DNA of 64,000 bases from Woeseiaceae bacterium. GTDB taxonomy: Bacteria > Pseudomonadota > Gammaproteobacteria > Steroidobacterales > Woeseiaceae. Below the pieces are notes generated by a model, which searched no databases, was not told where the DNA came from, and worked only from the letters and a program-made list of their open reading frames with translations. The DNA is taken from assembly GCA_024640345.1 (NCBI GenBank), contig JAHEFD010000007.1, positions 8,779-72,778 of the forward strand, in the 5' to 3' direction. Position numbers and translations under genes: made by a program. Shown piece after piece: positions 1 to 64,000 of the stretch (position 1 is its first letter; every line of letters begins with the position of its first letter).

Positions 1-20
1 TGAGGCCTTTTTTGGCCCCA

Positions 21-48
21 TAAAAAATCCCGGTCGCGACCAACCGGG
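21..48 (-). terminator. Rho-independent terminator, minus strand
   Basis: CCCGGT at 29-34 and ACCGGG at 43-48 form a 6-bp GC-rich stem with an 8-nt loop. Read on the minus strand the stem is followed by ATTTTTTA (28-21), the classic U-tract. It would stop minus-strand transcription entering from the right. No minus-strand gene lies directly upstream; the nearest ends at 643, so it may protect against read-through across the DoxX-like gene. Confidence 0.5.
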
Positions 49-157
49 CATGGGGCGCGAATAGTAGCCCAAAGGCCGGAATCCCGCAATGCACCGCATG
101 CCGGGCGGCGGGCGGTTACCTATACTCAGCAGAGGTGAATTCGATGAGAACCATGAC

Positions 158-553
158 GTGGCCCGTACATTGACGATCTTGCGGATTATCTGCGGGGCAC
201 TGGTGTTTGCCAGCGGCCTCATGGGGCTGGGTATTCTTGGCTGGGAACCGCCGATTGCCGGGCCCGAGGCCCGGCCGTTTCAGATTGCCATGCACAATGC
301 CGGATACTTTGTGCCGATAATGACGGCCGTGTTTCTCGTTAGCGGACTGAGCTTCATCCTGGATCGCTACGTGGCGCTGGCGGCCATCATGTTGTTTCCG
401 GTTTCGCTGAATATCCTCTTGTTCCACACAGTCCTGGAAGCGGGCCAAATTCCCGTGGCGGTATTATTCTTCGCAATCAACTGCTTCATGCTGTGGTATC
501 GCCGGGAGGCCTACGCAGCGCTCCTAAAATCTCGTATCCAGAATCTGCCGTGA
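158..553 (+). CDS. DoxX-like small integral membrane protein
   Basis: A protein of about 131 residues with four predicted hydrophobic segments, ending in a short basic tail (WYRREAYAALLKSR). Size and topology match the DoxX/DUF417-like membrane family, whose members have mostly unknown or redox-related roles. An ATG at 89 is in frame, but a good -10 hexamer TATACT sits at 121-126, inside that longer reading. I therefore prefer the GTG at 158, which precedes the first membrane helix. The gene stands alone: the next gene is convergent. The family call is tentative; the membrane nature is clear from the sequence. Confidence 0.6.
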   Translation: MARTLTILRIICGALVFASGLMGLGILGWEPPIAGPEARPFQIAMHNAGYFVPIMTAVFLVSGLSFILDRYVALAAIMLFPVSLNILLFHTVLEAGQIPVAVLFFAINCFMLWYRREAYAALLKSRIQNLP

Positions 554-642
554 GTAGCCTGACTGCCGGGCGACTCATTCCCCCTGCGGACGGGTAACCT
601 GACGAGGTGCTTAACTCTTTTTCCGCGTGAACGGCAGCAGGT

Positions 643-2331
643 CTAGGGCGCCAGGCCCAGCTCGCTCAGGCCCTGGGAAAACAGGATATCAACAGGAATA
701 TCGGCCTCTGTCAGCCGCGCGAGATCCGCGTCCAGCACTGCATCGATAACGCCTTTCTCGTTCGTCAGGGTGGATGCGCCTTCGTAGTCTCCATTGCCCT
801 GCAAAGTTAACAGAAGGTTGGATAGCGATGACATCGCATTCTCCATCTTGTCGAAGTCGACGCGATACGTACCCCTTTCGGGGTCGCGAACGAAAGCACC
901 TTGTTCAGCGAAGAAGTTAAAGCGGACCATATTCGCTTTGCCGTGAGCGTCGCTTGCACCGAATCGAATCGACCGGAATATGCCAGCCATAAAGGTTACG
1001 TAGTTGTCGCGCAGGTCAATATCGCCAAGTTCACCGGCTTCGTTGAGCTTCGTAATCATGTACAGACCGAGGATGTCTGCCTTTCCTTCCTCCATGCTCG
1101 ATGCAACATCAAGCAGTGCTTCACGAACAGTACCCTTGCCGTTAACCGTCTTCTTGACGCCAAGACCGTGGGCAACTTCATGAAACATGGTATTGGCGAA
1201 AAATGCATCGAAAGTCACATGGTCACTTTGCGATTCGTCGATGAGCAAACCGGAAATTGGCGTCATGATCTTTTCGAACTTCGCCTGCATCGCATTTTTC
1301 AACTGCAGACGACGGGTCCCTTTTTGCAATTGCACTTCTTCGTCGTTTGGCAGGTTAATGGCGATTGTTTTCGCGCCGGCATTGCTATGCCCTGCGTAAT
1401 AAATAACGTCGTAAGCGTTCAAGTCCGAATCAGTACCGGGTGATTCAGATTTATAGAGCGGATCAACCGGCAGCCCGCGCTGCAGTTCCGGCAGGAACGC
1501 CGCAAACTTTTCGAGTTGCTCGCTCCATTCCTGGTCCTTGATCAGGACATAGGCCTCATAGGCTGCCCTGTAACCGAAAAGGCGATCTTCATAGGTTTCG
1601 ATCGCTCCGATAACGAGATCAACATCATTCGACTTGACGTCCATCCACGCGAAGTCGCTCGCCTGGTAGTCATCCGTAACCAGCGCATCTGCACGCAGGC
1701 GCAGGTAGCCAGCAAATTCCACGTCATCTGCGAGATCAGCCGCCTGCCTCAGGAGGTCCGCCGCCCGGCCAAGTTCCGTAGCGAACTCAGCGTGATAAGG
1801 CACGACGATCAGTTTTCCCGCGTCGTCTCGCCTGATAAACGAATAAAGGCCGGTCTTGCCCGGCAGGTCCGCCGCTTCAAACTCTTCCTTGCTCATGTCG
1901 GCGGGATAGAACTGCGCGCCCAGGGGCTTCTCTCCAACACCGGGCATAAACGGAATGTCGCCTGCCAACCTGTCCCACGGACCATAGTTCATCTCGGCAA
2001 AGCGCCGGACCTCATCCACACCAATAGATGCGAGCCATGCCTGGTAGTCATCGCCGTATGCCTGGCGCCAGAACAGGTCGTCCATGATCTGGGACGCCTC
2101 GATGAGCAGGACAAGCATGCTTCGCTGCCCATCGCTTAATCCGCTCAAATCCGCAATCAACGGAACTTCGGTATAGATACCAGAGCGCGGGGCGGCGATT
2201 CCTGAATCCTGATCAGCGGATGCTTCCATCGTCGCTGGCGGTGTAGCCGACACGCCTTGCTCGGCTGATCTGTTGCAAGCGCTCAAAATAACGCAAGCGA
2301 TGACGATGTAAATTGGAAATTGTTTATGCAC
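643..2331 (-). CDS. M49-like (dipeptidyl-peptidase III related) zinc peptidase lipoprotein
   Basis: A predicted outer- or inner-membrane-anchored zinc peptidase of 562 residues. The GTG at 2331 is preceded by AGGA at good spacing and gives a lipoprotein signal with lipobox LSAC. An ATG at 2433 would add 34 non-signal-like residues. The zinc site is HEVAH (about H384, E385, H388) followed by EEGKAD (about 414-419), which supplies the third ligand, as in the DPP III-related family. A conserved NAGAKTIAINLPND stretch precedes it. DPP III enzymes are normally cytosolic and carry HELLGH; this one has the spaced HEXXH form and an export signal, so it more likely trims peptides outside the cytoplasm. 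Monocistronic, convergent with the DoxX-like gene. Confidence 0.8.
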   Translation of the reverse strand: MHKQFPIYIVIACVILSACNRSAEQGVSATPPATMEASADQDSGIAAPRSGIYTEVPLIADLSGLSDGQRSMLVLLIEASQIMDDLFWRQAYGDDYQAWLASIGVDEVRRFAEMNYGPWDRLAGDIPFMPGVGEKPLGAQFYPADMSKEEFEAADLPGKTGLYSFIRRDDAGKLIVVPYHAEFATELGRAADLLRQAADLADDVEFAGYLRLRADALVTDDYQASDFAWMDVKSNDVDLVIGAIETYEDRLFGYRAAYEAYVLIKDQEWSEQLEKFAAFLPELQRGLPVDPLYKSESPGTDSDLNAYDVIYYAGHSNAGAKTIAINLPNDEEVQLQKGTRRLQLKNAMQAKFEKIMTPISGLLIDESQSDHVTFDAFFANTMFHEVAHGLGVKKTVNGKGTVREALLDVASSMEEGKADILGLYMITKLNEAGELGDIDLRDNYVTFMAGIFRSIRFGASDAHGKANMVRFNFFAEQGAFVRDPERGTYRVDFDKMENAMSSLSNLLLTLQGNGDYEGASTLTNEKGVIDAVLDADLARLTEADIPVDILFSQGLSELGLAP

Positions 2332-2570
2332 CGGTATTTTCCTGGGGTTGAGGTTGCGTGGCGAATATTGTATGGCCAGGTGAATGATCGAAAATCTGAG
2401 CAGGATCGGGGCTGGACTGACCGATCGTAACAATCATTATCGCTGCCTTCCGATTCAAGTCGCGCCGGGTCCTGCTGCGCACAGACTGGTCATCACGAAT
2501 ATTCTCCAAAGAGACAGGCGGCGACGAATCCAGATTAGCGTCGACTGTGTTTCAGTCGCCGGATGATACC

Positions 2571-3524
2571 TTAGTCGACGTAGAGGGAGCTCACTGACTC
2601 TTCGTCTGAAATACGCCGCATCGTTTCGGCAAGCAACTCAGCGGTCGATAACTGGCGAATCTTGCTACATGCTTTCGCGGCCTCCCCCAGCGGTATCGTG
2701 TCAGTGACGACCATCTCGTCAAGATCCGAATCGGTAATTCTTGATACCGCAGGGCCGGACAACACGGGATGCGTGATGTAAGCATCGACGGAGGCCGCGC
2801 CATGTGCTTTCAACGCACTCGCGGCATGACACAATGTGCCGGCGGTATCGACCATGTCGTCGATCATGACGCAATTCTTGCCCGCGACCTCACCGATAAT
2901 ATTCATCACTTCGGACTGATTGGCTTTGGAACGACGCTTGTCGATGATGACAAGATCCGAATCGCCAAGTCGCTTGGCCAGTGCACGCGCGCGTACGACG
3001 CCGCCGACATCGGGTGATACGACGACCATGTTTTCGTATTTCTGCTTCCAGACATCGCCCAGGAGCAGAGGCGACGCGTAGACGTTGTCTACCGCTATAT
3101 CGAAAAAGCCCTGTATCTGGTCTGCATGCAGATCCACGGTTAGCACGCGATCGACGCCGGCCACACCGATCATCTTGGCGACCAGCTTGGCCGTTATCGG
3201 TACCCGGGAAGAACGGGGCCGTCGATCCTGGCGAGCAAACCCGAAATAAGGGATCACCGCCGTGATTCTCGCCGCCGATGCCCGTCTTGCGGCATCCACC
3301 ATCACCAGCAATTCCATCAGGTTTTCGGAGGTCGGCGGGCACGTTGGCTGGATGATGAAAGTTTCCCGACCACGTATGTTTTCGAGAATTTCCACATTAA
3401 TCTCGCCGTCGCTGAACCGGCCGACATGGGCCTTCGCGAGCGGTATGAGAAGAACCCGGGAAATGTCCTGCGCAAGTTCCGGATGCGCGTTCCCCGAAAA
3501 GATCGCCATTGTTGACGGTTCCAC
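2571..3524 (-). CDS. prs: ribose-phosphate pyrophosphokinase
   Basis: Makes PRPP from ribose 5-phosphate and ATP, the precursor for purine, pyrimidine, histidine, tryptophan and NAD synthesis. At 317 residues it has family length. The N-terminal [13 protein letters not shown], the flexible-loop region [13 protein letters not shown], the ATP-contacting FGFARQDRR and the PRPP loop ([11 protein letters not shown]) are all present. The GTG at 3524 has GGGGAG seven bases upstream; the ATG at 3509 is an alternative giving 312 residues. It lies 73 bp after tRNA-Gln on the same strand, the usual gammaproteobacterial arrangement, but the ispE gene normally found upstream and rplY-pth downstream are absent. 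Confidence 0.97.
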
Positions 3525-3597
3525 CGCTTATCTCCCCAACATTTTGTAGTTATTTTCTACTTATTCTGCGTGCTTGATTCAGCGCCGACAGGCGATA

Positions 3598-3672
3598 TGG
3601 CTGGGGTGGCAGGATTCGAACCTGCGCATGACGGGATCAAAACCCGTTGCCTTACCACTTGGCTACACCCCA
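3598..3672 (-). tRNA. tRNA-Gln (anticodon TTG), CCA encoded
   Basis: On the minus strand the gene runs from 3672 to 3598. The acceptor stem is TGGGGTG paired with CACCCCA, followed by G and an encoded CCA. The anticodon loop is TTTTGAT, giving TTG for glutamine CAA/CAG codons. The T arm carries GGTTCGAATCC. It sits between lolB (66 bp upstream) and prs (73 bp downstream), all on the minus strand. Confidence 0.97.
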
Positions 3673-3738
3673 TCAGACCCGGCTTCCCGGGCGCAATTGT
3701 GATCTGCACGATGTGGCGTGTCAAACGAGGCCCCAGGC

Positions 3739-4338
3739 TTACCTGAATGTCCAGTTGTCGATCACCAGCCGCACTTTGATATCGTTATTTAATGCAGTCA
3801 GGCGTCGCGGCATGGACTGACCACCACCGTCGGCGTACTGCGAGATCGTCACCTGCCAGTTTCTCTGCAAAAGCCGGCTGAGCCGCCCTGCTTCATCGAA
3901 GCTGGCCTCCGATGCTGTCGACGGATCCGGAATTCCCAGGGTCCAGTAAGGCAAACTGGATACCGGGATGGTCCAGCCATAGCGCTCGCGGAGCTCGGCT
4001 TCCGCATCAACAAGTTCTGTAACGACCCCGTCCTTATCGGTAAGCGTCAGCTCGCTCCGGTCTCCGTTAATGAAGATGGTCCCAACGCCCAGTGGACCGC
4101 TTATCCGGGCGCGGAAGACAATCCCGTCCTGCCTCCACCACAGTTTTCCGTTGAATCCTTCCTCGCCTGCGCTCACGCCGATACGCCCGGCGAACTCCCA
4201 TTCGTCGGTATCACCGAGTACGGCTTTTCGGGTTTCCCAGTCGTCGATCTGCGGCAGCAGACTGCCGCCACTGGACACGCAACCAGCCAGCCCGACGATG
4301 AGCATCAGAAAACCGAGATTAAGGACCCGGGAAAGCAA
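3739..4338 (-). CDS. lolB: outer-membrane lipoprotein receptor LolB
   Basis: LolB accepts lipoproteins from the periplasmic carrier LolA and inserts them in the outer membrane. The 199-residue product has a short signal with lipobox LAGC, so it is itself a lipoprotein. The body shows the typical pattern WEFAGRIGVS...GKLWW followed by PLGVGTIFINGD. The start is TTG at 4338, with GGAG five bases upstream, 13 bp after the stop of the TPR gene, so the two are probably cotranscribed. In most gammaproteobacteria ispE follows lolB; here tRNA-Gln follows directly. Confidence 0.9.
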   Translation of the reverse strand: MLSRVLNLGFLMLIVGLAGCVSSGGSLLPQIDDWETRKAVLGDTDEWEFAGRIGVSAGEEGFNGKLWWRQDGIVFRARISGPLGVGTIFINGDRSELTLTDKDGVVTELVDAEAELRERYGWTIPVSSLPYWTLGIPDPSTASEASFDEAGRLSRLLQRNWQVTISQYADGGGQSMPRRLTALNNDIKVRLVIDNWTFR

Positions 4339-4351
4339 TCAGGCTCCGCTG

Positions 4352-6076
4352 TCAGGGCGTTTCCGGAAAATGCTGCTCTTGCAGTTTTCTCAGAATTTCG
4401 CTGTCCGGAAACAAGACCATTGCGTCGTTCAGGGCCAATTCGGCCTCGTCATTCTTCTCGAGCGACAGCAGCACGACGACGATATGCCCGGCAACTTCAG
4501 GGTCCCTGAGGGTTTCGTAGGCACGTTCGAGGTGCTCCAGCGCCTCCTCGCTTTTACCCTGCCTGTACATCACCCATCCCCAGCTGTCGATGATGGCTGC
4601 GCTGTCGGGCTCCATGCCCAGCGCCTTCTTGATGAGCTTTTCTGCCTCATCGTACCGGTCCGTCATGTCCGCCAGCGTATAGCCCAGTGCATTGAGCGAC
4701 ATCGAACTCTCCGGCCAGCGCTCGACCGCGCGGCGATATTGCTTGACGGCATCGTCGATGCGTCCCATTTTCAGGAGCAGCGCGGCACGGCCCAGCTGGA
4801 TTCCCTCATCGTCGGGGCGATAGGCCACAACCTGGTCGAACAACTCCAGCGCTTCATCGTGCCGGTCGATACTGGCCAGCAGATGTGCCCTCGAGCGCAG
4901 CATGTCAACAGCGAAGTTCGGGTTTATTTCCGCGAAGTCGCTCAGATGCTCAAGCGCTTTTTCAGGTTTGCCCTGCTGCGCGATGATGCCTGCCGCCCTG
5001 CTCTGTGACAGCACGGCGTTGGAGCCGCTCGTTACCTGCGAATAATACTCAACCGCCTCTTTCAGTTCGCCGCGCGAATCGGCAATTCGACCCAGGTAGT
5101 AAAGCGCGTCCATCTGGTAATTGCCGCTGGCCAGGAGGTCTTCAAAATCTGCTTTGGCGACATCCAGATATTCGAGGCGAAAATTGATGATCGCCATGAG
5201 TCGCAGCGCATCGGTACGATACGGCTGCTCGAGCAGGATCTGATTGACCTGGCTCAGGGCATCGTCGTCGCGACCCGCCGAAACCAGCATGATGGCCAGT
5301 TCCAGCCGGGCTTCCGGGTCGGGATCGGGATCGTCACCGACCAGGCGGGCTGTGTAGTCGATCGCGCCCTCCTCGTCGCCGGCTAGCAGGAGGGAGCGCG
5401 CATAGAGCAGGTGGGGCTTGACCCATTCCGGATCTATCTTGATGGCTTCTTTAGCCCGCTCCCCTGCCGTCTCCATGTCGCCGGCCTGAAGTGCCATGAC
5501 TGCCACGGAATAATGCGCGAACACTGATTTTTTATACGGTCTGGCCAATTGCCGCATGAGTTCGTAGCCGTTGGTCGGATCTTCGCGCGACAACACAGGG
5601 ATCAGCGCCATCAGCCGCTCGTCCACCGGAGAATCACCCTTTTCGAGCAATTTTTCGAAACTCTTCCGCGATTCACGAATTTCGCCGGCCCGAAGGTAGA
5701 GCTGCGCAATGTAAAGCAGCGCCTCGTCATCTTCCGGGGCCAGCCGAGACCAGCGACGAGCCGCGCTGATTGCATCTTTGTTGAATCCGTAGGTAAACGC
5801 GATGCGGGTCGCCTGGCGAGCCACTTCCGGATCCTCGCTCAGCTCCGCGGCCCGACGGTATTCAGATGAGGCAACCTGGTATTCGTGCTGATTTAATGCC
5901 GTTTCTGCGGCAAGCACATGGCTTGCCACTTCCTCGGATTCTTCGTCAGCCTTCGAAATTCCGGGTATGCAGAGGGCCGCCAGCCACCCAACCAGGGTAA
6001 GTGTTTGCAGGATGCGGCCGGTCGATTTCGCCAAAGTAGTGTTACTCAACATTCCAAATGATCGGATATTTGCCAT
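4352..6076 (-). CDS. exported tetratricopeptide-repeat protein
   Basis: About 574 residues, almost entirely TPR helices: repeats such as DEALLYIAQLYLRAGEI, PYRTDALRLMAIINFRLE and NALGYTLADMTDRYDEA recur from about residue 40 to the C-terminus. An N-terminal hydrophobic segment ending in SKA reads as a cleavable signal peptide, placing it in the periplasm. The ATG at 6076 is used here; 6052 is equally plausible and neither has a strong ribosome site. A longer reading to 6199 would run into hemA. It heads the lolB transcript; TPR proteins occupy this place in many gammaproteobacteria, but the partner is unknown. Scaffolding for envelope assembly is inference. Confidence 0.85.
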   Translation of the reverse strand: MANIRSFGMLSNTTLAKSTGRILQTLTLVGWLAALCIPGISKADEESEEVASHVLAAETALNQHEYQVASSEYRRAAELSEDPEVARQATRIAFTYGFNKDAISAARRWSRLAPEDDEALLYIAQLYLRAGEIRESRKSFEKLLEKGDSPVDERLMALIPVLSREDPTNGYELMRQLARPYKKSVFAHYSVAVMALQAGDMETAGERAKEAIKIDPEWVKPHLLYARSLLLAGDEEGAIDYTARLVGDDPDPDPEARLELAIMLVSAGRDDDALSQVNQILLEQPYRTDALRLMAIINFRLEYLDVAKADFEDLLASGNYQMDALYYLGRIADSRGELKEAVEYYSQVTSGSNAVLSQSRAAGIIAQQGKPEKALEHLSDFAEINPNFAVDMLRSRAHLLASIDRHDEALELFDQVVAYRPDDEGIQLGRAALLLKMGRIDDAVKQYRRAVERWPESSMSLNALGYTLADMTDRYDEAEKLIKKALGMEPDSAAIIDSWGWVMYRQGKSEEALEHLERAYETLRDPEVAGHIVVVLLSLEKNDEAELALNDAMVLFPDSEILRKLQEQHFPETP

Positions 6077-6096
6077 ACGTGATGAACACAGACAAG

Positions 6097-6122
6097 GAAC
6101 TGAGCCATCAGTTCGCTTATCA
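6097..6122. promoter_or_regulatory. palindrome and -10-like element upstream of hemA
   Basis: GAACTG (6097-6102) and CAGTTC (6109-6114) form a 6-bp inverted repeat with a 6-nt spacer. It lies just before TATCAT (6117-6122), a fair -10 element 38 bp ahead of the hemA start. It is in the divergent gap between the TPR gene and hemA. A control site for hemA is possible; no regulator is identified. Confidence 0.3.
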
Positions 6123-6159
6123 TACGCGTTGATTGTCACCCTGGATCCGATAAACCAAG

Positions 6160-7416
6160 ATGCCGCTCCACATTCTCGGGCTGAACCATAACACGGCACC
6201 TGTCGAAATACGCGAGCAGGTCGTGTACACGGGCGCTGAAATTGACAGCGCGCTGGCTGCTGTCACGAACATTCCGGGCGTGGCCGAGGCCGTGGTTTTG
6301 TCGACCTGCAACAGAACCGAGTTTTATGTCGAATCGACGGACGATGGCTTGATCCTGCTAAATAACTGGCTCAGAGACGACCAGAAGCTGACTGAAGAAG
6401 CCTGCGCCGCCTTGTTCACCCTGAACAGCGAGGATGCGATCCGCCACCTGTTTCGAGTGGCCTGTGGACTCGATTCGATGGTCCTGGGCGAACCGCAGAT
6501 TCTCGGGCAGCTCAAAGACGCGTATCGCCATTCTGAAGAGGCGGGTGCGGTCGGCTCGCAGCTAAGTCGACTCTTTCATCATACGTTCTCCGTGGCCAAG
6601 AAAGTCCGTACGGACACAGAAATCGGTTCGAGTCCGGTGTCCGTTGCCTATGCGGCGGTTAACCTGGCGAACCAGTTCTTCGCCGGCTTTTCGAAGCACA
6701 CGGCATTGCTGATCGGTGCCGGTGTGACCATGGAACTCGTCGCAAAACATCTCTACCGGAAAGACATCGGCCGCCTTTTCGTCGCAAACAGGAACTTTGA
6801 GCGAGCCCATGACCTCGCCAGCCAGTTTGACGGCTTCGCCCTGCCACTGTCTGAGCTCGAGGGCACACTACCCGAGGCAGATATTCTCATAAGCTCCACA
6901 GCAAGCTCTGAAATTATCGTATCGGTCGAACAGATGAAGGCTGCAATCAAGGCGCGGAAGCGCAAGCCGGTCTTCGCCGTTGATATCGCCGTACCACGAG
7001 ACCTTGATCCGGCAATCAGCAAACTGGACGATGTCTATCTCTATACGATTGATGATCTCGACAAAGTCATTGTCGAAGGACAGAATAATCGCGAGGCTGC
7101 GGCGGTAGATGCGAACCGTATTCTCGACGATGAAACCACACGCTACCTGGGCATCGAACGCAGCAAAGAGGTCGCGCCAATCATTACGGCGCTACGGGAT
7201 CACGGCGACGAGATTCGCGAACAGGTGCTGGAAAAAGCCCGACGCAGGCTTGCCAAAGGGGCAGATGCCGATGAGGTGCTCGATTACGTGACCTCGGCAC
7301 TGATAAAGAAACTCCTGCATCATCCAAGCGTGCGCTTGCGTGAGGCCGGCGAAAGATCTGACCGGCAGTTCGTGGAAGCCATAACCGAATTGTTTGGTCT
7401 GAACCGGAACGACTGA
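6160..7416 (+). CDS. hemA: glutamyl-tRNA reductase
   Basis: First enzyme of C5 tetrapyrrole synthesis: reduces Glu-tRNA(Glu) to glutamate-1-semialdehyde using NADPH. The 418-residue product has the catalytic cysteine at C50 in STCNRTE, the substrate-recognition stretch [14 protein letters not shown] and the NADPH-binding [17 protein letters not shown]. The C-terminal dimerisation helix is present. It is followed after 2 bp by prfA, the standard hemA-prfA pair, which couples haem supply and translation termination genes only by position. Divergent from the TPR-lolB transcript. Confidence 0.97.
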
Positions 7417-7418
7417 AC

Positions 7419-8501
7419 ATGAAAGAATCCATTCGCTACAAACTGGAAGCGACCAGGGATCGCTTTGAGGAGATCGCCGGACTTCTGGCAGATCCGGACG
7501 TCATCGGGGATCAGAACCAGTTCCGGGATTTGTCGAAAGAGTATTCCCGACTGGAGTCCGTCGTCACCCTCTTCAGCAAGTATGAGTCGATCACAAGCGA
7601 CATCGCAGGCGCAGAAGAAATGGCTGCCGACAGCGATGAAGAGATCCGACAGATGGGCCAGGAAGAGCTCTCCACGCTCGGGGAGGCCCGTGAATCGCTT
7701 GAGGCAGACCTGCAGAAAGCATTGATACCGCCGGATCCCCACGATGACAGCAATATCTTTCTCGAAATTCGTGCCGGCACTGGCGGTGACGAGGCCGCAA
7801 TTTTTGCCGGCGATCTTTTCCGCATGTATTCGAAATACGCAGAAAGCCGGCGGTGGCCGATCGAAATAATCAGTGCTCGCGAAGGCGAACACGGCGGCTA
7901 TAAAGAAATCGTCAGCCGAATTGCCGGAAACAACATTTACGGCCGACTGAAGTTCGAATCCGGTGCACATCGTGTCCAGCGCGTGCCGGCGACGGAGTCG
8001 CAGGGACGTATCCATACTTCGGCGTGCACTGTTGCGGTGCTACCCGAGCCCGACGAGGTTGAGGCGATAGAAATCAATGCCGGCGATCTTCGGGTTGACA
8101 CCTACCGTGCATCCGGAGCCGGTGGCCAGCATGTGAACAAGACGGACTCGGCGGTTCGACTGACCCATCTGCCTACCGGCATCGTCGTCGAATGCCAGGA
8201 TGAACGATCACAGCATAAAAACCGTGCCCGGGCGATGTCGCTGTTGCAGGCAAAACTCCTCGACGCGGAGATTGCCGCTCAGGAGAGGGAGCAGGCGCAG
8301 AATCGAAAGTCGCAGGTTGGCTCCGGCGACCGTTCCGAGCGAATTCGCACCTACAACTATCCGCAGGGCCGGGTGACAGACCACAGGATCAATCTCACGC
8401 TCTACAAATTGTCAGAAGTCCTGGAAGGCGACCTCGACCAGGTTGTCGACCCGCTGATCAATGAATACCAGGCAGATCAATTAGCCGCATTAGGTGCATA
8501 A
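7419..8501 (+). CDS. prfA: peptide chain release factor 1
   Basis: Recognises UAA and UAG stop codons and triggers release of the nascent peptide. The 360-residue protein carries the codon-reading PAT tripeptide at 190-192 and the universal GGQ at 235-237, whose glutamine is methylated by PrmC. Length and domain order match RF1. The prmC gene is not adjacent as in E. coli but lies 1.8 kb downstream at 10336. The stop of hemA is 2 bp upstream, so translation is likely coupled. Confidence 0.98.
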
Positions 8502-8534
8502 TCGGCTACACTCGGAAAACAATAAAAAAGCTAC

Positions 8535-8590
8535 TCTCCTGAAAAAATGGGAAAACAACACTTAAAAAGAACAACAACAAAACGAGGGGA
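8535..8590 (+). promoter_or_regulatory. A-rich leader with possible SD-sequestering pairing
   Basis: The 94-base gap after prfA is strikingly A-rich and C-poor just before the DUF4242 gene. TCTCCT at 8535-8540 can pair with AGGGGA at 8585-8590 (one G-U), the ribosome site of the downstream gene. A short reading frame starting at ATG 8547 overlaps the gene start. Whether this is a real translational switch is unproven. Confidence 0.25.
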
Positions 8591-8595
8591 AGACA

Positions 8596-8874
8596 ATGAA
8601 CTTATATGCCATTTTGCGCCGTAGCGGTTTTCAGGACGGCACCATCCTGGAGGCTGCCGCCGCACGGTCAACAGAAGTTGGCAATAGCATGCCGAATGAC
8701 ATTCGCTGGATCCGTTCGTATGTACTCGGCGAAGATGGCGGGTCACTTGGCACCGTCTGTATTTACCAGGCCAGCAGCGAAGATGCCATCCGCAAGCATG
8801 CGGCAGCAGCAGACCTGCCGATAACTGAAATTATTCCAATTGCCGACACCGTGATTGTCCGACCGGACCCCTGA
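8596..8874 (+). CDS. DUF4242 family small protein
   Basis: A 92-residue alpha/beta protein. Its core, a beta strand GTVCIYQA followed by a helix with AIRKHAAAADLP, is the signature of DUF4242, the family that contains the Streptomyces nickel-binding protein SCO4226. Members form ferredoxin-like dimers; function in proteobacteria is unknown, and nothing here proves metal binding. The ATG is preceded by GAGGGGAAG. It follows prfA by 94 bp and is convergent with the cystathionine beta-synthase gene, with a hairpin between them. Confidence 0.8.
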   Translation: MNLYAILRRSGFQDGTILEAAAARSTEVGNSMPNDIRWIRSYVLGEDGGSLGTVCIYQASSEDAIRKHAAAADLPITEIIPIADTVIVRPDP

Positions 8875-8885
8875 TTCCATGCCAA

Positions 8886-8913
8886 TGTCAGCGTCGCGGA
8901 TGCGGCGCTGACA
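8886..8913. terminator. stem-loop between convergent genes
   Basis: TGTCAGCG (8886-8893) and CGCTGACA (8906-8913) pair perfectly, and CGC/GCG inside extends the stem after one mismatch. It lies in the 45-bp gap between two convergent genes, where a shared terminator is expected. There is no clean T-run on either side, so termination efficiency is uncertain. Confidence 0.5.
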
Positions 8914-8919
8914 TGCCTC

Positions 8920-10281
8920 TTACATCTGCTTGCGAAGGTGATTCAATACGTCCGCGCGGGTAATCAATCCGAGGAACTCTTCGCCATCGACGACCGCAGC
9001 GCATGGCTGTACCGACAGCATTGCCACGAGGTTATTGATGCTGGTCTCCTTGTCGAGCCGGATAAACGCCGTCAGCATTGCTTCTTCGACCGCGGAGTTC
9101 ATTAACTCGGGTTTTCCAAAAGCGTATTGAATGATCGCGTCTTCGGTCACGATGCCGACCAGCTTTCCTTCGTCCATGACGGGCAGCTGAGAAAAACCGG
9201 CGTTGCGCAAACGGTTGTGTGCAGTCGTCAGGATATCCGTCGGGCCGACCGTGATAGTGGCCCGTTCCCCGTGCGGTCGCCCGATCAGATCCCGGAGATC
9301 CCCATACTCTTCCCTGGTGATAAATCCCTGGTCTTCCATCCAGAAATCGTTGAACAGCTTTGACAGGTATTTGTTGCCCGTGTCGCAGGCAAACGTAACC
9401 ACTCGCTTGGGTTCAGTCTGCTCACGGCAATATCGAAGTGCCGCGCTTAGCAATGTGCCCGAGGACGAGCCCGCGAGAATACCTTCCTTGCGCAGGAGTT
9501 CTCGCGCAGTGCTAAACGACTCATCGTCCGGGATGCTGTAGGCCTTCCCCGCCCCGGTGAAATCGGCAATCGAGGGAATGAAATCCTCACCTATTCCTTC
9601 AACCAGCCAGGAGGAGCTGTCACCGAAAGAGCCCTTGTTTACGTAGTCCGCAACGACTGACCCTACCGGGTCTGCGATAACCAGCTCTGTTTTCGGAGAG
9701 TGCTTCTGTAAATATTTGCTGATGCCGCTGACGGTACCGCTTGAGCCGACACCGACGACAATAGCATCGACATTGCCATCGAGCTGCTTGAAGATTTCCG
9801 GTGCCGTCGAATTTTCGTGTGCCAGCGGATTATCCGGGTTGCCAAACTGGTTGATGAAATAGGCGCCCCTTTCCTCGGCGAGGCGTTTCCCCATATCCTG
9901 GTAATACTCGGGGTGGCCACGGGCCACATCGGACCGTGTCAATACGACTTCTGCTCCCATGGCGCGCAGATTGAAGATCTTTTCCTGGCTCATCTTGTCC
10001 GGCAAAACAAGAATCAGTTGATATCCTTTCTGTGCTGCAACCAGCGCCAGGCCAAGTCCGGTATTACCGGCGGTCGCTTCAACCAGTGTATCGCCAGGTT
10101 TGATGTCGCCGCGCTTCTCAGCCTCGTCAATCATTGAAATGCCGATGCGGTCCTTGATTGAACCGCCCGGGTTCATCAATTCCAGCTTCAGAAACAGCCG
10201 GCACGGCCCGGTATCCATCGCCGAAAGTTCGAGCATCGGCGTCTCACCGACCATATCCAGTACATTTGAGTAAACTTGCAT
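8920..10281 (-). CDS. cystathionine beta-synthase with C-terminal CBS pair
   Basis: PLP enzyme of 453 residues, condensing homocysteine (or O-acetylserine substrates in relatives) with serine. The PLP lysine is in NPGGSIKDR near residue 44, the substrate loop is EATAGNTGLGLA, and the phosphate-cup glycine loop is GVGSSGTVSGIS. From about residue 335 two CBS motifs follow (ITVGPTDILTTAHNRL, LSVQPCAAVVDGEEFLGLI), which bind adenosyl ligands such as SAM in the eukaryotic enzyme. With metF, metH and a SAM-fold regulator in this window, a transsulfuration role is reasonable. A cysteine synthase activity cannot be excluded. Start ATG at 10281, divergent from prmC. Confidence 0.9.
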   Translation of the reverse strand: MQVYSNVLDMVGETPMLELSAMDTGPCRLFLKLELMNPGGSIKDRIGISMIDEAEKRGDIKPGDTLVEATAGNTGLGLALVAAQKGYQLILVLPDKMSQEKIFNLRAMGAEVVLTRSDVARGHPEYYQDMGKRLAEERGAYFINQFGNPDNPLAHENSTAPEIFKQLDGNVDAIVVGVGSSGTVSGISKYLQKHSPKTELVIADPVGSVVADYVNKGSFGDSSSWLVEGIGEDFIPSIADFTGAGKAYSIPDDESFSTARELLRKEGILAGSSSGTLLSAALRYCREQTEPKRVVTFACDTGNKYLSKLFNDFWMEDQGFITREEYGDLRDLIGRPHGERATITVGPTDILTTAHNRLRNAGFSQLPVMDEGKLVGIVTEDAIIQYAFGKPELMNSAVEEAMLTAFIRLDKETSINNLVAMLSVQPCAAVVDGEEFLGLITRADVLNHLRKQM

Positions 10282-10335
10282 AATGAAGACCGCACCAACA
10301 GGAATGCGGTCATATTACGCGATGGACAGACACCT

Positions 10336-11202
10336 TTGAACGGATTTTTGAGAATCGATACGGCGTTGCAAGGTGCAACGGAGTCTCTGCGCGAGGTCAG
10401 CGAAAGTCCCCGCCTCGATGCGGAACTGCTGCTCGCCAAAGCGCTCGATGTATCGAGAAGCTACCTGTTTGCGCACGCGGATGAAGAGATGGACGCGATT
10501 GCTGTTGAGCGGTTTCAGTTCACCATCGATCAGCGGGTCGACGGCACTCCGCTCGCCTACATCACCGGGGAAAAGGAATTCTGGTCGATGACGTTGATGG
10601 TCAGTCCCGCAACACTGGTACCACGGCCGGACACGGAGATCCTGGTCGAGCAGACCCTGATGAAGATCCCGAGGGATGCTGAGCTCAGGGTGCTCGATAT
10701 GGGCACCGGCAGTGGTGCCGTCGCGCTGGCAATCGGCAAAGAACGCCCATTGTGCGAAATCGTTGCGACGGACATCAGCGAAGATGCATTGGGAATCGCC
10801 CGATTGAACGCGCGCGAAAATGCCATCCCGAATATCGAATTCATGCTGGGTAGTTGGACAGAGCCGGTACGGGCACGAACATTTGACGTTATCGTGAGCA
10901 ATCCACCGTACGTGGCCAGCGGCGATAAGGCGCTCGAACTTCTGAAACATGAACCGATCACCGCGCTTGAATCAGGCGAAGACGGACTCGATTCAATACG
11001 GGAAATTGCCGCAGAAGCCGGCGCAATCCTGTCACGCGGTGGTTACCTGCTGCTCGAGCATGGTGCCGCCCAGCACGAGGCAGTCGCGGAAATACTTTCA
11101 GCCAGCGGGTGGACGGAAATCGTTGTCGCAAAAGACCTCAGCGGTCTGCCACGGGTGACGATAGCGGGCAAGACTCCAGGCGCGACGGACAGCTCAGGCT
11201 GA
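10336..11202 (+). CDS. prmC: peptide chain release factor N5-glutamine methyltransferase
   Basis: Methylates the glutamine of the GGQ motif in release factors. The SAM-binding motif DMGTGSGAVALAIG and the catalytic VSNPPYVASGD are intact, as is the N-terminal helical domain with SESPRLDAELLL that docks RF1. Start choice: an ATG at 10276 would overlap the divergent CBS gene and give 308 residues; TTG at 10336 (or 10348) gives 288, nearer the family length, with the N-terminus aligned to E. coli PrmC. No strong ribosome site marks either. Normally adjacent to prfA; here displaced by 1.8 kb. Confidence 0.9.
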   Translation: MNGFLRIDTALQGATESLREVSESPRLDAELLLAKALDVSRSYLFAHADEEMDAIAVERFQFTIDQRVDGTPLAYITGEKEFWSMTLMVSPATLVPRPDTEILVEQTLMKIPRDAELRVLDMGTGSGAVALAIGKERPLCEIVATDISEDALGIARLNARENAIPNIEFMLGSWTEPVRARTFDVIVSNPPYVASGDKALELLKHEPITALESGEDGLDSIREIAAEAGAILSRGGYLLLEHGAAQHEAVAEILSASGWTEIVVAKDLSGLPRVTIAGKTPGATDSSG

Positions 11203-11215
11203 CTACAGGCTTAAC

Positions 11216-11230
11216 GCCCGATTGTCGGGC
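11216..11230 (+). terminator. short hairpin after prmC
   Basis: GCCCGA (11216-11221), a TTG loop and TCGGGC (11225-11230) form a perfect 6-bp stem 13 bp after the prmC stop. There is no T-run behind it, so it may be only an mRNA-end hairpin. Confidence 0.3.
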
Positions 11231-11325
11231 GCCAAAGCCGGTTCGCTTTGCGTGATACTTCATGATTTGTGGTCGAACGCAAGACACCGGATAATTACAG
11301 ACTGCTACGAACAGGGGGTGGCATT

Positions 11326-12198
11326 TTGCGCAAACATTTACGGATTATCCTTTTGGGCTGTCTGATTGTGCCACTTACAGGTTGCTCCCGGTCTGACAGC
11401 GTGGCAACGGTGGAGCCGGACAGCGACACCATTGGTGACCACGTTACGTTTTATGGTACGGGCAAGGTCGCCCGCTACCAGCAGCACATGGACTCCTCGC
11501 TGGAGTACCTCGGGCCGCTTTTTTTCGCTGAAATTTTTATCGCTGCCGGCGGCGAAGTTACTGATGCCAGCGTGCTGTTCCCTCCCCCTGTCAACGAGCG
11601 ACGGCAACTGGAGTACCGTTATTCGGAATCCGATGAAATCGGGGATGTCATGTACCTGAGCGGCTCTGCGACGACGGATGAGGAACTGGAGCAGAAGTTT
11701 CCCTCTGGCGCGTTTAAGTTCACTTTTAGCACGCCTGGCGGGGACGTAGTCGACAGCGTCGTCAGTTTCGAGGGCGGTGCCTTTCCCGTTCAGCCGGTCA
11801 TAATATTCGAGCAGGGTGGACAGCGAATCCCCTTCGACAAGGTCGATTCCGACCTGGATCTCACAATCACCTGGCCCCCGTTCGAAGAAGGGCGTGTCGA
11901 CGAAAACGGCATACTCGATGATTTGATATTTGTCGCTATTGATAGCTGCACGGTCGAAGACATGGTACACAGCGGCCGGCCATTCGAGAAAGACGATCAC
12001 CTGACGTATGCGGCCAGGGACTATGTTGTCCGCGCCGGAACGCTGGCCCCGGGACAGACCTACAGCATGTACGTCGAACACGCGTTGCTGCCAAACACTC
12101 AAAAGGATTACGGCATGCCAGCGTTCGCGACATTTGCCGCGTCGACGTACATGGATTTCCAGACGACTGGCGAGACCGACCCATCGTACTGCAATTGA
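11326..12198 (+). CDS. lipoprotein of unknown function
   Basis: I do not recognise the family. The product of about 290 residues starts at TTG 11326, which has GGGGGTGG at ideal spacing; upstream in-frame GTG 11269 lacks one. The signal is LRKHLRIILLGCLIVPLTGC with lipobox LTGC. The mature part is acidic and beta-rich with alternating hydrophobic residues, without tandem repeats; pieces such as VTFYGTGKVARYQQH and APGQTYSMYVEHALL suggest two beta-sandwich units. A cysteine pair (IDSCTVED and the final PSYCN) could form a disulfide. The gene stands alone between prmC and a small HTH gene. Confidence 0.7.
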   Translation: MRKHLRIILLGCLIVPLTGCSRSDSVATVEPDSDTIGDHVTFYGTGKVARYQQHMDSSLEYLGPLFFAEIFIAAGGEVTDASVLFPPPVNERRQLEYRYSESDEIGDVMYLSGSATTDEELEQKFPSGAFKFTFSTPGGDVVDSVVSFEGGAFPVQPVIIFEQGGQRIPFDKVDSDLDLTITWPPFEEGRVDENGILDDLIFVAIDSCTVEDMVHSGRPFEKDDHLTYAARDYVVRAGTLAPGQTYSMYVEHALLPNTQKDYGMPAFATFAASTYMDFQTTGETDPSYCN

Positions 12199-12271
12199 AA
12201 TTTGAGATTGAACGCCCAGCCGTGCTCTCCCGAACCGGGCGCAACATCGGGTTCCGACTTAATGCGGTCGC

Positions 12272-12499
12272 TCAGATCTCTTCAATATAGGTAACCCGAC
12301 GAAGGCCGAGTTTTCGAAGATACCAATCGCCCGGGTTTGTCCTCGTCCCGTCCAGCAGTGAGCCCAGGTAGCTCGGCTTGATCTTCAGGTATCGTGCAGC
12401 CGGCCTTAAACCACCTTGTTCCTTCACTACCTCTTTGATCTTCCGACGAATCAGGGCCTGTTCTTTCCTGGTTGGCGGTTTTATTACTGAATATCTCAT
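12272..12499 (-). CDS. small XRE-like helix-turn-helix protein
   Basis: A 75-residue, basic protein consisting of little more than one HTH unit: GGLRPAARYLKIKPSYLGSL forms the two helices, followed by a short NPGDWYLRKLGLRRV tail. Such stand-alone domains occur as phage- or plasmid-derived regulators. The start ATG at 12499 has AGAGGAAAAC just upstream, a convincing ribosome site. It is convergent with the orphan lipoprotein gene and faces a 520-bp gene-poor stretch containing an 8-bp-arm inverted repeat 69 bp upstream of its start. Target and partner are unknown. Confidence 0.7.
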   Translation of the reverse strand: MRYSVIKPPTRKEQALIRRKIKEVVKEQGGLRPAARYLKIKPSYLGSLLDGTRTNPGDWYLRKLGLRRVTYIEEI

Positions 12500-13019
12500 T
12501 GTTTTCCTCTTTAAACTGAATTGCCCATGCGCTCAGTTACGTTACGACAGCGGCTGCACACATAATGGGGACCGACTGGAAGAATCCAACATCGGTCCCG
12601 AAAGCGGACAGCGAATCAATACTATGCCGTGCCGTTTACAACAACCATAAGTGCACACCGCAGTCAGCATCTGGAAATTGTGGGAAATACAGTATTGGAA
12701 ACATGAAGGCGGACAGGTCCGGAGTGACCGATCCTGGCGAGATGTAGGGCTCCAATGCCATTGTCATCAGATTGATTGTCCTGGCGATCGAAATTAGCCG
12801 GAATACCAACGCCCTACGTGCTGAAACGCGCCAGGTATGCGCAATCTGCGAATACGCTCATTGAAGACGAACTTTCGACGGAACGCCTTTGGCATGCGGT
12901 GACCAGTTGGGGTCCCGGACAGGAATTTCCTGCATTTTCCAGCCGAAATGGGGTTTCACGATGGCATATCGCGATTGAGCCCTTATACTCCCGCATTCGA
13001 CTAACCACAGAGAAACGAA
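12500..13019. other. gene-poor region between HTH gene and ppiB
   Basis: No convincing gene in 520 bp. Several short open frames on both strands lack ribosome sites and composition typical of coding DNA. It holds the inverted repeat at 12568-12599, the presumed divergent promoters, and a -10-like TATACT at 12984-12989 about 30 bp before the ppiB start. Confidence 0.6.
12568..12599. repeat. inverted repeat, possible operator
   Basis: GGGACCGA (12568-12575) and TCGGTCCC (12592-12599) are perfect 8-bp arms with a 16-nt spacer. It lies 69 bp upstream of the small HTH gene. No T-run follows, so an operator is more likely than a terminator, but this is inference. Confidence 0.4.
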
Positions 13020-13505
13020 GTGATCACTATAGAGACCAACCACGGCAACATCGTCGTAGAACTATTCGAAGAAACCGCACCGATTTCCTGCGAAAACTTT
13101 CGCCAATATGCTGCCGACGGCTTTTTCGAAGACACCATCTTTCACCGCATCATTCCGAACTTCATGATTCAGGGCGGTGGATTCACCAGGGACATGGCGC
13201 AAAAAGCGACTCGTGCACAGATCAAGAACGAGGCCGATAACGGTGAAAAGAATGTTCGGGGAACGCTTGCAATGGCGAGAACGGCCGTGGTTGACAGCGC
13301 GTCATCACAGTTTTTTATCAACCTGAAAGACAATGACTTCCTGAATCATGGTGGCCGCGATTTCGGCTATGCCGTTTTCGCTAAGGTCAGCGAAGGTATG
13401 GATGTCGTTGATGCGATTTCAGCGGTCCCCACGACAACCAAGGCCGGCCACCAGGATGTGCCTGTTGAGCCCGTGATAATCACCTCGGTTCGTATCGACG
13501 CCTAG
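13020..13505 (+). CDS. ppiB: peptidyl-prolyl cis-trans isomerase, cyclophilin type
   Basis: Cytoplasmic cyclophilin of 161 residues, no signal peptide, catalysing proline isomerisation in protein folding. The active-site stretch [13 protein letters not shown] and the later [18 protein letters not shown] are canonical, as is [20 protein letters not shown] start at 13020 preceded by CAGAGAAACGAA. A -10 hexamer TATACT lies 30 bp upstream. The E1-like gene begins 4 bp after its stop. Confidence 0.95.
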
Positions 13506-13509
13506 GTCC

Positions 13510-14238
13510 GTGAGTCGTAACATTCGTCAAATTGCACTTTCCCAGGTCGGGGACGTTGGCCAGGCGCGAATCGGCTCGTCAACCGCTTTGATCATCGGTC
13601 TCGGGGGGATCGGATGTGCAAGCGCAAGTTACCTCGCCTCCGCTGGCGTCGGACAACTGCTGCTTTGCGATTTCGACACGGTGGATGAAACCAACCTAGG
13701 CAGGCAGATACTTTACGGTCCCGCCGATGTAGGACAACTGAAGGCTGTTCGTGCCGCATCGCGACTGGCGGCGATAAACCCGGACGTGCGACTGACGGAA
13801 ATTCCGGATCGGCTAAGCGATGATGCATTAGCCGAGGCCGTGAACCAGGCGGATATCGTGCTGGACGGCTGCGACAACTTCGCAACCCGGTTTCAGGTCA
13901 ATGAGGCAGTCGTATCGCAAGGCCGGGTGTTGGTTTCAGGAGCTGCGATCCGTTTCGAGGGCCAGCTCGCGGTATTCGGTCCGGATTACGCCGACGCACC
14001 GTGTTACCGCTGCCTCTATGCAGAAGCAGACGAATCTCTGGACAGTTGTGCGGGCAATGGTGTCCTGGCCCCGGTTCCTGGCGTTATCGGGACCGCGATG
14101 GCCGTTGAAGCGCTGAAGGTACTGGCAGGTATTGAAGCTGAAACGGGCAAACTGAATCTTTATGATGCTCTCTCGACTCGCTGGCAAAAAGTTGCCATCA
14201 AAAAACGCGGCAACTGTCCAACCTGCGGCAAGCACTAG
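13510..14238 (+). CDS. MoeB/ThiF/HesA family adenylyltransferase (E1-like)
   Basis: Adenylates the C-terminal glycine of a ubiquitin-like sulfur carrier (MoaD for molybdopterin, ThiS for thiamine). The nucleotide loop is LIIGLGGIGCASASYLAS, the acidic and arginine residues are in DFDTVDETNLGRQ, and zinc cysteines are CYRC and CPTC at the C-terminus. A cysteine in SCAGNGVLAP aligns with the MoeB crossover-loop cysteine. No carrier protein gene, moa or thi gene lies in the window, so whether it is MoeB or ThiF cannot be decided. GTG start; the stop overlaps the convergent MFS gene by 4 bp. Confidence 0.85.
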   Translation: MSRNIRQIALSQVGDVGQARIGSSTALIIGLGGIGCASASYLASAGVGQLLLCDFDTVDETNLGRQILYGPADVGQLKAVRAASRLAAINPDVRLTEIPDRLSDDALAEAVNQADIVLDGCDNFATRFQVNEAVVSQGRVLVSGAAIRFEGQLAVFGPDYADAPCYRCLYAEADESLDSCAGNGVLAPVPGVIGTAMAVEALKVLAGIEAETGKLNLYDALSTRWQKVAIKKRGNCPTCGKH

Positions 14239-15392
14239 TTTTTCGAGGCGTAATAAACAGACCCAATAGCAAGAACTGCCGCGACCAGGTAAATAGCAAT
14301 TGCGGCCAGAAGTACGCTGCCGAACTGATCCGGTTTAACTAACGTCGCCGCCAGAGCCGGACCGGCAACACTGCCGCAAGAGGTAAAGAACCCGCCTACA
14401 ACCACGACGCTGCCGCCCGGATCGATCCGAGCTTCGATGGCGTAGAAATAGGCGAGGCCGATCGCCCAGGCGATACCCAGTGCAAACACCGCGAGAACAT
14501 ACGAGATAGTTCCATCCGGCACGAGCAACAGGAGATGGGCAATCACCGACAGAACGATGGCCGATAGCACCGGACGCAACTGGCCGAACCGATCTCCAAT
14601 CCAGACGACCAGGAGGGCCGCGGGCACACCAAGAAGCGATGCGATTCCAAGCGCCTCGCCAATTTCGTAACTCGACAGTCCGAAACCGATGCCGATTCTT
14701 TCCGAATAAGTGTACTGCATGAAATTTGCGGATTCGTAAAAACCGATGCCCAGCATCGCCATGATCGCAGCCGGCCTGAGCAACATCCGTACTTCGATGG
14801 CTGGTTCCTCCGTTGTCGCGCCTCTATGCAGTACCGAATCCCGGAGCATGAGCGACAGGGCAGCGAAAGCCGCCAACAACAGGTACATACCAACAACACC
14901 AATGTCTGGCAGCACATAGGGCAATCCGTACAAGCTGATCGCGCTTAGCCCGAATTGCAGCACCATGAATACACCGTAGCCCCTTTCCGGATTCTCGGTT
15001 GAAGCAAGCGAGGCCACGACCGCCGCGTACGCTACAGCCCCACCGAAGCCGGAAACCAGGCGCAAAACGACGAAGAGCCAAACAGGCATGTGCCCCACGA
15101 GCGCTGATGCGGCATCAAAACTTCCGAGCACGATCAAGCCTGCAACGGCGAGCATCCTGGGATCGAGGTGGCGAATTCGGAGACCAGCAGATATCGCACC
15201 AAGCGCTGCTCCGGTAAAGCCTGCCGCAGCAAGCCAGCCCGCCTCGGCTTCCGTAAAGCCAGTGTGATCAATAAGCGCCCCGATCATCGTCGGGAGAATG
15301 AGGATCGGCATGATCGCGACCGAACCAAGGATAGACAGACGAATGTCTCGAACTAATTCACTCCCCATCATCGGCGCGATCCTTGTTGACAA
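14235..15392 (-). CDS. major facilitator superfamily transporter
   Basis: A 385-residue polytopic protein with about twelve hydrophobic segments. The loop pattern GLRIRHLDPR between helices 2 and 3 and the internal symmetry around a charged central loop (LRDSVLHRGATTEE) are MFS features. Substrate is unknown. It is divergent from aguB with 54 bp between starts, which raises the possibility of a link with agmatine or polyamine movement, but this is position-only inference. The start may be internal (ATG 15371 or 15368). Confidence 0.8.
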   Translation of the reverse strand: MSTRIAPMMGSELVRDIRLSILGSVAIMPILILPTMIGALIDHTGFTEAEAGWLAAAGFTGAALGAISAGLRIRHLDPRMLAVAGLIVLGSFDAASALVGHMPVWLFVVLRLVSGFGGAVAYAAVVASLASTENPERGYGVFMVLQFGLSAISLYGLPYVLPDIGVVGMYLLLAAFAALSLMLRDSVLHRGATTEEPAIEVRMLLRPAAIMAMLGIGFYESANFMQYTYSERIGIGFGLSSYEIGEALGIASLLGVPAALLVVWIGDRFGQLRPVLSAIVLSVIAHLLLLVPDGTISYVLAVFALGIAWAIGLAYFYAIEARIDPGGSVVVVGGFFTSCGSVAGPALAATLVKPDQFGSVLLAAIAIYLVAAVLAIGSVYYASKN

Positions 15393-15416
15393 CGCTTACA
15401 TGCTACCCCGCATAAT
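15386..15416 (+). promoter_or_regulatory. possible promoter for aguB
   Basis: TTGACA (15386-15391) and CATAAT (15411-15416) are close to sigma-70 -35 and -10 hexamers. The 19-bp spacer is longer than ideal. The element lies 31 bp ahead of the aguB ATG in the divergent gap. Confidence 0.35.
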
Positions 15417-15446
15417 GGCCGCTGTACCAATTGCAGCGGAGAAACG

Positions 15447-16319
15447 ATGAGCAAGGTGACATTCGCCGCCACGCAGATGGCATGCGTTGAGGACAGCGGC
15501 ACCAATATCGACCGTGCCGAGGCACAGGTGCGCGAAGCTGCATCTCGCGGTGCGCAGGTTATTCTTCTGCAGGAGCTGTTCGAGACACCGTACTTCTGCA
15601 AGGATGTCGACAGCAGGTACTTAGACCTCGCACACGCCGGAGAACAGAACGACCTGGTCGGACGGTTTCAGGGCGTTGCCAGGGAATTGTCGGTTGTCTT
15701 GCCGATCAGTTTTTTCGAACGGGTAAACAACACTTTTTTCAACACGATTGGCATCGTTGATGCCGATGGCGAACTGCTCGGCACCTACCGGAAATCGCAT
15801 ATCCCGGACAGCCCCGGCTACCAGGAAAAATTCTACTTTAGTCCAGGTGACACGGGATTTCGTGTGTGGCAAACACGCTACGCTAAAATTGGCGTTGCGA
15901 TTTGCTGGGACCAGTGGTTTCCCGAGGCCGCTCGCTGTATGGCGTTACAGGGAGCCGAGGTGCTGCTTTATCCCACGGCCATCGGCTCCGAACCTGGATA
16001 CCCTGAGATCGACTCCTGCGGACACTGGCAACGTGCAATGCAGGGCCATGCCGCATCCAATTGTGTACCGGTTATCGCCTCTAATCGCATTGGACTGGAA
16101 AAGGGAGCATCCTGCGACGTCACTTTTTATGGCAGCTCCTTCATTACGGACCATACCGGCGCAAAGCTCGTCGAATGTGATCGCGAAACCCAGGGCATCA
16201 TCACCGCAGAGCTTGACCTTGAGATGATGCGACGTGAGCGAGCCGCCTGGGGACTATTTCGGGACAGACGACCTGATTTGTACGGCGGCATCCTGGGCCT
16301 TGCAGGTGAAGGATCTTGA
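15447..16319 (+). CDS. aguB: N-carbamoylputrescine amidase
   Basis: Nitrilase-fold hydrolase converting N-carbamoylputrescine to putrescine, CO2 and ammonia. The 290-residue protein has the catalytic triad E43 (LLQELFETPY), K116 (YRKSHIPD) and C153 (GVAICWDQWFPE). The stretch ETPYFC matches AguB rather than general nitrilases. It overlaps aguA by 4 bp (TTGA) and together they form the two-step agmatine route to putrescine. The ATG has GGAGAAACG upstream. Confidence 0.95.
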   Translation: MSKVTFAATQMACVEDSGTNIDRAEAQVREAASRGAQVILLQELFETPYFCKDVDSRYLDLAHAGEQNDLVGRFQGVARELSVVLPISFFERVNNTFFNTIGIVDADGELLGTYRKSHIPDSPGYQEKFYFSPGDTGFRVWQTRYAKIGVAICWDQWFPEAARCMALQGAEVLLYPTAIGSEPGYPEIDSCGHWQRAMQGHAASNCVPVIASNRIGLEKGASCDVTFYGSSFITDHTGAKLVECDRETQGIITAELDLEMMRRERAAWGLFRDRRPDLYGGILGLAGEGS

Positions 16320-17350
16320 AAGCCGTCAGGGAGGCGTTTCCGACAGCGCGCAGTCGAGGTTTCCACATGCCAGCCGAGTGGGAGCGTCATGAACGCTGCT
16401 GGATGGCCTGGCCATGTCGCGATGATTTCTGGGCCGAAAATCTGGTCGCGACCCAGCAAAACTTCGCACGAATCGCGAATGCAATCAGTGAATTCGAACC
16501 CGTGATGATGCTCTGTCCGCCTCACGATTATCTGAATGCCAGAAATATGTGCGGCGAAAAAGTCGAAGTATTACCGCTGGAGCTGGATGACTCCTGGATG
16601 CGCGATATCGGTCCGAATTTCGTCGTAAACGAAAAAGGCAAACTGGCCGCCTCCTTGTTTCACTTCAACTCCTGGGGAAAAAAGCATGTGCCCTGGGGAA
16701 AGGATGCCGCGGTCGGACATCGCATTGCCGAGTACCTGGAGATACCGACCTTTACATCGACGATCTACATGGAAGGTGGGGGCATCAACGTCGACGGCGA
16801 AGGGAGCGTGCTTGCGTCGCTGCAGAATGTCCTGAATGACAACCGAAACCCCGGACTCGAAAAAGAGGAAGCCGAGATCATCCTGTGCGACGCGCTCGGT
16901 GCAGAGAAAATACTGTGGGTGCCCGGCGATCCTGAAGATACGGAAACGGATGGACATATCGACGGCATTGCGTGCTTCCTGGCGCCGGGAAAAGTACTGG
17001 TCGAGATTTGCCCTGCAAAAGGAACGAAGCGGTACGACAACATGCAAATGAACCTGGCTGCGCTCAGGGAACAAACAGATGCTGCCGGTCGCGAGCTCGA
17101 TATCGTTATCATAGAAGAAGCTTACGAGGCGAATCGGCGAAGTGAAATCTTCGCGTCCTCTTATATTAATTTTTATGTTGCAAATGGTGGTGTCGTGATG
17201 CCGGGTTTTGGCATCGATCGGGACCAAGACGCACGCAGGCTGTTGACGGAATTATTTCCCGATCGAGAAATCGCCCAGATTGACATTGCAGATATCGCTT
17301 TGGGGGGAGGCGGGATTCACTGCATTACGCAGCAACAACCTGCCGTATAA
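16316..17350 (+). CDS. aguA: agmatine deiminase
   Basis: Hydrolyses agmatine to N-carbamoylputrescine and ammonia; guanidine-modifying pentein fold. The 344-residue product has DDSWMRDIGPNF, the EGGGINVDGEG loop, HIDGIACF with the catalytic histidine, and C336 in GGGGIHCITQQQP near the C-terminus as nucleophile. Start TTG at 16316 with AAGGA at good spacing, overlapping the aguB stop; an ATG at 16367 would remove the N-terminal 17 residues. Arginine decarboxylase is not in the window. Confidence 0.95.
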   Translation: MKAVREAFPTARSRGFHMPAEWERHERCWMAWPCRDDFWAENLVATQQNFARIANAISEFEPVMMLCPPHDYLNARNMCGEKVEVLPLELDDSWMRDIGPNFVVNEKGKLAASLFHFNSWGKKHVPWGKDAAVGHRIAEYLEIPTFTSTIYMEGGGINVDGEGSVLASLQNVLNDNRNPGLEKEEAEIILCDALGAEKILWVPGDPEDTETDGHIDGIACFLAPGKVLVEICPAKGTKRYDNMQMNLAALREQTDAAGRELDIVIIEEAYEANRRSEIFASSYINFYVANGGVVMPGFGIDRDQDARRLLTELFPDREIAQIDIADIALGGGGIHCITQQQPAV

Positions 17351-17366
17351 TTATTTAGGCAGGTAT

Positions 17367-17396
17367 CGAACGTTCGGTGGCCACGCCTGGCCAGGC
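17367..17396. repeat. two adjacent palindromes between convergent genes
   Basis: CGAACGTTCG (17367-17376) and GCCTGGCCAGGC (17385-17396) are perfect palindromes in the 134-bp gap between aguA and pilA. Neither has a T-run. The gap holds no gene. Confidence 0.4.
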
Positions 17397-17484
17397 AGAG
17401 CACTCGCGCACATTACGACGGCAATCGCGCAAACATTTAGCCCTGTTTTGATGGTCTCGTTCCTATGTATTGAAAATACTCGAA

Positions 17485-17919
17485 CTAGCGACAGGCAGGT
17501 GGAAGCCATTTATCAACTAGAGTGGCATCGCCGGTGCAAGCCCAGGTAACACTGCCAAGCGCATCGGTTGGCGTCATTGTCATTACCGCGTTTAGTATCT
17601 TCGTATTCACTTCGGATCCGCCATAGGTTACCTGGATCAATCCGGCGCCAGTCACTTCGATCTGCGAAACGTACCGGCCCCTGATATTTGTCGGTGCCGA
17701 AAGTCCTGCAACGGTATTACTGCCGGGAAATGCACCCTGGTCCTGGAAGTATTCCGTCACTGATGCTTTCGCGCCTGACGCCAGGGTAAGTCCACTGGCA
17801 ACCTGCGTTCGAACCGTGTAGTCGAGATACATTGGAACAGCGATCGCCGCAAGAATTCCGATGATCGCAACAACGATCATTAACTCGATCAGCGTGAAAC
17901 CGCTCTGAAACTTTTTCAT
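17485..17919 (-). CDS. pilA: type IV pilin
   Basis: Major-type pilin subunit of 144 residues. A six-residue leader MKKFQS is cut by the prepilin peptidase after glycine, before [20 protein letters not shown] with the conserved Phe+1 and Glu+5. Two C-terminal cysteines (TWACTGD and PPACR) frame the D-region disulfide loop. The gene is solitary; no other pil genes are in the window. A sigma-54 type promoter lies 47-62 bp upstream, as for Pseudomonas pilA. The product could also be a minor pilin, but its length and composition favour a major one. Confidence 0.93.
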
Positions 17920-17965
17920 TACTCAGCCCTTTGGCACTCAAAATTCGTTGAATTGTCTATATAAA

Positions 17966-17981
17966 AGCGAATCTCGTGCCA
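17966..17981 (-). promoter_or_regulatory. sigma-54 (-24/-12) promoter of pilA
   Basis: On the minus strand the sequence reads TGGCAC-GAGAT-TCGCT, giving the invariant GG and GC dinucleotides with exactly 10 bp between. The -24 half is perfect; the -12 half has one deviation (TCGC for TTGC). The expected start is about 36 nt ahead of the pilA ATG. Confidence 0.75.
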
Positions 17982-18166
17982 GAAATGCCTTAATAAGCAT
18001 AACTGATTGATTAATAAGCTAGTTTATCCACTTTTCAGTCAGCCTTATATGGCAGCAGGCAATGCAACCGTTGCCGAAAAGCGACTATCGGTCGAAAAGT
18101 GACAGATCTCGTCACCCCGGTCTTTGCGCCGGTTCACAAAACGGGAAACCGCTTTACATAACCTTA

Positions 18167-19891
18167 TTAACGGCTGAATTTGTCACCGAAGAAATCGCCT
18201 TCGTTCCAGGTTGGTCGTACGCTGTCCTCTGCCACGGCGTAACCTATCCTGACATTGGCCCGGGCAAAGCGTAACGCGGATGGCCAGTCGATCGGCCGAG
18301 TCATGTCGTCGCTGGGTTGATGGTAGTACGTCTGCAAAAAACCACGCCAGATAGGCTCGCCATCGATGTTCGGATCCGAGGAAGTAAACCCGGGTACCAG
18401 GAAAACTGATGGAACACCCTGCTTGACGAATGAATACTGGTCACTGCGAATAAAAATAACTTCCTCGGGCATCGGGTCCGGTGACAGATCAAAATCTTCT
18501 GCTGAAATTGCTTCGTCGATGACGTTCTGTAATGAAGAGTGTTCGGCCCCGAACGCGATGATGTCGGCAACAGGATAGAGAAGAAGCGGCATGTCGAGAT
18601 TTACGTTCGCAATGATGGAGTCGCTCGACACTGTCGGGTAATGCGCGTAGTAATCAGAACCGACTAATCCTCGCTCCTCGCCGGTCAGCGCGATAAAAAT
18701 AATCGACCGTTTCGGCGGCTCCGGCATGGATGCAAAAGCCCGCGCAGTTTCGATCAGAATCGCCGAACCCATCGCGTTGTCATACATGCCGTTGTAGATG
18801 TCATCGCCATTTTTCGGCACACCGGTACCCACGTGATCCAGATGAGCGGTAAATACAACATACTCAGCCGACAGCTCCGGATCGCTGCCACGCAGAATAC
18901 CGATGATGTTCGGACTCGTTATCGATTCATGCTCCGTTTTCCGAGCCAGCGTCACCTCAGTTCCCAACGGGGTCGACAACGGGCGACCGGCGTCAGCTGC
19001 ATCGAGCGCGTCTTCAAAACTGATCGGAGCTCGGCTGAACAACTCTTCAGCAGGCGGTACATTGATCGTCGCCGAACCCTGTAATTCCGGAAAGTAGTTC
19101 GCGGCATCACCGGAAAGGTTGATCCAGGACATGCCCTGCCTGACGCCCGCGTTTTCAGATATTCGTTCCCAGGAGTATCGACTCTGATCGGTTCTTGAGC
19201 GAAGGCCTATTACACCCACTGCACCGCGAGCAACGGCTTCTTCTGCCTTCGTAATACCCGAGGAATAGAATGCGCGTTCGTTGTGCGGGAAAGTGTCCGG
19301 AGCGCCACCGAACATTGCGATAATTTTTCCTGCTACGTCGACACCATCGTAGTCCGTATAGTTCATGTCAGGTGCGTGAATGCCGAAACCGACGAACACA
19401 ACCTCCGCCGTGATACTGGTTTCGTCTCGTACGACATCGCCGCCCATGACGAAATCTTCTTTCCATCGCTGGCTTTTTTCCTGGCCATCCTGGTGAAAAA
19501 CGACTGATGCCGATTCGGTATCAATTTTGCGCGCGAGCATCGGAACGGCCTGGAACCAGCTGCCGTCTTCGCCACCTGGCAGAAGCCCGATTTCCTCGAA
19601 ATGTTTTGCTACATAGGCTGCCGCTTCATCATATTCGGGCGAACCTGTCATGCGACCGCGTAACGCATCGTCGGCAAGATATCTCAGATGAGCCTCGATC
19701 CTCTCCCGGTCGATGACAGAAAGCCCCTGATCAAGACCGGCCGCAGGCGTTTCTGATCGGCCAGCAACCGGATTCGCTGTTTCAGGCTGTTGGTCTTTCG
19801 AACAGCCTGCCACGACCAGCAGTCCAACCAGCAGGTACAGGATAATATTTTTCAATTTGTTCACCACGTAGTCGACGAGGCGACGGATCAT
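18167..19891 (-). CDS. M28 family zinc aminopeptidase lipoprotein with PA domain
   Basis: About 574 residues from ATG 19891; an earlier frame start would overlap metH. The signal is YLLVGLLVVAGC, with lipobox VAGC. A PA-domain segment (GFGIHAPDMNYTDYDG...GAVGVIGL) is inserted before the catalytic part. Co-catalytic zinc ligands of M28 are visible in TAHLDH, the YDNAMG aspartate, the GEER glutamates, NLDM and YYHQPSDD. It should cut N-terminal residues from peptides outside the cytoplasm. The gene follows metH by 43 bp on the same strand, so read-through is possible though functions differ. The 185 bp between its end and the pilA promoter hold no gene. Confidence 0.9.
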   Translation of the reverse strand: MIRRLVDYVVNKLKNIILYLLVGLLVVAGCSKDQQPETANPVAGRSETPAAGLDQGLSVIDRERIEAHLRYLADDALRGRMTGSPEYDEAAAYVAKHFEEIGLLPGGEDGSWFQAVPMLARKIDTESASVVFHQDGQEKSQRWKEDFVMGGDVVRDETSITAEVVFVGFGIHAPDMNYTDYDGVDVAGKIIAMFGGAPDTFPHNERAFYSSGITKAEEAVARGAVGVIGLRSRTDQSRYSWERISENAGVRQGMSWINLSGDAANYFPELQGSATINVPPAEELFSRAPISFEDALDAADAGRPLSTPLGTEVTLARKTEHESITSPNIIGILRGSDPELSAEYVVFTAHLDHVGTGVPKNGDDIYNGMYDNAMGSAILIETARAFASMPEPPKRSIIFIALTGEERGLVGSDYYAHYPTVSSDSIIANVNLDMPLLLYPVADIIAFGAEHSSLQNVIDEAISAEDFDLSPDPMPEEVIFIRSDQYSFVKQGVPSVFLVPGFTSSDPNIDGEPIWRGFLQTYYHQPSDDMTRPIDWPSALRFARANVRIGYAVAEDSVRPTWNEGDFFGDKFSR

Positions 19892-19934
19892 AACAAGCCA
19901 GATACCGTCGCTGCCAAACGATTTAGAATAAGCT

Positions 19935-22900
19935 TCAGGCAGCGTCGGCCTTGGCGGGGTCATATCCCAGGTTCGGTGCCAGCCAGCGCTCGACCTCGGC
20001 AACGGTCATGCCCTGTCTTTCCGCATAGGATTCCACCTGGTCACGGGCAATCTTGCCGACAGAAAAATAGCGGGATTCCGGATGAGAGAAGTAAAAGCCA
20101 CTCACCGCAGCGGTCGGGAACATCGCGTAGGAATCGGTTAACTGCAGACCGATGGAATTCTCGACATCGAGCAATTTCCACAGCTTCCCTTTCTCGATGT
20201 GGTCCGGACACGCGGGATACCCCGGTGCCGGTCGAATTCCGCGATACTTCTCGGCGATCAGATCATTATTGCTGAGCTTCTCGTTCGGCTGGTAACCCCA
20301 GAACTCCGTCCTTGTCCGCGCGTGCATGTACTCTGCCAGAGCTTCGGCCAGCCGGTCAGCCAGCGCTTTCAACACAATGCTGCTGTAATCATCGTGTTGC
20401 GCCTCGAACCTCTGAACATGCTCATCGATGCCAATTCCTGCCGTAACGGCAAAACAACCGATGTAATCATTCACGCGGCTCTCGGCAGGCGCGACGTAAT
20501 CGGCGAGACAATGGTGAAACTGTCCGGCAGGTTTACTGCGTTGCTGCCTTAAATGACAGAGACGGGCAAGCTCCTGGCCGCGAGTATCATCGGTGAAAAT
20601 TCGAATGTCGTCGTAATCGACCGAACCGGCGTGGAAAAAGCCCAATGTTGCACGCGCCTGTAACCATTTTTCGCTGATTATCTTATCCAGCATGATAGAC
20701 GCATCGCTAAACAGCGTGCGAGCTGCATCTCCGACGATTTTGTCGCTGAGAATCGCGGGGTACTTGCCATGAAATTCCCAGGCATTGAAAAATGGCATCC
20801 AGTCGATGTAGTCCTTGAGCACGGCCAGGTCGACATCCTCGAATACACGCGTACCTGTGAACGTCGGCGCCGGGGGCGAATAGGAATGCCAGTCCGGCTG
20901 GAATCGATTATCCCGGGCCCGCTGCAACGTCAGTTGCGGAGCCAGGCGCGTGTTCCCGGCGGCATGTCGCTCTCGTCGCTTTGCATTCTCCTCGCGTGTT
21001 TTCGATACCAGTGCGGCCCTTGTGTCGTCTTCCGTAAGCGCCTGTGCAACACCGACAGAACGGGAAGCGTCCTTCACGTAAATAACGGGACCTTCGTATT
21101 TGGGCTCGATCTTCACGGCCGTGTGTGCCGGCGACGTAGTTGCTCCGCCGATGAGCAGTGGCAATTCAAAACCCAACCGCTGCATTTCGCTCGCAACGTA
21201 TACCATCTCGTCAAGTGAAGGCGTAATCAGCCCAGACAGCCCGATGATCTGCGCATTCTCCCGACGAGCGGCGTCAAGGATCTTTTCGCAGGAGACCATG
21301 ACACCCAGATCGATCACCTCGAAGTTGTTGCATTGCAGAACGACGCCAACGATGTTCTTGCCTATATCGTGAACGTCGCCTTTCACCGTTGCCATGATGA
21401 TTTTGCCGTTCGTCTCGATCGCACCACCCTTTTCTTCCTCAATAAACGGAACAAGATGACCGACCGCTTTTTTCATCACCCGAGCTGATTTAACGACCTG
21501 CGGCAAAAACATCTTTCCTTCGCCGAACAAGTCACCAACCACGTTCATTCCCGACATCAACGGACCTTCAATCACGTCCAGTGGTCGGGTAGCTGCCAGG
21601 CGTGCTTCCTCCGTGTCAGCGACGACAAATTCATCGATGCCATTGACCAGCGCGTGCTCGAGTCGCTTGTCGACCGGCTTCTCCCGCCAGCTTAAGTCCT
21701 TTCCTTTTCCTTTCTGACCAGCCGCCTGGCCTTTGTATTCTTCCGCTACATCCAGCAACCGTTCTGTCGCGTCGTCACGACGATTCAGGACAACGTCCTC
21801 AACGGCGTCCCGAAGCTTCTCAGGCAGGTCCTGATAGATCGCGAGCTGGCCTGCGTTAACGATGCCCATATCCATGCCGGCCTTTATCGCGTGATAGAGG
21901 AAAACCGAATGAATCGCTTCGCGAACAATGTTGTTGCCACGAAATGAAAAAGAAACATTGCTCACGCCGCCGCTGACCAATGCATGAGGCAACGTGTCCT
22001 TGATTCGCCTTGCAGCCTCGATGAAGTCCAGCCCGTAGCTGTTGTGCTCTTCGATGCCGGTCGCAATCGCAAAAATATTCGGATCAAAAATAATGTCAGC
22101 AGGATCGAATCCGACTTCTTCAGTCAGTATCCGGTAGCACCGCTGGCAAATCTCGACCTTGCGATCGACGTTATCCGCCTGCCCCTCTTCGTCAAACGCC
22201 ATAACGACGACAGCGGCACCGTAGTCGCGGACCAGCCGTGCCTGGCGAATAAATTGTTCCTCTCCTTCTTTCAGGCTGATCGAGTTGACGACCCCCTTGC
22301 CTTGTACGCATTGGAGCCCCGCTTCTATAACCGACCACTTCGACGAATCGATCATGACGGGTACGCGAGCAACGTCAGGTTCCGAGGCAATAAGATTCAG
22401 ATAGGTCACCATCGCCGCCTCGGAATCGAGCATGCCCTCATCCATGTTTACATCGACGATCTGTGCGCCATTCTCGACCTGTTGACGCGCAATCTGCACG
22501 GCGTCGGTATAGTTGTCAGCCTCGATCAACTTCCTGAAAATGGCTGAACCGGTGACGTTGCTGCGCTCGCCAACATTGACGAACAGGTCGCCCGGGCCGA
22601 GATTCACCGGTTCGAGCCCGGACAAACGGCAACGGATCTCAATCTCGGGAATCGCTCGTGGCACCTGGCCATCAATAACCGTCCGCAATGCACGAATGTG
22701 ATCGGGCGTCGTTCCGCAACATCCACCGACAAGATTTACCAGGCCGCTTGCAACGAATTCGCCGACAATGCCGGCCATGTGTTCAGGCGTTTCGTCATAC
22801 TCGCCGAACTCGTTTGGCAGACCGGCATTTGGATGGGCGCTGACACGAGTGTTCGCAACCCGGGAGAGCTCGGCCACATACGGGCGCATATCTTCCGCAC

Positions 22901-23657
22901 CAAGCGCACAGTTCAACCCAATCATGAACGGATCTGCGTGCCTGACCGAATTCCAGAATGCCTCCGTTGTCTGCCCGGAAAGTGTTCTTCCTGACGCATC
23001 GGTAATGGTTCCCGATATCATTACCGGCAAAGTGACACCGGTCGCTTCGAAACTGCGTTTGATCGCAAAAATTGCCGCCTTCGCATTGAGCGTATCGAAA
23101 ATCGTTTCAACCATCAGGAAGTCGACGCCTCCCTCGATCAGGGCGGTGGCAGCTTGTTCGTAAGTCCCGGCAAGTACGGCAAAAGTAATGTTCCGGTAGC
23201 CGGGATCATTGACGTCCGGTGATATCGATGCGGTTCGGTTAGCGGGGCCCAGAACACCTGCGACGAAACGGGGCGTACCGGTTTCTGCAGAATATTTGTC
23301 CGCTGCTTCACGAGCGATGCTGGCGGACGCGCTGTTGATCTCGGCTACCAGCGATTCCAGCCCATAGTCGCCCATCGATGGCGCATTCGCGTTGAATGTA
23401 TTGGTCTCAATGATGTCGGCACCGGCCTCGAGAAACTGCCGATGAATATCCTGAATGACGTGCGGCCTGGTGATCGATAACAGGTCGTTGTTACCTTTGA
23501 GGTCCGATTGCCAGTCCTTGAATCGATCGCCACGATAGTCCGCCTCGCTGAGGCCCAGCCCCTGGATCATGGTACCCATCGCGCCATCCAGCAGGAGGAT
23601 TCTTTCGTTCAGCGCTGAATTGAGCGCTTCTATTCTTTGTTCCCGTTCCATGATCAT
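19935..23657 (-). CDS. metH: cobalamin-dependent methionine synthase
   Basis: Transfers the methyl group of 5-methyltetrahydrofolate through cobalamin to homocysteine. At 1240 residues all four modules are present: homocysteine domain with zinc ligands C250, C313 and C314; pterin-binding domain ([11 protein letters not shown] onward); B12 cap and binding domains with the cobalt-coordinating H763 in DVHDIGKN; and the SAM reactivation domain with [12 protein letters not shown]. There are no breaks. It follows metF by 3 bp and is the third gene of the ArsR-methyltransferase operon. No cobalamin riboswitch was seen. Confidence 0.98.
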
Positions 23658-23660
23658 CCT

Positions 23661-24527
<867 letters not shown>

Positions 24528-24534
24528 TTAATTA

Positions 24535-25428
24535 CTAAGCCGCCGCAGTGCGATTGCCAACGGCCGTCGCGACAGACACTAGCCAGACAGGGTCTTTCTT
24601 CGGCGCAAACCGGGCCGGTGCAAGCCGAAGACCGGCGTCTTTGCTCCAGCTGGCCAGGGAGTCCTGGACGTCGGTGGACGCTCTTTTCAAGACCGATTCT
24701 AGAACAAACAGTCGTCCGCCCGGGCGCAACAGCCGCCGAGCTTCGACAAGTGCCCGTACCGGATCACGGGCATCTGCCAGTACATCGTCGATAATGATCG
24801 TATTGAATTCACTGTCTGCGAATGGCAAGCGATACATATCACCCTTTCTCAGACTGCAGTTCGGAATGCCTGCGAGCAACAGTTCGGCGCGAGCCAGTTG
24901 ACGGGCATCGGCATCGATGTCCACGCCTACCGCACGATTTGCCCGGCTGGCTAACAGCTTGAGGATAGCGCCTCTTCCACAACCGACATCAAGGAGATCA
25001 CCGATCGGGGCCGCGACCGTTAAATCGAGAATTGCCCTGTGCAGCGCGCGATGCGCAGAGTCATCAACATAGCCGTCACCAACTTCTCCAATTCGCTCGC
25101 CGCGGCCCTGGCGCAGGAGATTCCAGTCAGCCACGAAAACCGGGTCATCATCCGGTATCAATTGCAGCAACTGGTAAAGGGGTGCCGGCGCATCTTTTCG
25201 GCCGGGTACCCGGTAGAACACCCGCTTGCCGTCGCGGAACCTTACCAACAGGCCCGCGTCACAGAGCTGCTTAAGCTGCTGGGAGATCCTCGGCTGGCTC
25301 TGGCCGATCACACGGGTCAGCTCGGATACGCTGCACTCGCCCTGCAAACAAAGCGCGACCAGCCTGAGGCGCGTCGGGTCGCCCAAAGTCTTCAGGTGCA
25401 ACAGCAGTGCTTTGCTCGCTTCATTCAT
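24535..25428 (-). CDS. ArsR-type regulator fused to SAM-dependent methyltransferase domain
   Basis: A 297-residue fusion. Residues 1-80 are an ArsR winged helix with recognition helix around QPRISQQLKQL (46-56); from about 120 a class I methyltransferase fold follows, with motif I LLDVGCGRGAI (145-155), VGVDIDADA and a DDVLADARDP strand. Metal-binding cysteines of classical ArsR are not apparent. Fusions of this kind sit upstream of metF, metH or ahcY in several proteobacteria and are thought to sense SAM or S-adenosylhomocysteine; the ligand here is inference. It is first in the operon with metF and metH and is preceded by a matching palindrome, so autoregulation is likely. Confidence 0.9.
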   Translation of the reverse strand: MNEASKALLLHLKTLGDPTRLRLVALCLQGECSVSELTRVIGQSQPRISQQLKQLCDAGLLVRFRDGKRVFYRVPGRKDAPAPLYQLLQLIPDDDPVFVADWNLLRQGRGERIGEVGDGYVDDSAHRALHRAILDLTVAAPIGDLLDVGCGRGAILKLLASRANRAVGVDIDADARQLARAELLLAGIPNCSLRKGDMYRLPFADSEFNTIIIDDVLADARDPVRALVEARRLLRPGGRLFVLESVLKRASTDVQDSLASWSKDAGLRLAPARFAPKKDPVWLVSVATAVGNRTAAA

Positions 25429-25432
25429 AAAT

Positions 25433-25452
25433 ATATAAAGATCTTTTTATAT
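25433..25452. promoter_or_regulatory. palindromic operator of the met operon
   Basis: ATATAAA (25433-25439) and TTTATAT (25446-25452) are perfect inverted arms separated by 6 bp. The site begins 5 bp ahead of the regulator start codon and lies just downstream of the predicted transcription start. AT-rich palindromes of this size are typical ArsR-family targets. Confidence 0.65.
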
Positions 25453-25464
25453 TAAACGACGCAG

Positions 25465-25494
25465 ATTCTAGCATTTTGCCTGCGGAGCAGGCAA
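25465..25494 (-). promoter_or_regulatory. sigma-70 promoter of regulator-metF-metH operon
   Basis: On the minus strand TTGCCT (25494-25489) and TAGAAT (25470-25465) are separated by 18 bp; the -10 matches consensus at five of six bases. The -35 lies within a perfect hairpin TTGCCTGC-TCC-GCAGGCAA (25476-25494), which might also act as a weak stop after hslO. Transcription would begin near 25458, next to the palindrome. Confidence 0.55.
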
Positions 25495-25510
25495 TGACAC
25501 CCTTGTTCAT

Positions 25511-26383
25511 TTAATGGAGGCGGCTTGTGCCGGTCAGGGCCTGGTCGGAAAAGACGCGGCCGACATCAATTGCGTCAAACGACCGCATGCGACCACAGTA
25601 TTCACAGGTGACTTCGACGTTGCCGTTTTCGGCAAGCGCTGCACGGGTCTCGGACTCACCGAGAAATCGCAGCACCTCCTCGACCCGGGACTGCGTGCAA
25701 CGACAATGAAAGCGGACCGGCCGGGCGTTGAACACCCTGACGTCGTCCTCGGCGAAGAGCTTGTGAAGCAGCATTGTAGTTGCACCGTCGACGAGATCGT
25801 CCGGTCGCAGCGTAGCAATCAGGAAGCCGAGGCGCCGCCAGTCGTCCTCGTTCATCGGCAGCTCTCCGGGCATCTGCTGCAGCACGATCCCGCCGCAATG
25901 CGAGGCACTCGTTGCGAGCGCCAGGTGACTCGGGATCTGTACCGACTGATCGAAGTAGTTTTCCAGGCTTGCGGCCAATGAATCGGGGCTGACATCGACG
26001 ATACCCTGGTAAGGCCGCTCCATGGCACCGGCGTCAATCGTCACCGCGCAGCGTGCGCCGGTAACAAGCTCTGCGAAGGAAGTCGATTCCGCATTGACAG
26101 TCGAGATTGCCATACCACGCAGATCCAGGCTGTCGGTGCACTGCATAACCAACATGCTCAGCGGTCCGTCGCCGGAAAATTGCAGTGTTACGGACCCGTC
26201 AAACTTGAGGCTCTGCGCAAGCAGCGAGGTTGCCGAGGCCGCGTGACCCAGCACTTCGGCAACGGGCGCTGAATATTCGTGACCCTGCAACATCCGCTGC
26301 CAGGCGCTTTCGAGTTGCACCAGTGCGCCCCGTACCGGCAGACGATCGAACACGAAAGGAAGAATCGTATCCCGGTCTGCCAT
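25511..26383 (-). CDS. hslO: redox-regulated chaperone Hsp33
   Basis: Holdase activated by oxidative unfolding. The 290-residue product carries the zinc-binding redox switch as C227-X-C229 and C260-X2-C263 near the C-terminus, with the expected about 30-residue spacing. The N-terminal body with LGHAASATSLLAQSLKFDG is typical. It overlaps the gatB stop by 1 bp, forming the last gene of the gatC-gatA-gatB-hslO run. Confidence 0.95.
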   Translation of the reverse strand: MADRDTILPFVFDRLPVRGALVQLESAWQRMLQGHEYSAPVAEVLGHAASATSLLAQSLKFDGSVTLQFSGDGPLSMLVMQCTDSLDLRGMAISTVNAESTSFAELVTGARCAVTIDAGAMERPYQGIVDVSPDSLAASLENYFDQSVQIPSHLALATSASHCGGIVLQQMPGELPMNEDDWRRLGFLIATLRPDDLVDGATTMLLHKLFAEDDVRVFNARPVRFHCRCTQSRVEEVLRFLGESETRAALAENGNVEVTCEYCGRMRSFDAIDVGRVFSDQALTGTSRLH

Positions 26384-27822
26384 CAGCCGAGCTTTTCCTT
26401 GAGCAGCTTGTTAACCTGCCCGGGATTTGCCTTGCCGCCGGTTTCCTTCATGACCTGGCCGACGAAGAACCCAAGCAGCTTGTCCTTGCCGCCACGATAG
26501 TCGGCGGCCTGGCCGGGATTAGCCGCGATCACGGCATCCACAATCGCTTCGATTGCCGATGTATCAGTAATCTGCTTGAGACCCTTCGCTTCAATAATGT
26601 CGTCAGCACTGCCACCGTCAGACCACATCGCGTCGAACACTTCCTTGGCGATCTTTCCCGATATCGTGTTGTCATTGATGCGGTTGACGAGGCCTGCCAG
26701 CGCGTCGGCGTCGATCCTGCTTTCCTGGATCTCGAGACCTTCCTTGTTCAGCAGCGCCGACAAATCGCCAATGACCCAATTGGCGGCAACCTGGGGTTTC
26801 GCGTCGGTCGCCGCGGCAAGCTTTTCGAAGTAATCAGACAATGCCCGGCTGCCCGTCAGAATCTCGGCGTCCGCCGCCTTCAAATCGTATTGTTCAACGA
26901 ATCGCGCCTGTTTCACGTCCGGCAGTTCCGGCAAAGTCTGCCTTACCGCCTCGACAAATGACTCATCGATTTCGACCGGCAGCAAGTCCGGGTCCGGGAA
27001 ATAGCGATAGTCGTTTGCCTCTTCCTTCGATCGCATCGACCGCGTCTCGTCTTTATCGGAATCATAGAGACGCGTTTCCTGTACTACCTCGCCGCCATCT
27101 TCGATCAATTCGATCTGGCGCTCGATTTCAAAGTTGATCGCTTTCTCTACAAACCGAAACGAATTCAGGTTCTTCAACTCAGCACGCGTACCGAGTTTCG
27201 TTTGACCTCGTGGTCGCACCGATACGTTCGCGTCACAACGAAAAGATCCTTCCTGCATGTTGCCATCAGAGATTTCCAGGTAACGGACGATGGAATGAAT
27301 CTTCTTCATGTAGGCAACGGCTTCTTTGGCAGACCTGAGATCCGGTTCCGACACGATTTCGAGAAGCGGTGTGCCTGCCCGATTCAGGTCGATTCCCGTG
27401 GAGTCGCCAAATCCCTCGTGCACCGACTTGCCCGCGTCCTCCTCGAGGTGCGCCCGGGTAATCCCGATGCGTTTTTCGTTGCCGTCATCGCCATGAATAA
27501 ACAGCTCACCACCTTCGACGATTGGCAGCTCGTACTGGCTGATCTGGTAGCCTTTCGGCAGATCGGGATAGAAATAATTCTTGCGCGCAAATATCGATCG
27601 CGGCGCAATACTCGCGTTGACAGCCAGGCCAAATTTGGTCGCCATGCGCACAACTTCGGCATTCAGCACCGGCAGCACACCCGGGTATCCGAGGTCGACC
27701 AGGCACGCCTGGGAATTGGGGTCGGCCCCATAAGCTGTTGATGCACCAGAGAAAATTTTACTTTTCGTAGCAAGCTGGCAGTGAATTTCCAGGCCGATGA
27801 CGACTTCCCAGTTTCCGCTCAT
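26383..27822 (-). CDS. gatB: Asp-tRNA(Asn)/Glu-tRNA(Gln) amidotransferase subunit B
   Basis: tRNA-binding and kinase-like subunit of GatCAB, activating the side chain of mischarged Asp-tRNA(Asn) or Glu-tRNA(Gln). The 479-residue product starts [20 protein letters not shown]; the ATG at 27822 overlaps the gatA stop by ATGA. The metal site around [14 protein letters not shown] and the [14 protein letters not shown] motif are intact; the C-terminal YqeY-like helical domain is present. A longer frame to 27957 would intrude into gatA. Confidence 0.97.
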
Positions 27823-29300
27823 GCGAAATCCTCCGGCCCCTCGGTATGCCAGTCGGTCAGCTGCTGATACTGGTGTGCGCAGGCCAGGATCGTTTCTTCC
27901 GCGAAATGTGGTCCAACGAGCTGTAAGCCGACAGGCAGACCATCGGCAAAGCCGCATGGTACGGAAATGCCCGGCAGACCGGCCAGGTTGGCCCCAATCG
28001 TATAGATGTCATTGAGATACATCGTTATCGGATCGTCGGTTTTTTCACCGATCGCGAATGCCGTCGTCGGCGCGGTTGGCCCGGCGATAACATCGACTTT
28101 CTCAAACGCATTCTTGAAGTCGCGACTGATCAGTTGCCTGACCTTTTGTGCTTTCAGGTAATACGCGTCGTAGTATCCGGCCGATAATACGTAGGTACCG
28201 GTCATGATCCGACGCTTCACTTCCGCACCGAAGCCTTCTCCGCGAGAACGGCAATAGAGATCGGACAGATCTTCAGGGTCACCACAGCGATGGCCAAAGC
28301 GAACCCCATCGAACCGCGAAAGATTCGATGAGCATTCAGCGGGTGCGACGACATAGTAGGTTGGTACGGAAAGCCCAATGCTTGGCAGGTCAATTTCGAC
28401 GAGACTCGCACCGGCATCTTCGAGCGCGGCAAGTGACGCGCGCACCCGCTCTGCACAGCTTGCATCGAGACCCTCGTCGAAGTGCTGGCGAACGACCCCA
28501 ATCTTCAGGCCCTTGACCGGCTTCGACAGACCAGCAACATAGTCCGGTACCGGATGATCAGCAGAGGTCGAGTCACGTTTGTCCAGACCAGCCATTACAC
28601 CAAGCAACAATGCCGCGTCTTCAGCGGATCTCGTGATGACGCCTGCCTGGTCGAGGCTGGATGCAAATGCCACCATGCCATAGCGGGATACCCGACCGTA
28701 TGTCGGCTTCAGGCCCACGATGCCCGTCAGTGCTGCCGGCTGGCGAATCGAGCCGCCTGTATCAGTCCCGGTAGCTGCCGGAACCAGGCGCGCGGCTACT
28801 GCTGCAGCCGAACCGCCGGAGGATCCACCGGGCGATAGTTTCGTGTTCCACGGATTGGTCACCGGCCCGTAGAAACTGGTTTCGTTGGACGAACCCATCG
28901 CGAATTCGTCCATGTTGGTCTTGCCGAGCATGACAGCACCGGCATCGGCCATGCGCTGGACGACCGTCGCGTCATAAGGCGAAACAAAGTCACCGAGAAT
29001 CTTTGAACCGCAGGTCGTCAATACACCTTTCGTGCAGAAAAGGTCTTTATGCACAATCGGCAGACCGTTCAACGGACCGCCAGTGCCATTGGCTCTCGCC
29101 TTGTCTGCCAGGTCTGCCTGCAGAAGCGCCGACTCGGCGGTTACCGTGATGAATGCATTCAGTGTCGCGCCATGAGCCTCGATTCGGCCGAGAAGCGCTT
29201 CCGTCAATTCGCGGGATGAGAAATCGCCCCGGGAAAGCCCATCGTAAAGCCCCCGCAGAGTCTGCCGATGCAATGCGTCTCCCGCCGGGCTCCTGGTCAC
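27819..29300 (-). CDS. gatA: Asp-tRNA(Asn)/Glu-tRNA(Gln) amidotransferase subunit A
   Basis: Amidase-signature subunit that frees ammonia from glutamine and passes it to GatB. The 493-residue protein has the Ser-cisSer-Lys triad in [23 protein letters not shown] and [12 protein letters not shown], as well as the GatA-typical [13 protein letters not shown] start at 29300 overlaps the gatC stop (GTGA). A second amidase-signature gene at 62684 is exported and unrelated in role. Confidence 0.97.
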
Positions 29301-29584
29301 TCGATTACCTTCGGAACCAGGTAATAACCCTTCTCCGTGGAAGGGGCATTTTGCTGGACGAAATCGCGTTGATCGGGCTCGGTGACATCATCGGCGCGCA
29401 AACGCTGCGACATATGGAGGGGGTGCGCCATCGGCAGTACGTCGTCGGTCGAGACCGCCTGCAGCTGGTCGACGAAATCCACTATTCTGGACAGCTTTTT
29501 GACGACGTCGTCGACCTCTCCGTCCTCCAGTTCGAGGCGCGCGAGGGTGGCGACATGTTGGACCTGTTGTTTCGTTAATGACAC
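29297..29584 (-). CDS. gatC: Asp-tRNA(Asn)/Glu-tRNA(Gln) amidotransferase subunit C
   Basis: Small stabilising subunit that wraps between GatA and GatB. The 95-residue product starts at GTG 29584 ([19 protein letters not shown]), with GGA nine bases upstream; an earlier ATG at 29686 adds unrelated residues. The second half has [20 protein letters not shown], the typical GatC tail. First gene of the gatCAB-hslO operon, divergent from mreB. Confidence 0.95.
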
Positions 29585-29610
29585 GGGATTTTCCGGATTT
29601 GCTCGCCTGA

Positions 29611-30762
<1,152 letters not shown>

Positions 30763-30821
30763 CAAGAAAAGAGAATTGGTTACCAGCGTAGCCGGACCCA
30801 TTATGCGAATATTCGACGCTG

Positions 30822-31799
30822 ATGGCTTCCACGAATTCTAGCAGCCAATTCGGAACTTCATTTTCGCCCGCACTAGGCTTCCGCTTCCTGTTGCTGGCCG
30901 TGCTGAGCATCCTCCTGCTCGTTATCGATAACAGGGAAAATCATCTCGACGCCGTTCGTAAGGCGATAGGCGCGGCGGTTTACCCGTTGCGAATCGTTGT
31001 CGATGCGCCTGTTTCTGCGTGGCACTGGGCAAATGAAACGACAGCCAGCCGCAACCAGCTGCAGCTCGACAACAGTCGCCTGAATACTGAACGCCTGCTG
31101 ACCCAGGCCAAATTGCAGCGATACGCTGCACTCGAGGCAGAGAACGCGAGACTGAGAGCAATGCTGGAAGCCCGGTCACGTGTCAGGGAGCAGGTCCGCG
31201 TTGCGGAAATTATGTCCGTCAGTTCTGATCCCTTCAGGCACACGCTGGTTATCGACAAGGGCACGCGCGACAAGGTCTATGAAGGACAGGCAGTCATTGA
31301 TGCCGAGGGCATCATCGGCCAGATAATCGACGCGGGCGTATTGTCCTCACAAGCGATGCTGATCAGCGACCCGGGTCATGACCTGCCGGTTGAAGTCAAT
31401 CGAAATGGCCTCCGCACCATTGCGAGGGGCACCGGGGAATTTGACCGCCTGGATCTGCCCTTCCTGCCCAATAATGCCGACATCGAACCGGGCGACCTGC
31501 TCGTCACATCCGGTCGTGGCGGCGCATTTCCGGCCGGGTACCCGGTTGGGATCGTGGAATCGGTCACTCGCATTCCGCAGGAACCATTCGCAGCAGTGAC
31601 AGCCACGCCCGCTGCAGCGCTAAACCAGGCCCGGGAAGTCATGCTGATCTGGCCGTCTGACATCAATCAACAGGATGTCGAACCTGCCGCCGAAAGTGAG
31701 AACGATGCTGAGGCCGCGGCCGGTGACGGCACCGATGCGCAAGCGTCTGCAGACGCTGAACCCGGGGCACCGACTGACGAGGATGAAACGGATGAGTGA
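30822..31799 (+). CDS. mreC: rod-shape determining protein MreC
   Basis: Bitopic membrane protein linking MreB and MreD to PBP2. The 325-residue protein has one N-terminal membrane helix (FRFLLLAVLSILLLVIDN), a coiled coil at about 75-115 (LQLDNSRLNTERLLTQAKLQ) and the beta-barrel periplasmic region (TSGRGGAFPAGYPVG). The last 45 residues are a low-complexity Ala/Asp/Glu tail, longer than in E. coli. It follows mreB by 59 bp and overlaps mreD by 8 bp. Confidence 0.95.
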   Translation: MASTNSSSQFGTSFSPALGFRFLLLAVLSILLLVIDNRENHLDAVRKAIGAAVYPLRIVVDAPVSAWHWANETTASRNQLQLDNSRLNTERLLTQAKLQRYAALEAENARLRAMLEARSRVREQVRVAEIMSVSSDPFRHTLVIDKGTRDKVYEGQAVIDAEGIIGQIIDAGVLSSQAMLISDPGHDLPVEVNRNGLRTIARGTGEFDRLDLPFLPNNADIEPGDLLVTSGRGGAFPAGYPVGIVESVTRIPQEPFAAVTATPAAALNQAREVMLIWPSDINQQDVEPAAESENDAEAAAGDGTDAQASADAEPGAPTDEDETDE

Positions 31800-32274
31800 C
31801 GTCCGGATTTCATCCCATACGCCGATCATCCTCAGTATCGTTGCTGCCTTGATGCTGTCGATCGCACCGATGCCCGACTGGGCAGATCCGTTTCGCCCAA
31901 CGTGGGTCGCGCTGACACTTATATACTGGTCGATGACTTTTCCGAATCACTACAGCGTCGGCAGTGCCTGGGTTGTCGGCCTGGTACTGGATGTCGCGCA
32001 GGGAACGCTGCTCGGACAAAATGCGCTGGCACTTAGCCTCGCCATCTATGTCACCGTGAAGTTTCACTTGCAGTTGCGCCAGTTTCCGATGATGCAACTC
32101 TCGGCGACGGTTTTCGCCTTGCTTGCCCTTTATCAGTTCATCCTGTTCTGGATCAACGGCGTTGCCGGTGTCAACTCGCCCGCGGTTACTTACTGGGGTC
32201 CCGTGGTAACCGGCGCCTTGATTTGGCCATTACTCAACATCGTGTTCGTCGGCCTTCGGCGGCGAGCACGGTGA
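31792..32274 (+). CDS. mreD: rod-shape determining protein MreD
   Basis: Integral membrane component of the elongation complex. The product of 160 residues has about five hydrophobic segments and the family stretch GLVLDVAQGTLLGQNAL. The start ATG at 31792 overlaps the end of mreC; an ATG at 31783 is possible, and the longer frame to 31675 lies within mreC and is not used. mrdA starts 7 bp after the stop. Confidence 0.92.
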   Translation: MSDVRISSHTPIILSIVAALMLSIAPMPDWADPFRPTWVALTLIYWSMTFPNHYSVGSAWVVGLVLDVAQGTLLGQNALALSLAIYVTVKFHLQLRQFPMMQLSATVFALLALYQFILFWINGVAGVNSPAVTYWGPVVTGALIWPLLNIVFVGLRRRAR

Positions 32275-32281
32275 CAACGAC

Positions 32282-34177
32282 ATGAGCCTGACCGCACGGA
32301 TAAAAGATCATCATTCGGAAACGCGCCTGTTTGTTGCCCGGGTCATTCTCTCTTCAGTCATCGGCATCATTTTGCTGGGCACGGTCGTCGCTCGACTCAT
32401 CCAGTTACAGATTTACGACCATGAATTGTTCGCCGAGCAGTCGCAGGGCAATCGCGTACGCACAGAAGCGGTACCACCGACACGCGGACTGATTTTCGAT
32501 CGACGCGGCCGGGTGCTGGCTGAAAACCTCCCTGCCTACCAGCTCGAATTGATACCCGAACAGGTGCCGGATCTCGATGACACGCTTGCGCGCCTGGCCG
32601 GCATCGGCCTGATCAAGGAAGAAGACATCCCAAGGTTTAACGGGCTCAGCCGCAGTGGTCCGCGTTTCAAACCGATTACTCTTCGTTTCCGCCTCAGCGA
32701 AGACGAGATTGCCAATTTCGCGGTGCAGCGCCCGCGTTTTCCGGGCGTCGACCTGCAGCCGAGACTGGTCCGGCATTATCCTGATGGAGAACTGATCGCG
32801 CATGCCGTCGGCTACGTCGGCGCGCTGAGCACGGCCGACCTCGGCAGGCTGGACGCCGCGGCGTATTCCGGCACGTCGCACACGGGAAAAACCGGCGTGG
32901 AACACTTCAACGAAGAACTGCTGCACGGACACGTCGGTTTCCAGCAGGTTGTAACGAATGCGCTTGGTCGACAGGTGCCGGTAGAGACACGGGATTTTTC
33001 CGATGCGCTGCCAGCGAGTGAAAGTCCGAAGCCCGGCAACAATCTCTATCTCACCCTGGACCTCGATTTACAGCGAATCGCAACCCGGGCACTGGACGGC
33101 AAGCGCGGATCGATTGTCGCGATCGATCCGTCCAACGGCGAGATCCTTGCCCTGGTCAGCGCGCCGTCTTTTGATCCCAACGGATTTGCGACAGGAATGA
33201 GTCCCAGCGAATACAACGCACTGCAAAACGACGAGGGTCGCCCATTGTTTAATCGGGCTGTCAGGGGCACCTACCCGCCCGGCTCGACGATCAAGCCGAT
33301 GCTGTCGCTGGCGGCACTTGAAGTGGGGGCAACCAATCTTACCCGGCGCTCTGTCTGTATCGGATGGTATAGCTTGCCTGGCAGTTCACACCGATACCGC
33401 GACTGGCGACCCGAAGGACATGGTGAAGTTGATCTGCACGATGCGATCTCGCAATCGTGCGACGTCTATTTTTACGAGATCAGTCGCGATATCGGCATAG
33501 ATAACATGCACCTGTATCTCGACCAGTTTGGCCTGGGGAGACAATCCGGACTGGATATGGACGGTGAATCAGATGGCTTGAATCCGTCGCGCGAATGGAA
33601 GCGACAGGCATTTCGTGAACGCGCAGACCAGGTCTGGTTTCCCGGCGAAACGATTATCGCCTCGATCGGGCAGGGCTATATGCTGGCCACACCCATCCAG
33701 CTTGCCAATGCAGTTGCGGCACTCGGCGCCCGGGGCGATCGGTTCAAACCTCACCTCGTCGCCGCCTTCGAAGACCCGATCACCGGTCGGCGCACGCTCG
33801 TGGCGCCGGAGCGCTTGCCCCGGGTAAACATAGACAACGAGTTTTACTGGGACAACATCCTCGCCGCAATGCACGACGTCATGCAGAGCCCGACCGGCAC
33901 AGCGCGGGCGGCAGGAGCGAACGCCAGGTACGAGATGGCGGGCAAGAGTGGCACGGCACAGGTATTTTCGATTGCGCAGGAAGAAGAGTATGACGAGGAC
34001 GAGATCGCGGAGCGCTTGCGCGACCACGCCCTGTTCGTCTCCTTCGCGCCGCTGGAAAATCCCCGCATCGCGGTCGCCGTTGTGATCGAGAACGGATCGA
34101 GCGGCAGCCGGGTCGCAGCACCCGTAGCACGGGCGATCATGGACCAGTACCTGAATGGCACCGACGATGCGCTTTAG
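32282..34177 (+). CDS. mrdA: penicillin-binding protein 2 (elongation transpeptidase)
   Basis: Class B PBP that crosslinks lateral wall peptidoglycan as RodA partner. The 631-residue protein has one N-terminal membrane helix, the pedestal domain (PPTRGLIFDRRGR) and the transpeptidase domain with S335-T-I-K338 in PPGSTIKPM, a SQSCD motif (SxN-like position occupied by SCD, as in PBP2 homologues) and KSGTAQV. It overlaps rodA by 23 bp, pointing to translational coupling. Confidence 0.97.
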   Translation: MSLTARIKDHHSETRLFVARVILSSVIGIILLGTVVARLIQLQIYDHELFAEQSQGNRVRTEAVPPTRGLIFDRRGRVLAENLPAYQLELIPEQVPDLDDTLARLAGIGLIKEEDIPRFNGLSRSGPRFKPITLRFRLSEDEIANFAVQRPRFPGVDLQPRLVRHYPDGELIAHAVGYVGALSTADLGRLDAAAYSGTSHTGKTGVEHFNEELLHGHVGFQQVVTNALGRQVPVETRDFSDALPASESPKPGNNLYLTLDLDLQRIATRALDGKRGSIVAIDPSNGEILALVSAPSFDPNGFATGMSPSEYNALQNDEGRPLFNRAVRGTYPPGSTIKPMLSLAALEVGATNLTRRSVCIGWYSLPGSSHRYRDWRPEGHGEVDLHDAISQSCDVYFYEISRDIGIDNMHLYLDQFGLGRQSGLDMDGESDGLNPSREWKRQAFRERADQVWFPGETIIASIGQGYMLATPIQLANAVAALGARGDRFKPHLVAAFEDPITGRRTLVAPERLPRVNIDNEFYWDNILAAMHDVMQSPTGTARAAGANARYEMAGKSGTAQVFSIAQEEEYDEDEIAERLRDHALFVSFAPLENPRIAVAVVIENGSSGSRVAAPVARAIMDQYLNGTDDAL

Positions 34178-35306
34178 CGATACGCAGCGGCTGTTCACTG
34201 GCAAGTCTGCGCCAATAAGCGGCATCGGCAGTCTTCTTCAGCGTCTCTACCTCGATGGACCGTTGCTTGGCGGTCTGCTCCTGGTCTGCGCGCTCGGGCT
34301 CATCGTGCTCTATTCGGCTGTCGCGCAGAATATGGATCTATGGCTGCAGCAGTGTGTGCGACTGGCGGTTGCACTGGTTGCCATGATCATCGTCGCCCAG
34401 CTGCCACCGGACCTGATGCGTCGCTGGACACCATGGGGGTATCTCGCGGGCCTCTTTCTTTTGGTCCTGGTGCTCGTGACCGGTGATGTTGGCCAGGGTG
34501 CGCAGCGCTGGCTCGACGTTGGTATCCGGTTTCAGCCATCCGAGATCATGAAGCTCGGCGTTCCAATGATGGCCGCGTGGTACCTGCACGACCGGCAGCT
34601 ACCGCCCAGGTTTGCAGACCTCCTGGTTATCGCCATTCTGATCGTCGTTCCCACCGTGCTGATCGCGAAACAGCCGGATCTCGGCACATCCCTGCTGGTT
34701 GCGATGGCCGGAGTGCTGGTTGTCGTCCTCGCAGGACTATCGATTCGCCTCATTCTGTTTCTCGGGCTGGCCTCAATTCCGGGCGCCTACGTGCTCTGGC
34801 AATTCATGCAGGACTACCAGAAGCAGCGCGTTCTCACGTTGCTGAATCCGGACTCGGACCCGCTTGGCGCGGGCTACAACATCATCCAGTCAAAAATTGC
34901 GATCGGCTCGGGCGGTTTGTTTGGCAAGGGCTGGACGAACGGCAGCCAGGCGCAGCTCGAATTCCTGCCGGAACGCGACACGGACTTCATTTTTGCCGTT
35001 ATGGGGGAAGAACTTGGCCTGCTGGGCGTACTTAGCCTGCTCTGCCTCTATCTCTTTATCATTGGTCGTGGCCTTTTTATTGCCATCGAAGCCCGGGATA
35101 CCTACTCAAGGCTGCTTGCCGGGAGTATTAGCCTCACATTTTTTGTCTATGTCTTTGTCAATACCGCAATGGTCACGGGTCTTGTACCTGTGGTCGGCGT
35201 CCCGTTACCGCTGGTGAGTTATGGTGGTACGTCGATGGTGACCCTCATGGCCGGTTTCGGTATTCTCATGTCGATTCATCGCCACAGAAAGTTGCTGCCT
35301 CACTAA
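34155..35306 (+). CDS. rodA: RodA peptidoglycan glycosyltransferase
   Basis: SEDS-family polymerase for lateral wall glycan strands. The 383-residue protein has ten or so membrane helices. Conserved stretches include the long loop FLPERDTDFIFAVMGEELG, with the catalytic aspartate region QPDLGTSLLV, and VGVPLPLVSYGGTSM at the C-terminus. The start ATG at 34155 lies inside mrdA; ATG 34167 is an alternative. Its stop overlaps the mltB start (TAATG). Confidence 0.96.
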   Translation: MAPTMRFSDTQRLFTGKSAPISGIGSLLQRLYLDGPLLGGLLLVCALGLIVLYSAVAQNMDLWLQQCVRLAVALVAMIIVAQLPPDLMRRWTPWGYLAGLFLLVLVLVTGDVGQGAQRWLDVGIRFQPSEIMKLGVPMMAAWYLHDRQLPPRFADLLVIAILIVVPTVLIAKQPDLGTSLLVAMAGVLVVVLAGLSIRLILFLGLASIPGAYVLWQFMQDYQKQRVLTLLNPDSDPLGAGYNIIQSKIAIGSGGLFGKGWTNGSQAQLEFLPERDTDFIFAVMGEELGLLGVLSLLCLYLFIIGRGLFIAIEARDTYSRLLAGSISLTFFVYVFVNTAMVTGLVPVVGVPLPLVSYGGTSMVTLMAGFGILMSIHRHRKLLPH

Positions 35307-36304
35307 TGAAGCCGTCTATGAAAAACAAGTTGATCCCTGTAATCGTTCTGCTTTGCGCCTGCCAGGCTGTTCTGGCGCTCGACACAGATCGCCCGGAAGT
35401 AAAGAGGTTTGTCGACCTGATGGTTGAAAAGCATTCCTATGACCGGTCAAAACTGAATTCGGTATTGGCCCAGGCGGAATCGAAGGAATCGATCCTGGAA
35501 GCGATCGCCAGGCCCGCGGAACGAACGCTGGAGTGGCATGAATATCGCGACATCTTCATGACGCCTGAAAGAATCGCAGCCGGCGCCGCGTTCTGGACGG
35601 AACACCGCGATGAACTGCAACGCATCAGCGACGAAACGGGCGTTTCCATCGAGATACTGGTCGGGATCATTGGTGTTGAAACTTATTACGGCAGAATAAC
35701 CGGCAACTACCGGGTTCTCGATGCACTGTCGACACTCGCATTCGATTATCCGCCACGTGCAAAATTTTTCCTCGGCGAGCTTGAGCACTTCCTGTTACTG
35801 GTCCGGGAAGAGGGAATGGAGGCAACCGATGCAACCGGCTCTTATGCGGGTGCCATGGGCCGGCCGCAATTCATGCCATCCAGTTATCGGGCCTATGCCG
35901 TAGATTCAACTGACGACGGAAAACGCGATATCTGGGATAACTGGAGTGACGTCATTGGCAGCGTAGCCAATTATTTTGTCCGGCACGGCTGGCAAAAAGA
36001 CGGCGAAGTCGTCTCTGCGGCCAGCCTGGGCGCTCAATGGAGCGGTGAAACGCCAGAGAACAGTTTGAAAGCATCTGAAACAGTGACATCACTCAGTCAC
36101 CAGGGGGTCATGTTTTCAACAAAACTCGCCGGTGACCAGGAGAGCCAGTTATTGACACTGGTCGGTGATGACGGCGAAGAATACTGGGTAGGGTTCCACA
36201 ATTTTTTCGTAATCACCCGATACAACCGCAGCGTGATGTATGCGCTCGCCGTCCACCAGCTCGGCCAGGAAATAGCCGCGGAGGTAAAACGTGCTGAATC
36301 GTGA
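35306..36304 (+). CDS. mltB: membrane-bound lytic murein transglycosylase B
   Basis: Cuts glycan strands to 1,6-anhydroMurNAc ends. The 332-residue product has an N-terminal export signal (LIPVIVLLCACQAVLA; a cysteine is present, but the lipobox is poor) and the MltB domain with catalytic glutamate in GIIGVETYYGRITG and the conserved GAMGRPQFMPSSYRAYAVD. It is embedded in the elongation operon, so glycan cleavage may be matched to RodA/PBP2 synthesis. 14-bp overlap with rlpA. Confidence 0.95.
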   Translation: MKPSMKNKLIPVIVLLCACQAVLALDTDRPEVKRFVDLMVEKHSYDRSKLNSVLAQAESKESILEAIARPAERTLEWHEYRDIFMTPERIAAGAAFWTEHRDELQRISDETGVSIEILVGIIGVETYYGRITGNYRVLDALSTLAFDYPPRAKFFLGELEHFLLLVREEGMEATDATGSYAGAMGRPQFMPSSYRAYAVDSTDDGKRDIWDNWSDVIGSVANYFVRHGWQKDGEVVSAASLGAQWSGETPENSLKASETVTSLSHQGVMFSTKLAGDQESQLLTLVGDDGEEYWVGFHNFFVITRYNRSVMYALAVHQLGQEIAAEVKRAES

Positions 36305-37112
36305 GCGACTACCTCTCCTCGCGCTCCTGGTTACAACGGCATCCATAGTTTCTGCCTGCGCATCACGCGGGCCTCAGGACGGACCACCACGCACAGTCAG
36401 CAATATTCCACGCGACCTGCCGGGTAACGCAACACCCAGGGAGGAGCCACGCAGCCGCTATGGCAATGGCCCGTATTACAAAGTCAGGGGCAAAACATAC
36501 AAGGTCATGGACTCAAGCAGCGGCTACCAGGAACGCGGCGTCGCGTCGTGGTATGGAAAGAAATTCCACGGCCGCATGACGTCTAACCAGGAACCCTACG
36601 ACATGTACGCGATGACGGCAGCGCACAAGACCCTGCCCCTGCCCACCTACGTTCGTGTACGTAATCTGAAAAACAACCGAAGCATCATCGTTCGCGTCAA
36701 CGACCGCGGTCCATTTGTTGCCAATCGACTGATTGACCTGTCGTATTCTGCTGCGACCAAACTGGACATGATCAGGGACGGGACCGGACTGGTCGAGGTA
36801 ACCGCAATAAGCTTCGACGAGCCCGCATCGCAGACAGTCGCAAACACCAGCGCCGTCAACACCGAAACCTCACCGGGTTCGAATATTTTCATCCAGGTCG
36901 GCGCATTTGGCGAAATCAATAATGCACGCAGAAGGTTTTCACTTTTACGGGCCAACGGCTTCCGGCAGGCGTTCGTTTACAAGGATGAAAGCCAGAACCC
37001 TGCATTGTTCCGGGTACGAGTCGGCCCGATCGCCGATGTGGACCAGTTCGACGAGATCGTCGAGCGGCTGGGCAAGATCGGCATCCATGAAACGCATCTC
37101 GTGACAGACTAG
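36291..37112 (+). CDS. rlpA: RlpA septal-ring lytic transglycosylase with SPOR domain
   Basis: Lipoprotein that cleaves denuded glycan at the division site. From GTG 36291, with GGAGGT ten bases upstream, the 273-residue product has a lipobox-like VSACAS, the DPBB catalytic domain (GVASWYGKKFHGRMTSNQE and NDRGPFVANRLIDLS) at about 80-170 and a C-terminal SPOR domain (FIQVGAFGEINNARRRF) that binds denuded peptidoglycan. The gene ends the uninterrupted mre-mrd-rlp run; in relatives dacA usually comes next. Confidence 0.95.
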   Translation: MLNRERLPLLALLVTTASIVSACASRGPQDGPPRTVSNIPRDLPGNATPREEPRSRYGNGPYYKVRGKTYKVMDSSSGYQERGVASWYGKKFHGRMTSNQEPYDMYAMTAAHKTLPLPTYVRVRNLKNNRSIIVRVNDRGPFVANRLIDLSYSAATKLDMIRDGTGLVEVTAISFDEPASQTVANTSAVNTETSPGSNIFIQVGAFGEINNARRRFSLLRANGFRQAFVYKDESQNPALFRVRVGPIADVDQFDEIVERLGKIGIHETHLVTD

Positions 37113-37136
37113 CCCTACCCGGGACCTGAGACTCCA

Positions 37137-38456
37137 ATGTACAAGGGAATCGACAAACAAACGTCGTTACCCTCCAGCAAGCCGGTTCTGCCCCGCGCGG
37201 TCATCGCAACATTGTGTTTTCTCTGGTGCACGACGTCTGTTTCTGCTGACGATCGACCGTGGAACCGCTACGAAAATGACTATTTTGTTGCATACAGCAA
37301 CGCCGAACCTGGCGACGCAGGAAAAATACTCGAGGCGCTCGAGTTGTTTCGGGCTGCCGCTTTCCAGATTCCCAGCTTTGTCATTCCGGAGGGGCGGCCA
37401 AAAACACGCGTCATCCTTCCTGCGACCCGTGAAGAATTCCTGACCTTTACTTCCTATGAAAGCGTGGCGGCATTTTCGACGATGCTGGCTGGCCAACCAA
37501 CCATTGTCTTACCCGCGAACGAACCGGATCTCGATGTTCAGGCGGTGGTCGGTCACGAATTTGCGCACACGCTGTTGTTCAACGACGCCTTTACCTATCC
37601 ATCGTGGTATGCGGAAGGGTTTTCCGGGATTGCGTCATCTGTTGTCATAGATCGAAAAAGAGAGACACTCACAATAAGTACCAGGCGTGACCTCGAGAAA
37701 AAATCGAAATCTCCCGCTCTCGACTGGAACAGCCTGCTCGACGAGTCGTTCAATGCTCACGCGCTGGGCGACATCAATCTGACGGCGAGCGCCTATGCCC
37801 AGGACTGGCTTCTCGTGCATTTCCTCACCCTGAATGAATCCCGCGATTTTGCATCGGAGCTGAACCAGTACTTTGCCAACGTCAACAATGGCATGCCCGG
37901 GCGGGCGGCGTTTACTGCTGCATTCGGAAAGTCCGCAGCTGAATTCGGGAAAGACGACTTGCCTGCTTACCTCGGCGAAATTTCAGAACGGGAATTTTCA
38001 TTCGACCCGACGACACTGGATCTCGACTTTCAAATCCGGGTCGGCGTCAATGGCGAAATTCGCCCTGTCCTTACATTCATGAAAGATAATGCCGATATCC
38101 GTCATGGCCGGAATGCGCCGGCAACTCCCCTTGATTACCTTCAAGGCCGATGGGACTGGCTGAGATTGGCCGATCAGTGCTCCGAACCCATAAGCTTTCG
38201 CCTGAGAGAGGACGGCGTCCTGGTGCTGGAAGCGTATTACTCGGATGATGAAACAGATCCAGTCCCTGCATTGTTCAGTATCGACACTTCTGACGACGGG
38301 GCACTCGAGCTAAGCAATATCACGGCAGACGAATATCCGCAGATAAGAGTTGTATCAGACTACAGGGCAGTCATGAGAAGCCCTGATGTCATGTGCTTTG
38401 ATGCGCAACCGGCGTCCAGAGACTGCCTGAGGGCCCTCCACAGGTGCGACCGCTAA
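37137..38456 (+). CDS. exported MA-type (gluzincin) metallopeptidase-like protein
   Basis: A 439-residue protein with a signal segment ending SVSA at about residue 37. The zinc site H140-E-F-A-H144 and E160 in WYAEGF are the gluzincin pattern of the peptidase MA-like family. The C-terminal third (FDPTTLDLDFQIRVGVNGE onward) is beta-rich and unrelated to known wall enzymes. The gene starts 24 bp after rlpA on the same strand, so it is part of that transcript in this genome although it is not a standard member. Substrate is unknown; a wall or envelope role is inference from position. Confidence 0.8.
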   Translation: MYKGIDKQTSLPSSKPVLPRAVIATLCFLWCTTSVSADDRPWNRYENDYFVAYSNAEPGDAGKILEALELFRAAAFQIPSFVIPEGRPKTRVILPATREEFLTFTSYESVAAFSTMLAGQPTIVLPANEPDLDVQAVVGHEFAHTLLFNDAFTYPSWYAEGFSGIASSVVIDRKRETLTISTRRDLEKKSKSPALDWNSLLDESFNAHALGDINLTASAYAQDWLLVHFLTLNESRDFASELNQYFANVNNGMPGRAAFTAAFGKSAAEFGKDDLPAYLGEISEREFSFDPTTLDLDFQIRVGVNGEIRPVLTFMKDNADIRHGRNAPATPLDYLQGRWDWLRLADQCSEPISFRLREDGVLVLEAYYSDDETDPVPALFSIDTSDDGALELSNITADEYPQIRVVSDYRAVMRSPDVMCFDAQPASRDCLRALHRCDR

Positions 38457-38572
38457 AAAGATTCAGGTACCAACGAGTGAGCGGAATGAAATAGCAGCGT
38501 ACAGATGTGCCTGCATTAACTTGCTGAATTCTGTTTCGACGCCACACCCCGTTTGCTGCGGGTCTTTCGACA

Positions 38573-40141
38573 CTATTCCACTGATGTCTGTGACTGCTCC
38601 CGCATGTACTGAGCGAGATAATAGAAAGACGCGATGCCCTTGCCAGTGTTCCCTGAACCCTTCCAGCCGCCGAAAGGCTGATATCCGGGCCACGCTCCGG
38701 TTGTGGCGCCCTGTGGCCGGTTGGCATAGGTGACGCCTGCTTCAATGTTGTCGAAGAACCATTGAGTCTCTTCATCATCGCCGTAAAAACCCGCCGTCAG
38801 GCCAAGCATCGTGTCATTCGCAAGTGCCATTCCGGTTTCCTTGTCCGGAACGCGCGCGATCATAACTATCGGCACGAACATCTCACGCTGCCATAAAGGG
38901 TGATCGAGTGGCGCTTCGACGACCGTCGGTGCGCAATAAAATCCTTTCCCCATCTCACCCCCGGTAAGGATTTCTGCACCGGAAATGACCGTTGCTTTTC
39001 CATCCTTCAGCTGACCGACGAACGATTGATAGTTTGCGTAACCTTCGGCGTTACCAACCGGACCGATGTAGTTTTCCGCCAGCGTCGGGTCGCCAACCTT
39101 GATGCCATCAACAACCGATTTCAGTTTGCCTATCAGTTCGTCAGCAACGGCATCCTCGACATAGACCCGCGACAGGGCCGAACATTTCTGCCCGCTGAGT
39201 CCGCAGGAAGACCGCATGATCCCGAGGGCGGCACGATCCAGATCGCCATTCGCTGTCACGATGCAGGCATTCTTGCCGCCCATCTCGACAATCGCCGGTC
39301 TCGGGAATGCCCCAACGGCAGACTTTCTGCATATCTGCATACCAACATCGTAGGAGCCGGTAAACGTAACTCCTGATACGTCCGGGTGGTCGACCAATAA
39401 TGGGCCGGCAGAATCGTCCGGATCAGCAAGGTAGTTGAACACACCCTGCGGGATACCGGCATCGCGAATACATTCAGCGAGCAGACGAACGGCCCATGGC
39501 GTATCCGGCGCTCCCTTCACAACAACGGTATTGCCGGTCACAAGGGCCGCAGCAACGGGTCCACCGGCCAGCGCGAACGGAAAATTGAACGGTGCAATGA
39601 CTGCCCAGACACCATAAGGCTTCATGATGGATCGGTTGTGACTCGCAAAGTCCGGCAACGGATCGTCCGGCAACACGTGATCGAAACCCTGGTGCTTTTC
39701 AAAATCGTCGCAGTAGCAATAAAAGAAATCCGCGGTTTCCTGGACCTCGCCGAGTGCTTCCATCCGGTTCTTGCCAACTTCCAGCGCCACCGCTGCGCTA
39801 ATATCGTATACCCGTTCCTCGATGAGCTGGCCGACCTTTCGCAACAACCGGTTGCGCTCCACCATGGGCGTCGCGCGCCAACCCGGGAATGCCGCCTTTG
39901 CGGCCGCAACCGCCGCTTTGACCTGGTCTTTTCCCGCGACCGGAAACTTTCCCAGAACCCAGTCCGTATTGATCGGGCTTACGTCTTCAATTTGTGAATC
40001 TCCCGGTGCGTCGGCACCGTCGATAAAGTGGCCGTAACGCTCGCCGAGATTACCGCGAACTTTTTCCAGTGCTGCATCGAATCGCTCGTGCAGCTCTGCT
40101 GGTGGGTTGAACATCGTTGAATAGGTCAGGCGAAAAGTCAT
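38573..40141 (-). CDS. aldehyde dehydrogenase, glutamate-semialdehyde (P5C) dehydrogenase-like
   Basis: NAD(P)-dependent dehydrogenase of 522 residues. The catalytic glutamate is in VEMGGKN and the cysteine in GLSGQKCSALSR; the QKC-S-A pattern and the C-terminal NRPQGATTGAWPGYQPFGG are characteristic of 1-pyrroline-5-carboxylate dehydrogenase (RocA/PruA class), which turns glutamate semialdehyde into glutamate. No PutA proline dehydrogenase is adjacent. Another related semialdehyde is not excluded. ATG 40141 has CGGAA nearby. The M20 peptidase gene lies 167 bp upstream on the same strand. The 116 bp to the convergent MA peptidase gene hold only a weak hairpin (38548-38562). Confidence 0.85.
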   Translation of the reverse strand: MTFRLTYSTMFNPPAELHERFDAALEKVRGNLGERYGHFIDGADAPGDSQIEDVSPINTDWVLGKFPVAGKDQVKAAVAAAKAAFPGWRATPMVERNRLLRKVGQLIEERVYDISAAVALEVGKNRMEALGEVQETADFFYCYCDDFEKHQGFDHVLPDDPLPDFASHNRSIMKPYGVWAVIAPFNFPFALAGGPVAAALVTGNTVVVKGAPDTPWAVRLLAECIRDAGIPQGVFNYLADPDDSAGPLLVDHPDVSGVTFTGSYDVGMQICRKSAVGAFPRPAIVEMGGKNACIVTANGDLDRAALGIMRSSCGLSGQKCSALSRVYVEDAVADELIGKLKSVVDGIKVGDPTLAENYIGPVGNAEGYANYQSFVGQLKDGKATVISGAEILTGGEMGKGFYCAPTVVEAPLDHPLWQREMFVPIVMIARVPDKETGMALANDTMLGLTAGFYGDDEETQWFFDNIEAGVTYANRPQGATTGAWPGYQPFGGWKGSGNTGKGIASFYYLAQYMREQSQTSVE

Positions 40142-40308
40142 GAATTCCGGTCTCGTGAGGGGAAGAGCCTTCTATACTATTCAAAGCTCATGCAATCGTC
40201 GATATTTGCCGATGGCGAGGATGCAGGCTACATGGTACAGCAGGCAGCGTAAAAACCTGGAATGCATTTGTGCAAAATCCCTGCTCGACGTACAAAGCCA
40301 ACCTGTCG

Positions 40309-41874
40309 CTAGGTTTCGCCGAATGTCGCCAGAACGCCCCCGATCGTCGCAATCGCATCCCACAGGTTTTGCAGGCGAATGTTCTCATTCTCTGCATGCT
40401 GGTTATTATCGTGATTAGCGAGTGGCAAAATGATAATTGGAGCGGACAGGCGACTGCCAAACTCGACCAGTGGCAGGCTGCCACCCATCGATGGCGTAAC
40501 AATGAGGTCCGGCCATATCGTGCGCAATAATTTTGTCAGTCGCAGCGATGTCGGGAGATCCAGCTCCGTTTTTAACGCTGAATAACCCGGGTCACTTATG
40601 TCGAGCTTTGCTACTTTCGGGTGACTGCGAAGAATTTCCGGTGTTGGATTCTCGTGGACGATATAAAAACCCTGTCCTGCAACATGAGCCTCGATCAGCT
40701 TGCGCACCTTTTCCGGCGACTGTCCGGGCACGAGTCGAAGATCCAGCGATACGGTGGCCGTCGATAAAATGATGTTCCGTCCTTTATCGCCCACACCACC
40801 GGCTACCAGTCCGCGCGCGTTTAACGCCGGCAGGGTTATCAGTTCTTCGAGACGCTTGCCATCACCTTCCGGCGTATTGATCGAAAGTTCATCCTGCAGT
40901 TGTTCTGTGATGTCAGGCATGGCTGCGATCGCGTCTCGCTCGAGTTCACTCAGCACCGCAACGTCATCATAGTAACCATCAATCAGGATTCGGCCTGACT
41001 CATCGCGCATGCTCGTCAGCAGATACGCGAGTTGCATGATCGGATTCGGCGCCCAGTTGCCGTAGTGCCCGGAATGCAATGGTCGGACCGGGCCATAAGT
41101 GGTTATATCCACCGTGGCATCACCCCTGACACCGAAGACGATCTGGGCCTGCCGTGACTGGTGCATCGGGCCATCGCAAAAAAGCATGAGATCGGCATCA
41201 AACAGCTCGCGGTTTTCATCGAGTATGCGACCGACGGTGGGAGAGCCCTGCTCCTCTTCCCCATCCAGCAACAGTTTCAGGTTGACCGACAGGACGATGC
41301 CATTTTCCTTCATCGCATCCAGTGCGTGTACCAACGCAATGATCGGCATCTTGTCGTCACCGGCCGATCGTCCGTACAACCGCCACTCCGGGTTGAAAGT
41401 GCCATTAACCTCGCTGATATCGACAACCCGGCCGTCGTCCTGCAATGGACCGTCGAGCAAGGTTGGCGTAAATGGCGGGCTCGCCCAGTTTTCCTCCTGC
41501 ACCGGCTGACCATCGAAATGGGCATACATCATGACGGTTTCGGCTGCGCCGGGGCTAACCAGTTCCGCGTAGATATAGGGCGCGCCACCGGCCGTCAATC
41601 GTTTTGTCGTGAAGCCTCGTGCCACCAGGAGTTCAGTGATGTAGTCGGCATTGCGATCCATATCAGCCACGTTATCGGCGACGTTCGGCATGGAGAGAAG
41701 ATCGACGAAATCTTCGACAATGGCAGTTTCATGCGCACGTCGATAATCATTGATGGCATCCACTACGTTGTTGACGCTGGTCTGCGCCGAGACGTTCACT
41801 GACGAAACGGCCAATCCGAAAATTGCGAACCAGCGATGAACGGTCTTCGATGTTCTTGTCTCACGCACCGGCAT
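40309..41874 (-). CDS. exported M20 family metallopeptidase
   Basis: A 521-residue M20 exopeptidase or dipeptidase with a signal peptide ending in VSAQ. Zinc ligands and catalytic residues are seen in YAHFDGQPV, RSAGDDK and LLLDGEEEQGS, and a dimerisation domain lies in the middle (about 235-370). The order resembles carnosinase-type (CNDP) members. It likely hydrolyses dipeptides in the periplasm; the substrate cannot be read from the sequence. The P5C dehydrogenase-like gene follows after 167 bp. Confidence 0.88.
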   Translation of the reverse strand: MPVRETRTSKTVHRWFAIFGLAVSSVNVSAQTSVNNVVDAINDYRRAHETAIVEDFVDLLSMPNVADNVADMDRNADYITELLVARGFTTKRLTAGGAPYIYAELVSPGAAETVMMYAHFDGQPVQEENWASPPFTPTLLDGPLQDDGRVVDISEVNGTFNPEWRLYGRSAGDDKMPIIALVHALDAMKENGIVLSVNLKLLLDGEEEQGSPTVGRILDENRELFDADLMLFCDGPMHQSRQAQIVFGVRGDATVDITTYGPVRPLHSGHYGNWAPNPIMQLAYLLTSMRDESGRILIDGYYDDVAVLSELERDAIAAMPDITEQLQDELSINTPEGDGKRLEELITLPALNARGLVAGGVGDKGRNIILSTATVSLDLRLVPGQSPEKVRKLIEAHVAGQGFYIVHENPTPEILRSHPKVAKLDISDPGYSALKTELDLPTSLRLTKLLRTIWPDLIVTPSMGGSLPLVEFGSRLSAPIIILPLANHDNNQHAENENIRLQNLWDAIATIGGVLATFGET

Positions 41875-42223
41875 TTCCCCTGCTCAAGAATTCAGTCCCA
41901 GTGTATACGATTCAATCATGACCTTTTGCCCTGGCACTGCAACCATGTAGCCTGGCCGACAGGCTGGAATCAGCTTTTCTACGCAGATTTCCGGATCGTA
42001 TTGCAATCATCGCGATATCGCCCGGTGTGGATCAGTTTCTCCGGACGCGCCTCCCCTGCTCTGCACATCGACAACCAGCTATTTCTGACCGGCCACTGGA
42101 GAATGCCATGCAATTCGCGGGGGTGGAGCACATTATCATCGTCGATACTCACGCGGCACTTCACGGTTTACAATTGGCACGAGCTAAGAAATAACGTCAA
42201 TCGTAATCCAGCGGGGAGCAACC
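41875..42223. other. intergenic region upstream of the beta-lactamase gene
   Basis: No convincing gene in 349 bp. It contains a hairpin AGCCTG-GCCGA-CAGGCT at 41949-41965 and TTGGCAC at 42174-42180, which resembles a sigma-54 -24 box but lacks a -12 partner. The divergent promoters of the M20 and OXA genes must lie here. Confidence 0.5.
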
Positions 42224-43072
42224 ATGCGGATCGTATTTACAGGAATTGCCCTGGTATTTCTTTGTATCGGAAATGCTTTTACGCAAGAGCGTACCGGTGA
42301 CGAGGCAATAGCGATATCTGCAACACCTCGCGACAGCGGCAGCCACGCTGCAGATCCACAGCCAGACATCGTCGCCGAACTCTTCGATGACCAGGGCGTG
42401 GTCGGGACGCTGGTAATTGCGACCAGTAATGGAAAGATTATTCACGTGCACAACCCTGACAGATCGAGAGTACAGTACTCACCTGCATCAACCTTCAAGA
42501 TTCCGAATACATTAATTGCACTCGATGCCGTCGTGGTTGAATCGGCCGATTCCCAATTTAAATGGGACGGTGTGGAAAAAGGGAGAGCTGCGTGGAATCA
42601 GGATCAGACCCTGCAGTCTGCATTCAGAGTCTCCTGTGTCTGGTGTTACCAGGAAATCGCCAGAGCGGTTGGCGAGAACGGTTATGCTAGCGCACTGGCT
42701 GCAATGGACTACGGCAATCAATATCTCGGAAAACAGGTCGATCAATTCTGGCTAAATGGCGATCTGCGAATTTCCGCCGTCGAACAAATCGACTTCCTGC
42801 GAAAACTCTACAACTACTCGCTTCCTTATGAGCGCGACCATATCGACATCGTAAAGTCCATCATGCGTGACGATGAGCAGGCCGGCTATGCGCTGTTTTC
42901 GAAGTCGGGCTGGACTGGCCCTGCCCTTCACGTCGGATGGTACGTTGGATTCGTCGAAAAAGACGACGGGGCCTGGCTATTTGCAATGAATTTTTCGATG
43001 GATAGCGCCGAACAGGCCGGGCTGCGGAAAGCACTGACTATTCGATCGCTGGAAGCCCTGGGAATTTTGTAG
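42224..43072 (+). CDS. class D (OXA-type) beta-lactamase
   Basis: Serine hydrolase of 282 residues with a signal peptide (MRIVFTGIALVFLCIGNAFT) and all class D motifs: S89-T-F-K92 with the lysine that is carbamylated in the family, S137-C-V139, Y163-G-N165, FWLNG at about 175-179 and K227-S-G229. It should open beta-lactam rings in the periplasm. GGGGAG lies six bases before the ATG. The gene has host-like composition and no mobile-element neighbours, so it looks resident rather than recently acquired. It sits 104 bp ahead of dacA on the same strand. Confidence 0.93.
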   Translation: MRIVFTGIALVFLCIGNAFTQERTGDEAIAISATPRDSGSHAADPQPDIVAELFDDQGVVGTLVIATSNGKIIHVHNPDRSRVQYSPASTFKIPNTLIALDAVVVESADSQFKWDGVEKGRAAWNQDQTLQSAFRVSCVWCYQEIARAVGENGYASALAAMDYGNQYLGKQVDQFWLNGDLRISAVEQIDFLRKLYNYSLPYERDHIDIVKSIMRDDEQAGYALFSKSGWTGPALHVGWYVGFVEKDDGAWLFAMNFSMDSAEQAGLRKALTIRSLEALGIL

Positions 43073-43176
43073 CTTCGGCGGCCTGATGGCTGCCACGAAC
43101 GCAATTTGCAGACGACCTCACTTTTTGCTCCATTGACGCTACAATACGCGCCTCCTGATCCCTAGCGCGTGAGCCA

Positions 43177-44328
43177 ATGTCTTTAACAGCCCGTATATCA
43201 CTGATTTACCTATCTTTTTTCCTGCTGCTCGCGTCAGCCACGGCCGCGGGCCAGGGCATGCCGATGCCGCAGCCACCGGTCATCGGCGCCAAGAGCTATC
43301 TTTTGATCGACGGCAACACTGGTGCGGAACTCGCGTCGCTGCAACCGGACGAACGACTGGCTCCGGCGAGCCTGACAAAGATGATGACGGCATACGCCGT
43401 TTTTCGGGCACTTAAAGAGGGACAGATCGCGCTGGACGACCAGGTAACGGTCAGTGAGAAAGCCTGGCGAACCCAGGGCTCCAGGATGTTCATCGAGGTC
43501 GGCACCAAAGTCAGCGTTGAAGAGCTGCTGCTCGGGATGATCGTGCAGTCAGGCAACGACGCAAGCGTCGCATTGGCCGAACACACGGCCGGAACGGAAT
43601 CTGTGTTTGCCCAGGTGATGAACCAATACGCAGCGCAACTCGGCATGGCCGCCAGCAATTTCAAGAACGCGACGGGTCTGCCCGAGGACGATCACTATTC
43701 GTCGGCACGTGATATTGCGACGCTGGCACGTGCCATTATCAATGAGTTTCCCGAGTACTACGGCTGGTACTCCGTCAAGTCTTACAAATATAACGACATC
43801 GACCAACCGAATCGAAACACGCTGTTGTTTCGCGACGAAAGCGTGGATGGAATCAAGACCGGTCACACAGACGACGCCGGTTACTGCCTGGTTTCAGCCG
43901 CGAAACGAGATGGCATGCGCATTATTTCCGTCGTGCTCGGCACAGCCAGCGAAAAATCTCGAACCGACGGCAGCCAGGCGCTGCTCAACTTCGGTTTCCG
44001 GTTTTTCGAAACCCGGCTGCTTTACCGTGCAGGTGAAGCTGTAGCGCAGGCAAGAGTATGGAAGGCGCAGAACGAACTGACACCGATCGGGCTTCCCGAA
44101 GATTTGTACGTAACCATTCCAAGGGGATCATTTGACGACGTCGAGTCGGTTCTTAATATACCTGCCACCTTGCTCGGACCGGTTGCGCAGGGACAGCCGC
44201 TCGCCGAATTGCAGGTCAGCCTGAACGGCGACCAGCTGATCAACGCGCCCCTGCGTGCACTCGAGGACAATCCGGACGGCTCGTTCTGGCAACGCACGCG
44301 CGACGGAGTAAAACTCTGGTTCGAATAA
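43177..44328 (+). CDS. dacA: D-alanyl-D-alanine carboxypeptidase (PBP5/6 type)
   Basis: Removes the terminal D-Ala of pentapeptides, limiting crosslinking. The 383-residue product has a signal peptide, the active-site S65-L-T-K68, S125-G-N127 and K227-T-G229, the C-terminal beta domain and an amphipathic membrane-anchoring end (FWQRTRDGVKLWFE). A -10-like TACAAT is found 38 bp upstream, and the adjoining gene ybeD begins at the base after the stop. Confidence 0.97.
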   Translation: MSLTARISLIYLSFFLLLASATAAGQGMPMPQPPVIGAKSYLLIDGNTGAELASLQPDERLAPASLTKMMTAYAVFRALKEGQIALDDQVTVSEKAWRTQGSRMFIEVGTKVSVEELLLGMIVQSGNDASVALAEHTAGTESVFAQVMNQYAAQLGMAASNFKNATGLPEDDHYSSARDIATLARAIINEFPEYYGWYSVKSYKYNDIDQPNRNTLLFRDESVDGIKTGHTDDAGYCLVSAAKRDGMRIISVVLGTASEKSRTDGSQALLNFGFRFFETRLLYRAGEAVAQARVWKAQNELTPIGLPEDLYVTIPRGSFDDVESVLNIPATLLGPVAQGQPLAELQVSLNGDQLINAPLRALEDNPDGSFWQRTRDGVKLWFE

Positions 44329-44601
44329 ATGAGCGACGAAAAAAAAGAATCGCTACTTGAATTTCCTTGCGAGTTTCCGATCAAAATGATGGGACGCGTT
44401 AGCGAAGATTTCCGGAATACCGCGGTCGTGCTCGTGGAAAAACATGCGGGAAAAATTGCCGAGCAATCAATCGCCGTCGCACCCAGTCGCAACGGCAACT
44501 TCCTGTCCGTTACGGTAACCATCGTTGCCGAAAGCCAGGAGCAGCTCGATAACATCTACCAGGATCTGACGGACCACGAAGATATTCTGGTCGCATTATG
44601 A
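44329..44601 (+). CDS. ybeD: YbeD family regulator-like protein (DUF493)
   Basis: A 90-residue protein with an ACT-like ferredoxin fold; LEFPCEFPIKMMG and SVTVTIVAESQEQLDNIYQ are family signatures. YbeD always sits between dacA and lipB in gammaproteobacteria, as here (0 bp after dacA and 13 bp before lipB), but its molecular role is unsettled; a lipoate-related or regulatory role has been guessed from position. Confidence 0.92.
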   Translation: MSDEKKESLLEFPCEFPIKMMGRVSEDFRNTAVVLVEKHAGKIAEQSIAVAPSRNGNFLSVTVTIVAESQEQLDNIYQDLTDHEDILVAL

Positions 44602-44614
44602 CCCCTGCCCTCCA

Positions 44615-45244
44615 ATGATCATTCGTTCGCTCGGGATGCAGGACTATGAACCGCTGTGGAGAAACATGCAGCGATTCACAGACGAAAGAAACGCCAGCAC
44701 ACCTGATGAGATCTGGTACACGGAGCACCCGCCTGTTTTCACCCTTGGAATGAACGCGAGCCGCGATCATCTTATCGCGCCCGGAGACATTCCCGTAGTG
44801 CAGGTGGACCGTGGTGGCCAGGTGACCTATCACGGACCGGGCCAGCTGATGATCTATCCGCTCATCGACCTGAAACGCGCGAAACTCGGTGTCCGGGACC
44901 TCGTCACTGCGCTCGAAAAATGTGTCGTGAATCTCGTTGCCGAATTTGGCATTGCGGCCGTTGCAAGGAAAGATGCGCCGGGCGTTTACGTAGACGGCAG
45001 GAAGATTGCCAGCGTTGGGCTGCGCGTCAGGCGTGGAGCCAGTTATCACGGCATGGCACTCAATATCGACGTTGACCTGCAACCCTTTTCCCTGATTAAT
45101 CCTTGTGGATTCACTGACCTGGAGGTCACAGACCTGAAGTCACTCGGCATCACCGCCAGCCGTGATGTCATTCAGTCCGGCATACAGAATCACTTGCTCG
45201 GGTGTTTGAATGTCGATGCCGGCGAGATCGTCAGCCCCGATTGA
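44615..45244 (+). CDS. lipB: octanoyltransferase LipB
   Basis: Moves octanoyl from acyl carrier protein to lipoyl domains, the first step of lipoate synthesis. The 209-residue enzyme has the GGQVTYHGPGQ motif with H73, K130 (GRKIASVG) and catalytic C164 (NPCGFTDLEVTDL). The sulfur-insertion gene lipA, usually next, is absent; instead murU is convergent and overlaps by 14 bp. Confidence 0.96.
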   Translation: MIIRSLGMQDYEPLWRNMQRFTDERNASTPDEIWYTEHPPVFTLGMNASRDHLIAPGDIPVVQVDRGGQVTYHGPGQLMIYPLIDLKRAKLGVRDLVTALEKCVVNLVAEFGIAAVARKDAPGVYVDGRKIASVGLRVRRGASYHGMALNIDVDLQPFSLINPCGFTDLEVTDLKSLGITASRDVIQSGIQNHLLGCLNVDAGEIVSPD

Positions 45245-45884
45245 TCTGCGCGAGTCTTTCAGGGCTTCCAACGTCCTCCCACAAACCGTCGTAGAGAAAT
45301 CCGGCTAACTGCTCCCGCCGGGCCGCCTCAAAAAGCATCGGGGCGACAGAGAAGCGACCGCCCTTATTGCCATCAAAGAAAGACGGTCGATAGCGCGCAA
45401 TACCGCTAAAAGTCAGGCAGGGGTTTTCGACAAATCGCAGCCGTCCATTGTGGAAATCGAAATCACCCTTCGATTTATGTGCCGGTGTCGGCACAAGTCC
45501 GAGCTCACCGAACACATCTTCTTCGAGCTCGTTCGTTGGCAAGGTCATGTCCGTGTAGATGTCGCCGTTTACCACCCAGAAAGGATCCGTGCCAAGCATC
45601 GGCAGCGCACGAACAATCCCGCCTCCTGTTTCGAGCACGTTGTCATATTCCGGACTGTAAACGACCTGCAAACCGAACTGCTCACCGGACCCGACATGCT
45701 CCACGATCTGCTCGCCGAGCCAGCCAAGGTTGATAACAACCGTGTGAACATTTGCAGACGCGAGCATTTTCAAATGACGATCAACAAGGCATTCACCGCG
45801 AACTTTAACCATCGCCTTGGGTGTCGAATCGGTAATCGGGCGTAAGCGCTCTCCGCGACCCGCTGCCAGAATCATTCCAAACAT
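45231..45884 (-). CDS. murU: N-acetylmuramate 1-phosphate uridylyltransferase
   Basis: Forms UDP-MurNAc from MurNAc 1-phosphate, the second step of the Pseudomonas-type peptidoglycan recycling bypass that avoids de novo MurA. The 217-residue nucleotidyltransferase has the nucleotide loop ILAAGRGERLRPITDSTPK, the metal-binding WVVNGDIYTD and NPCLTFSGI. The start overlaps the amgK stop by 1 bp, the usual pair. It is convergent with lipB. Confidence 0.93.
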   Translation of the reverse strand: MFGMILAAGRGERLRPITDSTPKAMVKVRGECLVDRHLKMLASANVHTVVINLGWLGEQIVEHVGSGEQFGLQVVYSPEYDNVLETGGGIVRALPMLGTDPFWVVNGDIYTDMTLPTNELEEDVFGELGLVPTPAHKSKGDFDFHNGRLRFVENPCLTFSGIARYRPSFFDGNKGGRFSVAPMLFEAARREQLAGFLYDGLWEDVGSPERLAQINRG

Positions 45885-46897
45885 CAGCTTCGCTCGCGTA
45901 ACGCCGGTAAAACGCGCTGCTTGATAAAATCTCCGAGGAAATGCAGGGCTTCATATCGTGGTGCGATATCTACGATATAACCAAGCGTTCTCGGCACGTC
46001 TTTCAAGTACCCGGACTTGCCGTCACGATGCAGCAGCCGGGCAAAAATACCGGCGGCTTTCAGGTGTCGTTGAACACCCGTCAGGCTGAACTCCCGCAAA
46101 AACTGGTCTCGCTCACGAAGGGCTGCGATAGCTGAGTATTCGTGAAAATAGAGCGCCCATTGGAGCACCTGTGCTACAGGCCACTTGATGTAGCAATCCT
46201 TGAGTAAAGACACAAGATCGTATGTTATCGGTCCCTCGACAGCATCCTGGAAATCAAGGATGCCGGGATTATTAAAATCGGTCACCATCAGGTTGCGGGA
46301 ATGATAATCCCTGTGCACAAATACCTGCGGTTGATTCAGGGCGTTGTCGACCAATGCATCGCAACATTCCCGCCATTTCTTCTCTTCGTCGTCAGAAAAA
46401 CTGATCTGAAGATGACGCTCGCAAAGCCAGTCATGAAATAGAGAAACTTCAAACCGCAACAGCGCATCGTCGTAGCGCGGCAACTCACCCTGGACTTCTC
46501 TGCCTTTTGTCTGCATGACCAGTAATGCGTCGATCGCGTCCATATAAAGTGGCGCTGCACGCTCGGGTTTCCGTTCGATGGCGGACAGGTACTGTAACGA
46601 ACCGAGATCAGACAGCAGGAGGAAGCCACGCTCCAGGTCCGCCTTTAGTACCCGCGGGCTGTTCAGTCCCATCATTTCGAGATACTCGGAAATCTGCACG
46701 AATGGACGGCAGTCTTCCTGCGGGGGTGGGGCATCCATGACGATGCAGCTGACCTCCCCGCGCACGCGAAAATAGCGCCTGAAGCTGGCGTCGCTCGAGG
46801 CGGGCTCCGGCGTCACGCCCTCGAAACCCGGAAATTGCCTGACCCAGGCCGACAGCTCCTCGAGCCGATCATCACCGAGATTGTCCTGACCAGCGAT
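45884..46897 (-). CDS. amgK: MurNAc/GlcNAc anomeric kinase, probable ATC start
   Basis: Phosphorylates MurNAc and GlcNAc at C1, supplying MurU. Signatures: SSDASFRRYFRV, VMDAPPPQEDCRPF, HRDYHSRNLM and ILDFQDAVEG. No ATG, GTG or TTG opens the full frame. The first conventional in-frame start is GTG 46816, but that would start right at the conserved SSDASF segment with GAGGG only one base away. The frame stays open for another 27 codons encoding RLEELSAWVRQFPGFEG, matching the N-terminus of known AmgK proteins, up to ATC 46897, which has AAGGAG exactly 7 bases upstream. I therefore annotate 337 residues from ATC. Divergent from lptD. Confidence 0.88.
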   Translation of the reverse strand: MAGQDNLGDDRLEELSAWVRQFPGFEGVTPEPASSDASFRRYFRVRGEVSCIVMDAPPPQEDCRPFVQISEYLEMMGLNSPRVLKADLERGFLLLSDLGSLQYLSAIERKPERAAPLYMDAIDALLVMQTKGREVQGELPRYDDALLRFEVSLFHDWLCERHLQISFSDDEEKKWRECCDALVDNALNQPQVFVHRDYHSRNLMVTDFNNPGILDFQDAVEGPITYDLVSLLKDCYIKWPVAQVLQWALYFHEYSAIAALRERDQFLREFSLTGVQRHLKAAGIFARLLHRDGKSGYLKDVPRTLGYIVDIAPRYEALHFLGDFIKQRVLPALRERS

Positions 46898-47025
46898 GTC
46901 AGCTCTCCTTGTCCCGTTGAAGGGCGCCCTGAACTATGCGAAGGTAGCAAATTGCAATAACTGATAACATCACTTCTTCCTAACTTCCTGTCCCGATTAA
47001 CTTTTAGCAAAGTTTACGCTGCGAC

Positions 47026-49233
47026 TTGTCAAAATTAACCTCTTTAATTACCGGCTTCTCACTCCTGCTGGCGTTTTCGCCCGCGGTTGCCCAGCAGCGC
47101 CTGCAATGCCAGGCGCCCCCGGCCCCGGAAATTGCCGACGAATCCCTGCTCGCCGCATTCGGCTCGGGTGATCCGGACACAATTGAATTCCAGGCTGGCG
47201 AAGTGGAGGCCTCGTTTGGCGATGATCCCACCGTTTCAATGACGGGTGGCGTCCTCCTGCGCAGCGGAGATCGCCTTGCCGGTGCCGAGAGCGCAATTTA
47301 TGACCCGGTGGCACGCGCCCTGCACCTGGACGGCGGCGTTCGCTATGAGGGTCCAAACTCGGCAGTTTCCAGCACCTCGGCCGAATTCGGCTACGACACG
47401 GGCCGTATTCGTTTTGAAGGTGCACAATTCCAGGTCGGCGACCGCAATGCACGCGGCTCTGCCGGCGTACTGGAAATCAACCAGGACGGGCAATTACAAC
47501 TGGCTGACGTCGGCTACACGACCTGTCCACCGGAATCAGAAGACTGGATCATCCAGGCGCGGGATATCAATCTCGATACCAAAACAGGTGTCGGCACGGC
47601 GAGGGGAATGCGCCTTCGATTCAAAGGTGTACCGATCCTGTATTCGCCGTATCTCTCTTTCCCGATAACGGACGCCCGGAAATCCGGCGTGCTGGCCCCT
47701 GAGGTTGGCAGTGCCGGACGCAGCGGTAACGAAGTCAGCCTGCCCTACTACTGGAACATTGCGGAAAACTACGACGCCACGCTAACGCCGCGGCTGCTCA
47801 CCGCCCGTGGACTGCAGATGGGTACCGAGTTTCGTTACCTCACAGAGGGCAGCTCCGGCATTGCCCAGGTTGAATACCTGCCGAATGATTCCGAATACAA
47901 CGACAACCGCCACCTGATCGCTTTCGAGCATCAGATGCTGTTTGCCAATGGCTGGCGCAACAATATTGATTTCAGTGAGGTCTCCGACAACCAGTATTAC
48001 GAGGATCTTGGCGGCAGCCTCAGTATCTCGAGCATCACGCATCTCAATCGCCGAATGTCCTTCGACTATTACGGCGACCATTGGTCCATGCTGGCAATGG
48101 TCCAGGACTACCAGACCATAGACCAGGCGATCGCCCCGTCAGACGAGCCCTACCGACGACTGCCGCAAATCCGAGTCGACGGCTTCTGGCCTGACGCGTT
48201 CCTGGGATTGAATGCCCGCTTCAATAGTGAGCTGGTACGCTTCGATCGCGACGTCGGCGTTACTGGCTGGCGGCTAAATGCCGTGCCGCAAATAGAAATA
48301 CCAATTGAACGACCGGGCTGGTTCCTGAAACCCGGCGTAGCCCTTGATCATACCCGTTACGATCTCGACAACACCTTGCCCGGCATTGATCGGGAACCGA
48401 GCCGGACCTTGCCGATTGCCAGCATGGACCTCGGCGTCCAGTTCGAACGACTGATGAACTCGACGGATGGTCGTGTCCAGACCATAGAGCCTCGAATTCT
48501 CTATGTGCACGTTCCCTATCGCGACCAAACGGATTTGCCTGTCTTTGACACAATCCTGCCCGACCTGAACCTGGTGCAGCTCTATCGGAAGAACCGTTTT
48601 CTCGGCGTCGACCGCATTACCGACACAGATCAGCTCAGCATCGGCGTCACTTCGCGGATCATCGAGACCAGTACCGGCCGCGAGTTAATGTCGGCAACTA
48701 TTGGCCAGGCGCGATATCTGAGCGCACAGGGCGTCACCATTCCTGGTCAGACGTTGAACCTCGCCGAGACCTCCGATTACATTGCCGAGCTGCGTTTTCC
48801 GCTCTTTGACAATGTGAATTTTGACGTCGGCCACCAGTGGAGCGGCAGCGGCACGACGCAGTCGGAAGCCCGTCTTCAGTATCGGCCCGAAACCAACCGT
48901 ATCCTGAACCTCGCCTATCGCTTCCGTCGCGATTCTCTTGAGCAGGGAGACCTTTCCTGGTCATGGCCGCTGGCCCAGAGCTGGAATTTTGTTGGCCGCT
49001 ACAATTACTCGTTCCGCGATGACAAGGCGCTGGAGCAGTTCTACGGCCTGGAGTTCGAGAGCTGCTGCTGGGGGCTCAGACTGGTCTCGAGACGCTATAT
49101 ATCCACCCGCGACGGAACCCTCGACTCATCTGTCGGTCTCCAGTTAGTACTAAAAGGCATGACAAGCGTCGGTACAGCAGCTGGCAAGCTCCTTGAACGG
49201 GGAATTCTTGGTTATTCGCGTGACCTGAACTAA
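47026..49233 (+). CDS. lptD: LPS-assembly protein LptD
   Basis: Outer-membrane beta-barrel that inserts lipopolysaccharide with LptE. The 735-residue product starts at TTG 47026 with a signal peptide ending AVAQ, an OstA jellyroll domain (about 50-200) and the barrel. Cysteines C28, C167 and the C680-C681 pair occupy the positions of the four disulfide-forming cysteines of E. coli LptD. The ribosome site is weak. First gene of the lptD-surA-pdxA-rsmA-apaG-apaH series. Confidence 0.96.
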   Translation: MSKLTSLITGFSLLLAFSPAVAQQRLQCQAPPAPEIADESLLAAFGSGDPDTIEFQAGEVEASFGDDPTVSMTGGVLLRSGDRLAGAESAIYDPVARALHLDGGVRYEGPNSAVSSTSAEFGYDTGRIRFEGAQFQVGDRNARGSAGVLEINQDGQLQLADVGYTTCPPESEDWIIQARDINLDTKTGVGTARGMRLRFKGVPILYSPYLSFPITDARKSGVLAPEVGSAGRSGNEVSLPYYWNIAENYDATLTPRLLTARGLQMGTEFRYLTEGSSGIAQVEYLPNDSEYNDNRHLIAFEHQMLFANGWRNNIDFSEVSDNQYYEDLGGSLSISSITHLNRRMSFDYYGDHWSMLAMVQDYQTIDQAIAPSDEPYRRLPQIRVDGFWPDAFLGLNARFNSELVRFDRDVGVTGWRLNAVPQIEIPIERPGWFLKPGVALDHTRYDLDNTLPGIDREPSRTLPIASMDLGVQFERLMNSTDGRVQTIEPRILYVHVPYRDQTDLPVFDTILPDLNLVQLYRKNRFLGVDRITDTDQLSIGVTSRIIETSTGRELMSATIGQARYLSAQGVTIPGQTLNLAETSDYIAELRFPLFDNVNFDVGHQWSGSGTTQSEARLQYRPETNRILNLAYRFRRDSLEQGDLSWSWPLAQSWNFVGRYNYSFRDDKALEQFYGLEFESCCWGLRLVSRRYISTRDGTLDSSVGLQLVLKGMTSVGTAAGKLLERGILGYSRDLN

Positions 49234-49278
49234 GATCACCCCCTCCGACGCTGCGGGTGTCCCGAAGAATCTATATTT

Positions 49279-50580
49279 ATGAATAAAATCAATATATTAA
49301 CTATATCCGTGGCACTGAGCCTCGCAGCTCAGGCACCGCTCGCGCAGCAGTTATCCGACACCGGGCAGTTCCTGGATGGCGTTGCGGCGGTTGTCAACGA
49401 GGGTGTCGTTCTGACCAGCGAACTCAACCGCCAGCAGGATCTGATCATTCAGCGCGCGACAGAACAGGGCATGCAGCTTCCGCCAGCGCATATTTTGCGC
49501 GAGCAGGTTCTGGAGCGACTGATTCTTGAAGAAATCCAGATGCAGCGTGCGGACCGGATTGGCATCCAGATCTCCGACCAGATGCTGAACTCGGCCATCG
49601 CACAGATAGCCGAGAATGCCGGTGTGCCATTTGAGGAAATGCCGGCGATCATGGCAAAAGACGGTGTGGACTATGCCGAGTACCGGCGCGATATGCGCAG
49701 GCAAATGGTTCTCGAGCAGCTCCGGCGAATCGATGTTGTCAATCGCATTTTCGTATCGCCGCGTGAGATCGAACAGTGTGTTGCCGACCTTGAGGACAAC
49801 GCCGTAGTGAATTCCCGTTACAACCTGTCACACATCTTCATATCGGTGACGGGTTCAGCAAGCGCCGAGGAATATGCCGAGGCAGAAGCCGAGGCAAACA
49901 GTATCTATTCGGAACTGAAAAACGGCGCTGATTTCGCGGAACTCGCGATTCGACACTCTGACGGCGACACCGCCCTCGAGGGCGGCAGTCTTGGCTGGCG
50001 GCCTGGCGATCAGCTCCCCAGTTTGTTTTTTGATGTTGTCGGCGATATGGAAGCCGGCGACGTATCAGAACCGATCAGAGCTGTCAGTGGTTACCACCTG
50101 GTCAAAGTGAATGAAATCCAGGGCGTTAACCAGATGAGCACCATCGACCAGGACATGGTTCGCCATATTCTTGTTAGTCCCGATCAGATCATTGACGAAG
50201 AAACTGCCAAGCAACAAATTGAAGGTGCCCGTGCACGTATTCTCGCCGGTGAAGACTTCGCCGAAGTTGCAAAGCTCGTCTCCGATGATCCTGGGTCGGC
50301 AAATTCCGGTGGCGAGATGGGCTGGACCAGCCCCGGCACCTTTGTTCCGGAGTTTGAGGAAGTGGCCAATAAACTCGAAATTGGCGTGCTGTCCGAGCCA
50401 TTCCGCACTCGATTTGGCTGGCACATACTTGAAGTGATGGACCGCCGCGTCTACGACAACACCGAAGATCTCAAGGAAAGCAATTGCGTGCAGCGCGTAC
50501 GCAACGGCAAGCTGAACAATGAGACCGAGCTGTGGGTACGGAGAATCCGCGACGAAGCTTACGTCGAAACGCGCATCTGA
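49279..50580 (+). CDS. surA: periplasmic chaperone and peptidyl-prolyl isomerase SurA
   Basis: Escorts outer-membrane proteins such as LptD. The 433-residue protein has a signal peptide ending in PLAQQ, a SurA N-domain (DGVAAVVNEGVVLTSEL), two parvulin domains (YNLSHIFIS... and VRHILVSPDQ...) and the C-terminal peptide. Follows lptD by 45 bp. Confidence 0.97.
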   Translation: MNKINILTISVALSLAAQAPLAQQLSDTGQFLDGVAAVVNEGVVLTSELNRQQDLIIQRATEQGMQLPPAHILREQVLERLILEEIQMQRADRIGIQISDQMLNSAIAQIAENAGVPFEEMPAIMAKDGVDYAEYRRDMRRQMVLEQLRRIDVVNRIFVSPREIEQCVADLEDNAVVNSRYNLSHIFISVTGSASAEEYAEAEAEANSIYSELKNGADFAELAIRHSDGDTALEGGSLGWRPGDQLPSLFFDVVGDMEAGDVSEPIRAVSGYHLVKVNEIQGVNQMSTIDQDMVRHILVSPDQIIDEETAKQQIEGARARILAGEDFAEVAKLVSDDPGSANSGGEMGWTSPGTFVPEFEEVANKLEIGVLSEPFRTRFGWHILEVMDRRVYDNTEDLKESNCVQRVRNGKLNNETELWVRRIRDEAYVETRI

Positions 50581-50595
50581 TTTTGGAGCCGACCG

Positions 50596-51576
50596 GTGTC
50601 ACCCGGTAAATCTATAAGCCCCCTCGTTATCACCGCCGGCGAGCCCGCAGGAATCGGACCGGAAATATGTCTCGAGCTTGCGGACACGCAATGGGCAGGT
50701 CAGCTGGTCGTGATTGCCAGTGCCGAAATGCTCGCACAGCGGGCCACGCTACTCGGCAAGTCGGTGCAAATCGATGAGTACCAGGTCGGCTCGTCGCCAG
50801 CAAAGGGCGCACTGACGGTCCTCGACGTACCGCTGAGAAACACTGCCATCTGTGGCCGACCGGATACCGCGAACGCACAATCCCTGCTGGACGGAATTTC
50901 GCGGGCAGTCGAGGGCTGCCTCGCGGGCGAGTTTTCCGGGCTGGTAACGGCACCGCTGCAGAAGAGCATCATCAATGATGCGGGGATCGGTTTTACCGGA
51001 CACACAGAATTTCTCGCGGAACTGACCGATTCCCCTGACCCCGTCATGCTGCTGGTCGCAGACAAACTTCGTGTTGCGCTCGCCAGCACCCACTTGCCGC
51101 TGCGAGAGGTTCCCGGTTACCTGACAACCGATGGAATCAGCCGCGTACTCAGGGTCCTCTATGCCGATCTCAAGACGAAATTCCGGATTACGGATCCGGA
51201 GATCGTCGTCTGTGGTCTCAATCCGCACGCGGGCGAAGGTGGCCATCTCGGCACTGAGGACCAGGAAATCATTGCTCCGGCAATCGAGATCTGTGTCGCC
51301 GAGGGAATGAATGTTCGCGGACCATTGCCCGCGGACACGGCGTTCACTCCCGCTGCCGGGCACGCCGACGCAGTTCTCGCGATGTACCACGACCAGGGTC
51401 TGCCGGTCATAAAATATGCGGGCTTCGGCAACGCGGTCAACGTGACGCTGGGTCTGCCGATCATTCGCACATCGGTCGACCACGGCACCGCGCTCGACAT
51501 TGCCGGCAACGGTAGCGCGGATTCCGGCAGCCTGATCGCGGCCGTCAGGCTTGCCGCCGAACTCGCCGGCCAATGA
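50596..51576 (+). CDS. pdxA: 4-hydroxythreonine-4-phosphate dehydrogenase
   Basis: Oxidises 4-phosphohydroxy-L-threonine in the DXP-dependent pyridoxal phosphate route. The 326-residue enzyme begins PLVITAGEPAGIGPEI; metal ligands are in GFTGHTEFLAEL, LNPHAGEGGHLG and AMYHDQGLPVIKY. GTG start with GGAG eight bases upstream. Overlaps rsmA by 4 bp (ATGA). Confidence 0.97.
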   Translation: MSPGKSISPLVITAGEPAGIGPEICLELADTQWAGQLVVIASAEMLAQRATLLGKSVQIDEYQVGSSPAKGALTVLDVPLRNTAICGRPDTANAQSLLDGISRAVEGCLAGEFSGLVTAPLQKSIINDAGIGFTGHTEFLAELTDSPDPVMLLVADKLRVALASTHLPLREVPGYLTTDGISRVLRVLYADLKTKFRITDPEIVVCGLNPHAGEGGHLGTEDQEIIAPAIEICVAEGMNVRGPLPADTAFTPAAGHADAVLAMYHDQGLPVIKYAGFGNAVNVTLGLPIIRTSVDHGTALDIAGNGSADSGSLIAAVRLAAELAGQ

Positions 51577-52361
51577 CTCACCGACCGCGAAAGCGATTCG
51601 GGCAGCACTTCCTCACAGCACCGGACATTATCGAACAGATCGTAGCTGCCGTCTCACCCCGCGAAGGCGAAACAATAGTTGAAATTGGGCCCGGGCAGGC
51701 CGCCATTACCGCACCACTTGCGAGGCTTGCCTCAGAATTGCACGCGATAGAATTCGACCGTGACCTGGTCGCCGAACTGAAGAACAGGTACTCGGAATGC
51801 AGCAATGTCACTATTCACGAGGCCGATGCACTGACGTTTGATTTTTCATCTCTTGGTGAAAATCTCAGGATTGTCGGCAACCTGCCATATAACATTTCGA
51901 CTCCCCTGCTTTTTCACCTGCTCGAATATAAATCCTTTATTGCCGATGCTCACTTCATGCTGCAAAAAGAAGTGGTCGACCGCATGTGCGCGTCGCCGGG
52001 CAACAAGAATTTCGGTCGCCTGACTATAATGCTGGGTTGCCAGATGCAAGTGGTGCCGCTATTCGAAGTGCCACCGTCCGCATTCTCGCCGCCACCAAAA
52101 GTTAAGTCTGCCGTCGTCAGGATGAAGCCAATCCCGGCTCCCGGGGTCGATATTCGCGATACGGATATGCTGGCGACTATTGTTAAGTCTGCTTTTTCAA
52201 AGCGCCGCAAGACCTTACGGAACGCTTTGGAGGGTGTGGTGGAAGCCGGCGACCTGATGGCGGTCGATATCGATCCCGGCCTGCGGCCTGAGCAGGTGCC
52301 GATTGACGCCTGGGTGGCGCTCGCCAATCATGTTTCGACGAATCAATCGACGAAGAACTGA
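51573..52361 (+). CDS. rsmA: 16S rRNA dimethyladenosine transferase
   Basis: KsgA; dimethylates A1518 and A1519 in the 3' terminal hairpin of 16S rRNA. The 262-residue enzyme has RKRFGQHFL, motif I IVEIGPGQAAIT, and the catalytic NLPYNISTPLLFHLL. Typical length. The context pdxA-rsmA-apaG is conserved in gammaproteobacteria. Confidence 0.97.
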   Translation: MTHRPRKRFGQHFLTAPDIIEQIVAAVSPREGETIVEIGPGQAAITAPLARLASELHAIEFDRDLVAELKNRYSECSNVTIHEADALTFDFSSLGENLRIVGNLPYNISTPLLFHLLEYKSFIADAHFMLQKEVVDRMCASPGNKNFGRLTIMLGCQMQVVPLFEVPPSAFSPPPKVKSAVVRMKPIPAPGVDIRDTDMLATIVKSAFSKRRKTLRNALEGVVEAGDLMAVDIDPGLRPEQVPIDAWVALANHVSTNQSTKN

Positions 52362-52406
52362 TGTAGAATATGCTCCGAAAGGAACTCATCGGGGACGCAT
52401 CTGATT

Positions 52407-52787
52407 ATGAACAATAAAAATTACGAAATCAGAATCAACGTTGCCACGCAGTACGTTGACGCTCAATCTGAACCGGACATAGATCGTTACGTGTTCGCCT
52501 ACACCATTACCATTGAAAACCGGAGCCAGAGGCCGGCCCAGCTGTTGAGTCGGCACTGGGTGATCACCGACGCCAACGGCAAAGTTCAGGAAGTATCCGG
52601 GGACGGTGTCGTAGGCGAGCAACCGAAACTGGGGCCTGGCGAAACTTACCGCTACTCAAGCGGCGCGGTGCTGGAAACACCGGTCGGCGCAATGCAGGGA
52701 CGGTATCGCATGCAGGCTGAAGACGGCATCGATTTCTATGCGCCTATTCCGCCGTTTACGCTCGCGGTCCCGGGCATGCTTCACTGA
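52407..52787 (+). CDS. apaG: ApaG domain protein
   Basis: A 126-residue Fn3-like beta-sandwich with RYVFAYTITIENRS and LLSRHWVITDANGK. Function is not well defined; relatives occur fused to F-box proteins and bind nucleotides weakly. The conserved position between rsmA and apaH is retained. The 168 bp to apaH, longer than usual, hold no gene. Confidence 0.95.
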   Translation: MNNKNYEIRINVATQYVDAQSEPDIDRYVFAYTITIENRSQRPAQLLSRHWVITDANGKVQEVSGDGVVGEQPKLGPGETYRYSSGAVLETPVGAMQGRYRMQAEDGIDFYAPIPPFTLAVPGMLH

Positions 52788-52955
52788 CCACCGGCTGAAA
52801 AATCGACCAGGTGAGCCGATACAAACGCAGCAACATGCTCAATTTGCCCACGCATTCGCAAAGTCAGTGCGAGATTTTGAATGGCATTGCCCTGACTCGC
52901 ATCAACCCGATCACCGCCTTTTATGCCGCGAGAAACCATTGGCCGGGGCTGGACC

Positions 52956-53771
52956 ATGGCTGAATACGCAATCGGCGACCTGCAGGGCTGTTACGATCCA
53001 TTTCGTCGCCTCCTTGACAGCCTTTCTTTCGACCCCGGCAAAGACCATCTCTGGCTGACCGGCGACCTGGTCAATCGAGGGCCTAAATCCCGCCGGACCC
53101 TTCGTTTCGTCAAGAGCCTTGGCAAATCCGCCACCACCGTTCTTGGCAATCACGATCTCCACCTGATCGCGCTGGCCAACGACATCAACGTTTCCAACAG
53201 CAATTTTGATTCGCTGTGGAAAATCCTGGGCCACGACGATTGTGACGAGCTCATCGACTGGCTGCGATTCCAGCCACTTGCCCATTTCAGCAAGAAGATG
53301 AACACCTTGATGGTACACGCCGGCCTGCCCCCTCAGTGGACGGTCAGGAAAGCGCTTCGTCGGGCGAAGGAAGTCGAGGCAGTGCTGCAGCGAGACGACT
53401 ACGCGGAGTTCCTGCGGGACATGTACGGTAACAAGCCGGACAAGTGGTCCGGGAAGCTTAGCGGCAACAAGCGCCTTCGCTTCATCATCAACGCCCTCAC
53501 CCGCATACGCATGATTACCAGTGACAAAAGAATCGATTTCTCGCACACCGGCCCGCCTGACAAGGCCCGCAAGGGTCTGATCCCATGGTACGAAGCAGAG
53601 GGTGCAAAATGGCACGGCAGCCGGATTGTATTCGGTCACTGGAGTGCGCTGGGCCTTGTCGTCAGGGACGACCTGATCTCACTCGATACCGGTTGCGTCT
53701 GGGGCCGGAAATTGACGGCGGTCCGGCTGGACAAGAATTCGACCGTCACGGAAGTGCGGTGTCGCGATTGA
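52956..53771 (+). CDS. apaH: diadenosine tetraphosphatase, symmetrical
   Basis: Splits Ap4A into two ADP; calcineurin-like metallophosphatase. The 271-residue product starts MAEYAIGDLQGCYDPF; metal ligands are in GDLQG, TGDLVNRG, LGNHDLH and the later GHWSALG. An earlier ATG at 52923 is not needed. The kynurenine-pathway run follows after 19 bp on the same strand. Confidence 0.96.
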   Translation: MAEYAIGDLQGCYDPFRRLLDSLSFDPGKDHLWLTGDLVNRGPKSRRTLRFVKSLGKSATTVLGNHDLHLIALANDINVSNSNFDSLWKILGHDDCDELIDWLRFQPLAHFSKKMNTLMVHAGLPPQWTVRKALRRAKEVEAVLQRDDYAEFLRDMYGNKPDKWSGKLSGNKRLRFIINALTRIRMITSDKRIDFSHTGPPDKARKGLIPWYEAEGAKWHGSRIVFGHWSALGLVVRDDLISLDTGCVWGRKLTAVRLDKNSTVTEVRCRD

Positions 53772-53790
53772 ACAGGTTACACTGACGGTC

Positions 53791-54219
53791 ATGGGAACCA
53801 GCGACACAATAAAGACGAAGAATGCGCCGCCACCGGTTGGCGCCTACCCACACGCAAAGCGACTTGGCAACCTGCTTTTCCTGTCCGGCATCGGCCCGCG
53901 ATCGGCGACCGGCGGAGCGATTCCGGGAGTGACACTCAACGACAAAGGTGAAATTACATCGTATGACATTGAGGCGCAGTGTCATGCCGTATTCGCCAAC
54001 GTCCGTGCAGTACTCGAGAGCGCAGGAGCGCAATGGGATGATCTTGTAGACGTGACAGTCTACCTGACCAATATCCGGAATGATTTCGAGGCCTACAATC
54101 GAGTCTATGCGCAATATTTTTCCAGCGATGGACCGACACGCACCACGGTTGAGGTCAATCGCCTGCCCACACCAATCGCGATCGAACTGAAATGCATCGC
54201 GGAAGCAAAAACAAAGTGA
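53791..54219 (+). CDS. RidA-family 2-aminomuconate deaminase
   Basis: Rid-fold enzyme of 142 residues. PPPVGAYPHAKRLGNLLFLSG at the N-terminus and TVEVNRLPTPIAIEL at the end are typical of the branch that hydrolyses 2-aminomuconate to 4-oxalocrotonate (AmnD/NbaF). That reading rests on its place directly ahead of HAAO and ACMSD genes. A general enamine deaminase would look similar. Confidence 0.8.
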   Translation: MGTSDTIKTKNAPPPVGAYPHAKRLGNLLFLSGIGPRSATGGAIPGVTLNDKGEITSYDIEAQCHAVFANVRAVLESAGAQWDDLVDVTVYLTNIRNDFEAYNRVYAQYFSSDGPTRTTVEVNRLPTPIAIELKCIAEAKTK

Positions 54220-54229
54220 GAATTTGATT

Positions 54230-54751
54230 GTGCAATCTCTGACAGCCTTTAATTTCAGGAAATGGATCGACGAACATCGTCATTTGCTAAAACCACCGGT
54301 GTGCAATCAACAGGTTTTCGAGGAAAACGACTTCATCGTCATGGTTGTCGGCGGACCAAACTCGCGCACTGATTATCACTACGATGAGGGACCGGAGTTC
54401 TTCTATCAACTGGAAGGCGACATGCTGTTGCGCACGATCCAGGATGGTGTGCGTGTCGATATTACGATTGGTGAGGGCGAGATTCTCCTTTTACCGCCCA
54501 AAGTGCCGCATTCGCCGCAACGATTTGAAAACACTGTCGGCCTGGTCGTTGAGCGAAAACGCCTGGCAGAAGAACTCGACGGGTTCATGTGGTTTTGCGA
54601 AAACTGTGATCACCTGCTCTACGAGGAGTATCTGTATGTCGACGACATCGTTGGCCAACTGCCGCCAATCTTCGAGCGATTTTACAGCTCCGATGAGAAT
54701 CGCACCTGCGAAAAATGCGGCACCGTAATGCCACAACCGGGAGGCAGTTGA
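54230..54751 (+). CDS. nbaC: 3-hydroxyanthranilate 3,4-dioxygenase
   Basis: Opens the ring of 3-hydroxyanthranilate to 2-amino-3-carboxymuconate semialdehyde. The product of 173 residues has the cupin iron ligands in TDYHYDEGPEFFYQ and VPHSPQRF, plus two C-terminal CxxC pairs (FCENCDH and TCEKCGT) forming the rubredoxin-like site of bacterial enzymes. The GTG at 54230 has GTGAG nine bases upstream; TTG 54224 is too close to it. Confidence 0.93.
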   Translation: MQSLTAFNFRKWIDEHRHLLKPPVCNQQVFEENDFIVMVVGGPNSRTDYHYDEGPEFFYQLEGDMLLRTIQDGVRVDITIGEGEILLLPPKVPHSPQRFENTVGLVVERKRLAEELDGFMWFCENCDHLLYEEYLYVDDIVGQLPPIFERFYSSDENRTCEKCGTVMPQPGGS

Positions 54752-54758
54752 GCTACCC

Positions 54759-55769
54759 ATGCTCAAGATAGACATTCACACCCATATTCTCCCGGAGAAC
54801 TGGCCTGATCTGAAAGAGCGCTATGGGTACGGCGGTTTCGTCCAGCTTGAACATCATGGCCCGGGTTGCGCGCGGATGCTGCTGGACGGCAAGGTATTTC
54901 GCGAAATTGAAGCCGATTGCTGGGATCCCGGGGTTCGAATTGCTGACTGCGACAAATGCGACGTCGACGTCCAGGTGTTGTCGACGGTTCCCGTCATGTT
55001 CAACTACTGGGCAAAGCCAAAGGACACAGCCGACCTCGCCAGGATCCTCAATGACCACATAGCCGGGCTGGTCAACGAATTCCCGCGTCGCTTCGTCGGT
55101 CTCGGCACTTTGCCAATGCAGGATGCCGACCTCGCAATTAAAGAACTGGAACGATGCACGAAATCATTAGGCCTTGCCGGCATCCAGATCGGATCGCACG
55201 TCAACGGGTGGAACCTCGACGACCCGCGCCTCTTTCCGGTCTTCGAGGCGGCATCTGAACTGGGTGCCGCGGTGTTCGTACATCCCTGGCAAATGCTTGG
55301 CGAGGACCGCATGGGGCTCTACTGGCTGCCCTGGCTGGTGGGCATGCCGGCCGAAACAGCGCTATCGATCTGCACGATGATTTTTGGTGGCGTATTCGAA
55401 AGGCTGCCAAAACTGCGCGTTGCATTTGCCCATGGTGGCGGCGCGTTTCCCGGCATTATCGGCCGACTCGAGCACGGCTTTAATGTTCGGCCGGATATTG
55501 TTGCAACGGCAAATGACAGGAACCCGAGAGATTATATCGGACAGTTTTACGTGGATTCACTGGTACACGAACCGGCGATGCTGCAATACATGATCGATCT
55601 GCTCGGTTCCAATCGAATTGCACTCGGCAGCGACTATCCATTTCCACTGGGCGAACATCATCCCGGCAAGATGATTGAAAGTATGGCTCTCGGGAGAAAA
55701 GTGCGCAACGATTTGCTCGCCGACTCAGCACTCGAATGGCTTGCTTTACAACGCAAGGATTTTGCATGA
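54759..55769 (+). CDS. nbaD: 2-amino-3-carboxymuconate-6-semialdehyde decarboxylase
   Basis: ACMSD; decarboxylates the HAAO product before it can cyclise to quinolinate. The 336-residue TIM-barrel amidohydrolase has zinc ligands H7 and H9 (IDIHTHIL), VFVHPWQML and the aspartate in LGSDYPFPLGEH. It starts 7 bp after HAAO and its stop overlaps kynU by 4 bp. Its presence shows that the pathway is catabolic rather than for NAD synthesis. Confidence 0.94.
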   Translation: MLKIDIHTHILPENWPDLKERYGYGGFVQLEHHGPGCARMLLDGKVFREIEADCWDPGVRIADCDKCDVDVQVLSTVPVMFNYWAKPKDTADLARILNDHIAGLVNEFPRRFVGLGTLPMQDADLAIKELERCTKSLGLAGIQIGSHVNGWNLDDPRLFPVFEAASELGAAVFVHPWQMLGEDRMGLYWLPWLVGMPAETALSICTMIFGGVFERLPKLRVAFAHGGGAFPGIIGRLEHGFNVRPDIVATANDRNPRDYIGQFYVDSLVHEPAMLQYMIDLLGSNRIALGSDYPFPLGEHHPGKMIESMALGRKVRNDLLADSALEWLALQRKDFA

Positions 55770-57049
55770 CCGATTTTGAGACATCTCTCGATTACGCCCG
55801 CTCACTCGACCGGGCCGATCCACTCCGCCATTTCCGCGATCAATTCAGCGTTCCCGAAGACCGGGATGGTCGCCGAAATATTTACGTATGCGGAAACTCT
55901 CTCGGCCTGCGACCGCAACCGGCTGTTGCAATCATCAACGAAGTCCTTGACGACTGGGCACGGCTTGGCGTCGAGGGACACATTGCGGCCAAAAGACCGT
56001 GGCTGAACTACCATCGTCACGCTACGCGGGGTTTCGCGATGCTGACCGGCGCGAAGGAAAATGAAGTCGTCGCGATGAACACGCTCACGGTCAATCTTCA
56101 TCTCATGATGTCGAGCTTTTATCGGCCGGACGCGACCCGTAACAAAATCATTATTGAATCGATTGCGTTTCCCTCGGACTACTTCGCGGTGGCATCCCAG
56201 ATTCGGCAACATGGATTCGATCCTGATGACTGCCTGATTGAATGGGTTCCACGCGACGACGAACTGCTACACGACGAGGACCTTGAAGCACTGCTCGAGA
56301 AACATGCAGGCGAAGTCGCGTTGCTCCTGCTGCCCGGTGTTCAGTACTACACTGGCCAGGTACTCGACATGAAAAAGCATTGCCAGATGGCCCGGGACGC
56401 CGGCTGCAAGATCGGACTGGACCTGGCCCACGCTATCGGCAACGTAGCAATCGAGTTACATGACTGGGGTGCGGACTTCGCGGCCTGGTGCACTTACAAG
56501 TATCTCAACAGCGGCCCAGGCGCCATCGGCGGTGCCTTTGTGCACTCGAAACACCTGGACAGCGACGACCCGGAACTTCTCAGGGGCTGGTGGGGCCACG
56601 AGGAATCCACGCGGTTCAAAATGGCGCGAACTTTCACTCCCGCCGAGGGCGTTGACCGCTGGGCATTGAGTAACCCGCCGATTCTCTCGCTCGCACCGGT
56701 AATTGCCTCGCTCGAATTGTTCGAAAAGGCCGGGATCGATGCGCTCAGGAAGAAATCAACGTTGCAGACAGCGTACCTTAAATTCCTTATTGATCAATAC
56801 TTTACGGGGAAGGTTGGCACACTTACACCGATGGACGCCCGCGGTTGCCAGTTGTCTTTGGTCATTACGGATTCCAGTCTCGATGCGCGGGCAGTATTCA
56901 ATACGCTGGAAGCCATGAATGTCACCGGAGACTGGCGCGAACCGAATGTCATTCGTGTCGCTCCCGTTCCCATGTACAACAGCTTCGAAGATATCCACGA
57001 ACTCATTGAACGAATGAAAACAGCGATCCGTGCAAATGAAAAAAGATAA
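55766..57049 (+). CDS. kynU: kynureninase
   Basis: PLP enzyme cleaving kynurenine or 3-hydroxykynurenine to (3-hydroxy)anthranilate and alanine. The 427-residue protein has YVCGNSLGLRPQ at the N-terminus, the PLP aspartate region GLDLAHAIGN and the Schiff-base lysine K245 in CTYKYLNSGPG. ATG 55766 overlaps the ACMSD stop (ATGA); the longer frame from 55736 is not used. Overlaps kmo by 14 bp. Confidence 0.96.
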   Translation: MTDFETSLDYARSLDRADPLRHFRDQFSVPEDRDGRRNIYVCGNSLGLRPQPAVAIINEVLDDWARLGVEGHIAAKRPWLNYHRHATRGFAMLTGAKENEVVAMNTLTVNLHLMMSSFYRPDATRNKIIIESIAFPSDYFAVASQIRQHGFDPDDCLIEWVPRDDELLHDEDLEALLEKHAGEVALLLLPGVQYYTGQVLDMKKHCQMARDAGCKIGLDLAHAIGNVAIELHDWGADFAAWCTYKYLNSGPGAIGGAFVHSKHLDSDDPELLRGWWGHEESTRFKMARTFTPAEGVDRWALSNPPILSLAPVIASLELFEKAGIDALRKKSTLQTAYLKFLIDQYFTGKVGTLTPMDARGCQLSLVITDSSLDARAVFNTLEAMNVTGDWREPNVIRVAPVPMYNSFEDIHELIERMKTAIRANEKR

Positions 57050-58394
57050 CGTCACAATTCTGGGCGGCGGGCTGTGTGGCAGTCTCCTGTCTATCATGCT
57101 CGCCCGCCGCGGCATTAAAGTTACCCTTCTCGAGCGCCGCGCGGACCCGAGAAAAGATGGCGGAGAGGCTGGCCGTTCGATCAACCTGGTGATGTCCGCC
57201 CGCGGAATGCGGGCGCTCAGGCATGCCGGCGTATTCGAGAAAATTGAGCCACTCCTCATTCCCATGCAGGGGCGCCTTATTCACGATGTGGACGGCGAAA
57301 CAGAACTTCATCCGTATGGCCAGGATGATTCTGAAGTGATCTATTCTGTATCGCGTGCGGCATTAAACCGAGAGCTGATTGACTGTGCCGATTCGTCGAG
57401 TAATGTCAGCATTCGTTTCCAGCACGAATGCGTTTCCTATTATCCCGAGGAAGCCACACTCAGGGTCCGAGATCACCTCAAGGACACTGACTACGATATT
57501 AAGGCAAGGCCGCTGATCGCTGCTGACGGCGCGGGGTCACGAGTCCGTCGTGCATTCAACAACACCGGCACTCTTTCAGGCAGCGAAGAATTGCTTGGAC
57601 ACAGCTACAAAGAGCTGGCAATTCCCGGCGGACCGGATGGCAAGTTTCAAATGTCGCCGGACGCGCTGCACATCTGGCCGCGCGGCGGATACATGCTGAT
57701 TGCGCTACCAAACCCTGGTGGCGACTTTACTTTGACGCTTTTCTTCCCGGCCGAGGGCGATCCCAGTTTTTTATCGCTGAATTCAGACAAAAAAGTGACC
57801 GCATTTTTCAAAGAGCAATTTGCAGATGCCGTGCCGTTGATCGAGAACCTGACCGACAGCTGGAATCGAAATCCGGTGGGCATCCTCGGAACCGTTCGCT
57901 GCAAACACTGGCATGAGGGTGGCAACCTCTTATTGATCGGCGACGCGGCGCATGCGGTCGTACCATTCCACGGACAGGGAATGAATCTTGCCTTTGAAGA
58001 TTGCGTCATCCTGGACCAGGTCCTTGATAATCCCGACGCAGACTGGGAGACCGTGTTCCGTGTTTTTGAAACCGAGCAGCTTGCTAACGCAAATGCGATC
58101 GCAGACATGGCGCTGGAAAATTACATCGAGATGCGCGACACGGTAAGAGACCCGAAATACCGGCTGCGGAGAGAGCTGTCGTTCGAACTCGAACGGCGAA
58201 TGCCGAAGCGATTTATACCGCGCTATTCCATGATCATGTTCCACGATGAGATTCCCTACTCGGTCGCCCAGGAACGGGGACTCGCGCAGCACAATTTGCT
58301 GGTAGGGCTTACCGAAAACGTTGATTCTATTGATGAAATAGACATCGATGAAGCGGTCAGGTTCGTCGCAAGCCGGCTGCCGCCAATCCACTAA
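57036..58394 (+). CDS. kmo: kynurenine 3-monooxygenase
   Basis: FAD monooxygenase hydroxylating kynurenine with NADPH and O2. The protein of about 452 residues has ILGGGLCGSLLSIMLARRG for FAD, the GRSINLVMSARG stretch, DG fingerprint AADGAGSRVRRAF, and LIGDAAHAVVPFHGQGMN. A C-terminal hydrophobic or amphipathic extension completes it. ATG 57036 or GTG 57030 may start. Last gene of the run, 6 bp from convergent folA. Confidence 0.95.
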   Translation: MKKDNVTILGGGLCGSLLSIMLARRGIKVTLLERRADPRKDGGEAGRSINLVMSARGMRALRHAGVFEKIEPLLIPMQGRLIHDVDGETELHPYGQDDSEVIYSVSRAALNRELIDCADSSSNVSIRFQHECVSYYPEEATLRVRDHLKDTDYDIKARPLIAADGAGSRVRRAFNNTGTLSGSEELLGHSYKELAIPGGPDGKFQMSPDALHIWPRGGYMLIALPNPGGDFTLTLFFPAEGDPSFLSLNSDKKVTAFFKEQFADAVPLIENLTDSWNRNPVGILGTVRCKHWHEGGNLLLIGDAAHAVVPFHGQGMNLAFEDCVILDQVLDNPDADWETVFRVFETEQLANANAIADMALENYIEMRDTVRDPKYRLRRELSFELERRMPKRFIPRYSMIMFHDEIPYSVAQERGLAQHNLLVGLTENVDSIDEIDIDEAVRFVASRLPPIH

Positions 58395-58400
58395 TCGCCG

Positions 58401-58883
58401 CTAGTTTCTTTCCAGCGTTTCGAGGACGAAGCCAAACGTCCGGTTATCGGTGGTCGGAAACGCCTGCGAATCGATGACACGCCACTCGTCACGATCAATT
58501 TCCGGGAACCAGGTATCCCCGTCGATGTCGGCGTCAACACGGGTCAGGTAAATTCGATCGGCATCAGGCAGGAACTGTTCGTAGACAGTGCCGCCGCCAA
58601 TAACCATCACTTCGTCAACATCACCCGCAATCATCAACGCTTCCTCGCGCGATGACGCGATCTCACAACCCGCGGCTGTAAAACCCGCCTGGCGAGTCAG
58701 CACGATGGATCGACGCCCTGGCAGTGCCCGGCCGATTGACTCATAAGTTGCCCGACCCATGATCATCGGCTTGCCCATTGTGATCGATTTGAACTTCCTT
58801 AAATCTTCCGGCAGGCGCCACGGCAATCCGCCATCAATGCCAATGACATTATTCCTCGATGCAGCGACAACAAGAGAAATCAT
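58401..58883 (-). CDS. folA: dihydrofolate reductase
   Basis: NADPH-dependent regeneration of tetrahydrofolate after thymidylate synthesis. The 160-residue product starts MISLVVAASRNNVIG; DGGLPWRLPEDL, MGRATYESIG and VMVIGGGTVYEQFLP are canonical. A longer frame to 59006 crosses thyA and a REP-like element and is not used. Third gene after lgt and thyA. Confidence 0.95.
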   Translation of the reverse strand: MISLVVAASRNNVIGIDGGLPWRLPEDLRKFKSITMGKPMIMGRATYESIGRALPGRRSIVLTRQAGFTAAGCEIASSREEALMIAGDVDEVMVIGGGTVYEQFLPDADRIYLTRVDADIDGDTWFPEIDRDEWRVIDSQAFPTTDNRTFGFVLETLERN

Positions 58884-58899
58884 GATTTTGGCTTGAACC

Positions 58900-58945
58900 G
58901 CAGGAGCTGCATCTTGTCGCAATCGCCGCTGGAAGCGGCTCCTAC
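58900..58945. repeat. REP-like GTAGGAGC palindromic element
   Basis: On the minus strand the element begins GTAGGAGCCGCTTCC and ends GCAGCTCCTGC, with imperfect outer arms GTAGGAGC (58945-58938) and GCTCCTGC (58907-58900) and an inner CGCT/AGCG. GTAGGAGC-headed palindromes are the hallmark of REP elements in pseudomonads and xanthomonads. Its first bases contain the thyA stop codon. Only one copy is in this window. Confidence 0.6.
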
Positions 58946-59736
58946 ACGGCGACCTTGGCGGCGATGTGCGGATGGGACTGATAGTTGAGAATTTCGAAAT
59001 CCTCAAATTTGTAGTCGAAGATGCTGTCCGGTCGTCGTTTAATGGCGAGCCTCGGTAACCTTAGCGGTTCGCGCCCCAGCTGTTCTTCCATCTGCTCGAA
59101 ATGATTCGAATAGATATGACAATCTCCACCAGTCCAGATGAAGTCACCAACGCTCAGGTCCGTTTGTTGCGCCATCATGTGGGTCAGCAATGCGTAGGAC
59201 GCAATATTGAACGGCACGCCCAGGAACACGTCGGCACTCCGCTGGTACAGCTGGCACGAGAGCTTTCCGTCCGCTACGTAGAACTGGAACAGGCAGTGAC
59301 ATGGCGGCAGCGCCATCGCAGGAATATTTCCGGCATTCCAGGCATTCACGATGATTCGCCGCGAATCCGGATCATCCTTGATGCGATTGACAACGTCCTG
59401 AATCTGATCGATGGATTCCCCGACTTCGTTCTTCCAGCTGCGCCACTGCACACCGTAGACGGGACCGAGGTCTCCGTTCTCGTCGGCCCACGCGTCCCAG
59501 ATCGAGACTCCGTTTTCCTGCAGGTAACGAATATTGGAGTCCCCGCTCAGGAACCACAGCAGTTCGTGAATAATGGACTTGATATGAAGCTTCTTGGTGG
59601 TGACCAGCGGAAAACCGTCGCTCAGATTGAACCGCATCTGGTGACCGAAGACGCTCAGTGTGCCCGTTCCGGTCCGGTCTTCCTTTCGCGCCCCGCTGTC
59701 TCGAATATGGCGCATCATCGACAAGTACTGTTGCAT
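58942..59736 (-). CDS. thyA: thymidylate synthase
   Basis: Makes dTMP from dUMP using methylene-THF. The 264-residue protein has the same length as E. coli ThyA; active-site cysteine in [22 protein letters not shown] with phosphate-binding arginines, and [19 protein letters not shown] 59736 lies 1 bp after the lgt stop. The TAG stop is inside a REP-like element. Confidence 0.97.
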
Positions 59737-59737
59737 G

Positions 59738-60529
59738 TCAGGCAGCGACCTCGTCCGGTTTCCTGTTTCGATAGGCCAGGAATAATAGTACCGCACCGGC
59801 AATGATCATTGGCGCAGTAAGAACCTGTCCCTGTGTCACCCAGCCGAACATCAGGTAGCCCTTGCCAACATCCGGCACGCGGTAGAACTCAATGAAAAAC
59901 CTGAATATGCCGTAAAGAAGCAGGAACATGCCGGACACGGCCCTGTGCGGGCGCTGTCGGGACGAAAACACCCACAGGATGACGAATAGCACCAGGCCTT
60001 CGAGCAAAGCCTCGTATAGCTGAGACGGGTGCAATGACTGACCGTTGACGTTGAAGCTCCACGGCACCGTCGTTTCCTTGCCCCACAGCTCACCATTGAT
60101 GAAGTTGCCGATTCGACCGGTGCCGAGCCCGATCGGGACGAATGGTGCGACAAAATCGGTCATTTGCCACATGCCGTTGCCGATTTTTCGGCCATACCAC
60201 CAGAGCGCCACCATAACGCCGACCAGCCCGCCGTGGAACGACATTCCGCCCTGGGTGATTTTGAAGACATACAGTGGATCTGCAAGCCAGAGCTGCCATC
60301 CGTAGATGATGCTATAGCCAAGGCGTCCGCCGACGATGACGCCGATCATCGCGTAGAAAATCAGGTCATCGACCTGGTCCTGCTTGATGACGGACCAGCT
60401 GTCCCTGGAGCGTTTGTTGGCAAGCACCCAGGCAGCCACGAATCCAATGACGTACATCAGCCCGTACCAGCGAATCGCCAGCGGTCCAATGGAGAAAATA
60501 ATGGGGTCGATCTCGGGATAAGTCAGCAT
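59738..60529 (-). CDS. lgt: prolipoprotein diacylglyceryl transferase
   Basis: Adds diacylglycerol to lipobox cysteines, serving the many lipoproteins of this window. The 263-residue membrane protein has [12 protein letters not shown] and the signature [13 protein letters not shown], with about seven membrane helices. ATG 60529; a longer frame to 60616 would overlap the divergent DUF255 gene. lgt-thyA is the common gammaproteobacterial pair. Confidence 0.96.
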
Positions 60530-60606
60530 CGCGCCAAGTTTACACGATTCGGGGCGGAGCCCAATCGATGGGTTATAGTGCCCGGTCAGGGCCCTTGGGT
60601 AGCAGT

Positions 60607-62691
60607 ATGAACACAAAGAACAGGCTTGCCGGCGAGACGAGCCCCTACTTGCTTCAACATGCGAGCAATCCAGTCAACTGGTACCCATGGGGACCGGAAG
60701 CACTCTTGCTTGCGCGCGAGCAAAACAAACCGATATTGCTGTCCGTGGGCTATTCTGCCTGCCACTGGTGTCATGTCATGGCGCACGAGTCGTTCGAGGA
60801 CCAGGTGACCGCAGACCTGATGAACGAGCTCTACGTCAATGTCAAAGTTGATCGCGAGGAGCGGCCCGACCTCGATCGGATCTATCAAACCGCGCATCAA
60901 TTGCTCACCCAGCGGCCGGGCGGCTGGCCGCTGACCATGTTTATCGATCCCGATGACCAGCGGCCATTCTTCGGCGGCACCTATTTTCCCAACGAAGCCC
61001 GGCATGGACTGCCCTCTTTTCGTGAACTCCTGGCCCGCGTCGCCCAGTTCTTCGATGAAAAACACGACGATGTCAAAAGCCAGGGAGAGCAGCTGGCCGA
61101 TATATTCAGCCGCCTGGAACCGGCGCCCTCGTCCTCGGCAATCCTTACGGATTCGCCACTTGAGGCAGCGCGCTCGAAAATCGCCCAGGGGTTTGACCGG
61201 GAGTACGGCGGCATTGGCACTGCGCCGAAATTTCCACACCCAACGACGCTCGATCGGCTGCTGCGCCACTGGCGAGCCACGGCCCATTCATCCGAACCGG
61301 ACGTCGAAGCACTGTTCATGGTCTCGCTGACGCTTGCACGCATGGCCGAAGGCGGAATCTATGACCATCTTGGAGGAGGCTTCAGTCGCTACTCCGTCGA
61401 CAGGTTCTGGCAGATTCCGCATTTCGAAAAAATGCTCTACGACAATGGCCCGTTGCTGGCCCTTTACGCAGAAGCCAGCCTCGCAACCGGTGAGGAATTG
61501 TTTGCCAGGACCGCAAACGAAACTGCCGACTGGATGCTCGCCGATATGCAGGCGCCTGGCGGTGGGTTCTATTCCACGCGGGATGCCGATTCGGAGGGTG
61601 AGGAGGGAAAATTTTATGTCTGGACGCCGGACGACGTTCGCGCGCTGCTGACAGCGGATGAATACGCAGCGGTTGAACGCTATTTCGGACTTGATGCCGA
61701 TGCCAATTTTGAAGGCCATTGGCATCTGACTGTCCGTACGACGGCAAAAGCGGTCAGTGAAGAAACCGGCCGAACGGAAGCAGAAGTCGTTGCACTGATC
61801 AACAGTGCACGAAAGACACTTTTCGAGGCACGGGCGAAACGAATTGCACCCGATCGCGATGAAAAACAACTGACATCCTGGAATGCTCTGGCAATTCGCG
61901 GATTCGCGATCGCAGGTCTCGCGCTGGAGCGAGACGACCTCATCACTGCCGCCGCCCAGGCAGCCGATTTTATCAAAGCGAAGCTGATGTCCGATGGTCG
62001 GCTGCTGGCGAGTTTCAAGGACGGCCAGGCGAAATTTCCGGCCTATCTTGACGACTACGCATTCCTGCTGGATGCGTTACTCCATTTGCTCCAGGCACGC
62101 TGGGATAACGATCACCTGGATTTCGCAATCAGGCTCGCCGACCTGCTGCTGGAACATTTCTACGATGAAGACAGCGGTGGATTCTACTTCACTGCCGACG
62201 ATCACGAAAAACTGATGCACCGGCCCAAGTCCCTGGCAGACGACGCCACTCCATCGGGAAATGGAATTGCGGCATTCGCGCTGCAGCGCCTGGGATTTTT
62301 GCTTGCAGACACCCGCTACCTCGATGCCGCGGAGAAGACCTTGCGCAACGCGTGGCAGGCAATGGATGAGTACTCGCATGGCCATGTCAGCCTGATCACA
62401 GCGCTTGAGGAGTATTTGCACCACCCGGAAATCATCGTCGTTCGTGGTGATGACGCAGAAATATCGCGGTGGCAGTCGAGCGCTGCAAAACTCTATGCCC
62501 CTGCGCGAATGGTCTTCGCGATTCCAGCCGGAACCGTCGACCTGCCGGGCGCGTTGTCCGATCGGAAACCACTTAAAGATCAAACAATTGCCTATCGCTG
62601 CATCGGCACGAAGTGCTCCCTGCCGATGACGAGCTGGGAAGCACTCGCCGCCGAACTGAGCGAGGCAACAAAGGATCAATCCAATGCCTGA
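60607..62691 (+). CDS. thioredoxin-fold DUF255 protein (YyaL/SPATA20 family)
   Basis: A 694-residue cytoplasmic protein. Residues 1-170 form the DUF255 thioredoxin-like domain with C52-H-W-C55 in [10 protein letters not shown]; the rest is an (alpha/alpha)6 barrel like GlcNAc epimerases and glycosidases ([21 protein letters not shown]). Family function is unknown; a redox or sugar-related role has been proposed. The downstream amidase gene overlaps by 8 bp. ATG 60607 was chosen because the earlier one at 60568 faces the lgt start. Confidence 0.9.
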
Positions 62692-64000
62692 TAACAATAC
62701 GACTCGCCGAACATTCCTGGCCTACAGCATCGCACTTGCGTCCGGTGTCACCGCTTGCGGCCGGGTTGACGATGCGCCGGGGACGACCATGACGAAACCA
62801 TTAACTGACCTGACTGCGAGTGAGGCTGTTGCGGCTATGCGGCGCGGTGATCTCTCATCACTGGACTACACAACCGCCCTCCTTGCCCGTTGCGATGAAT
62901 CTGCCGATCTCAACGCTTTCATTTCATTCGAGCCCGAGAAAGTGCTCGACGCTGCGCGCGCGGCCGATGCGTTGCGCGCATCGGGAGATAAACTCGGCCC
63001 CCTGCACGGACTGCCAATACCAGTGAAAGACAGCGTCAACACGATGGACTATCCAACAACCGGTGGAACGCCTGCGTTGAAAGACTTTCGTCCGGCAGCC
63101 GACGCGGAACTGGTTCTGCGCCTGAAAGCTGCCGGTGCCATCGTCATGGGAAAAACGAATATTCATGAGCTTTCCTTCGGCTGGACCAGCAACAACCAGG
63201 CATTCGGAGCCGTGAGGAACCCGTACGGCAGGGATCGTATTCCAGGCGGCAGCAGTGGCGGTACTGCAGCCGCAATTGCTGCACACATGGCGCCGTTAGG
63301 TATTGCTGAAGACACGCAGGGATCGATCCGCGTGCCTGCCGCCTTATGCGGTATTTATGGTTTTCGCCCGACGCAGGATCGCTACCCAAACCAGGGCGTA
63401 GTGCCGATTACGCCGCTGTTTGACCAGGTTGGACCGCACGCGAGGAACATGGCCGACATCGCCCTTTTTGATCATGTGATAGCCGGCGAACCGATCGTCG
63501 ATACGCCGGTGCCTCTCCAGGGTGTGAGGCTCGGCATCGCACGTGAATACTATTTCGACTCCCTGGATTCGGAAGTGGAAATGATTTCGGAGACGAGCCT
63601 GAAGAAACTTTCCGACGCCGGAGTAATCCTTGTTGAAGCCGATGTTCCGGATCTCGCCAACCTGATATCACTGACGACCTCTCATGTTCAGAGTTACCAC
63701 GTCAGGTTGATGCTCGCGAAATACCTCGAGGAATTCGGCACCGGAGTTTCGTTCGATGACGTCATGCGACAGGCAAGTGCGGACGTTAAGGCCGCATTCG
63801 ACCTGTATGTCCTCGGTGGAGAATTCACGCCGACAGAAGCCGACTTTATCGCAGCCAGGGACATTCACCTGCCAGCGCTGCGCGAAACGATGCGGACCTA
63901 TTTCGCGGCCAATGATCTGGACGGGATGATCTTTCCTGCAACCCAGGTTGCAGCGCCACCGATCGGGGACGATTTGGAAACCGAGCTAAACGGTAAAGTC
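62684..64000 (+). CDS. exported amidase-signature hydrolase, cut by window end
   Basis: At least 439 residues; the C-terminus lies beyond the window. Amidase-signature triad: K115 (PIPVKDSV), S191 ([11 protein letters not shown]) and S214 ([12 protein letters not shown]). The N-terminus [12 protein letters not shown] resembles a Tat motif and is followed by a hydrophobic stretch and a lipobox-like VTAC (C25). The sequence style resembles mandelamide or indoleacetamide hydrolases rather than GatA. It overlaps the DUF255 gene by 8 bp, so they are probably cotranscribed. Substrate unknown. Confidence 0.88.

Follow-up and report, generated by a model that had tools for sequence, protein, structure and literature searches.

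The regulator-metF-metH locus

Three genes follow one another on the minus strand of the window, the 64-kb stretch of Woeseiaceae DNA analyzed here. The first encodes a 297-aa regulator of the SahR type (24535..25428; assigned from Pfam domains, a structure model, and homologues), the second is metF, for a 288-aa methylenetetrahydrofolate reductase (23661..24527; NF006950, 423 bits against a cut-off of 382; PF02219), and the third is metH, for a 1240-aa B12-dependent methionine synthase (19935..23657; TIGR02082, 1735 bits against a cut-off of 1011). Spacing is tight, with 7 nt between the regulator and metF and 3 nt between metF and metH; hslO (25511-26383, also minus strand) is separated from the regulator ORF by an 82-bp gap. 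An earlier sequence-only reading had listed an ArsR-methyltransferase ORF, an AT-rich palindrome, promoter letters, metF, and metH, and all of them lie where it put them. The genes adjoining the regulator are metF, metH, and hslO, and no arsenic-resistance neighborhood was found there. The protein itself combines an ArsR helix-turn-helix (residues 17-61) with a class I methyltransferase domain (residues ~125-292), and its Pfam matches—HTH_5 (3.5e-11), Methyltransf_31 (2.9e-20), and Methyltransf_11 (3.5e-20)—were all over their cut-offs.

The closest named relatives among the matches listed came from Woeseiaceae MAGs (Gammaproteobacteria), at 75-78% identity. Our homologue set, the best 80 named homologues listed, spans Azospirillum, Nitrospirillum, Sneathiella, Thalassospira, Kiloniella, Inquilinus, and others and also holds Granulosicoccaceae, Porticoccaceae, and a Steroidobacter MAG. 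Across these best 80, a MetF match lay downstream of the regulator at 74 of 80 loci (within 600 nt at 73), and a MetH match came after MetF at 63. At three loci lacking MetF, the contig ends right after the regulator (L058, L087, and L104); the others are L065, L089, and L126. Many alphaproteobacterial loci carried MetH-like matches of ~30-36% identity, which may be other or split methionine synthases. The regulator was matched at E 2.8e-38 or better in 43 of the 60 nearest genomes, own genome included, a count used here because a 60/60 tally takes in any methyltransferase or ArsR match. The ArsR-like match at L005 and L221 was set aside as a separate 280-aa helix-turn-helix regulator with, by eye, no evident methyltransferase domain. 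No paper on a Woeseiaceae regulator of this type was found among the matches listed in the open-licence literature.

The operator and its conservation

The operator, ATATAAAAAGATCTTTATAT (25433..25452, minus strand), differs from the family consensus, ATATAAAGATATCTTTATAT, at 2 of 20 positions. It had been described as a 20-bp palindrome 5 bp before the start; the palindrome is real and conserved, but in its conserved register (25433-25452) it ends 4 nt before the ATG. The same site can be read as a 22-nt even palindrome, AATATAAAAAGATCTTTATATATT (25431..25452, no strand assigned), with 10 of 11 pairs and a center one base off the conserved register, a shift that results from two left-half changes in the window copy relative to the consensus. 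Even palindromes of this kind (22 nt, 10/11 pairs) occur three times in the 64-kb window, of which only this one fits the family motif. With a matrix built from 14 hand-picked sites (28 with reverse complements), from which the window operator and the metB sites discussed below were excluded, the window operator scored 33.4 versus 5.8 for the next independent site in the window.

The motif was present with ≤5 mismatches and ≤250 nt upstream at 72 of the best 80 named homologues listed, compared with 0 of 1600 letter-shuffled upstreams, which preserve letters only and not dinucleotides. Shuffles served as the control because random pieces (17/400 at ≤5 mismatches) included true operators by chance. 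At the same thresholds no site was found in 8 of the 80 upstreams (L061, L071, L081, L089, L101, L121, L124, and L126, with the L124 upstream masked by N). The gap between operator and ATG is 4 nt in 16 of 30 loci and 4-10 nt in 24 of 30, window included. A search for the motif letters in the open-licence literature found no match.

At one gammaproteobacterial homologue (L079), the operator overlaps a permuted copy, ATATCTTTATATAAAGATAT, that fits the published ATC-N10-GAT form. Judging from this overlap, a single repeat read in two phases may underlie both published operator forms.

Promoter and leader

Upstream of the operator, an extended -10 element, TGC-TAGAAT (TGCTAGAAT; 25465..25473, minus strand, with TAGAAT at 25465-25470), has a TGn at the matching place in 22 of 30 loci. 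These 30 loci are those of relatives, window included, with the -10 sought near the operator only; one assignment (L024) looks wrong, and the starts of a few rows were guessed. The gap from -10 to operator was 10-15 bp in 26 of the 30. The sequence-only reading had paired TAGAAT with TTGCCT as a promoter of 18-bp spacing. Its letters and spacing are correct (TTGCCT at 25489..25494, minus strand, 18 bp from the -10, 4 of 6 letters), and the extended -10 is conserved, but TTGCCT was rejected as an established -35: best -35 matches ranged from 2 to 5 of 6 letters across the 30 loci with no shared sequence, and the window hexamer lies within one arm of a perfect 8-bp inverted repeat, TTGCCTGC-TCC-GCAGGCAA (25476..25494, no strand assigned). 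Since no -35 is conserved and TTGCCT sits in a hairpin arm, we read the promoter as one of the extended -10 kind. The hairpin lies 16 nt past the hslO stop, is not followed by a T run when read on the minus strand, and was not seen by eye in the upstreams of relatives.

Transcription would start at ~25458, ~7 nt after the -10, which would place the operator at approximately +7 to +26. That region lies within the footprint of RNA polymerase. A bound regulator would thus be more likely to block open-complex formation or promoter escape than early elongation, the step proposed earlier; the rest of that operator logic, namely operator, extended -10, and gene order, is supported by conservation.

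Most of the regulator's leader is occupied by the operator. None of 30 regulator starts (L009-L038, last 18 nt) had a Shine-Dalgarno tetramer, and one was present before 32 of 34 distinct ahcY starts in the same genome set. From these letters, the regulator is probably translated weakly.

A methyltransferase-fold domain without three elements

The window protein yielded a structure model of high confidence (mean pLDDT, 94.1). Its methyltransferase domain best fit 1vl5, a putative methyltransferase (Z 22.4, rmsd 2.1, 158 aligned), and also resembled SAH-bound 3ofk (169 residues, Z 20.0, rmsd 3.0). Of the five letters that we take to belong to the SAM/SAH pocket, two (D147 and G151) do not vary across 63 rows, and three (G149, D170, and M198) are each present in at least 90% of them. 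Structure prediction had been proposed as a check on this pocket, and it delivered a confident model whose fold matches SAH-bound methyltransferases; nothing seen in the pocket distinguishes SAM from SAH.

The expectation that a full-length methyltransferase had been kept did not hold. By alignment, the Woeseiaceae branch is without three methyltransferase elements found in most other homologues and keeps the SAM/SAH-binding core. We compared 63 rows (alignment A2: the window plus 62 of the 80 loci, with near copies and short matches removed by hand; a further alignment, A3, has 46 rows), of which 13 are of the Woeseiaceae type, that is, the window plus 12 loci that share at least 54% identity with it and of which 6 carry a Woeseiaceae title. 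In these 13 rows the linker measures 38-44 aa, compared with 47-56 in the others, and a YF..NA..W element (loose pattern) occurs in 0 of 13, compared with 40 of 50. At motif IV, 13/13 have D(D/G)VL in place of the HQVLH found in 31/50 others. The stretch after strand 5 has 30 residues versus 41, with HAHRRLGF-like letters, in 23 of 32 comparable others; 18 of the 50 other rows stop before the lid and were not counted. Some other gammaproteobacterial rows are intermediate (e.g., DQVLY and 35 residues).

In the structure model of an Azospirillum homologue (pLDDT 94.6), the linker forms a 37-residue helix (89-125), and residues 256-261 form a second, small one; the window model has a 20-residue helix (96-115) and no counterpart of the small one. 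Agreement with 1vl5 is also closer for the Azospirillum model (Z 23.2, rmsd 1.5, 171 aligned).

The 13 Woeseiaceae-type rows form one side of a branch (SH-aLRT 100, length 0.63, alignment A2), although the group was picked by similarity and its status as a single clade is partly built in. The tree was built quickly, with SH-aLRT as its sole measure of support, and does not fix the root, whose position decides whether the three elements disappeared in this branch or arose in the others. The missing elements presumably face the methyl acceptor. Their absence together with retention of the SAM/SAH core favors ligand sensing over catalysis for the domain in Woeseiaceae.

It is accordingly quite improbable that the window protein is an active methyltransferase joined to a DNA-binding domain and signals in part through catalysis, whether on a small molecule, on a protein, or on DNA. 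Such a protein would account for the conserved SAM-binding core and for a model that fits many methyltransferase structures, 1vl5 best, and many of the other homologues look more enzyme-like, with HQVLH, a long linker, and a lid. It fits poorly with the short linker, the missing YF..NA..W, and the D(D/G)VL of the Woeseiaceae-type rows, and with a post-strand-5 stretch 11 residues shorter than in most comparable homologues.

Sites elsewhere: metB, metK, and ahcY

In the organism's own genome (3.66 Mb, 92% complete), the pattern ATATAANNANNTNNTTATAT matched with ≤1 mismatch at two places, the operon and the leader of metB (named from its sequence by eye), compared with none for the reversed control. 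The metB-leader site (C122:20408-20427) is ~315 bp upstream of metB and precedes both a promoter-like TTGACG-18-TAGACT and a SAM-I/S-box riboswitch (RF00162; C122:20221-20336, minus strand, corresponding to L217 1722-1837; 82.2 bits against a cut-off of 44.4). Among the 60 genomes of relatives, 34 gave an RF00162 match. Because the site lies upstream of the -35, an unusual place for a repressor, we regard it only as a candidate.

Scanning 60 genomes with ATATAANNANNTNNTTATAT gave 77 pattern matches versus 38 for the reversed control. Control matches fell mostly in seven genomes, six from one genus with small genomes plus G041; in the 53 genomes outside these, the counts were 48 and 14, or ~0.26 chance matches per genome. 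One extra site is thus unsurprising by number, and it is the placement at metB that is surprising. At two mismatches the own genome gave 5 matches (one strand) versus 6 for the reversed control, and because 2 of the 5 overlap each other at the operon operator, this looser scan gives no grounds for sites beyond the two.

Six of the seven metB loci of the genus are readable (L243 starts inside the gene), with best matrix hits at -284 to -338. Their scores were 19.3, 11.5, 9.6, 4.1, 9.9, and 21.9, and these were reached by 0, 6, 6, 175, 7, and 0 of 2000 block shuffles, respectively. Two sites are hence strong, three are moderate, and one is not significant. For comparison, 23 other metB-like upstreams scored at most 7.5, and one matrix hit of ≥9.5 turned up in 84.6 kb of further sequence from the genus. 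The metB site of G009 was also recovered by a blind scan. For operator-like sites in three other genomes (L218, L219, and L220), no methionine gene was recognized by eye in the ORF lists.

Upstream of the metB riboswitch in several other genera (L236, L237, L239, L240, L241, L245, and L247), we saw by eye a different, shared palindromic element of the GTATTAATGTACTAGCACATTAATAC type.

A scan for the palindrome before metK and ahcY had also been suggested. Among the matches listed, no site with ≤5 mismatches was found before either gene in the 28 readable of 37 family genomes (best, 8-11 mismatches for metK and 9-12 for ahcY), and in the own genome, where metK and ahcY form a pair, there is no operator site; the extra site there is the one before metB. 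We therefore discarded control of metK-ahcY by the same operator in Woeseiaceae. Among the 150 of 994 own-genome candidates that were scored, no SAH riboswitch for ahcY was matched, which does not amount to absence, as the control matched 0 of 14 genomes; an Rfam search of five loci gave no match either.

In another family of the order, site-like sequences ATATCAACTTATCTTTATAT and ATATCAACTTTCCTTTATAT lie ~91 nt before metK at L181 (G037) and L170 (G052), with 3 and 5 mismatches. Judged by these letters, metK control seems to differ between families of the order.

Comparison with known regulators

SahR is described as an ArsR-family, SAH-responsive regulator with a 20-bp palindromic motif (Novichkov 2014, as cited; Leyn 2014, PMC4239095). 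Its core regulon, defined by frequency (over 70% of genomes), is given as sahR, ahcY, metH, metF, and metK, with metB as an occasional target (PMC4239095). In Ensifer aridi, the sahR promoter was most active in a sahR deletion mutant, which was taken to support autoregulation, and sites were predicted at ahcY, metH, bhmT, and metK (PMC8877191).

The tested SahR proteins also carry a second domain of methyltransferase fold. The window protein has both parts, an ArsR helix-turn-helix and the C-terminal methyltransferase-fold domain seen in its homologues here, and it shares with SahR, whose motif we compared by description, a 20-bp palindromic operator and putative targets in its own gene, metF, and metH. 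Identity to the window protein is 37-43% for homologues of Azospirillum, Inquilinus, and Thalassospira, genera that we take to be Rhodospirillales, and their operators are 1-4 mismatches off ATATAAAGATATCTTTATAT. SahR is tabulated in 7 of 9 Rhodospirillales genomes (PMC4239095). Differences from SahR are that the window domain lacks the three methyltransferase elements, that the operator abuts the start codon, that metB is a candidate target, and that metK and ahcY have no site here, although both belong to the SahR core, where they are typical rather than required. Woeseiaceae are not named in Table 1 of PMC4239095. Because the metK/ahcY part of the core is absent, we call the regulator SahR-type rather than SahR.

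A second point of comparison is SamR of Xanthomonadales, described as a distant SahR homologue of Gammaproteobacteria encoded near metH, with metB and metF among its targets and an unsettled ligand (PMC4239095). In its lineage and its nearness to metH, the window regulator resembles SamR. The SamR motif differs: it is given as a 24-bp motif with the ATC-N10-GAT consensus common to SamR and gammaproteobacterial SahR (PMC4239095), a spacing that by eye is absent from the window palindrome (SamR compared by description).

Proposed mechanism and alternatives

The recurrence of the operator, the extended -10, and the regulator-metF(-metH) gene order makes autogenous control the preferred reading of the operon. 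We consider it probable that the regulator is a SahR-type autorepressor with a stripped sensor, whose regulon is the regulator-metF-metH operon plus, perhaps, metB in this genus. A dimer of the ArsR domain would bind the operator between the -10 and the start codon (~+7 to +26) and would stop RNA polymerase from starting at, or leaving, the regulator-metF-metH promoter. Its methyltransferase-fold domain would bind a compound of the methyl-transfer reaction, either product or cofactor, with SAH the likeliest and SAM less likely; sensing of one of the two is a reasonable prior by analogy with related regulators. Ligand binding would loosen the DNA contact, so that homocysteine remethylation would rise when the methyl cycle backs up. 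In Woeseiaceae the domain would act as the sensor, and the regulon would have shrunk to the operon and perhaps, in this genus, metB.

The alternative that fares best is that SAM is a co-repressor, so that ample SAM would lead the regulator to repress metF-metH, in line with the proposal made for SamR. We regard this as possible but doubtful. Without a site at metK or ahcY, the ligand need not be SAH, and the published suggestion that SamR responds to SAM was drawn from its lack of most SAM-cycle targets (PMC4239095), an argument that would apply here as well. The candidate operator at metB, in a leader with a SAM-I riboswitch, fits the same idea. Against it, the alphaproteobacterial homologues with the same type of operator fall in groups annotated as having SAH-responsive SahR (PMC4239095), and nothing seen in the pocket tells SAM from SAH.

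An arsenic or metal regulator set beside metF-metH by chance is very improbable: the match to the HTH metalloregulator subfamily NF033788 (71 bits against a cut-off of 55), a Cys27 that is invariant in 27 rows with Cys33 common in close rows, and the precedent of bifunctional ArsRM from Brevundimonas, an ArsR domain fused to a SAM-dependent methyltransferase and reported to act on arsenite and serve resistance (PMC10190100; compared by description), are outweighed by a methionine operon in place of arsenite methylation, by MetF downstream in 74 of the best 80 loci listed and in several orders, and by the fact that both own-genome sites with ≤1 mismatch lie at methionine genes.

Most of what we found under the preferred reading, a SahR-type autorepressor, would already be explained by SahR; what the sequences appear to add is the stripped sensor, the reduced regulon, and the possible link to metB. 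SAM-I riboswitches are reported to be common throughout Firmicutes and to occur in a further eight phyla (PMC3766115). A more far-reaching combination, in which a stripped pseudo-methyltransferase has no hold on metK-ahcY and has gained metB in one genus, where the protein and a SAM-I riboswitch on the same transcript jointly read SAH or the SAM/SAH ratio, is unlikely as a whole.

The results place an uncharacterized regulator of a marine-sediment lineage among regulators of the SahR kind and give it a precise predicted operator. Through the Woeseiaceae branch, enzyme-like and stripped forms of the sensor can be compared as they occur in nature, a comparison relevant to how ligand sensors arise from methyltransferase folds. 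Should the metB site prove real, a single transcript would be governed by two sensors of linked metabolites, one a protein and the other a riboswitch.
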